From Minisyncoccota bacterium (lineage in GTDB: Bacteria > Patescibacteriota > Minisyncoccia > Phycocordibacterales > UBA918), in the NCBI GenBank assembly GCA_022841645.1, contig JALHRC010000014.1, forward strand, positions 5,124-37,264: a DNA stretch of 32,141 nt, given 5' to 3'. The notes beneath the pieces were generated by a model. The model did no database searches and was not told the origin of the DNA. It saw only the letters and a program-made list of their open reading frames with translations. Position numbers and translations under genes: made by a program. Positions 1 to 32,141 of this stretch are shown here, one piece after another (position 1 is the stretch's first letter; every line of letters starts with the position of its first letter).

Positions 1-23
1 GTTGAGGCCCCCCGCCGGCCAGG

Positions 24-50
24 CCCCCCCCCCCCCGCTTCTGCTATTAT
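24..50 (+). promoter_or_regulatory. Extended -10 promoter with poly-C tract in the spacer
   Basis: An extended -10 (TGC then TATTAT, 42-50) sits 8 bases before the ATG at 59. A run of 13 C (24-36) occupies the place where the -35/-10 spacer would be. Such a homopolymer can change length, which would alter promoter spacing. It could equally be a consensus error at the contig end. Confidence 0.55.
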
Positions 51-58
51 AGAGAGAC

Positions 59-844
59 ATGATCCGTACTCGCGATTTCGCGTTATTTTTGCTCGCAGTG
101 TTTTTCTTGGTGTCGGGTATTTCGGCCACGGTGGTGCGCGACCTTACGCAGGGTAGTGTGCAGGCAGCAGTGGCCGCCGCGGCGCTTGCGGGAGAAGCGC
201 CACCTCCGACTGAACCAGCGGCCGAATTGCCGCCGCCAACACTCGATCGCCTGTCCCTCCTTGAGCATTTGCGTGCCGCAGTGGCGAGTGTGCTCGGTGA
301 GACTCCGACAGAAGAAGTTGTGGAAGAGCCAGCGGCCGATGTAGCTAGTTCTACTCCTGAGGTACGGTTGGCCGCCCTTTACTGTACTTCCTATCGCGCG
401 GTAGCGTGGCCGCACCTGCCGGGGGCGCAGATCAAGGAGGTTGAGGGTGCGCGGATTGTCTACCGTGAACACGCGGCGCTACCTCCTTCGGTGGACGCCT
501 CTAGCAGCACAGCACTGCCACCTTACTCAAGCGAAGAGGTGCTACTCCAGCTTCCACTCCAGACGAGCCCACTCCCCACCCCCTCGTGTATCCCTTATGA
601 TGTAGTTGGCATCGCTAAGGATGGCTCGCTTATTCGTAACGATGAAGTAGCTTTTTATACGGTCTTTGATGGCGACACGCTGGTGGGCTACGCACTCGAT
701 GGCTTTCCTATCTACGGCGTCGACGAGAATGTGGCGGTCGACAGCTGCGGCGGGCGCTTCTCGGGCGGCCGCTACCACTACCAACTCTCGCGCGAGCGTG
801 ACACTATCATTTCCTGCTTTTCGGGCTCGCCGGTTTCCTTCTAG
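59..844 (+). CDS. YHYH domain-containing secreted or membrane-anchored protein
   Basis: The 261-residue protein begins with a hydrophobic segment (about residues 8-29) that looks like a signal anchor, followed by an Ala/Pro/Glu-rich linker to about residue 110. The C-terminal domain carries the sequence YALDGFPIYG and the YHYQ motif (residues 239-242), the hallmark of the YHYH domain family. The family is found in secreted proteins and its biochemical role is not established. Two cysteines flank the motif (in DSCGGR and in SCFSG) and could form a disulfide outside the cell. The start is supported by an extended -10 only 8 bases upstream, so the mRNA would be almost leaderless. An exonuclease gene follows 11 bases later. 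Confidence 0.8.
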   Translation: MIRTRDFALFLLAVFFLVSGISATVVRDLTQGSVQAAVAAAALAGEAPPPTEPAAELPPPTLDRLSLLEHLRAAVASVLGETPTEEVVEEPAADVASSTPEVRLAALYCTSYRAVAWPHLPGAQIKEVEGARIVYREHAALPPSVDASSSTALPPYSSEEVLLQLPLQTSPLPTPSCIPYDVVGIAKDGSLIRNDEVAFYTVFDGDTLVGYALDGFPIYGVDENVAVDSCGGRFSGGRYHYQLSRERDTIISCFSGSPVSF

Positions 845-855
845 GGACCATCACC

Positions 856-1581
856 ATGGCCACCCTCATCTTTGACATCGAAACGGTGGGTGAGGAGTGG
901 AACAGTCTTGATGAAGTGACGCAGGTGGCGCTTGGCCGCTGGGCGTTGCGTTCGGCGCGCAGCGAAGAGGAGCGGTCATCGCTCCTTGCGGACGTGCAGG
1001 CAGGCTTGGGCTTCTCTCCACTCACTGGCAGTATTGTGGCGCTCGGTATCTATGACCGGGAGCGAGCGCGCGGAGTGGTGTATTACGAAGGTACACCCGC
1101 GGCCGACATTACCCACGAAGCCTTTGTTTTCAAAAGTCGCAGTGAGGCCGGTCTGCTCCAAGAATTCTGGGAAGGGATAGCAGACTACGACACCCTGGTG
1201 AGTTTTAATGGGCGAGCGTTTGATGTGCCCTTCATTTTGCATCGTTCAGTGGTGTGCGATGTGCGGCCAACGCGCGAGCTCTTGGGCCAGCGCTATCTTG
1301 CGAAGCAGCACCCGCCGTTTCATATCGACCTCCAAGACGAACTGACATTTTATGGAGCGATGGGGCGTCGGCCAAGTCTACACTTATTTTGCCGTGCCTA
1401 CGGCATTCTTTCGCCGAAAGGGGAGGTGTCTGGCGACCAAGTGGCGGGACTGTATCGGTCGGGCCGATTAGAGGAGATTGCAGAGTGCAACGCTCGCGAC
1501 CTACTCGCCACCGCTGCTTTATATGAAAAATGGCTGCAGTACCTAGCGCCGCAAGAGCGCCTCCAGGATATTGATTTTTAG
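856..1581 (+). CDS. Predicted 3'-5' exonuclease, RNase H-like fold (YprB-type)
   Basis: This 241-residue protein has the order of motifs of a DEDD-family exonuclease: FDIETVG at residues 6-12 (the metal-binding Asp7 and Glu9), SFNGRAFDVPF in the middle (second acidic site), and CNARDLLATAALY near the C-terminus (last Asp). This matches the RNase_H_2/YprB-like group of predicted nucleases, which act on DNA or RNA 3' ends in the cytoplasm; the substrate cannot be told from sequence. The ATG follows the upstream stop by 11 bases with only a weak purine stretch (AGGGA) before it. The last codons contain the -35 box of the next gene's promoter. Confidence 0.8.
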   Translation: MATLIFDIETVGEEWNSLDEVTQVALGRWALRSARSEEERSSLLADVQAGLGFSPLTGSIVALGIYDRERARGVVYYEGTPAADITHEAFVFKSRSEAGLLQEFWEGIADYDTLVSFNGRAFDVPFILHRSVVCDVRPTRELLGQRYLAKQHPPFHIDLQDELTFYGAMGRRPSLHLFCRAYGILSPKGEVSGDQVAGLYRSGRLEEIAECNARDLLATAALYEKWLQYLAPQERLQDIDF

Positions 1582-1599
1582 CTTGAAATATGCTATACT
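1571..1599 (+). promoter_or_regulatory. Promoter of the Trp-rich orphan gene
   Basis: TTGATT (1571-1576) is separated by 17 bases from TATACT (1594-1599), which is preceded by TGC, giving a sigma70-like promoter with an extended -10. The -35 lies inside the last codons of the exonuclease gene. An ATG at 1590 lies just upstream of the -10 and cannot be on the transcript. Confidence 0.7.
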
Positions 1600-1625
1600 T
1601 CCTCTTGAAGTGGAGGGGAAAGCCA

Positions 1626-2159
1626 ATGTTGGGAGTTAGCAGCATAGTGTTGCCACAGCGGATCGAGGTGCATCCTTATCCGTCGTGGAAGCGACGACTC
1701 GATTGTGCCTGCGAGCCGGTCATGGCCTGGGCGCAGGAGTATGTCAAAGAGGCGACACAAGAAACACACTTCTGGAACAACCGCCGTCTGCGTCCTGGTG
1801 AGCTCCTTGGCCTCGAGGATATGATGGTGGTGAATATTGACGGCGATCCAGCTGCGCTCCGGCGTCTGGGGTGGTGGGACTGGCGCTTCCACATTCCTCG
1901 CTGGGGTGGTTGGCGGGAGTATGTTGTGCTGCAGCCTGAACTCAGCGATTCTGTCTGGTATCCAGGCTGGTTGTGGGGAGAAAGTGCAGGGGGTATATCC
2001 CTCAAGCCACTCATGGGACCAGTGCGGTTACTCAGGGGTCCTGGAGCAGTCAGCTTTTTTGGAGTTGACGCGATGGGGTATCAAGTACCCCTCAGGAATA
2101 TCGGGTACGGTCGAATTGGTGAGACTCCCTTAGGACACGCACCAATTCCGCTGCGGTGA
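1626..2159 (+). CDS. Unrecognised Trp-rich protein, 177 aa
   Basis: I do not recognise this protein. It is soluble-looking (no membrane segment or signal peptide) and unusually rich in tryptophan: 11 of 177 residues, mostly clustered in the centre (WWDW, PRWGGW, VWYPGWLW). The start at 1626 is chosen over an in-frame ATG at 1590 because the latter lies upstream of the -10 box, while 1626 is preceded by a strong GGAGGGGAA ribosome-binding site. Such a clear Shine-Dalgarno is uncommon in this window. With its own promoter and a GC-rich terminator 24 bases after the stop, it is a single-gene transcription unit. A high level of translation is suggested but not shown. Confidence 0.75.
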   Translation: MLGVSSIVLPQRIEVHPYPSWKRRLDCACEPVMAWAQEYVKEATQETHFWNNRRLRPGELLGLEDMMVVNIDGDPAALRRLGWWDWRFHIPRWGGWREYVVLQPELSDSVWYPGWLWGESAGGISLKPLMGPVRLLRGPGAVSFFGVDAMGYQVPLRNIGYGRIGETPLGHAPIPLR

Positions 2160-2182
2160 TCTACTGCCCGCGACGAACATCG

Positions 2183-2217
2183 GGCCGCACGCTACCTTCG
2201 GGGGCGTGCGGCCTTTC
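2183..2217 (+). terminator. Rho-independent terminator
   Basis: A perfect 10-base-pair GC-rich stem (2183-2192 with 2204-2213), an 11-base loop and a short T-rich tail (TTTCT) follow the stop codon of the Trp-rich gene. Confidence 0.75.
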
Positions 2218-2224
2218 TGCTGTA

Positions 2225-2253
2225 ACGCCTGAGAGAGTAGTGTTCTCAGGCGT
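2225..2253. other. Hairpin of unknown role
   Basis: ACGCCTGAGA (2225-2234) and its exact reverse complement (2244-2253) form a 10-base-pair stem with a 9-base loop. No T tract follows. It sits just upstream of the GH1 promoter, in the place of the -35 region or slightly before it, so it could be an operator, a second terminator hairpin, or neither. Confidence 0.45.
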
Positions 2254-2277
2254 GAAGAGAGAACTCAAGAGGTAGTT

Positions 2278-2286
2278 TGCTATACT
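2278..2286 (+). promoter_or_regulatory. Extended -10 of the GH1 gene
   Basis: TGC followed by TATACT (2281-2286) lies 8 bases before the ATG at 2295. The mRNA would start within a base or two of the start codon. Confidence 0.6.
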
Positions 2287-2294
2287 TTAGTCGC

Positions 2295-3524
2295 ATGAAT
2301 GAAAAAACATTTCCAGAAGGGTTTTATTGGGGTGCCGCCACCGCTTCATACCAAGTCGAAGGTGGCATTGAAAATTGCGATTGGGCCGAAGCTGCACGTG
2401 ATGGCCGCGTGCCACCCTGCGGCCGGGCGTGCGATCATTACCACCGTTATGAAGCCGACTTTGATATTGCAAAGTCACTCGGGCACACCGCCCACCGTTT
2501 CTCGATTGAATGGGCGCGTGTTGAACCGGAAGAAGGGAAGTGGAACGAAGACGCCATCGAACACTACCGCGATGTACTGCGAGCACTCCATGTTCGCGGT
2601 ATAAAACCCTACGTCACGCTGTGGCACTTTACGCTGCCGCTATGGTTCTCCCACACCGGTGCCTTTGAGCGCAGCGATGCACCGGAAGTCTTTGCGCGCT
2701 ACTGCGCCTATGTAGTGAGTAAACTAGGTGACCTCTGCGAGCATTTTTCTACCATGAACGAGGCGGCGGTTTATGCGAGCAACGGGTACCTGCGTGGCAG
2801 CTGGCCTCCTTTCCTTCGCTTTACCCTGACCGACAAAGTAGCCATCACGAACTCTGGTCGACAGTACGAAGCGCAACCTTCGCGCGGCTTCTCACCGGTG
2901 CGACGTTATTTTTTTGTGATGAAGCAACTGGCGCGCGCCCATAACCGTGCGTATGATGCGATCAAGCGAGTATCACCACAGACCGAAGTCAGCCACGTAA
3001 AGCACGTCATTGTGTTTGCCGCCAACCGCAATCCATTTAATATGCTGAAGGCCTGGGTGGCAAACTATTTTTGGACTCACCGTCTCATGCGCCGTATTCA
3101 TCGCCACTGTGATTCGATTGGACTCAACTACTATTTCTACACCCAGTTTGGTGATAAGCGACAGTGGAAGAAAACCGACATGGATTGGAATTTCGCGCCT
3201 GAACACATCTATGATGCGCTGTGTATGCTCGGTCGTTACCGCAAACCGTTATTTGTTTCGGAGGCGGGGCTTGCCGACGAAGATGATTCCGATCGGGCTG
3301 AGTACATTACGCGGCAGGTGGCTGGAGTGTGGCGAGCGATTGAGGACGGTGTTGATGTTCGTGGGCATCTCTACTGGTCTCTTTTAGATAACTACGAATG
3401 GGCACTCGGCTTTGCCAAACGCTTTGGTTTGGTAGAAGTTAAATACGATACCCTCGAGCGCACAGTGCGTCCCTCTGCCTACGTGTATAAAAAAATCTGT
3501 GAAGAGAATCGGGTGATAGAATAA
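2295..3524 (+). CDS. Glycoside hydrolase family 1 (beta-glucosidase-like)
   Basis: The 409-residue protein is a full-length (beta/alpha)8 GH1 enzyme that hydrolyses beta-linked glycosides by a retaining mechanism. Landmarks in order: the N-terminal GFYWGAATASYQVEGG, HRFSIEWARVEP, the TLWHFTLPLW strand, TMNEA with the acid/base Glu156, FVSEAGLAD with the nucleophile Glu323, and YWSLLDNYEWALGF. Both catalytic contexts deviate from the usual T-x-NEP and TENG, but the two glutamates are kept. There is no signal peptide, so it acts in the cytoplasm. An in-frame ATG at 2277 precedes the -10 box and is rejected as start. It sits 6 bases before a DMT-type permease gene and a second glycosidase, which suggests a small carbohydrate-handling operon. 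Substrate cannot be assigned. Confidence 0.9.
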   Translation: MNEKTFPEGFYWGAATASYQVEGGIENCDWAEAARDGRVPPCGRACDHYHRYEADFDIAKSLGHTAHRFSIEWARVEPEEGKWNEDAIEHYRDVLRALHVRGIKPYVTLWHFTLPLWFSHTGAFERSDAPEVFARYCAYVVSKLGDLCEHFSTMNEAAVYASNGYLRGSWPPFLRFTLTDKVAITNSGRQYEAQPSRGFSPVRRYFFVMKQLARAHNRAYDAIKRVSPQTEVSHVKHVIVFAANRNPFNMLKAWVANYFWTHRLMRRIHRHCDSIGLNYYFYTQFGDKRQWKKTDMDWNFAPEHIYDALCMLGRYRKPLFVSEAGLADEDDSDRAEYITRQVAGVWRAIEDGVDVRGHLYWSLLDNYEWALGFAKRFGLVEVKYDTLERTVRPSAYVYKKICEENRVIE

Positions 3525-3530
3525 CGCTAT

Positions 3531-4466
3531 ATGGCGTGGATACTACTGGCTACTCTGGGCCAGTTTCTCAATGCAGTGGTGGCGGTGGTCGATAAGTACA
3601 TCGTCACCGACGAGCGGGTAATGCCGCGGCCGTTTGTCTACGCCTTTTACTCGTGTCTTCTTACGGGTGGTTGGCTCATCGTCTATGCCGTCGGCTTGGT
3701 GCCGGGACTTGGTAGTATCGGCGTACCACAGTTAGGGAACATCGAGCGGCCGAGCCTTGAGGTAGTAGCAATGTCGTTTCTCGCTGCCTACACCTTTTTT
3801 ATGGCACTGGTCTCGCTCTACGACGCGCTGCGGCGGGCCGAGGCGGTGAATGTGCTCCCAACGGTCGGAGCTATTTCTGCCCTCGCTTCCTTTGGGCTCA
3901 CCTACCTCTTTTTAGATACACCACTTTCGTCAAATTATATTTTTGGGATTGCTCTCTTAGCACTCGGTACTTTTTTGGTGGCACAAAATTTACCCAAGAT
4001 AAATATTGTACTGCAGATTATCCATAGCGGACTTTTCTTTGCCCTCCACTACATCACGATGAAAGGGCTTTTTATCGAAACAAGTTTCGATGATGGTTTT
4101 TTCTGGTCACGTATTGCGTTGTTGCTTTTCACTCTCTCGCTACTACTCGTGCCCGCGTACCTCGAAAAAATCTGGGTCCAGACCAAGTCCACTACGCGCC
4201 GCACCGGTGCGCTCGTGCTGTTTATTAAAATCCTTGCTGGTATTGCTGCCTTCTTGCTTCTCAAGGCTACCGATATGGGAAGTGTGGCAGTGGTGCAGGC
4301 GCTTGACGGTCTCAAATTCCTCTTCATTTTGGTGATTACGGTGTTTTTGGCCCCGCTTCTCCCCGACAGCGCCGCCGTGCATGAGACGCGCCCACGGGCG
4401 GTGCTGCGGCAGGTGGCCTACGTACTTTTGATTTTGATTGGCTACATCGTGTTATTTGCTGCGTAG
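3531..4466 (+). CDS. EamA/DMT-family membrane transporter
   Basis: This 311-residue protein is almost entirely hydrophobic, with about nine or ten membrane segments arranged as two similar halves, as in the drug/metabolite transporter superfamily (EamA type). The segment around residues 80-105 (DALRRAEAVNVLPTVGAISA) resembles the conserved helix at the end of the first EamA repeat. It begins 6 bases after the GH1 stop and ends 10 bases before a second glycosidase, so the three genes are probably co-transcribed. A role in moving a sugar or glycoside related to these enzymes is inferred from context only; DMT proteins also carry amino acids, nucleotide sugars and other small metabolites. Confidence 0.8.
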   Translation: MAWILLATLGQFLNAVVAVVDKYIVTDERVMPRPFVYAFYSCLLTGGWLIVYAVGLVPGLGSIGVPQLGNIERPSLEVVAMSFLAAYTFFMALVSLYDALRRAEAVNVLPTVGAISALASFGLTYLFLDTPLSSNYIFGIALLALGTFLVAQNLPKINIVLQIIHSGLFFALHYITMKGLFIETSFDDGFFWSRIALLLFTLSLLLVPAYLEKIWVQTKSTTRRTGALVLFIKILAGIAAFLLLKATDMGSVAVVQALDGLKFLFILVITVFLAPLLPDSAAVHETRPRAVLRQVAYVLLILIGYIVLFAA

Positions 4467-4476
4467 GTACATTTCT

Positions 4477-5496
4477 ATGCGTTGGCGTTATATCATTTAC
4501 GGACTAATTGCTCTGCTGCTCCTTTTTGCGGCACTGTTTGCCTACCTTATACAAAAGCCAGTGCCAGAGCGGATCACCTACGGGATGTCGTTTAACACGG
4601 TATATGCGCGCGAGCTGGGTCTCGATTGGCAGGCCGCTTACGATGCACTTGTCGATGGTCTTGGTGTACGCCACCTGCGCCTCGCTGCCCACTGGCCGAT
4701 GGTGGAGCCGACTGACGGCCAGTACAATTTTACTGAGCTTGATTACCAAATACGCCGTGCTGAGGCAGTGGGAGCGGAGGTGATCTTGGCGGTAGGGAGG
4801 CGCTTGCCGCGTTGGCCCGAGTGCCATATTCCTGACTGGACAAAGAGTCTTTCGCCCGAGGAGGCACGCACCGAGCTCCTCACCTACATTGAGGCAGTGG
4901 TGCTCCGCTACAAAGATAGTCCAGCGATCCACCTCTGGCAGGTCGAAAATGAACCCTTCCTTAAAGTATTTGCCTTTGAACATTGTGGCGAGCTTGATAC
5001 CGAACTCCTGGATGCGGAGATTGCGCTGGTGCGAGAGCTGGACCCCGGTACGCCAATTTTAGTGACCGACAGTGGCAATCTGGGCACGTGGCGTGGGGCC
5101 TACTCGCGGGGCGACTATTTTGGTACGAGTGTGTACCTCTACTTCTGGAACCCTGAGCTCGGGCAATTCCGCACCATCCTGCCAGCCTGGGCATACCGCT
5201 TTAAGGAAAAGCTGGTAGCGCTCTTTTACGGCAAAAAGCCGACCTACCTGATCGAGCTCTCGGCCGAGCCGTGGCTCATTACCCCGGTGGTGTCGACACC
5301 GCTAGAAACCCAGTTTTCCCGTATGGACGTCCACAAATTTAACGACATCATCCAGTACGCCAGAGACACTCGCTATGAGCGACAGTACCTGTGGGGCGGC
5401 GAGTGGTGGTATTACTTAAAACAGAAAGGACACCCAGAAATGTGGGAGAGGGGGCGACTTCTCTTTGATGAAAGATACGTTGAGTCGGATGCGTAA
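4477..5496 (+). CDS. Membrane-anchored clan GH-A glycosidase-like protein
   Basis: The 339-residue protein starts with a positively charged end and one hydrophobic helix (about residues 6-24), placing the enzyme domain outside the membrane. The rest looks like a (beta/alpha)8 barrel of glycosidase clan A (GH5/GH39/GH42-like): GVRHLRLAAHWPMVEP near the start, WQVENEP with Glu159 as the likely acid/base, and YLIELSAEPW, where Glu260 or Glu264 would be the nucleophile. Family cannot be settled by eye. The start at 4477 is preferred because a longer in-frame ATG at 4438 overlaps the upstream transporter and would put a polar stretch before the anchor. It is the third gene of the GH1-permease-glycosidase run. 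Confidence 0.75.
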   Translation: MRWRYIIYGLIALLLLFAALFAYLIQKPVPERITYGMSFNTVYARELGLDWQAAYDALVDGLGVRHLRLAAHWPMVEPTDGQYNFTELDYQIRRAEAVGAEVILAVGRRLPRWPECHIPDWTKSLSPEEARTELLTYIEAVVLRYKDSPAIHLWQVENEPFLKVFAFEHCGELDTELLDAEIALVRELDPGTPILVTDSGNLGTWRGAYSRGDYFGTSVYLYFWNPELGQFRTILPAWAYRFKEKLVALFYGKKPTYLIELSAEPWLITPVVSTPLETQFSRMDVHKFNDIIQYARDTRYERQYLWGGEWWYYLKQKGHPEMWERGRLLFDERYVESDA

Positions 5497-5503
5497 AAAG
5501 CGA

Positions 5504-5625
5504 GAGCATGTCCAAAAATCCCTCATACAGTGTTGCGCTGCGCTCGCAAATGCTCATCGTATAGCAACATACGTCTCACGCTTCCTCGCTGGCGCGCCTC
5601 GTATGATGGCTTTTTTGACACGCTC
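5504..5625. repeat. Intergenic inverted-repeat element, copy A
   Basis: Two 25-base arms (5504-5528 and 5601-5625) are imperfect reverse complements with about five mismatches and enclose 72 bases. A second element at 21073-21195 has the same plan: arms of 24-25 bases, the same 72-base spacer length, and about 41 of 72 identical spacer positions without gaps, including shared blocks TGTTGC, TGCT, CTCAC and CGCGCC. The element fills most of the gap between the glycosidase and the protease. The plan suggests a dispersed structured element (RNA or miniature mobile element) of this genome. There is no ORF in it. Confidence 0.7.
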
Positions 5626-5673
5626 CTTGGCTGTTTGATATTTTATCGTAAGTTTTAACAAGCACAGTTACGT

Positions 5674-6888
5674 ATGCGTACACCACACATTGTGTTGCTT
5701 TTTGGTGCCGGAGCGGCCGGGGCGCTCGTTATGGTCCTTCTCTCGGGCATTATATTTTTTAGTATTCCTGATGAGGCACTACAGCGCCTCATCACAGCGG
5801 CCAGACCGGCCGTGCCTGAGAGTGAGGATGCGCATATAGCCAGCACGCTGCGCACGGTGCCAGAAGTGGTCGAGCAGGTGATCCCCTCCGTGGTGTCGGT
5901 GGTGGTCACTAAAGATGTTCCCATTTACGAGCGCTACTACGAAGAGTGGAATCCCTTCGGCGGCTGGGGTGGTGGCTTCCAAGTGCCGCGCGTGCGTGAG
6001 CAGGGCACCGAGGAGCGCGAAGTGGGTGGTGGTAGTGGCTTTGTGGTCAGCGGTGATGGACTGATTGTTACCAATCGGCATGTGGTCGACGACCGCGAGG
6101 CGAGGTATTCGATCATCACCAATGATGGTGACTCTTTTGAGGTCGAGGTACTCGCGCGCGACCCCCAACTTGATATTGCAGTCCTCAAGCTTACCGAGCC
6201 ACCGGCGGAACCTTTGCCGCACCTGGGCTTTGGTGATTCTGAAGCTCTTCACTTGGGCGAGACGGTAGTGGCGATCGGGAATGCGCTGGCTGAGTTCCGT
6301 AACTCAGTATCGGTCGGGGTTATTTCTGGCCTCTCGCGCTCGATTGTCGCCAGTGATAGTCAGGGTAGGAGCGAGGCGCTAAGTGACGTGATTCAAACTG
6401 ATGCAGCGATAAATCCGGGGAACTCCGGTGGGCCACTGCTAAACCTACGCGGAGAAGTAGTGGGGGTGAATGTCGCCACCTCACAAGGCGCCGACAACAT
6501 CGGCTTCGCGCTCCCCGCCCACGTGGTACGTTCGGTGGTGGAGTCGGTGGCGGCGACCGGAGAAATTTCCCGCCCCTTCCTTGGTGTACGCTACGTGATG
6601 ATAAATGAGGAGATTAAAGAATTGAATGCACTGACGGTCGACTACGGAGCACTGATAGTGCGCGGTGAGCGGCGTGAGGAGCTTGCCGTGATGCCGGGTT
6701 CGCCAGCGGATAAAGCCGGTGTGCGCGAAAACGATATCATTCTCGCCATTGACGGGGAGGAGTTGAGCGACAATGATCTCTCAGCCATATTACGGCAGAA
6801 AGCAATCGACAGCACGGTTACCCTGCGGCTTCTCTCGCAGGGGGAAGAGCGCGAAGTGCGGGTGGTTCTCACGGCGGCACCGGAGTAG
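5674..6888 (+). CDS. HtrA/DegP-family serine protease with PDZ domain
   Basis: The 404-residue protein has an N-terminal membrane anchor (about residues 7-29), a Gly/Trp-rich linker, a trypsin-like protease domain and a C-terminal PDZ domain. The catalytic triad is visible: His136 in TNRHVV, Asp167 in QLDIAVLKL and Ser251 in NPGNSGGPLL. The PDZ domain starts with the FLGVRYVMI segment and contains SPADKAGVRENDIILAIDG. HtrA enzymes degrade misfolded envelope proteins. Only one PDZ is present, as in many Gram-positive-type HtrA proteins. No Shine-Dalgarno precedes the ATG; the upstream gap is filled by the inverted-repeat element. Confidence 0.93.
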   Translation: MRTPHIVLLFGAGAAGALVMVLLSGIIFFSIPDEALQRLITAARPAVPESEDAHIASTLRTVPEVVEQVIPSVVSVVVTKDVPIYERYYEEWNPFGGWGGGFQVPRVREQGTEEREVGGGSGFVVSGDGLIVTNRHVVDDREARYSIITNDGDSFEVEVLARDPQLDIAVLKLTEPPAEPLPHLGFGDSEALHLGETVVAIGNALAEFRNSVSVGVISGLSRSIVASDSQGRSEALSDVIQTDAAINPGNSGGPLLNLRGEVVGVNVATSQGADNIGFALPAHVVRSVVESVAATGEISRPFLGVRYVMINEEIKELNALTVDYGALIVRGERREELAVMPGSPADKAGVRENDIILAIDGEELSDNDLSAILRQKAIDSTVTLRLLSQGEEREVRVVLTAAPE

Positions 6889-6892
6889 GTCA

Positions 6893-6901
6893 TGCTACAC
6901 T
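6893..6901 (+). promoter_or_regulatory. Extended -10 of the small membrane protein pair
   Basis: TGC followed by TACACT (6896-6901) lies 15 bases before the ATG at 6917 and directly after the stop of the protease gene. Confidence 0.5.
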
Positions 6902-6916
6902 AAAGACATCTCCACC

Positions 6917-7090
6917 ATGGCGTTTGTTCGGTTCGTATTTAGTTTTTTGTACGTGCGCAACTGGTACACCGGTGATATGGAATTGTCCCGCCCGCGGGTA
7001 GCGATTTTTGCTTCCACGCTCTTCTTGTTTATGTTGGCGTTCACTATCATCGCCATCCTGCAGGCCCCGGTCGCCTATTCAACATCATGA
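6917..7090 (+). CDS. Small membrane protein, 57 aa
   Basis: This short ORF encodes a protein with one clear hydrophobic helix (about residues 28-50), preceded by a polar stretch with Trp/Tyr and charged residues. I do not recognise the family. It has its own extended -10 box 15 bases upstream, and its TGA overlaps the ATG of the next small ORF by the four bases ATGA, a typical sign of translational coupling. The ATG at 6917 is chosen because an earlier in-frame ATG at 6773 lies inside the protease gene and before the promoter. Confidence 0.6.
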   Translation: MAFVRFVFSFLYVRNWYTGDMELSRPRVAIFASTLFLFMLAFTIIAILQAPVAYSTS

Positions 7091-7212
7091 AGCCCTGGCT
7101 GTTTATTGCTGGCGGATTACTAGCCGCCGGGCTCTTGTTTGTAGTAGTGGCGTTTGTGCTGGTCCAGGTGTTTCTTATAGCACCAACAGCATCGTCTGAT
7201 GTCGTGCTGTAA
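7087..7212 (+). CDS. Tiny membrane protein, 41 aa
   Basis: The ORF overlaps the preceding small gene by ATGA and encodes MKPW followed by an almost continuous hydrophobic helix of about 25 residues and a short polar tail ending DVVL. It is too short for homology-free assignment. The coupling to the upstream gene and the well-formed single-helix pattern support a real gene; the two peptides may work as a pair in the membrane. After its stop, 146 bases without a recognised gene lead to the next promoter. Confidence 0.5.
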   Translation: MKPWLFIAGGLLAAGLLFVVVAFVLVQVFLIAPTASSDVVL

Positions 7213-7358
7213 AACTTCTTGTCTGGTGCGCCGAGCTGGAGGTGGTTCGACATCAGATCGAGGTGGATATGGTCGGTTTTTCCTCCAAGTAGTTTAAGCC
7301 AAGGTAATTGACTCGGGGGATAGGCAAAAAGCTTGTTTTGTGGCACAATAGCAGCATT

Positions 7359-8477
7359 ATGTTGAAATACAACGTGGTTGCCGGCATAGTTTTATGCGGC
7401 CTTTTATTTACCACCGTGGGCAGTGCAGAGGCCCGGAGTGTGGTGCGTACGGGCGAGACAGTAACGATTGCCGACGACCAAACGGCCGAAGGTGACCTTT
7501 ATGGGGCCGGTTATACGGTAGTACAGTCGGGTGGTGTAACGGGTGACGCGCACCTCGTCGGTGGCCGCGTCAATCTCTCGGGAGTGGTAGCGACCGATAC
7601 CCTCGCGCTCGGTCTTACCGTTGACGTCTCCGGCAAGGTGGGAGACGATCTCCGCATTGTCGGTGGAGACGTAACGGTAAGCGGGGAAGTGGCCGGTGAC
7701 CTCTTTGTGATTGCTCGGACCCTGAACGTACTCTCGCAGGCCCGGATTGCGGGTGACGTCATATTTTTTGGCCAGGAAGGAACGATTGACGGGGCGGTTG
7801 GGAATGACGTAGTGGGCCGCATGACCTCGCTGCGACTCGATGGTCCTGTGGGTGGCGCCGTAAACGTGGAAACGAACAATTTGACGTTGGGCGACGGCGC
7901 AGCTATCGCTGGTAACCTGGAGTACAAGAGTTCGGACGACCTCACCCGCGCTCCCCAAGCAGTAGTGGAAGGAGAAGTCGTGCGCAGCACAGCTGCTCCG
8001 GTAGATGTACGCACCAATGCCGAAACGGCACTCGGCGTCCTCCTCCTCGTGCTTTTTGCCGTCCTGTCGTGGTACGTATTTTTGCGCCGCTCACTTGAAG
8101 AAGTGGTGCGTCGTGGTACCGATCATCCACTTCGCTCGGGTCTCGTGGGACTGGCCTTGCTATTTGTTGCTCCATTCCTCGCGGGAGTCTTGGTGGTAAG
8201 TCAGCTCGGGCTCCTCGTTGGTCTGGTGGTCGGGGTGGTGTACCTGCTTCTCCTCGTGCTCGCGGCGGTGCTCCTGCCGGCACTTGTGGGTGGCTTTCTT
8301 GTGCGCCAGCTTCTGCCCCGCTCGGGCCTTAGTGTATGGTGGATTCTCCTTGGAAGTATCATTGTGGCCGCTCTCTTCCTTATGCCGCCGATTCTCGCGG
8401 TGATTCCGCTGACGCTCCTTATGATTTCTCTCGGGGCACTTTCCGAACGGATGTACGACGTACTAAAGAAGGGCTAG
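7359..8477 (+). CDS. Bactofilin-like polymer-forming protein with C-terminal membrane domain
   Basis: The 372-residue protein has a signal peptide ending near residue 25, then about 190 residues of short beta repeats of the kind GDVTVSGEVAGDLFV and VSGKVGDDLRIVGG, which would fold as a right-handed beta-helix as in bactofilins. From about residue 215 four or five hydrophobic helices follow. The repeats would lie outside the membrane, unlike cytoplasmic bactofilins, so this is the 'polymer-forming plus transmembrane' type. The role in envelope organisation is inferred from the fold. The start at 7359 is chosen over an upstream ATG at 7308 because a TG-containing -10 (CACAAT, 7344-7349) lies 9 bases before it and the signal peptide begins there. 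Confidence 0.75.
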   Translation: MLKYNVVAGIVLCGLLFTTVGSAEARSVVRTGETVTIADDQTAEGDLYGAGYTVVQSGGVTGDAHLVGGRVNLSGVVATDTLALGLTVDVSGKVGDDLRIVGGDVTVSGEVAGDLFVIARTLNVLSQARIAGDVIFFGQEGTIDGAVGNDVVGRMTSLRLDGPVGGAVNVETNNLTLGDGAAIAGNLEYKSSDDLTRAPQAVVEGEVVRSTAAPVDVRTNAETALGVLLLVLFAVLSWYVFLRRSLEEVVRRGTDHPLRSGLVGLALLFVAPFLAGVLVVSQLGLLVGLVVGVVYLLLLVLAAVLLPALVGGFLVRQLLPRSGLSVWWILLGSIIVAALFLMPPILAVIPLTLLMISLGALSERMYDVLKKG

Positions 8478-8507
8478 AGGTACATCCTTCAAGAAGTGAT
8501 TTTGTGG

Positions 8508-8513
8508 TAGCAT
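8508..8513 (+). promoter_or_regulatory. -10 box of the HAD phosphatase run
   Basis: TGG followed by TAGCAT (8508-8513) lies 9 bases before the ATG at 8523, the same short-leader arrangement seen before several other genes in the window. Confidence 0.45.
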
Positions 8514-8522
8514 ACGGGCATT

Positions 8523-9212
8523 ATGCAGCGCCCAGTGGCCTTTTTTGATATCGATGGCACGGTGTTTCGTTCGAGCCTTCTCATTGAGCTCGTTGAAGCG
8601 CTTATCACTGACCGGATTTTTCCTAAGAGTGCTCGTGATGGTTATGCTGAAGCGAAGCGCGCCTGGCAATCGCGCGAAGGCAGCTACGAAGCGTATCTGG
8701 AGACCGTGATACAAGTGTTTCTTCGGCACCTTAAAGGCGTCCACTACGGTGCCTTTGCCGATGTGGGGCGACGTGTCGTCGCCTTGCAGCAAAAGCGCGT
8801 GTACCGCTATACCCGCGACCTCATTGTGGAGCTCAAGAACGAAGGGTACGTGCTGATTGCTATTTCGCAATCACCGAAGACGATCTTGGACGATTTTTGT
8901 GCGCAGTATGGATTTGATAAAGTATACGGGCGGATGTACGAGATCGGACCACAAGACCGCTTTACTGGAGTTATCACCGACGAGCACTTGATTGCCAATA
9001 AAGCTAGTATTGTGGAGCGGGTGTTTTCGCGCCATAGTGAACTGACGCGGGCGCGCTCACTCGCGGTCGGTGACACCGAGTCGGATATTCCGCTTCTTGA
9101 AGCTGTCGATCGACCGATTTGTTTTAATCCGAACGCCGCGCTCTACGCGCACGGCAAGCAGCGTGACTGGCCGATTGTGGTCGAACGGAAGGACGTTGTC
9201 TATCATCTATAG
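8523..9212 (+). CDS. HAD-IB family phosphatase (SerB-like)
   Basis: The 229-residue protein has the haloacid dehalogenase motifs in order: FFDIDGTVF with nucleophile Asp9 and acid/base Asp11, AISQSPKTI as motif II (Ser), the Lys in NKASIVERVF, and AVGDTESDIPLLEAV as motif III. The alpha-helical cap of about 70 residues between motifs I and II matches subclass IB, which includes phosphoserine phosphatases and many phosphatases of unknown substrate. I would not call it serB because no serine-pathway gene is near. It is cytoplasmic. A PspC-domain gene follows 10 bases after its stop. Confidence 0.85.
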   Translation: MQRPVAFFDIDGTVFRSSLLIELVEALITDRIFPKSARDGYAEAKRAWQSREGSYEAYLETVIQVFLRHLKGVHYGAFADVGRRVVALQQKRVYRYTRDLIVELKNEGYVLIAISQSPKTILDDFCAQYGFDKVYGRMYEIGPQDRFTGVITDEHLIANKASIVERVFSRHSELTRARSLAVGDTESDIPLLEAVDRPICFNPNAALYAHGKQRDWPIVVERKDVVYHL

Positions 9213-9222
9213 AAAATTGAAT

Positions 9223-9444
9223 ATGCCAAACAAAAAACTTGAGCGACCACACGAAGGAGTCTGGGTAGCTGGCGTGCTCGTGGGCCTCGCGCGCTACTTT
9301 GAGCAAGACCCACTATTGTTTCGCCTCGCGGGGATTACGCTCATCATTCTCACGGGTATTTTTCCGGGTGCCCTCGTCTACTTCGTAGCGTGGCTGATTA
9401 TCCCCAAGGAAGTGCCACCACCCCCTTACACGGTAGCTCCGTAG
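9223..9444 (+). CDS. PspC domain-containing small membrane protein
   Basis: The 73-residue protein matches the PspC fold: a short cytoplasmic start with ERPHEGVWVAGVLVGLARYF, the DPLLFRLAGI segment, and a long hydrophobic stretch with FPGALVYFVAWLIIPKE. In other bacteria PspC works with phage-shock stress regulation at the membrane; no other psp gene is visible here. The ATG at 9223 gives the standard PspC length, while a longer in-frame start at 9070 lies in the previous gene. The photolyase start codon follows its stop by one base. Confidence 0.88.
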   Translation: MPNKKLERPHEGVWVAGVLVGLARYFEQDPLLFRLAGITLIILTGIFPGALVYFVAWLIIPKEVPPPPYTVAP

Positions 9445-9445
9445 C

Positions 9446-10816
9446 ATGTTGGTTGATGTCCGAAGGGTGCGAGGTAGAAATGAGGCACCGGTAGCGCCGG
9501 GCGCCGTGCTGTACTGGATGCAACGCGACCAGCGGGCGGAGGACAACTGGGCGCTCCTCTACGCGCAAGAAAACGCACGTGAGCGTCAGGTGCCGCTTTT
9601 TGTCGTGTTTAATCTCGTGCCGACATTTGGCAACACGACACTGCGGCATTACGATTTCATGTTACGTGGACTCGCAGAAACTGAAGGGACGCTACGGAAA
9701 CGGGGCATCCCCTTTTTCCTTACCGAAGGATTGCCCACAGACACGTTGCCGGCATTTGTGCTCGAGCACCAGTTGGGGGAAGTGGTGACTGATTTTAATC
9801 CTCTTCGTTTTACCAGTGCGTGGCGCACTAAAGTAGGAGAGCTGCTCCCGGTGCGCCTCACAGAAGTCGATGCGCACAACATTGTGCCGTGTTGGGTAGC
9901 TAGTCCTAAAGAAGAGTTTGCTGCTTACACCTTTAGGCCGAAGGTTCACAAACTTCTGCCGGAGTTTTTAACCGAGTTTCCAAAGCTGCGCCAACAATCG
10001 GGTGTGTCGCTACTACCACCCATTGATTGGGAGAGAGTGCTGACAAATATAACGACCGATCGCACGGTGCTGCCGGTAACCTGGCTTGCTCCAGGTGCGC
10101 AGGCAGCGCAGCGCTGTTTGGAAGTATTTTGCACCGAGCGCCTAGCTACCTACGACAGCAAACGCAATAACCCTAACGAGACGGGGCAGTCCAATCTCTC
10201 ACCTTACTTTCACTTTGGGCAGCTCGCGCCCCAGCGGGCAGCGCTGTCGGTACAGGCAGTCAAAGCGCCGCGTGCCGCGCGCGACGCCTATCTCGAGGAG
10301 CTCATCGTGCGCCGCGAGCTTGCCGACAACTACTGCTTTTATAATGAACACTACGATCGCGTGGAGGGCTCCCACGTGTGGGCTCAGAAAACGATCGCTG
10401 AGCAGGCAGGCGACAAGCGAGAGTTTCTTTACATCAAAGATAACTGGGAAGCGGCCGCTACCCATGACCCGCTATGGAATGCGATGCAGAGGCAGCTGGG
10501 TGAGACAGGTAAACTGCATGGCTGGTGTCGAATGTACTGGGCGAAAAAAATCTACGAGTGGAGTCCCGATGCACAGACGGCTATCGACACGGCGCTCTAC
10601 CTCAACGATCGGTATGAACTGGATGGTAGCGACCCGAACGGCGTGGTAGGAGTGATGTGGTCGATAGCCGGGGTGCACGATCGTGCCTGGAACCCCCGGC
10701 CGGTGTTTGGCAAAATCCGCTACATGAATTTTGCGGGGGCGAAACGCAAGTTTGATGTTAAGGCGTATATCGAGCGCTGGAGCGAGCCGGCAGCGACTCT
10801 TTTTCATGACCGCTAA
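9446..10816 (+). CDS. Class II deoxyribodipyrimidine (CPD) photolyase
   Basis: The 456-residue protein repairs UV-induced cyclobutane pyrimidine dimers with light and reduced FAD. It has the N-terminal photolyase alpha/beta domain (LYWMQRDQRAEDNWALLYAQ) and the FAD-binding helical domain. The class II signature is clear: EVDAHNIVPCWVAS, FRPKVHKLL, NNPNETGQSNLSPYFHFGQL, GWCRMYWAKKIYEWSPD and ALYLNDRYELDGSDPNG, followed by GVMWSIAGVHDRAW. Length fits the class. It starts one base after the PspC gene and overlaps the next gene (a MutY-type glycosylase) by 11 bases, so a DNA-repair pair is translated together. Confidence 0.95.
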   Translation: MLVDVRRVRGRNEAPVAPGAVLYWMQRDQRAEDNWALLYAQENARERQVPLFVVFNLVPTFGNTTLRHYDFMLRGLAETEGTLRKRGIPFFLTEGLPTDTLPAFVLEHQLGEVVTDFNPLRFTSAWRTKVGELLPVRLTEVDAHNIVPCWVASPKEEFAAYTFRPKVHKLLPEFLTEFPKLRQQSGVSLLPPIDWERVLTNITTDRTVLPVTWLAPGAQAAQRCLEVFCTERLATYDSKRNNPNETGQSNLSPYFHFGQLAPQRAALSVQAVKAPRAARDAYLEELIVRRELADNYCFYNEHYDRVEGSHVWAQKTIAEQAGDKREFLYIKDNWEAAATHDPLWNAMQRQLGETGKLHGWCRMYWAKKIYEWSPDAQTAIDTALYLNDRYELDGSDPNGVVGVMWSIAGVHDRAWNPRPVFGKIRYMNFAGAKRKFDVKAYIERWSEPAATLFHDR

Positions 10817-11630
10817 CGAACGTCAGTTTGTGAGGGAGGTGTGGCAGTACTATGAGGCGCACGGCCGACATGATTTGCCGTGGCGAGCGACCACTGATCC
10901 GTACCGCACTTTAGTGTCGGAAGTTATGCTACAGCAGACGCAAGTAGAGCGGGTGCTTCCCAAGTACCAGACCTTTCTAAAGCACTTCCCGACGGTGCGA
11001 CGCTTGGCTGCAGCTCCCCTTGGTGAGGTGCTTCTTTTGTGGCAGGGACTTGGGTACAACCGCCGGGCTAAAGCGCTGTATGACGCTGCGTGTACTGTCG
11101 TGCGTGAGCACGGTGGCCGCTTTCCGACGACCGAGGAAGGCCTGCGTGCACTGCCGGGAGTTGGCCTCTACACGGCCGCGGCCGTGCTCGCGTTTGCCCA
11201 TAATGCGCCGGTGGTCTTGATTGAGACAAATATCCGTACCGTGTTCATTCATCATTTCTTTAGTGGTGCGAGCGTAGTCTCCGATGCGCAGTTGCTACCG
11301 CTCATCAAGCGCACGCTGCCGCCGTGTCGGGCAAGAGAGTGGTACGCGGCCCTTATGGACTACGGCAGCTATCTAAAGCAACAGGTAGGCAACAAAAGCC
11401 GTCAGAGTCGTCACTATAAAAAGCAGTCGACCTTTGCAGGGAGTGACCGGCAACTCCGTGGAGCAATTATACGGACCTTCGTAGTCGAGAAGACACCACT
11501 CACGCTCCTTGGTTTGGAGAAAAAACTACCTGAGTTTGACGCGGTGAGGGTGGAGGCGCAGCTCACGGTACTTATGAAAGAGGGTCTCATCGCACGCACG
11601 CGTACCCGCTATCACCTCCCGCGCCCCTAA
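10806..11630 (+). CDS. mutY: MutY-type A/G-specific adenine glycosylase without iron-sulfur cluster
   Basis: The 274-residue protein is a helix-hairpin-helix/GPD glycosylase that would remove adenine mispaired with 8-oxoguanine. Visible: LPWRATTDPYRTLVSEVMLQQTQV with catalytic Glu39, the hairpin LPGVGLYTAAAVLAFA, and catalytic Asp185 in ALMDYGSYL. The four cysteines that normally follow this Asp and bind a [4Fe-4S] cluster are absent; the stretch reads KQQVGNKSRQSRHYKKQSTF. The C-terminal 8-oxoguanine recognition domain is also missing and is replaced by about 60 residues resembling a small winged helix. Cluster-less MutY proteins are known. The ATG at 10806 overlaps the photolyase gene by 11 bases; an earlier in-frame ATG (10731) is deep inside that gene. 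Confidence 0.85.
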   Translation: MTANERQFVREVWQYYEAHGRHDLPWRATTDPYRTLVSEVMLQQTQVERVLPKYQTFLKHFPTVRRLAAAPLGEVLLLWQGLGYNRRAKALYDAACTVVREHGGRFPTTEEGLRALPGVGLYTAAAVLAFAHNAPVVLIETNIRTVFIHHFFSGASVVSDAQLLPLIKRTLPPCRAREWYAALMDYGSYLKQQVGNKSRQSRHYKKQSTFAGSDRQLRGAIIRTFVVEKTPLTLLGLEKKLPEFDAVRVEAQLTVLMKEGLIARTRTRYHLPRP

Positions 11631-11646
11631 AACCTCCTAACACTAA

Positions 11647-11690
11647 GCACCCCCTTCTTACTATCATGCATGATAGTAAGAAGGGGGTGC
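11647..11690. promoter_or_regulatory. Palindrome 1 (44 bp, perfect) of the TrpR-like gene region
   Basis: A perfect 44-base palindrome centred between 11668 and 11669. The inner core is ACTATCATGCATGATAGT; the outer arms are GCACCCCC and its complement. It starts 16 bases after the mutY stop. It shares the core with three further palindromes around the TrpR-like gene. No T tract follows on either strand, so it is not a standard terminator. Confidence 0.8.
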
Positions 11691-11724
11691 TGTGATGACC
11701 GAACCGTTAGTATTGATTACTGCA

Positions 11725-11754
11725 CTTACTACTATCATATATGATAGTAGTAAG
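11725..11754. promoter_or_regulatory. Palindrome 2 (30 bp, perfect)
   Basis: A perfect 30-base palindrome centred between 11739 and 11740, with core ACTATCATATATGATAGT. It lies 5 bases past the stop codon of the TrpR-like gene and 71 bases centre-to-centre from palindrome 1. Confidence 0.8.
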
Positions 11755-11759
11755 GTGAC

Positions 11760-12194
11760 TCAATCGAGGTCGTCGAGTATCAGGTTCCAAAGGAGAAAGT
11801 GACCAGGGTACTTCCGGCGAAGTGTGCGCCAGGAGGTGGGGTCAGAGTCAACTCTGCGTTTACGTGGTTTCTTAGCTTGTTTGGAGCGTTCAATGCGAGT
11901 CTGTGTTGCTGTTTCGTACTCAGGGATTTTTTGTGTAAGCCAGGTTTGAACTAAATTAATAGTGTTAGGGCTCACGTGTAGCTCGGCACGGATGTGAGAC
12001 CAGGAATGTCCTTTGAGTAAACGTTGTGCAATTAAGAGTCGACGACCAATGAGCATTTGTTCGGTTTCAGTGAGGACGCTACGCAGGAATTCTGTCGTAG
12101 TGTGTTTCCCCTGCGAGCGTGACGCCGCTGACCATAATGCTGCAAAGGTTTGTTTGGTGTGCTCAGGATTGGTATGGTAGCGCTGCTGTCTCAT
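11760..12194 (-). CDS. TrpR-like (YerC/YecD-type) DNA-binding regulator
   Basis: The 144-residue protein contains a TrpR-like helical domain: LTETEQMLIGRRLLIAQRLL, then a helix-turn-helix reading WSHIRAELHVSPNTINLVQTWL, as in Trp repressor and the YerC/YecD family. The C-terminal third is very basic (ERSKQAKKPRKRR) and ends in an unassigned segment. The start at 12194 is preferred to an in-frame ATG at 12209, because the latter lies inside palindrome 3. With that start, palindrome 3 ends directly at the start codon, so autoregulation is likely. The ligand is unknown; no tryptophan genes are nearby. It is the only gene between the + strand repair run and the - strand MFS gene. Confidence 0.82.
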   Translation of the reverse strand: MRQQRYHTNPEHTKQTFAALWSAASRSQGKHTTTEFLRSVLTETEQMLIGRRLLIAQRLLKGHSWSHIRAELHVSPNTINLVQTWLTQKIPEYETATQTRIERSKQAKKPRKRRVDSDPTSWRTLRRKYPGHFLLWNLILDDLD

Positions 12195-12219
12195 ATTACT
12201 ATCATACATGATAGTAATA
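12194..12219. promoter_or_regulatory. Palindrome 3 at the start of the TrpR-like gene
   Basis: A 26-base palindrome, perfect except for the two central bases (AC), with core ACTATCAT/ATGATAGT. On the - strand it ends exactly at the preferred ATG (12194), so a bound protein would block transcription or translation start of the TrpR-like gene. Confidence 0.8.
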
Positions 12220-12257
12220 GTAGCTTGTCGGGTGTGTGGGGAACTGAAAATAAAAGT

Positions 12258-12291
12258 ACTCTCTTACTATCATACATAATAGTAGGAGAGT
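12258..12291. promoter_or_regulatory. Palindrome 4 (34 bp, imperfect)
   Basis: A 34-base inverted repeat with two mismatches and a central AC, core ACTATCAT/ATAATAGT and outer arms ACTCTC/GAGAGT. It is 68 bases centre-to-centre from palindrome 3, in the promoter region of the TrpR-like gene. The rest of the gap from 12292 to the MFS gene shows no ORF or RNA that I can support. Confidence 0.75.
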
Positions 12292-12409
12292 GCTACCCGA
12301 CGTGAAAGATATACGAAATTAAAAGCACAATTTTAACTATGTCGAGCATGGGGAGAGAGAGCGTGTACTGATTACCAAATCAGCTGTAAAAAATTAAAAG
12401 TGAGAAGGA

Positions 12410-12449
12410 GGGGAATGACAAAGACCATCGTCGATTCAAGTCCATCCCC
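12410..12449 (-). terminator. Probable terminator of the MFS gene
   Basis: Reading on the - strand, GGGGATGGAC (12449-12440) pairs with GTCATTCCCC (12419-12410) apart from two mismatches; a U-rich stretch (CACTTTTAATTTTTT) follows a few bases later. The distance between stem and U tract is longer than usual. Confidence 0.4.
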
Positions 12450-12468
12450 AGTCATCGTCACGGCCCCC

Positions 12469-13707
12469 CTACGAAGATAGGGCGGCTTGTTCACTTACGC
12501 GGTGTGCAGCTACTGCCGGGATGTCGTACGTCACGTATCCGGCGAAAATAATTCCGGGTACCATGAGGCAGCCGAGGAGAATGAAGAGGAGTGGGAAGGG
12601 AAGAAAGAGGAGGGCAAGGGTACCAGCCGCTGCGCCACAGAGGTTCGCCGCCGGCCGCGTGAGACGGAAAAAGCCGATGAGCGCGGCGTCTTTGCTGTCG
12701 ACTTGTTTGAAAAAATAGCTTTCGCTTCCAACTTCGACGAGACTTGCTCCGACGCGGGTAAGAAACATCACTACCATAAAGCCCACTGTACCAAGGACAG
12801 CAGTAAAACCAATGCTGGCTGAGCTTAGTGCCAGCACCACAAAGCCAATCGCCATCAGGACACGCTCGGCACTAAAGCGGTCAGCGACGATGCCGATCGG
12901 GTATTCACAGATGACGTAAGCAAACAGACCGGCGGCAATGATGCTGCCAATGGTAGACCAGCTGTAGTTAAGTTCGGTCGCGAGATAAAGAGGGAAGAAA
13001 ATCACCACCCAGGAAAAGAAAAATTGCAGAAGAAAATGTGCACCGATGACACCGCGTAAGTGGCGACGACCCTTTAAGCTCATGAGGATGTCTCGTGCAC
13101 GCAGGGCGGGGTAGTCGGGATCGTGAAAACGTCGGAAAGCAAACGCCACAATTGTCATAAAGGCAAGCCCAATAGCAGCCGACAAAAAGTAGACACTGGG
13201 CATATGCTCAAGCGAGTTGTCAGCAATCGCGCCCATGACGAGGGGTGCTAACATCGACGCGATGGCCATGAGAGAGAGGGTAAGGCCGCGGGCGCGACCG
13301 GTGTGCCCATCATGCTCACCAATCCGACTTTCAGAGTAGATATCAATCACCAAATAGAGCGCAGGATTAAGCGCACAGAAAATAACGAAGCTTATGAGTG
13401 GATAGAATTGGAGCCCGAGACAGAGGAGGGCACCGATACAGAGCGCCATAAGGAGCAGGGTAAGGCGTACGTTACCAAAGCGGCGTACAAGTGGCGTGAA
13501 GTAGAGGAAGAGCAGAATGGACAGCGCCGAGCCAATAGCGTAGAGGAGGCTGACGCCACGGGTAGAGGTAAATTGTTCGAGGTAAGTGGAGCTTGAGTAG
13601 GCGGTGAGCAGGGTATGGAAAACAAACACTACCGAAATGAGGTAGATAATGCGAAGGCTCTGCCGGGGTGGCAGCTCGGGGGAGGCGGGGCTGGTGAAGG
13701 TGTCCAT
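12469..13707 (-). CDS. Major facilitator superfamily transporter
   Basis: The 412-residue protein has about twelve hydrophobic helices split by a polar central loop (FRRFHDPDYPALRARDILMSLKGRRHL condensed around residues 190-215), the standard MFS layout of two six-helix halves. The segment YPIGIVADRFSAERVL in the second half is the MFS loop motif between helices 8 and 9. The substrate cannot be inferred. The start ATG at 13707 follows a structured region (see 13708-14143), with no Shine-Dalgarno; a TATTTT box lies about 45 bases upstream. A TAG stop is followed by a probable terminator. Confidence 0.85.
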   Translation of the reverse strand: MDTFTSPASPELPPRQSLRIIYLISVVFVFHTLLTAYSSSTYLEQFTSTRGVSLLYAIGSALSILLFLYFTPLVRRFGNVRLTLLLMALCIGALLCLGLQFYPLISFVIFCALNPALYLVIDIYSESRIGEHDGHTGRARGLTLSLMAIASMLAPLVMGAIADNSLEHMPSVYFLSAAIGLAFMTIVAFAFRRFHDPDYPALRARDILMSLKGRRHLRGVIGAHFLLQFFFSWVVIFFPLYLATELNYSWSTIGSIIAAGLFAYVICEYPIGIVADRFSAERVLMAIGFVVLALSSASIGFTAVLGTVGFMVVMFLTRVGASLVEVGSESYFFKQVDSKDAALIGFFRLTRPAANLCGAAAGTLALLFLPFPLLFILLGCLMVPGIIFAGYVTYDIPAVAAHRVSEQAALSS

Positions 13708-13772
13708 GGTGGGTGGTTTAAGCGCGCATCACAAGATGCAGATCTCAAAATAGTGTGTTGGCCGTTTCGTGC

Positions 13773-13844
13773 GGCACAGGCCCCTTGTCAGCCGCGCTCC
13801 AGGGCCGCTAGGCCAGTCTTACGGCTGCCTCGAGGGCCTGTGCC
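13773..13844 (-). other. 72-base rod-like hairpin upstream of the MFS gene
   Basis: The ends GGCACAGGCCC and GGGCCTGTGCC form a perfect 11-base-pair stem. Inside, after a small internal loop, CAGCCG pairs with CGGCTG, and after a second internal loop GGCC pairs with GGCC around a TAGC tetraloop. It ends 66 bases before the MFS start codon. It may be a regulatory leader, a small RNA, or a DNA-level palindrome. I recognise no known RNA family in it. Confidence 0.55.
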
Positions 13845-13903
13845 ACCCAAAACTCGTGCTTGCCCACTTTGCTTATTGCACTGGTCTGTACAGTGTACCG
13901 CAT

Positions 13904-13933
13904 CAAAAATGCCACGACCCGGGCGGGACGTGG
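13904..13933 (-). terminator. Probable rho-independent terminator
   Basis: On the - strand CCACG pairs with CGTGG, continues through one mismatch into CCC/GGG with a GCCC loop (13933-13912), and is followed by CATTTTT. It could end the RNase J transcript. A T run also follows on the + strand, so it may work both ways. Confidence 0.55.
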
Positions 13934-14054
13934 ACAGGTTTTTCATACGATTGATCGTATTAAAGAGAATTAGGCAACAACAGTACAGCGAGGTCGGCGC
14001 GATCTCGCGCCGGCCAGATTCGAGGGTGGGTGCGAAGTTTGTTATATACCTTGC

Positions 14055-14087
14055 TACGTAACTAACTACGTAATTAATTACGTAGTT
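14055..14087. repeat. Three TACGTA repeats at 12-base period, with nested 24-bp palindrome
   Basis: TACGTA occurs at 14055, 14067 and 14079, exactly 12 bases apart. The stretch 14064-14087 is a perfect 24-base palindrome (AACTACGTAATT and its complement). The pattern resembles a multi-site operator or a hairpin in the RNase J 3' region. Confidence 0.55.
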
Positions 14088-14143
14088 TCCCTAGGGTGCC
14101 CCTCGAGAACGAGGGGATAAGCTTATGGAGAGCCAGAGTGGCG

Positions 14144-16159
14144 CTAAATACCGATCAGTACAGGAATCACCATCGGACTCTTTTGGGTGCGCTGCATGAG
14201 GAAGCCGGAGACAGCGTTTGTGAGCTCGTCTTTTACCTGGTCGAGGTCGATTGGATTCATGCGCTCGGTGCTCTCTTCGATAGTGCGCTTTACGAGCACC
14301 CGGGCCTCTGAGAGGAGTTGCTGGTTTTCGCGCAGGTAAATGAAACCACGGCTGATGATGTCGGGTGACTTGCGCAGCTTGCCCGTTTTGGCGTTGACCG
14401 TCGCGATGATCACAAACATACCGTCTTGCGCCAGCGTCATACGATCACGCAACACCACTTCCTGCTTGGTGCCGACGGTAAAGCCGTCCACCAGTACCAT
14501 CTCGTTCGGAATCTTTACCGGTTGCACGATGAACTCGTCACCATTTTTGATATCGATGATAGTGCCGTTGTCCGGTACGATGATGCGCTCACGCGGGAAG
14601 CCGTTTTCGATGGCAGCGTACATGTGGCTCTTTAAGTGGTAGTGGTGACCGTGGACAGGTACCAAAAACTTTGGTTTCACTGTCTGGTGTACCCACACGA
14701 GCTCGCCGGCGTTGCCGTGGCCTGAGGAGTGCACGTGTGAACCTTGGTAGTTGATAACGCGGACGTTTTTGCGGTAGAGGTTGTCCTTGAGCTTCTGGAC
14801 CGCGATTTCGTTGCCGGGAATGACTGATGAAGAAAGTACAATCGTATCGCGTTCATTGAGCGTAATGAACTTGTGCTTGTCCGTGGCCATACGCATGAGG
14901 GCGGCAAATTCTTCACCCTGCGCACCAGTTGAAAGAATCACAATCCGGTCGGCCGGGTAGTCACCCATTTCGCCCGCACTGATGAAAGTGTGCGGCTGTA
15001 CCTCGACGAGTTTGGCCAAGACAGCGATGTCGATGTTGGTCTTGATGCTGCGGCCTTCGAGTACTACCTTCTTGCCGGTCTCTTCGCACACTTTGATGAC
15101 ACTAATGAGGCGGTCGAACTGTGAAGCGAAGGTGCCGATGATGAGGCGTCCGCGAGCACTACGAATGATTGTTTCAAGAGTTTCAAAGACGCGTGCTTCT
15201 GGAACCGAGAAGCCTTGGCGGTCGGCGTTCGTTGAGTCACACAAAAGCATCAGGTTGTTCCCTAAGCCCACCTTTTCCCACTGCTCTTTTTCTTCTACCT
15301 CTACCACATTGTTCTCTTGCTTGAGCTTGATGTCGCCGGTAAACACAATGTCGCCGTGGAGCGTCTCGACGCAGATACCCATTGCGTCAGGGATGGAGTG
15401 GGTGACCGGAAAACTCTTCACCTTGGTGGTGCCTACCATAAACGACTCACCCTCTTGGATGACGTTGATGGTAAGCGCGTCCATGTGCGGAAATTCGGCC
15501 TGCCGCTTTTGGATCATGAGGGCCGTAAGATACTGGGTGAAGATCGGTGGGTTGCCGATACGCTCCATGATGAAGGGAATACCGCCGATGTGGTCGAGGT
15601 GGCCGTGGGTGACGATGAGACCGCGGATCTTGTCTTTGCGCTCTTCGAGGTACTGCGTGTTCGGGAGAATGTAGTTGGCTCCTGGTGCACCACTTTCTTC
15701 CGAGACAAACTGGAAACCAGCATCGATGACGATGATGTCGTCCTTGGTTTCGATGATGTTCATGTTCCGGCCGATTTCCTCGACGCCCGAGACAGTAATG
15801 ACACGCACGGTGTGTTCGTCGGGTAGGGGAGGAATGACTGGTGAGCGCTCGTCGCTCGTGGTAAGGCGATGGGTCAGGGCAGGCGCTGTAGTAGAGCGGC
15901 GTCGCGCTGGGTGCGGGCGACGCGCAGAGCGAGCTGGGCGGCGGGCGCCGCCCTCGGTAGCACCTCCTCCGTCAGCTGGGGTACGGCCTTCAACGGCCGG
16001 ACGAGGGGTGTAGCGGGGGGCACTTCCGGTGCCCGTAGGGCCACCGGGTCGGGGGCCAGCGCCTTGGTGGCGAGGGCGAAAACGACGACGAGTTTGGAAG
16101 CGGCCGCGCGGGGCGCCGCCTGGTGCGGCCGGGCCGCGGGGTGGTAGTGGTGTATCCAT
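14144..16159 (-). CDS. rnj: Ribonuclease J with long basic N-terminal extension
   Basis: The 671-residue protein is a metallo-beta-lactamase/beta-CASP ribonuclease (5'-3' exonuclease and endonuclease in mRNA decay and rRNA processing). The core shows the zinc-binding THGHLDHIGG (His185 onward), TGDIKL, LLCDSTNADRQGFS, LSTGAQGEEFAALMRMA, SSGHGN and PVHGHHYHLKSH, followed by the RNase J C-terminal domain. Before the core come about 110 residues rich in Gly, Pro and Arg with no predicted fold (RGRFQTRRRFRPRHQG and similar), probably an RNA- or protein-binding tail. No internal Met offers a shorter start before the core, and a TACTAT -10 lies about 33 bases upstream. Confidence 0.95.
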   Translation of the reverse strand: MDTPLPPRGPAAPGGAPRGRFQTRRRFRPRHQGAGPRPGGPTGTGSAPRYTPRPAVEGRTPADGGGATEGGARRPARSARRPHPARRRSTTAPALTHRLTTSDERSPVIPPLPDEHTVRVITVSGVEEIGRNMNIIETKDDIIVIDAGFQFVSEESGAPGANYILPNTQYLEERKDKIRGLIVTHGHLDHIGGIPFIMERIGNPPIFTQYLTALMIQKRQAEFPHMDALTINVIQEGESFMVGTTKVKSFPVTHSIPDAMGICVETLHGDIVFTGDIKLKQENNVVEVEEKEQWEKVGLGNNLMLLCDSTNADRQGFSVPEARVFETLETIIRSARGRLIIGTFASQFDRLISVIKVCEETGKKVVLEGRSIKTNIDIAVLAKLVEVQPHTFISAGEMGDYPADRIVILSTGAQGEEFAALMRMATDKHKFITLNERDTIVLSSSVIPGNEIAVQKLKDNLYRKNVRVINYQGSHVHSSGHGNAGELVWVHQTVKPKFLVPVHGHHYHLKSHMYAAIENGFPRERIIVPDNGTIIDIKNGDEFIVQPVKIPNEMVLVDGFTVGTKQEVVLRDRMTLAQDGMFVIIATVNAKTGKLRKSPDIISRGFIYLRENQQLLSEARVLVKRTIEESTERMNPIDLDQVKDELTNAVSGFLMQRTQKSPMVIPVLIGI

Positions 16160-16191
16160 AAAGTAAAAGTTAATCAGTACTAAGGTTGGTA

Positions 16192-16197
16192 ATAGTA
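16192..16197 (-). promoter_or_regulatory. -10 box of RNase J
   Basis: TACTAT on the - strand (16197-16192), 32 bases before the RNase J start codon, in the short gap after the solute-binding protein gene. No good -35 is seen. Confidence 0.35.
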
Positions 16198-16216
16198 TGG
16201 AAAGTGAATGAAGTAG

Positions 16217-17962
16217 TTAGGACGCGTCGGGGGTAGGTTTGGTAAAGAAGGGCCACAGCGCTGCTGTTTCCACATACCAGGTCGCAATCGAAACGAAACG
16301 GTCGGACGGACGGTGGAGTGGTGGAAAAGGCGTGGTGGTGAGACGTTTATCGACAACGTAAGCGAGCTCAGGCGCAAAGAGGAACACGGCGGGTGATTCA
16401 CCGGCAATTTGGGTGGCTGCTTGTTCAAGAAGGGCGCGCCGGGCGGCTGCATCTTGTGTCGTGCGCGCATCGGTAAGTAGCTGGTCGACAGTGATATTGG
16501 TGTACTGCGCAACATTCAGCCCCGGGTCATCCTTTTGCGACGAGTGCCAGAAAGGATAGAGGTCGTTGCTGCGACTCATGTCCATCCCAAAGAGGAGGAC
16601 AGTAAAATCGCGAGGGCGAATAACGGTCTGGACCAAGTCGGCTTGTTCAAACTGGGCCACGTCAACATCGGCTCCCAGGGCGCGCCACTCCCTTGCCACA
16701 TACTCAGCGACCGCACCAAACAGCGGTGCGTTGCTTGTACGAATAGTGAGGCGAAGGGTCTCGGTAGCGCCACTGAGGCGCTTTTCCCAGAGACCGAGCG
16801 AATTTTGCGTCCAACCACCGTTTCTCAAGATGGTCGCCGCAGCTTCACGGCGTGAATCCGGTGTGGTCTCTGAGGCTTCCCCAGATCGTAGCATGCTCGA
16901 GGTGGGAACGGTAGGAAGGGGCGTGGGGATTCCGTAGCCCAGGAGGGTTTCTTCAATCAGCGCCTCACGGTCGATGGCGGCAGTGAGCGCCTCCCGCACC
17001 ACCGGGTCGCGCACGATGATCGAGCGATTTTGGTTGAAAAATAGCCCAAAGACACGCGGCAGTGGCTCAGCGATAATCTGGTAGTTGTCGGTATCGAGGT
17101 CTTTAAGTGCCGCTGTTGGAACGTAGGCCGAGGCGTGGATCTCGCGCTTACCAAGCGCCTCAGTCAACTGCCCTTCGTTTTGGAAGAAGAGCAACTCGAG
17201 GGCGGCTAAGTTTGGGACCACGAGCGCCTCATCAAAACGCTGCAGTATGTAACTGCCGATAAGACCATTTTGGTCGCGGTGGACATCGGCGACGAGGAAG
17301 GGGCCAGCGCCGATGGGCTCGGTGTTGTATTGGCTAAACGGGAGCTGATCGATGGTGAGATCTTTCCAGATGTGCTTGGGCATAATGCCAAGCGTGAGAT
17401 TTTCAATGAAGGGCGCGTAGGCTTCTTCAAGGGCTAGCTCGAGGCTGTACTCGTCAATCACATTTACGCTCACGTTATTCCAGGTGCCGCGCAGTGGGCT
17501 TTTGAGATCGGGATTTTGAATGAGACCAATCGTGAAGGTGACGTCTTCGGCGGTGAGGGGGTGACCGTCGTGGAAGGATAGGTTGCGGCGCAGCGCTACG
17601 GCGTAGGTGCGACCATCTTCACTTATAGTGACGGATTCTGCCAGGTGCGGTACGAGCTGCCCGTCTTGCTCGAGCCGCATTAGCCCACTGTAGACGAGCG
17701 AGACCATGTCCTGGTCGGCCCTCGTGATAGCAAGTGCTGGATTAACAAAGCGGGGTACACCCACAATGCCTTCGGTGAGCGTGCCACCGCGCACTGGCAC
17801 GACACTGGCGGCATTCTGGGAAAGGAGGATAAGGAGAAAAAGCCCGAGACCAACGAGCACAAAGAAACCGCTTTTAAGGAGAAGACGGTCGCTGGGGCCC
17901 CCGCGCTCGAGGCGCGTAAAAAGCGCATCAAACAGCGAAAAGCGAGAAAGTAGTCGAGACAT
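16217..17962 (-). CDS. Family 5 extracellular solute-binding protein (peptide-type), orphan
   Basis: The 581-residue protein has an N-terminal membrane anchor (about residues 31-48) rather than a lipobox, followed by a family 5 (SBP_bac_5) domain: GGTLTEGIVGVPRFVNPALA, DQDMVSLVYSGLMRLEQDGQ, LAESVTISEDGRTYAVALRRNLSFHDG condensed around residues 60-140, and HPLTAEDVTFTI. Family members bind oligopeptides or similar ligands for an ABC importer. No permease or ATPase gene lies on either side, so it may act with a distant transporter or as a receptor. It sits between secG and RNase J genes, all on the same strand, but with a 109-base gap on the secG side. Confidence 0.87.
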   Translation of the reverse strand: MSRLLSRFSLFDALFTRLERGGPSDRLLLKSGFFVLVGLGLFLLILLSQNAASVVPVRGGTLTEGIVGVPRFVNPALAITRADQDMVSLVYSGLMRLEQDGQLVPHLAESVTISEDGRTYAVALRRNLSFHDGHPLTAEDVTFTIGLIQNPDLKSPLRGTWNNVSVNVIDEYSLELALEEAYAPFIENLTLGIMPKHIWKDLTIDQLPFSQYNTEPIGAGPFLVADVHRDQNGLIGSYILQRFDEALVVPNLAALELLFFQNEGQLTEALGKREIHASAYVPTAALKDLDTDNYQIIAEPLPRVFGLFFNQNRSIIVRDPVVREALTAAIDREALIEETLLGYGIPTPLPTVPTSSMLRSGEASETTPDSRREAAATILRNGGWTQNSLGLWEKRLSGATETLRLTIRTSNAPLFGAVAEYVAREWRALGADVDVAQFEQADLVQTVIRPRDFTVLLFGMDMSRSNDLYPFWHSSQKDDPGLNVAQYTNITVDQLLTDARTTQDAAARRALLEQAATQIAGESPAVFLFAPELAYVVDKRLTTTPFPPLHRPSDRFVSIATWYVETAALWPFFTKPTPDAS

Positions 17963-18071
17963 AACTATGAACAGAGAAAGGATGATCGGACGAACGCCGG
18001 TGCTATCAAGCGGGCGGGAGGTTCTATAGTTTCAGGGGCGCAAGCGTAGTGTCGCGCCGAGAAACTGCGAA

Positions 18072-18311
18072 TTACGTGAGAACGTTGAGGAAGGTAGCAA
18101 GAGCAAAGAGAATGCTCATACCAATGCTGAACTTGAACAGGAAAAGCTCGGCGCCGCGGCGCTGATGAAAAGCAGAACTGAAGTTGTCGCCTCCAAAGGC
18201 ACCGCCAAGGCTTGATCCTCGCTGCTGGAGGAGGATAGAGGCGGTGAGGAGTACGGCCAGTACGATTTGTACGTACGGCAGTGCGGGGAGCACTGCTTCG
18301 ATGATTTCCAT
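18072..18311 (-). CDS. secG: SecG, preprotein translocase subunit
   Basis: The 79-residue protein has two hydrophobic helices joined by a polar loop with the SecG signature LLQQRGSSLGGAFGG. SecG assists the SecYEG channel in protein export. The start at 18311 is chosen because an extended -10 (TGG then TATCAT, 18330-18322) lies 10 bases upstream and the first helix starts right after MEIIEAVLP; a longer in-frame ATG at 18350 lies upstream of this promoter. The length matches the family. Confidence 0.92.
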   Translation of the reverse strand: MEIIEAVLPALPYVQIVLAVLLTASILLQQRGSSLGGAFGGDNFSSAFHQRRGAELFLFKFSIGMSILFALATFLNVLT

Positions 18312-18321
18312 GTCGCGGGCA

Positions 18322-18330
18322 ATGATACCA
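18322..18330 (-). promoter_or_regulatory. Extended -10 of secG
   Basis: TGG followed by TATCAT on the - strand, 10 bases before the secG ATG. This is another short-leader promoter. Confidence 0.55.
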
Positions 18331-18375
18331 GAAAAGGGTGGGAAGGGCAACTGGGGGATAGGTATAACGTATGAG

Positions 18376-18406
18376 CCGCCGCTCCCACAAGGTGTGGGAG
18401 CGGCGG
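18376..18406 (-). terminator. GC-rich terminator-like hairpin
   Basis: A perfect 13-base-pair stem (CCGCCGCTCCCAC with its complement) with a 5-base loop, 11 bases after the stop of the small membrane protein gene. No T tract follows, but position and strength suggest transcription termination or transcript-end protection. Confidence 0.55.
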
Positions 18407-18417
18407 CGCGTCAGAGG

Positions 18418-18825
18418 TCAGGCCGCAACGAGCCAAGTGACGAGTGGGATCACGGGCGCTAGGGCGGCGAAGTCGTTCTCTAGGTGGAAGCGGACGATTC
18501 TACCTTCCGCCACTAGTCGTCGGTTCCGCTCGGTGAAGTGCCAGAGATCAAGGGGCAGGTCATTGACCTGTGTGATCTTAGCCATCAGAGAGATGATGAA
18601 TATGGTGACTCCTACGATCACGAAGACCCAGTGGGTGGGGGACCAGACTGCGCCGAGTGTGATCGTGGCAAGTCCGGTGATGGACACCAGGTGGCTCAGC
18701 AAGAGCCCCACCCACACCGCTTCGGACATCGCTCCCAACTTCGCTGAGTTCATCCTCCACCAGAAGTGGGTCAGTCCTCCGATCAGGACAGTGAAGCCGA
18801 TGGGCAGTAAGGATGCGCTGGACAT
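18418..18825 (-). CDS. Unrecognised four-helix membrane protein, 135 aa
   Basis: I do not recognise the family. The protein has about four hydrophobic segments (residues 6-22, 35-60, 65-85 and 117-134), with a polar stretch between the third and fourth containing DLWHFTERNRRLVAEGRIVRF. It has its own expression cassette: a promoter at 18873-18901, a clear AGGAG ribosome-binding site 8 bases before the ATG, and a strong GC hairpin after the stop. That set-up resembles the Trp-rich orphan gene at 1626-2159 and differs from the mostly Shine-Dalgarno-free neighbours. Confidence 0.7.
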   Translation of the reverse strand: MSSASLLPIGFTVLIGGLTHFWWRMNSAKLGAMSEAVWVGLLLSHLVSITGLATITLGAVWSPTHWVFVIVGVTIFIISLMAKITQVNDLPLDLWHFTERNRRLVAEGRIVRFHLENDFAALAPVIPLVTWLVAA

Positions 18826-18872
18826 GTGTTTGTCTCCTGTTCAGGGGCTGATTCCCCAGAACGCCAGCGCTT

Positions 18873-18901
18873 CTTATACCGCGAATTCTGTTGAATTTAA
18901 A
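18873..18901 (-). promoter_or_regulatory. Promoter of the four-helix membrane protein
   Basis: On the - strand TTTAAA (18901-18896) and TATAAG (18878-18873) are 17 bases apart, with a G-rich TG-less extension. The transcript would have a leader of about 40 bases with an AGGAG site. Confidence 0.5.
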
Positions 18902-18909
18902 GAGCGGCG

Positions 18910-18937
18910 TTGACGGCATCTACCAACGTCGTATAAT
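18910..18937 (+). promoter_or_regulatory. Sigma70-type promoter of groES-groEL
   Basis: TTGACG (18910-18915) and a consensus TATAAT (18932-18937) are separated by 16 bases, the best consensus promoter in the window. The leader to groES would be about 118 bases. I find no CIRCE-type TTAGCACTC/GAGTGCTAA operator. The leader contains an ATG-started 18-codon ORF (18977-19033) without a ribosome-binding site. Confidence 0.8.
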
Positions 18938-19061
18938 GCCCAGGCACGAGGAAAGCTCCATGGATTTTTGACTGTAATGAAGGGTCTTTTCGGCGTGCGA
19001 GAACCTACGATAATTATTACCAATTCAGAATAGTTTTTGCTCTTTAAGCAGTATTTCAATT

Positions 19062-19394
19062 ATGTCAGACACACAAAAAGTACACGAGAGTCCTATTAAG
19101 CCGCTGGGCGACCGCGTGGTAGTGCGGCCGCTTACCGATAATGAACGCGGCGGTGCCTCACCTTCAGGCATTATCATTCCCGACACGGCAGCCAAGGAAA
19201 AGCCTGAGCAAGGAGTGGTGTTGGCGGCTGGCCCAGGAAAGTGGGATGAAGACGGTGAGAAGCGCATTCCAATGGATGTGAAGGTAGGGGATCGCATTGT
19301 GTTTTCTAAATATAGTCACGATGAAATCAAGATCGAGAACAAGGAGTACTACATCGTTGCTGAGACCAGCATTCTCGGCATTATTACAAGCTAA
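19062..19394 (+). CDS. groES: Co-chaperonin GroES
   Basis: The 110-residue protein is a GroES/Cpn10: KPLGDRVVVRPL at the start, the mobile loop GGASPSGIIIPDTA that contacts GroEL, and VKVGDRIVFSKYSHDEIKIENKEYYIVAE toward the end (condensed). It caps the GroEL folding chamber. It is a little longer than the usual 95-100 residues because of a 12-residue N-terminal extension and a short insertion after GPGKW. groEL starts 21 bases after its stop. No Shine-Dalgarno is seen before the ATG. Confidence 0.97.
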   Translation: MSDTQKVHESPIKPLGDRVVVRPLTDNERGGASPSGIIIPDTAAKEKPEQGVVLAAGPGKWDEDGEKRIPMDVKVGDRIVFSKYSHDEIKIENKEYYIVAETSILGIITS

Positions 19395-19415
19395 CCGCGT
19401 ACCATAATTTTCTGT

Positions 19416-21071
19416 ATGGCAAAGCAAGTAATTTTTGGAGAAGAACTTAAGAAGAAACTACAAAAGGGTGTTGATACGGTCGCAAACGCCGTAAAGGTAA
19501 CGCTTGGTCCACGAGGGCGTAACGTCATTCTCGATAAGAGCTACGGCGGCCCAACGATCACGAATGACGGCGTCTCGATTGCAAAGGACATCACGCTCAA
19601 AGACCGTTTTGAAAACATGGGAGCGGAGATTGTGAAGGAGGTAGCTAATAAGACCAATGAACTAGCCGGCGACGGTACGACTACCGCCACTGTCCTTACC
19701 CAAGCACTGGTCGCGGAAGGATTGCGCCAGACCACCATGGGGCTTAATTCAATGGCGGTACGCGCTGGTATGGAGCATGCTGCGAAGGATGTGGTAGAGG
19801 CACTGCGCGCCATGGCGACGCCGATCAAAAACAGCGAAGAGATTCGCCAGGTAGCTACCATCTCGGCTGAAAGTGCGGAACTCGGTGAGAAAATCGCCGA
19901 GACCATCGAAAAGGTGGGCAAGGATGGTGTGGTGACAGTAGAGGAGAGCCAGTCATTTGGTATCGAAACCGAACTCACCGAAGGTATGCAGTTTGATAAG
20001 GGCTACGTCTCACCGTACATGGTGACCAACCCCGAGCGTATGGAGGCCGAGTACAAAAACGCGCAGATTCTCATCACCGACAAGAAGATTTCTTCGGTGC
20101 AGGAAATCTTGCCCCTCCTTGAGAAGATTGCGCAGACCGGCAAGAAAGAGCTCATCATCATCGCTGATGATGTGGAAGGTGAGGCGCTTGCTACCTTTGT
20201 GGTAAATAAGCTGAAGGGCGGCTTCTCAGTCCTCGCGGTAAAAGCGCCAGGCTATGGTGACCGCAAGAAGGAGGTGCTCGCAGACATCGCAGTAACAACC
20301 GGTGGTCAGGTGATTTCTTCTGACCTCGGACTCAAGCTTGAGACCACTGAGCTCGCGCAACTTGGTAAGGCTGATCGCGTGGTCGCGAGTAAAGAGGACA
20401 CCGTGATCGTCGGCGGCGCTGGTAGCAAGGAAGCTATCGAGGATCGCGTGAAGGCACTCAAGGCGCAGGTAGAGAGCACGACATCAAAGTTTGATAAGGA
20501 GAAGCTCGAAGAGCGGATCGCCAAGCTCTCGGGTGGTGTTGCGGTCATTCGTGTGGGTGCTGCTACCGAGACCGAAATGAAGTACCTCAAGCTCAAGATC
20601 GAAGATGCGGTGAACGCTACCAAGGCTGCGATCGAAGAGGGTATTGTGCCCGGCGGCGGTACGGCGCTCGCACGCGCGGCAGCGAAGGTAAAGGCTGATG
20701 TCTTTGCGAAGAAGGATCTCAGTCCCGAGGAACGCGTGGGGTACAACATTGTGCTCAAGGCTCTCGTCGTACCACTATGGCAAATTGCTGACAACACTGG
20801 TCTTCATGATGGCGCGGTGATTGTGGAGAAGGTGCAGACCGCGAGCGGCAACGCTGGTTACGACGCTGCGAAGGGTGAGATGATCGAAGATATGATCAAG
20901 GCTGGTATCATCGACCCGGTGAAGGTGGAGCGCGCCGGGGTGCAGCACGCTGTTTCAGCCGCTGCCATTCTTCTTACCACTGAGTGCGCGGTCGCTGACG
21001 AGCCAGAACCAGAGAAGCCTGAGATGGGCGGAGGTGGTGGGATGGGCGGAATGGGGGGTGGGATGTACTAG
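19416..21071 (+). CDS. groEL: Chaperonin GroEL
   Basis: The 551-residue protein is a full-length class I chaperonin. It has VTLGPRGRNVILDKS, the ATP-binding GDGTTTATVL with Asp86, VEEGIVPGGGTALAR-like motif (here AAIEEGIVPGGGTALA), the nucleotide-site segment GYDAAKGEMIEDMIKAGIIDP and a C-terminal Gly/Met tail ending GGGMY that lines the cavity. It folds proteins with ATP and GroES in the cytoplasm. Only 21 bases separate it from groES, so the pair is one operon; a strong terminator lies at 21211-21251, after an inverted-repeat element. Confidence 0.98.
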   Translation: MAKQVIFGEELKKKLQKGVDTVANAVKVTLGPRGRNVILDKSYGGPTITNDGVSIAKDITLKDRFENMGAEIVKEVANKTNELAGDGTTTATVLTQALVAEGLRQTTMGLNSMAVRAGMEHAAKDVVEALRAMATPIKNSEEIRQVATISAESAELGEKIAETIEKVGKDGVVTVEESQSFGIETELTEGMQFDKGYVSPYMVTNPERMEAEYKNAQILITDKKISSVQEILPLLEKIAQTGKKELIIIADDVEGEALATFVVNKLKGGFSVLAVKAPGYGDRKKEVLADIAVTTGGQVISSDLGLKLETTELAQLGKADRVVASKEDTVIVGGAGSKEAIEDRVKALKAQVESTTSKFDKEKLEERIAKLSGGVAVIRVGAATETEMKYLKLKIEDAVNATKAAIEEGIVPGGGTALARAAAKVKADVFAKKDLSPEERVGYNIVLKALVVPLWQIADNTGLHDGAVIVEKVQTASGNAGYDAAKGEMIEDMIKAGIIDPVKVERAGVQHAVSAAAILLTTECAVADEPEPEKPEMGGGGGMGGMGGGMY

Positions 21072-21072
21072 C

Positions 21073-21195
21073 CGATGTGTCATAAATCGGCAGCTACTTT
21101 GTTGCTTCCGTCAGAAAAGTGCTTAATGTACACCCACGTACACCTCACACTTTTCTTCCGTCGCGCCGCGTATCTGCTCGATTTCTAACACATCG
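21073..21195. repeat. Intergenic inverted-repeat element, copy B
   Basis: Arms at 21074-21097 and 21170-21194 are imperfect reverse complements and enclose 72 bases, as in copy A (5504-5625). The spacer contains its own inner pairing (AAAAGTG with CACTTTT, and GTACACC written twice). It lies between the groEL stop and its terminator and so would be transcribed with groEL. Confidence 0.7.
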
Positions 21196-21210
21196 TTACT
21201 GGTTAATAAA

Positions 21211-21251
21211 ATCAAAACGCTCCCCCGGCTATGCCGGGGGAGCGTTTTGAT
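21211..21251. terminator. Strong rho-independent terminator after groESL
   Basis: A perfect 19-base-pair stem with a 3-base TAT loop: AAAACGCTCCCCCGGC on one side and its complement ending GCGTTTT on the other. The A/T ends make it usable from both directions. Confidence 0.9.
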
Positions 21252-21262
21252 ACAATGTAGAT

Positions 21263-21406
21263 ATGTCAGATTTACTTTGGCAATTATTGTTCTTAGTTTT
21301 TACTGCAGTACTTCTTTTTGTGCTATTTCCACCTCAATTTGTGCTCGGATCTCTATTATTCGCTTTAGTCTCGGTTTTTATGCGGTGGTATTGGGGAAAT
21401 AAATAG
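21263..21406 (+). CDS. Small membrane protein, 47 aa, near-leaderless
   Basis: This ORF encodes two hydrophobic segments separated by PPQF (LLFLVFTAVLLFVLF and VLGSLLFALVSVFM), ending in RWYWGNK. A TACAAT -10 (21251-21256) overlaps the end of the groEL terminator and lies 6 bases before the ATG, so the transcript would start at about the start codon. The TAG stop, the two clean helices and the aromatic/basic end typical of a membrane boundary support a real gene. Function unknown. Confidence 0.6.
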   Translation: MSDLLWQLLFLVFTAVLLFVLFPPQFVLGSLLFALVSVFMRWYWGNK

Positions 21407-21420
21407 TGCGATACTGAGCC

Positions 21421-21447
21421 TTGCGCCTCACAAGAAAGTGTTATAAT
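21421..21447 (+). promoter_or_regulatory. Promoter of lemA and following genes
   Basis: TTGCGC (21421-21426), a 15-base spacer and TGT-TATAAT (21442-21447). The leader to the lemA ATG would be about 25 bases. The short spacer is offset by a TG just upstream of the -10. Confidence 0.6.
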
Positions 21448-21478
21448 AGCCGCGATCATTACACTTCATTTCATTGCT

Positions 21479-22057
21479 ATGACACTAATTATTATTGGAG
21501 TTGTCGTGGTGCTCGCGCTCTATGTCGTGTACGCCTACAACAATTTTGTAAAACTAACGCAGCGTACCAAAGAAGCGTGGGCTGATATTGATGTGCAGCT
21601 GAAGCGCCGTTACGACCTTATCCCGAACCTCATCGAAACAGTAAAGGGTTATGCAGCGCACGAACGCGGCGTCTTTGAGGAAGTAACTGAGGCGCGCGCT
21701 AAAGCCACGCAAATACACGTCGATCCAAGCAACATTACTGCTGAGCAAATCACCGCGATGGCTGGTGCAGAGTCAGCGCTCGGTGCGTCGCTTGGGAAAC
21801 TACTCGCCGTTGCGGAAGCCTATCCCGACCTCAAGGCCAACCAGAACTTCTCACAGCTACAAAGTGAGCTCACTGACACTGAAAACAAAATCCAGGCCGC
21901 TCGGCGCTTCTACAACGGCAATGTACGTGACCTTAAAATCGCCCTTCAATCGGTACCATCAAATTTTGTTGGCAGTACCTTTGGCTTCAAGGAAGAACAG
22001 TTCTTTGAACTTGCTGAAGATAGCGCCGAGCGTGAGGTAGTAAAGGTTGCCTTCTAG
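21479..22057 (+). CDS. LemA family protein
   Basis: The 192-residue protein has one N-terminal membrane helix (residues 2-20) and a helical domain with the LemA signatures YNNFVKLTQRTKEAWADIDVQL, KRRYDLIPNLIETVKGYAAHE and ARRFYNGNVRDLK. LemA proteins expose the helical domain to the outside and their molecular role is poorly known; they are often encoded near HtpX proteases and DUF2207 proteins, as here. The next gene starts 10 bases after its stop. Confidence 0.93.
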   Translation: MTLIIIGVVVVLALYVVYAYNNFVKLTQRTKEAWADIDVQLKRRYDLIPNLIETVKGYAAHERGVFEEVTEARAKATQIHVDPSNITAEQITAMAGAESALGASLGKLLAVAEAYPDLKANQNFSQLQSELTDTENKIQAARRFYNGNVRDLKIALQSVPSNFVGSTFGFKEEQFFELAEDSAEREVVKVAF

Positions 22058-22067
22058 GCCCACTATC

Positions 22068-23006
22068 ATGAACACCCCAGTGGTTATCGGCGGTCGACGA
22101 ATCGGTCGGCTGCGCGGTAGCTGGCTACTCTTTAAAGAGTCCTGGCGGTTCTTGGCAGCAGATAAGGAGATGGTGCTCATTCCCTTCATTATGGGGATGG
22201 TGAATTTGGTGTTGTTTGGTGTGCTCGTGATCGGATACTACGTCGTCGGCGGCTTTGGTAGCTTTGCGAGCGCCGAAGAGGGGGAGGCAGCACTCACTAT
22301 CGCTGATTACAGCTTCATCTTTGGCGGTTATGTGCTGGCGGCCTTTACGCTGGCGCTCTCGCAGGCCGCCATCACACACACGGTGTATACGAGGGCCCAT
22401 GGCGGCAACGCGACGCTGGGTGATAGCCTCTCTCGTGCTATCTCGCACGCTGGGTCACTCTTTGGCTGGGCGCTCATTACGAGCACCGTGGGTATTGTTT
22501 TACGCGTTATATCTGATCGTTCGGAAATCCTAGGAAAAATTGTGGCGGCTATCTTTGGCGCCGCCTGGGGCGTGCTTACATTTTTTGTAGTGCCGTCGAT
22601 TGTGCTCGGGAAGCAGTCGTTTGTGGGAGCAATTGGCCACTCGGCCACCCTGTTTAAGCGCACGTGGGGTGAGCTCCTCGTGAGTAACCTCTCGCTCGGA
22701 CTGACGTTTATGCTGGCACACGTAGTCGTTATCGTTGGCTTTGTTGGAGTACTGTTTTTTGGCGCACACACAGGCAGTCTAAGTATCATGGTGGTGGCCT
22801 TTCTGCTCCTCGTGGTGTGGTTGGTGGGAGCGAGTTTGGTGCTGTCCTCGCTCCAGGGTGTCTTAAAGACCCTGCTTTACATCTACGCGGCTGAGGGCAC
22901 CGTGCCAGCAAACTTTAATCGTGAACTCCTCGAAGGAATGCTGGCGCAGAGTGGCGCGGTGCCGCCTGTGCCACCACCACCTGCACCGACGTCGGTTGCA
23001 TCTTAA
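22068..23006 (+). CDS. DUF6159-like integral membrane protein
   Basis: The 312-residue protein has about six membrane segments. It begins with RGSWLLFKESWRFLAADKEM, and the middle contains FFVVPSIVLGKQSFVGAIGHSATLFKRTWGE condensed (about residues 175-210), a pattern I associate with the DUF6159 family of membrane proteins of unknown function. The C-terminus is a Pro/Ala-rich tail. ATG 22068 is chosen over 22047 because the latter overlaps lemA and adds seven unconserved-looking residues. It lies in the same run as lemA and the pyrophosphohydrolase gene. Confidence 0.7.
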   Translation: MNTPVVIGGRRIGRLRGSWLLFKESWRFLAADKEMVLIPFIMGMVNLVLFGVLVIGYYVVGGFGSFASAEEGEAALTIADYSFIFGGYVLAAFTLALSQAAITHTVYTRAHGGNATLGDSLSRAISHAGSLFGWALITSTVGIVLRVISDRSEILGKIVAAIFGAAWGVLTFFVVPSIVLGKQSFVGAIGHSATLFKRTWGELLVSNLSLGLTFMLAHVVVIVGFVGVLFFGAHTGSLSIMVVAFLLLVVWLVGASLVLSSLQGVLKTLLYIYAAEGTVPANFNRELLEGMLAQSGAVPPVPPPPAPTSVAS

Positions 23007-23027
23007 TCTTTAATTTACATTGATTGT

Positions 23028-23411
23028 ATGTCTTCAATTTCACGCATTTACTACAACAAGCTGGTTCGCGACAACATTCCCGATAAGATCCGCGGTAAAG
23101 GGGAGAACTGCGAAGTGCGCCCCGCGACCGACATGCAGGAATTTCAACAGGAACTCATGAAGAAAATTAAGGAAGAAGCAGCGTCGCTCGCCATGACGCG
23201 GAGCAAAGACGAGTTTCTTGGTGAGTACACCGACCTTATGATGGTGCTCGACACGATCATTGAACAGTTGGGTATCACCCCCGAGCAGGTGCGGGTGGCG
23301 CGCGAGGAGAATCTGCTCAAAAAGGGTGGCTACAAACATCAGCATTTCTTGGTGTGGTCGGAAGATGTGGGGTATTCATCTAATGAGAGCCCACAGGGCA
23401 TTCCAGTGTAA
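23028..23411 (+). CDS. MazG-like NTP pyrophosphohydrolase (COG4997 type)
   Basis: The 127-residue protein is a short all-alpha NTP-PPase of the MazG/PRA-PH superfamily. It starts with the signature YYNKLVRDNIPDKI, and has the metal-binding acidic helices KIKEEAASL and EFLGEYTDLMMVLDTI. Such enzymes hydrolyse nucleoside triphosphates or related phosphates to the monophosphate and pyrophosphate and are thought to clear non-canonical nucleotides. The substrate is not known for this subfamily. The ending GGYKHQHFLVW is also typical. It is cytoplasmic, 21 bases after the membrane protein gene. Confidence 0.85.
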   Translation: MSSISRIYYNKLVRDNIPDKIRGKGENCEVRPATDMQEFQQELMKKIKEEAASLAMTRSKDEFLGEYTDLMMVLDTIIEQLGITPEQVRVAREENLLKKGGYKHQHFLVWSEDVGYSSNESPQGIPV

Positions 23412-23436
23412 GTAGCCAACCACCTCACTTCTCACT

Positions 23437-25263
23437 ATGAACATACACAAAGCAGTGACGTGTCTTTTCGCCTCACTGCTTTTGTTGGTCCCGGCCGTTG
23501 CTGCTGCAGAGATTATTCACACCTTTGATGCTCGGTATGAAATTGCAGGTGACGGCACCGTACGAGTTGTTGAGCGAATTGAATACGACTTTGAGGAGGT
23601 AGAGCGTCATGGTATTTTCCGTACGCTGGAAACTGATCATCCGCAGCCCGCTAGTAATTGGTTAAAAAAGCGCGCGGTTGCGGTGGAGGTAGTGAATGTA
23701 TTGCGCGACGGAGAAGCGGAACCGTATGCCGTTACCGAAAGCAGTGGGGAAGTGCAAATCAAAATTGGCGACCCGGATCGCTTTCTGACAGGCTCTCATG
23801 TCTACGAGATACAGTACGTGCTTCGCGGCGCTCTCTCCTACGGCACGGACGGTGCTGAACTTTACTGGAACGCCACGGGGCACAATTGGCCGGTGACGAT
23901 GAGTAACGTCTCGATCGAGGTAGTGCCGGCTGCGCTCCTCGTTTCCGGTGCCCACACCTGCTACCAAGGGGTAGTTGGAGGAAGTGGGCGGTGCACGGTA
24001 TCTCCTACACCGACCGGAGCAGTGTTTTCTGCAGCGTCTGTACAGCCTGGGGAAGGGGTAACCATAGCGCAGGCGGTGGACGCAACTGTAGTGGCGACTC
24101 TTATCCTGGAAGAGTGGTCGATAGTGTGGGTGCTGCTGCTCCTTTTACCGCTCACGATAATTGGGCTCACTGTCGGTATCTATCGCCGGCAAACGGCACA
24201 CAAGCCAGAGGCATCTATCATTGCGCAGTATGAGCCATACGCAGACTTGCTCCCCATGTACACCGGAGTGATTTTTGATGGTCGCCTTGACCCCGGCGAC
24301 ATCACGGCTGGTATTGTCTATTTAGCAGAGCAGGGCTTCATTAAAATTAAGCGCACGGAGAAAAAGTTTCTTGGACTCATTACGACAAATGATTACGAAT
24401 TAACGTTACTGCGTGCAGTGAGTGAAGCGCCAACTGAGCAGCTGCAGGCCATCTTACTGTGGATCTTTTCCACCACCGCCAAAACAGAGTCTTCGTCCAC
24501 GATTTTAAAGATTAGTCTGTCGATTAAGAATGCGCTCACCTCTGACGATCCGGTGGTGGTTGGAAAAACTGTGGAGCTGTCTGACCTCGCCACGAGACGT
24601 ACTGCGAATCATGAGGCCAACCAATTACTACAGAAGGTGTTTCAGGAAAAATTAATTGCGGATGCGTATTTTGAAAAGCCCCTTACGATGTTGGGACTGC
24701 CGCGTGGTGTCTTCCTCGTCTTGCTTGGTGTGGTTACTGTCGTGGCAATCGGAGTGTTCGTGTATACCGGCATCGTGGTCCTCACGCTACTCGCGGTCTT
24801 TGTGGCGTTGGTGCTCCTCATCACAAGCTTTACGCGTCGTCGTACACCAAAGGGCTACGAAGCCCGTTTTCATCTGCTCGGCTTTAAAGACTTTTTGTCG
24901 GTGACTGACAAGGAGCGCTTTGCCTTCTATAACGCACCGGAAAAGAGTCCAGAGCTGTTTATGGTGTACCTGCCGTACGCGATTGCGCTTGGGGTAGAGA
25001 AAGAATGGGCCAAAGCCTTTGAGGGTATCGCCATCCCAAATCCCTACTGGTACGACGGTGGGTCACTCAGTACCTTTTCCGCCGCGGCCTTTACCTCAGA
25101 CCTCTCTAGTTTTGCTACATCCTTTAATGCCTCATCTGGTACCTCGGGTTCTTCTGGTGGCGGCTCCTCAGGCGGCGGGGGGGTGGCGGTGGCGGCGGAA
25201 GTTGGTAGCAGATTTGCTATACTAGTGAAATACGCGCGCACCCGTTACGTAATAAGTAACTGA
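23437..25263 (+). CDS. DUF2207 membrane protein with probable frameshift at the C-terminal glycine tail
   Basis: The 608-residue protein has a signal peptide (about residues 1-24), an extracytoplasmic domain starting HTFDARYEIAGDGTVRVVERIEYDF, a membrane helix near residues 228-247, a cytoplasmic domain, two helices near residues 420-460, and a Ser/Gly-rich tail, the plan of DUF2207 proteins (role unknown, often near LemA). In this frame the tail changes after a run of seven G (25177-25183) into 26 residues beginning VAVAAEVGSRF. With one more G the frame would read only glycines, then Ser-Trp and a TAG at 25206-25208, the usual ending of this family. I therefore read the last 26 residues as frameshifted. 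Confidence 0.88.
   Translation: MNIHKAVTCLFASLLLLVPAVAAAEIIHTFDARYEIAGDGTVRVVERIEYDFEEVERHGIFRTLETDHPQPASNWLKKRAVAVEVVNVLRDGEAEPYAVTESSGEVQIKIGDPDRFLTGSHVYEIQYVLRGALSYGTDGAELYWNATGHNWPVTMSNVSIEVVPAALLVSGAHTCYQGVVGGSGRCTVSPTPTGAVFSAASVQPGEGVTIAQAVDATVVATLILEEWSIVWVLLLLLPLTIIGLTVGIYRRQTAHKPEASIIAQYEPYADLLPMYTGVIFDGRLDPGDITAGIVYLAEQGFIKIKRTEKKFLGLITTNDYELTLLRAVSEAPTEQLQAILLWIFSTTAKTESSSTILKISLSIKNALTSDDPVVVGKTVELSDLATRRTANHEANQLLQKVFQEKLIADAYFEKPLTMLGLPRGVFLVLLGVVTVVAIGVFVYTGIVVLTLLAVFVALVLLITSFTRRRTPKGYEARFHLLGFKDFLSVTDKERFAFYNAPEKSPELFMVYLPYAIALGVEKEWAKAFEGIAIPNPYWYDGGSLSTFSAAAFTSDLSSFATSFNASSGTSGSSGGGSSGGGGVAVAAEVGSRFAILVKYARTRYVISN
25215..25223 (+). promoter_or_regulatory. Extended -10 of htpX
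   Basis: TGC followed by TATACT (25218-25223), 48 bases before the htpX ATG. It lies within the frameshifted tail of the DUF2207 ORF but just after the stop expected for the canonical frame. Confidence 0.6.
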
Positions 25264-25271
25264 AATACAAT

Positions 25272-26171
25272 ATGGCAACCATCTACACGCAACAGGACAG
25301 CAATCGGTTCAAAACAGTCATGCTGATGACTGGGTTTTTGGTGACGGTGATCGCTATTGGCTACGTTGCCGCCTGGTACCTCAATAATCCGTTTATTGTG
25401 TACGTCGCGGTGGCTTTTGCGATTGGAATGAATATCTATAGCTACTGGTTTTCCGACAAGCTGGTACTACAAATGACGGGCGCGCAGCCAGTTACTAAGG
25501 CCGAAGCGCCCGAGCTCTACAACATAGTTGAAAACCTGGCCATCACCGCCGGCCTTCCGATGCCAAAGGTGTACATCGTGCACGACCCTTCGCCGAACGC
25601 CTTTGCTACAGGACGCGATCCCGAACACGCGGTCGTGGCCGTGACGACTGGACTCATGAGCATTCTTGATAAAAATGAGCTCGAAGGGGTAGTGGCGCAC
25701 GAAATGGCGCATATTGGTAACCGGGACATGCTGGTGATGACGGTCGCTGTCGTACTTGCTGGTTTTGTGGCTATCTTAGCTGACTTTCTCTCGCGGGCGT
25801 TTATGTTTGGTGGTGGAGATAATCGCGAACGTAGCCCGATTTTCCTTATCCTTGGTATTGCTGGCATTATCTTGGCGCCGATCGCGGCGCAACTTATCCA
25901 GCTCGCGATCTCACGCAAGCGCGAATACTTGGCCGACGCGACCGGCGCGCTCCTTACGCGCTACCCTGAAGGTCTTGCCTCAGCACTCGAGAAAATCAGT
26001 CGCAGCCATATGCCGATGCAGAAAGTCTCCCACGCGACCGCCCACCTCTTTATTTCCGACCCGTATGCGGCCGAAGGAAAGCGCTCAATTGGGCAAAAAA
26101 TCAGTGGCCTTTTTGCTACCCACCCACCCGCGACAGAGCGTATCCGCCTCCTGCGCGGGATGAGTGTCTAA
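25272..26171 (+). CDS. htpX: HtpX-type membrane zinc metalloprotease
   Basis: The 299-residue protein is an M48 family protease. It has two N-terminal helices (about residues 15-58), the zinc motif VVAHEMAHIGNRD with His143, Glu144 and His147, a third ligand Glu218 in SRKREYLADATGA, two further helices between them, and the late FATHPPATERIRLLRGM. It degrades misfolded membrane proteins from the cytoplasmic side. The length and motif spacing are those of bacterial HtpX. It follows DUF2207 and has its own -10 box. Confidence 0.95.
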   Translation: MATIYTQQDSNRFKTVMLMTGFLVTVIAIGYVAAWYLNNPFIVYVAVAFAIGMNIYSYWFSDKLVLQMTGAQPVTKAEAPELYNIVENLAITAGLPMPKVYIVHDPSPNAFATGRDPEHAVVAVTTGLMSILDKNELEGVVAHEMAHIGNRDMLVMTVAVVLAGFVAILADFLSRAFMFGGGDNRERSPIFLILGIAGIILAPIAAQLIQLAISRKREYLADATGALLTRYPEGLASALEKISRSHMPMQKVSHATAHLFISDPYAAEGKRSIGQKISGLFATHPPATERIRLLRGMSV

Positions 26172-26191
26172 ATTTCCAATTATCTTTGCAT

Positions 26192-27169
26192 ATGGAAGCT
26201 GCAAGAAATGGACAGACGCCTGAAACGAACGTCGCTGAGGTATATCGGTTTTTAAACGCACTGCACCGAAGTGACGCGCAGAAAGTGACTTTTACTGATC
26301 CGCTCACGGGAGAAGATTTGTCTCCAAATTCCATGCCAGCTTTTTTGTCGCGCGATCAGGAGCTTCGTCAGGGTCAGGAATTCCTCAGTGAATTTGCAGA
26401 CCGTTTGGATATCCAGATAGTTTTTGCTCATCATCATCCAGGTAATGCGGCAGCATTAGGTGATGAGCAATTTGGCTTTGAGGGCCGTGTTGGAGATTCC
26501 GACCTTTTACTCCTTGAGGGTTTTGGATGGAATCAACGGCAAAAAGAACTCTACAATAAACTCTCTGCGGGCGGCATGGCACCTGAGGAATTCGATGAAC
26601 TCATTTCAACATACACAGCCTATCTCGATGAAGCTGGTAACCGAAAGGCCGGTGGTGCATATAATGTTCGAAAGTTAAATGCAATTGCTAATGCTCGTGT
26701 CGCGGTCTCGTTTTTTGATGTGGAGAATAAGTCTGACCCACACCATATTCGAAAGAGTCTCCTTGCAGCGGATGAAGTAGGGAGTTCTTTGGCAGCAAAC
26801 GCCCGTGCTGTTGATGCTGGTGGTGTGGTGACAGATGACAGGACAGAAGCAGCAAAAACTAGGGATATTTTTAGAACTATTGGTATTGCAGCACTTGAGT
26901 CTCTTCGTGAATGGGTGATGGTGGCAAATACTGGGTATCAAATTATGAAATTTGTCAGTGAATCACCAGCTGTGATAGAAAAAATTCGTAATCAAGAGAT
27001 ACACGTTCTTTTGGTGGCGGGCGATGCGCACCGAGACCTAGAAAGAAAATTCTCGACTTTGGGAGTGGCGGTGGCCGTAGCTCCTGCTACTGCAGATGTT
27101 AGTCAAACTACTGAGCAGATACCGAGGTGGCTGGCGCAGTGTTATATCCCAAAACAAGAACTAAAGTAA
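26192..27169 (+). CDS. Unassigned protein, possibly Tiki/TraB/ChaN-like
   Basis: The 325-residue protein has no signal peptide or clear membrane segment. Two regions recall the Tiki/TraB/ChaN superfamily of putative metallohydrolases or haem-binding proteins: an early FAHHHPGNAAALGDEQF followed by DLLLLEGFGWNQRQKELYNK with a 'GGMAPEEF' step, and a late HVLLVAGDAHRDLERKFSTLGV that resembles the family's closing strand and histidine. This is a fold guess from spacing, not a firm match. The gene is visibly richer in A and T than htpX and the protein gene after it, which may indicate recent acquisition. The ATG at 26192 is chosen; a TTG at 26186 is in frame but unnecessary. Confidence 0.5.
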   Translation: MEAARNGQTPETNVAEVYRFLNALHRSDAQKVTFTDPLTGEDLSPNSMPAFLSRDQELRQGQEFLSEFADRLDIQIVFAHHHPGNAAALGDEQFGFEGRVGDSDLLLLEGFGWNQRQKELYNKLSAGGMAPEEFDELISTYTAYLDEAGNRKAGGAYNVRKLNAIANARVAVSFFDVENKSDPHHIRKSLLAADEVGSSLAANARAVDAGGVVTDDRTEAAKTRDIFRTIGIAALESLREWVMVANTGYQIMKFVSESPAVIEKIRNQEIHVLLVAGDAHRDLERKFSTLGVAVAVAPATADVSQTTEQIPRWLAQCYIPKQELK

Positions 27170-27275
27170 CGTAAAACTTTTAGAAAGGATCCGTCTCTTG
27201 CTTGGGATGAGTGTGTAGGGGGGCTTCTAGATGACTGCGGGGCCGGTTCGGTAAGCTCGGGGCTGTTTGATCGTC

Positions 27276-27281
27276 TACACT
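27276..27281 (+). promoter_or_regulatory. -10 box of the beta-propeller gene
   Basis: TACACT at 27276-27281. It makes an ATG at 27283 too early to be on the transcript and favours the ATG at 27316, with a leader of about 28 bases containing GGAGG, though that GGAGG is further from the ATG than usual. Confidence 0.45.
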
Positions 27282-27315
27282 AATGAATGGAGGTTTAATT
27301 TATCTATATATCTTT

Positions 27316-29544
27316 ATGACTCGTCTTTATCATTTCCCCTTCGCACATATTCTAGTAGTAACGGTACTACTAGCTGGCGTAGCGTCTTTTTTTGCTCTAC
27401 CAACCCCGGCCGCGGCCGCTTGTGCCACCAGTTCGCTGAGTCAGGTAAGCTACGGTATGTCGGGAGCGGGGGTGAGTGCACTTCAGTCATGCCTAATTGA
27501 GGCTGGTTTTAACATTCCAGCCGGAGCCACCGGTTATTACGGTAACCAGACCGTGGCGGCGGTGCGCGATTTTTATGGCAACACAATGGGCATGCCTACG
27601 TGGGATGGGCGTTCCGTGGGGCCGCTTGGCCGCTCTGCCCTGGCTGGCCTGGTGGGTGGTGGTAGTACCACTGTTACTCCCACTACCGGTACTGTGGGGT
27701 CGCTCGATGGCTATAAGCGTGCAGGCAGTGCGAGCGAGCTCTCCAAGTACCTTGCCGCTGATAGCGGCAGTGTTGGACTTTCTGGTCGTCAACTAGCGGC
27801 ACCTCAGTTTTCAGCAGAGGACTCTGATCAAGCCGAGAGTGCAAACGATGGTGGTGCTGATCGAGTATCAGAAACTACCGTACAGGTAGCGGGGATCGAT
27901 GAGCCAGACATCGTAAAGACCGACGGCACAAATATTTATATTTCAAAGGAAGGTATGTACTACGGTCGGCCAGTCCCGATGATGGGAGGGGCGGTTGAAG
28001 ATCGAATGATGATGCCACCGCAGTGGGAAGATACGAGTAAAACCATAGTCGTAGAAGCGTTTCCGCCCGAAGAGCTCGCCGAGATTGGTGAGATCAAAGA
28101 AAAGGGCGAGATGCTGCTCGTGAAGGACGCCGACATGCTCATTATTTTGGCACAGCCCGAGATCGTGGCGTACGACATCAGTCGGCCGGCCTCGCCGGTG
28201 AAGAAGTGGTCGATGGCACTCGCTGACAACACATCGCTCATTTCGGCGCGGCTCTCGGGTGACACCGTGTACCTTGTGACGCAGACTTGGCTTGACCGCA
28301 GTCGCCCTTGCCCATACATCCCGATTGTCCGTGGTGGGGTAAATGTATCGATTGCTTGCGGTGACATTTGGGTACCGATGCAGATCGAACCAGTGCAACA
28401 CGCCTTTACAGTGCTCTCGATCAATCCAAAGACTGGCACCGAGAACCGTTCGGTATCGTTTGCGGCCGATGGTAGCGCAACGACCGTAGCAGTCTTTGAA
28501 AATAACTTGTACCTCGCTACTAAGTCGTACACCGCGCGCTACGATGTGATGATCGACATTACCGTTGACGCCTCAAGCCGCTACCTCTCTGAAGGTAGTC
28601 GCACCAAGATAAGGACTATCCAAGGCTACGATATTTCGCTCCCAGGGAAGCTCAGTGAAATCACCCGCGTGATCGAGTCTGACCTCGCTGCTCTTTCAGA
28701 GAATGAGCGCTTGGCTGCCGAAACCGACATGCAGAATGTGATGGAGAAGGAGTTTAACAAGCGCATGCGTGAGCTCGATCGCACCCGCTTGGCGCGAGTG
28801 GCGCTCCCGAGCCTTACCATCGCCGCCACCGGCGAGGTACCTGGCACGCTCCTTAATCAGTTCGCGCTTGATGAATATGAAGGCAATCTGCGCGTAGCGG
28901 TAACCGTGAGTCCAAATGGGGGCTGGTGGGGAGGTGGCGAAACAGCCAACGACGTGTACGTACTCGGGGCTGACCTCAAAGAAAAGGGCAAGGTAGTTGA
29001 CCTTGGCCTTACCGAACGCATTTATGCTGTGCGCTTTATGGGTGAGCAGGCCTACGTGGTGACCTTCCGCCAGATTGATCCCTTCTACGTCCTTGACCTC
29101 TCTACCCCTACGGCTCCCAAGATGGTGGGTGAGCTCAAGATTCCTGGCTACAGCGCGTACTTGGAGCCCTTGGGCGACAACCTCATCCTCGGCGTTGGTC
29201 GCGATGGCAGCAACGTGAAGCTCTCACTCTTTGATGTCAGTAACCCGGCGCGTCCGATCGAGAAATCAAACTACCAGATCAGTAATAGTTGGAGCGAAGT
29301 AGAAGGGAACCACCACGCCTTCCTTAAGGACGCGCGTCACTCAGTCTTCTTCCTCCCCGCGAGTGAAGGTGGCTATGTACTGTCTTACGCCGGTGGCGAT
29401 CTCACCCTCAAGGCAGCGGTGGCGGGCTGGTCGGTCAAGCGAGCTGTCTACCTCGACGACTACCTCTACATCATTGGGGATGAGAAAATCACGGTCCTCG
29501 ACGAAACTACCTGGAAGGAGGTGAAGACACTGACGCTCAAGTAG
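27316..29544 (+). CDS. Secreted peptidoglycan-binding and beta-propeller protein
   Basis: The 742-residue protein has a signal peptide (about residues 1-35, ending ALPTPAAAA), a peptidoglycan-binding-1-like domain (LSQVSYGMSGAGVSALQSCL and ATGYYGNQTVAAVRDFYG), a Thr/Gly-rich linker, and a large C-terminal beta-propeller domain (about residues 190-742). The signature VAGIDEPDIVKTDGTNIYIS is that of the Beta_propel family. The protein would sit outside the membrane, bound to the cell wall; the propeller is probably a protein- or polymer-binding platform, with no catalytic residues known. The start at 27316 is preferred over 27283 on promoter position and signal-peptide shape. A terminator and a tRNA follow. 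Confidence 0.85.
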   Translation: MTRLYHFPFAHILVVTVLLAGVASFFALPTPAAAACATSSLSQVSYGMSGAGVSALQSCLIEAGFNIPAGATGYYGNQTVAAVRDFYGNTMGMPTWDGRSVGPLGRSALAGLVGGGSTTVTPTTGTVGSLDGYKRAGSASELSKYLAADSGSVGLSGRQLAAPQFSAEDSDQAESANDGGADRVSETTVQVAGIDEPDIVKTDGTNIYISKEGMYYGRPVPMMGGAVEDRMMMPPQWEDTSKTIVVEAFPPEELAEIGEIKEKGEMLLVKDADMLIILAQPEIVAYDISRPASPVKKWSMALADNTSLISARLSGDTVYLVTQTWLDRSRPCPYIPIVRGGVNVSIACGDIWVPMQIEPVQHAFTVLSINPKTGTENRSVSFAADGSATTVAVFENNLYLATKSYTARYDVMIDITVDASSRYLSEGSRTKIRTIQGYDISLPGKLSEITRVIESDLAALSENERLAAETDMQNVMEKEFNKRMRELDRTRLARVALPSLTIAATGEVPGTLLNQFALDEYEGNLRVAVTVSPNGGWWGGGETANDVYVLGADLKEKGKVVDLGLTERIYAVRFMGEQAYVVTFRQIDPFYVLDLSTPTAPKMVGELKIPGYSAYLEPLGDNLILGVGRDGSNVKLSLFDVSNPARPIEKSNYQISNSWSEVEGNHHAFLKDARHSVFFLPASEGGYVLSYAGGDLTLKAAVAGWSVKRAVYLDDYLYIIGDEKITVLDETTWKEVKTLTLK

Positions 29545-29566
29545 CATTCAAAAATAACGAGGACAA

Positions 29567-29598
29567 AAAACGCACCGTACAGTTACGGTGCGTTTTGT
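29567..29598 (+). terminator. Rho-independent terminator of the beta-propeller gene
   Basis: A 13-base-pair perfect stem (AAAACGCACCGTA with its complement) with a CAGT loop, closing in a TTTT run. It ends 3 bases before the -10 (TATAAA, 29601-29606) of the tRNA gene. Confidence 0.85.
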
Positions 29599-29617
29599 GG
29601 TATAAAAGTGCCACCAC

Positions 29618-29702
29618 GGAAGAGTGGCCGAGTGGTTTAAGGCGCACGCTTGGAAAGCGTGTTGGGCGCAAGTCCTCGCAGGTTCAAATCCTGTCTCTTC
29701 CG
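29618..29702 (+). tRNA. tRNA-Ser (anticodon GGA)
   Basis: The acceptor stem pairs GGAAGAG (29618-29624) with CTCTTCC (29695-29701), with G as discriminator base. The D arm has TGGCCGAGTGGTTTAAGGC, the anticodon stem CACGC/GCGTG holds loop TTGGAAA with anticodon GGA (29652-29654), a long variable arm (TTGGGCGCAAGTCCTC) marks a class II tRNA, and the T arm contains GGTTCAAATCC. It reads the serine codons TCC and TCT. No CCA is encoded. A TATAAA box lies 12 bases upstream. Confidence 0.97.
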
Positions 29703-29739
29703 CACGAACAAAGTGAGTACGGAAGAGACAGGATTTGAA
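29683..29739. repeat. Inverted copy of the tRNA-Ser 3' end
   Basis: The last 20 bases of the tRNA (29683-29702) are repeated exactly in reverse complement at 29720-29739, with a 17-base gap. Together they form a 20-base-pair hairpin. The region up to 29844 has no gene but two further small hairpins (GAACCC/GGGTTC at 29798-29820). Such partial tRNA copies often mark integration sites, although a direct rather than inverted copy would be expected. Confidence 0.8.
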
Positions 29740-29844
29740 GCTCGATCTTCTGGTACTGAAACTGTAAGTTTCAAATCCCCGACATATGTCCAATTTCGAA
29801 CCCAAGCAAAATAAGGGTTCTTAGGTTAAAATTACTAGGTCAAT

Positions 29845-31311
29845 ATGGATGATCAGGCTTTATTAGAATTATTTTTAGATACACAGGAGTGGCTGACTTT
29901 TGAATGCAAGCGTGCAGCTATTAAACCTGCGGATTTACTTGAAACAGTAGTGGCTTTTGCAAACACCGAGGGCGGGTTTATTGTTGTTGGCATCGAAGAC
30001 CCACTAAAAGCCCAAGGGTCGAATCGTCTAATAGGTATTAGTGAGAATCCTGACAATGTTTCAGATTTCCTTAAATTAATTGAGAAGGAAGTCGAGCCTC
30101 CAATTCTTCTATGGAATAAGTTTGATTTAGATATTATTAATACCGCAGGCAATGCAGATAAACTCCTTGTCATTCATATAGAAAAGAGCAATGACGTTCA
30201 TTCATTAAAGAAAGGTGACACCTTTGTCAGAAAAGGTAGACAGAATGTCAAGATTGGTTCTACCGAGATAATGCGACTCAAGTATGAGAAGGGGTCAATT
30301 AAATTTGAGAATGAGAATACTTCTATATGTTCTCTGGATGAGATTGACGCAACATTGCTTTCTGAATACAAAAAGAACACTTCTAGTACTGGGCTTGATG
30401 ATTGGCAATTCCTCAAAGATAACGGTCTTGCTATGAAGACAACCACGGGCTTTGAGCTCACTAAGGCTGGTGTGCTTCTCTTCGATAAGAATCCCTCAGT
30501 TGGCTTAAAGTGTAAGTGTGGAATCAAAATATCTCACTATTATGGAACTAAACGGATTTATACTGGCAAACCAAACCTCGTTTCTCGACCTTTTTCAGTA
30601 GAGGGCCCGTTAATTAAACAAATCGAGCAAGCCGTCGAATATTTCCGATCAGTGACTAGAAGCGCGCCGCCTAAATTAAGTGGTGCCTCATTCAGATCTA
30701 GCTTTACCGTTCCTGAATGGGCTTTTCAGGAAGCTATAACTAATGCCGTTATTCATAGAAACTATTCTGTACAGGACGACATACAAGTTCGATTTTTCGA
30801 TGACCGAGTTGAGATCGAGAGCCCAGGCACCTACCCAGGCCATATAACTACAGAAAATATTCGTACAGAAAGATTTGCTAGGAATCCAATAATTTTAAGG
30901 ACTTTAAATCGTTTTGAATCTGCTCCAAATCTCGATATAGGTGAAGGGGTTGACCGTATGTTTAAAGTTATGAAGGAAATGAATTTGTATGAGCCTCTAT
31001 ACTTTCCTCCGACCATGCGTCCCAATACGGTCCTCTTGATGTTACTCAACCTTCAAAAGGTTGAGTACTGGGATACAGTGAGCAAATTCCTGGATGAGAA
31101 TTTCCGGATCACAAATAAGGAAGCTCGAGACATAACAGGAATAAGCGACACGATTAAGATGTCCCGTCAACTAAAGCTCTGGGTGGACAAGGGTCTTCTA
31201 GAGAAAGTCGATTCTAAATTTAGAGGAGGTGTTTCTTACAAGAAAGTTGGAACAAGTATCCCTAAGAAACTCAACCAGTCATTTGCAAGGGGAGCTGCAA
31301 ATGGCAAGTAA
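29845..31311 (+). CDS. AlbA_2 (Schlafen-like) DNA-binding and HATPase-domain protein
   Basis: The 488-residue protein has an N-terminal AlbA_2/Schlafen domain (about residues 10-135): LTFECKRAAIKPADLLETVVAFANTEGG condensed around residue 20-45, FIVVGIED and FVRKGRQNVKI. In the centre (about residues 270-400) comes a GHKL-type ATPase segment seen with AlbA_2, with QEAITNAVIHRNYS, FFDDRVEIESPGTYPG and GEGVDRMFKVM. A winged-helix-like C-terminus follows. Such proteins, often annotated as 'RecG-related' regulators, occur widely in accessory regions and some are linked to defence; no function is assigned here. The gene is much richer in A and T than the genes left of the tRNA. Confidence 0.88.
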   Translation: MDDQALLELFLDTQEWLTFECKRAAIKPADLLETVVAFANTEGGFIVVGIEDPLKAQGSNRLIGISENPDNVSDFLKLIEKEVEPPILLWNKFDLDIINTAGNADKLLVIHIEKSNDVHSLKKGDTFVRKGRQNVKIGSTEIMRLKYEKGSIKFENENTSICSLDEIDATLLSEYKKNTSSTGLDDWQFLKDNGLAMKTTTGFELTKAGVLLFDKNPSVGLKCKCGIKISHYYGTKRIYTGKPNLVSRPFSVEGPLIKQIEQAVEYFRSVTRSAPPKLSGASFRSSFTVPEWAFQEAITNAVIHRNYSVQDDIQVRFFDDRVEIESPGTYPGHITTENIRTERFARNPIILRTLNRFESAPNLDIGEGVDRMFKVMKEMNLYEPLYFPPTMRPNTVLLMLLNLQKVEYWDTVSKFLDENFRITNKEARDITGISDTIKMSRQLKLWVDKGLLEKVDSKFRGGVSYKKVGTSIPKKLNQSFARGAANGK

Positions 31312-31374
31312 AAGCTAATTTAAAGGCTTAAAATAAGGAGAATCAGAAGTTTCCATTTGCAGCGAGCAATAAAT

Positions 31375-31581
31375 ATGTCTGAAGCTTGGATAAACTTTAT
31401 AAAAGAGAAGGATTTGGCTAAAGTAACTACAAGATTATTACTAACGGCGGCAGCTTTCAGGATTCCCAACATCTCCATTTCCGTCTGGTCTCGGGAGAGG
31501 CAAAGCAGTCTTTTGGGGAATAGAAATTATGAACATCACTTTCATCACCGGCAACCAGAAAAAGGCGGACTATTTGGCTAA
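31375..31581 (+). CDS. Doubtful small ORF, 68 aa
   Basis: The ORF starts MSEAWINFIKEKDLAK and overlaps the HAM1-family gene by 53 bases in another frame. Its first 50 codons look plausible as a small protein, but the rest is a by-product of the next gene's frame and there is no ribosome-binding site. It may be the remains of a gene cut by the neighbouring one. The rest of the gap 31312-31528 shows nothing else. Confidence 0.2.
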   Translation: MSEAWINFIKEKDLAKVTTRLLLTAAAFRIPNISISVWSRERQSSLLGNRNYEHHFHHRQPEKGGLFG

Positions 31582-32083
31582 ATATCTCGGCCATCCGGTC
31601 GATCACGTAAAACTCGACTTAGATGAAATCCAATCGCTTGATCTAAACGAGATAGTTGAACATAAAGTCAGGCAGGCGTACGACAAGATTAAGACTGCGG
31701 TTATTGTGGAGGATGTTTCTCTGGAGTTTGAAGCCCTCAACGGCTTACCAGGGCCTTTTATACGGTTCTTTGTTGATAACGTTCCGTTTGAGAAAATTTG
31801 TTCGATGATTAACGGACAGAGTCGTCGTGCAAAGGCAAAATGCGTTTTTGGTTTCTATGATGGGGAGACGGTGAAACTGTTTGAGGGTGGCCTCAGTGGA
31901 GAAATTGCGGAGGTGCCGACGGGAGAAAATGGGTATGGTTGGGATCGACTCTTTATTCCTGATGGCTATAGTAGTACGCGGGCTGAACTAAATGAGGAAG
32001 AGGATCAAAAAACCTATCTGCAAATGAACCACCCCACCGCAAGCGGTGAGGTATCAGTGACTTCGTTCGATTGTTTTAGGTAA
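31529..32083 (+). CDS. HAM1/RdgB-family non-canonical purine NTP pyrophosphatase
   Basis: The 184-residue protein matches the ITPase family that hydrolyses XTP, dITP and similar nucleotides to monophosphates. It starts with ITFITGNQKKADYL (substrate loop TGN..K), has IVEDVSLEFEALNGLPGPFIRFF (catalytic Asp region) and GYGWDRLFIPDGYSSTRAEL (purine-side FGYDP equivalent). The usual closing KN..SHR.A is replaced by QKTYLQMNHPT, which suggests an altered substrate or a divergent subfamily. A GGGGAATAG site precedes the ATG. It lies in the AT-rich stretch after the tRNA, 217 bases behind the AlbA_2 gene. Confidence 0.85.
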   Translation: MNITFITGNQKKADYLAKYLGHPVDHVKLDLDEIQSLDLNEIVEHKVRQAYDKIKTAVIVEDVSLEFEALNGLPGPFIRFFVDNVPFEKICSMINGQSRRAKAKCVFGFYDGETVKLFEGGLSGEIAEVPTGENGYGWDRLFIPDGYSSTRAELNEEEDQKTYLQMNHPTASGEVSVTSFDCFR

Positions 32084-32113
32084 ACAGCGTGGGGTGGTCT
32101 TGATGGATTTGTG

Positions 32114-32119
32114 TATACT
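32114..32119 (+). promoter_or_regulatory. Possible -10 box of the gene beyond the window
   Basis: TATACT at the right edge, 30 bases after the HAM1 stop, matches the box used elsewhere in this window. The downstream gene is not visible. Confidence 0.3.
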
Positions 32120-32141
32120 CCTTGGCGCCTTGTTTCTTAAC

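Follow-up and report, generated by a model that had tools for sequence, protein, structure and literature searches.

What relation holds between a small gene for a DNA-binding protein and four copies of one palindrome that enclose it? This question is raised by the stretch of 32,141 nucleotides analysed here (the window), in which an open reading frame with a TrpR-type helix-turn-helix is bracketed on both sides by palindromes sharing one core. The initial annotation, made from the letters of the window, had offered two explanations: the palindromes could be binding sites of the protein itself and mediate autoregulation, or they could be the ends of a small mobile cassette. A bracketed gene together with scattered palindromes has so far been reported for REP elements, which are associated with a quite different protein. 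No description of a system consisting of a TrpR-family protein and palindromes was found in searches of the open-access literature. We consider it probable (roughly 0.6) that the gene and its palindromes form a REP/RAYT-like system, in which the role of the partner is taken by a TrpR-family protein with no nuclease domain that could be recognised.

A TrpR-family gene enclosed by four palindromes

All four palindromes are present in the window and they have the core ACTATCATnnATGATAGT in common (Table 1). The centre-to-centre distances within the two pairs are 71 and 68 bp. The limits given to the palindromes in the initial annotation hold for all four sites, except that palindrome 1 extends by one more base on each side; moreover, palindrome 4 has to be described as imperfect. 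Palindrome 1 is located between the convergent mutY-like and TrpR-like genes and has an RNA fold z-score of -9.9, and palindrome 2 follows the stop codon of this latter gene at a distance of 5 bp. At the other end, the first ATG of the gene (12209-12207) falls within palindrome 3, and palindrome 4 is found about 50 bp upstream of this ATG. The sequence ACTATCAT occurs 11 times in the window, as compared to 0.47 occurrences expected from shuffled sequences, none of which reached 11, and 7 of the 11 copies are within the four palindromes. The earlier statement that the window contains no further copy was confirmed with up to three mismatches allowed, but six copies elsewhere in the 1.1-Mb genome had been missed, as had the self-complementary, unconserved arms of the palindromes. 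No Rfam match was obtained for positions 11400-12500. A resemblance of the outer half-sites to the half-site of the Trp operator had been noted as well; it was rejected because the palindromes of relatives have other cores, such as TGATA, CCTCCAT and TTGTATCGA.

Table 1 Features of the TrpR-family locus in the window and of a second palindrome set in the same genome (G000)
Feature	Position	Strand	Description
TrpR-family gene	11760..12209	-	149 aa; TrpR helix-turn-helix and C-terminal motif
Palindrome 1	11646..11691	.	46-bp perfect inverted repeat, core ACTATCATGCATGATAGT
Palindrome 2	11725..11754	.	30-bp perfect inverted repeat
Palindrome 3	12194..12219	.	26-bp inverted repeat, 2-nt centre
Palindrome 4	12258..12291	.	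34-bp imperfect inverted repeat
Second set, L014	G000:C6, centre 3884		core GTTATCAT / GTTATCATATATGATAAC
Second set, L163	G000:C2:66044		core GTTATCAT / GTTATCATATATGATAAC
Second set, L164	G000:C5:45116		core GTTATCAT / GTTATCATATATGATAAC

The helix-turn-helix recognised in the initial annotation was confirmed by a match to the Pfam family Trp_repressor (PF01371) with 30.5 bits, which is above the curated cut-off of 27. The scores for the NCBIfam models TrpR (TIGR01321; 17.2 of 67.25 bits) and YerC/YecD (TIGR02531; 13.7 of 42.2 bits) remained below the cut-offs. Judged by these profile matches, the window protein belongs to the TrpR fold family but is, by NCBIfam, neither TrpR nor YerC/YecD. 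An AlphaFold2 model of the protein is all-helical (pLDDT 83); with Foldseek, this model matched TrpR-like chains best, at weak E-values. When the PDB was searched with a profile, the TrpR-like chains 3kor and 3frw were identified at 1e-10 to 1e-9, and 1tro was also matched. A nuclease or another catalytic domain was recognised neither by Pfam and NCBIfam nor in the AlphaFold2 model and by Foldseek. The recognition helix begins with S80-P-N-T, and the C-terminus carries the motif RRKYPGHFLLW, which in the alignment corresponds to LKKKYPxHFLLF in relatives. A Trp operon repressor would be expected to have a Trp-type operator and trp targets; here, the cores differ and no common pathway is apparent at the sites, the one exception to the absent trp link being a palindrome pair that precedes trpS. 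The genome contains a single gene of this kind. A YerC/HisR-like paralog that lacks the C-terminal motif is encoded beside a metG-like gene (L018, G000:C15:14612).

The palindrome bracket in related genomes

A profile built from 15 homologs was applied to 49 genomes from the GTDB family to which G000 belongs. The separation was clean: 15 loci in 14 genomes scored above 148 bits and everything else below 47 bits, which leaves 35 of the 49 genomes without the gene. All 15 proteins carry (K/R)xYPxHFLLF, or a sequence very similar to it, as their C-terminal motif. A scan of the flanks revealed that most of the 15 genes are bracketed by palindromes with the same core on both sides, and that the core differs from gene to gene. 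A bracket was counted as matched if at least eight half-site bases, read outward from the dyad, are identical on both sides. By this measure, 17 of the 41 homologs examined are bracketed, as compared to 0.55% of 1640 pairs with flanks taken from different homologs. In a second set of GTDB loci, 29 of 43 are bracketed (2.7% by chance); this set covers Kaiserbacteria, Nomurabacteria, Adlerbacteria, Yanofskybacteria, Zambryskibacteria, Moranbacteria, Taylorbacteria, Nealsonbacteria and others, and it shares about seven loci with the first one. All genomes are fragmented metagenome assemblies, in which open reading frames were called mechanically. The palindrome bracket is a trait of the family. 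The search of related genomes for the core beside TrpR-like genes and elsewhere, as proposed with the initial annotation, revealed a conserved bracket, dispersed palindromes and gene-specific cores.

In a second clade of homologs, the C-terminal motif resembles KKYPMYFWPxLLLEEIVKSA, and the genomes encode several paralogs each, with seven matches in G101. Its loci L054-L062 are located in G101, G118, G174, G207, G258, G268, G294 and G410, and matched palindromes surround some of its members only. At another locus (L066, positions 1267-1974, in G098), a homolog is preceded by four and followed by two TGTATCGA...TCGATACA palindromes, six in all.

Recognition helix and palindrome core

The core class was compared with each residue of the recognition helix in the 41 homologs, with half-sites assigned by hand and phylogeny partly controlled. 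Position 3 of the helix, which is N82 in the window protein, shares 1.47 bits of mutual information with the core class. Asp at this position goes along with a TGATA core in 17 of 17 cases and Asn with a TATCAT core in 10 of 12 cases, and small or polar residues are accompanied by CCAT/TCAT or other cores. When every stretch of 12 residues is compared, core similarity is predicted best, given the remainder of the protein, by residues 72-83 (partial r 0.37), which comprise the turn and the beginning of the recognition helix. For the helix window proper, the partial r is 0.17 (partial Mantel p 0.012). That the protein itself binds the palindromes, as had been suggested from the window, is very probable in view of the covariation between core class and the beginning of the recognition helix and of the conservation of the bracket among homologs. 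Members of the TrpR fold family are known to bind 20-bp palindromic sites and to regulate their own genes; for instance, autoregulation has been predicted in 183 genomes for the TrpR-family repressor HisR (PMC9413887). Since palindrome 3 covers the start codon, the autoregulation proposed in the initial annotation is plausible, and this upstream site could cause autorepression.

Dispersed copies with private arms

The 1.1-Mb assembly of the window's genome consists of 56 contigs, and the six additional copies of the core are spread over five other contigs. With neighbouring genes named from reading the open reading frames, one copy each is found in the rpoC-dnaG gap, ahead of leuS, behind an rmuC-like gene and in the vicinity of a ribosomal-protein cluster; the other two form a pair, spaced by 118 bp, in the interval from a histidine-kinase-like gene to trpS (L015, 3965 and 4083, G000:C18). 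Of the core class TATCATnnATGATA, each of the eight carriers has at least three copies (range 3-19 per genome), with 19 in G022, 14 in G035, 13 in G041, 11 in G000 and 10 each in G018 and G043; G022 has two such genes with two cores. The number of TATCATnnATGATA copies is 0 in most genomes without the gene, and 0-1 copies were found with a reversed-pattern control. In a forward test with another core class, GTATGATAT...ATATCATAC, 13 and 6 copies were detected in its two carriers (G034 and G008) and none in eight other genomes. Palindromes also occur in genomes without the gene (G020, G032 and G036). Moreover, the window's genome has a second set of three long palindromes, each with a total length of 30-40 bp (Table 1), and no second TrpR-like gene to go with it. 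The GTTATCAT core is also found at rpmE-prfA in G020. In G018 (L148, L149, L171), the sites often form doublets that are 29 bp apart and part of a larger inverted repeat, CTACCTATCAT...ATGATAGGTAG, which is reminiscent of REPIN doublets.

Some palindromes are located in the coding sequences of murD and murC (L160, 1081 and 1861, in G022; L085, 1527, in G036). The murD palindromes of two species occupy almost identical positions and have different cores. The possibility that the copies within murC, murD and truB are insertions was considered, but the core reads as ordinary protein (TIIYDS, GIIHDT and TIINDS), and length differences point neither way. The short intragenic copies may be due to chance.

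The arms of the palindromes were analysed at 54 sites by recording pairing and base information at each offset from the dyad. At offsets 14-22, pairing across the dyad amounts to 44-81%, as compared to an expected pairing of about 0.3, and the base information is about 0.2 bit or less. Pairing falls to background at offset 23, and arm half-lengths reach up to 32 bases. Beyond the core, the arms are thus different at every site and still self-complementary to about 22 bases from the centre. Each copy therefore amounts to a long hairpin, in which the tip is common to the sites and the stem is private.

Genomic position and rival explanations

The unit of gene and palindromes occurs in some thirty neighbourhoods, which indicates that it has moved, or has been lost and regained, often. 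For instance, the unit lies between rpoC and dnaG in four members of the genus, and a solo palindrome is present in this gap or just past rpoC in G000, G040, G030 and G035. In three of the latter four genomes, the solo palindrome has the genome's own core; the gene of G040 goes with another core. Full units and solo palindromes also alternate at rpmE-prfA, at uvrD-ksgA, beside pfkB and beside ruvB. About three quarters of the solo sites are not shared between carriers. Several are common to species, as is the rpoC-dnaG site, and these shared sites fit old functional sites as well as recurrent insertion.

Among the rivals of a REP/RAYT-like system, an ordinary autoregulator with a small regulon fares best. 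The palindromes would be operators, and the bracket would serve tighter repression or DNA looping. This explanation accounts for the bracket and for the covariation of recognition helix and core, and it agrees with the TrpR-family helix-turn-helix, the palindrome over the start codon, the predicted autoregulation of HisR in the same family (PMC9413887), the own-genome sites upstream of leuS and, as a pair, of trpS, and some shared positions such as rpoC-dnaG. However, it accounts neither for the dispersal nor for the arms or the position of the unit. Solo sites more often follow closely on a stop codon (at most 36 bp in 15 of 32 gaps to 3' ends) than shortly precede a start codon (2 of 22 gaps to 5' ends), and some sites are inside murC and murD. 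Moreover, most of the genes flanking solo sites are not shared between carriers and have no common function, and the targets turn over. A dimer binding site does not require 10-20 bp of unconserved complementary arms. We regard a mere regulon as unlikely.

The mobile cassette of the initial annotation, a self-moving, IS-like unit with the palindromes as its ends and solo palindromes as scars of gene loss, is in keeping with the many neighbourhoods of the unit and with the scattered solo palindromes that occur where full units sit elsewhere. However, neither a transposition event nor an empty site could be demonstrated; in a nucleotide comparison with the nearest relative, G031, the intergenic DNA does not align. 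Furthermore, there is one gene per core and genome instead of multiple identical copies, no nuclease domain was found, and the window protein has no relative in viral contigs or PHROGs. Recombination of the flanking palindromes would also join unlike arms, whereas the arms of solo palindromes match, which disfavours solo palindromes as recombination scars. Such a cassette is improbable. A role as chromosome-organising sites for a nucleoid protein, comparable to parS or matS, would suit palindromic sites that are few, scattered and private and that also occur at the gene of the protein; it is hard to reconcile with a protein that most genomes of the family lack and with site positions that turn over between species, and we give it little credence. 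Finally, the palindromes are hardly intrinsic terminators, nor their arms terminator stems: although they form strong RNA hairpins (z -4 to -10), often just behind stop codons and in some cases with arms rich in A on the leading and in T on the trailing side, the T-rich tail expected from a terminator, in which a U-tract follows a GC-rich stem, accompanies (on either strand) only 11% of the sites versus 5% of the background, the orientation of flanking genes shows no convergent bias, and a conserved core that tracks the recognition helix would be left unexplained.

Comparison with REP/RAYT systems

REP and REPIN sequences go together with the RAYT (TnpA-REP) protein (Nunvar 2010, PMC2817692; PMC8049555). 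As in these systems, a single-copy gene is flanked by its own palindromes, and the same palindromes are dispersed and mostly extragenic, here in low copy number. Also as in REP/RAYT systems, each gene has a private palindrome type, changes keep the palindromicity, and orphan palindromes persist in the absence of the gene. However, the partner is a TrpR-family helix-turn-helix protein (PF01371) and not a Y1/HUH tyrosine transposase; no Y1_Tnp match was found in 4 of the 10 genomes tested (G022, G035, G027 and G030), which include the two richest carriers, G022 and G035. Moreover, the 3-19 copies per genome are far below the number of typical REPs (over a hundred), and the outer arms, unlike those of REPs, lack conservation although they remain self-complementary. 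The protein resembles the TrpR and HisR (YerC/YecD) repressors (PF01371) in its fold, the helix-turn-helix, the palindromic site of about 20 bp and the likely autoregulation. It differs from them in the extra C-terminal KYPxHFLLF motif, the bracketed gene, the scattered sites without a shared pathway and the scores below the NCBIfam cut-offs for TrpR and YerC.

In the REP/RAYT-like system that we favour, a dimeric TrpR-family protein would bind a private palindrome of about 18-22 bp, a step that is strongly supported by the covariation. The gene is bracketed by this palindrome, further copies of which lie over the chromosome, and the copy over the start codon would probably confer autorepression. 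The organisation is that of a REP/RAYT unit with the TrpR-family protein in place of the transposase, and a kinship may extend to the process. The core would be maintained by binding. The outer arms would most simply be made by fold-back synthesis or template switching at the palindrome, and the bound protein perhaps assists in it. Template switching at palindromes is documented to create and repair such stems (PMC8794818), and template switching or quasipalindrome correction, which creates and repairs perfect inverted repeats, would yield unconserved complementary arms (PMC8794818, PMC7202029). In those cases it is a general mutational process, whereas here such a process would have acted repeatedly around one protein-specific core. 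Several observations count against the REP/RAYT-like reading, namely that no recent insertion could be demonstrated, that no nuclease domain was recognised, that some solo sites are shared, that palindromes exist without the gene and that the copy number is low. Furthermore, the orientation of flanking genes does not differ from that of random gaps, and the convergent bias expected from REPs was not found. Tentatively, the loci might instead represent a new class of dispersed-palindrome system that is unrelated to RAYT: a TrpR-family protein would co-evolve with the private palindrome around its gene, and this palindrome would propagate through the chromosome. Binding or protein-stabilised hairpins would induce fold-back synthesis, by which local DNA is used to lengthen every copy to a perfect hairpin. 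We consider this possible, if somewhat doubtful.

Significance

If the REP/RAYT-like reading is true, there is a second, apparently independent protein family with the REP/RAYT architecture, which would indicate that such an architecture can develop around a plain DNA-binding protein. The matched pair of protein and palindrome in each genome, together with the visible exchange of Asn and Asp at helix position 3, provides a data set for the recognition code of the TrpR family. Moreover, the unconserved self-complementary arms represent many independent examples of perfect-palindrome formation in bacteria. Finally, the uncultured Patescibacteria with their very small genomes would gain a regulatory or selfish system that could be tested in a laboratory host.
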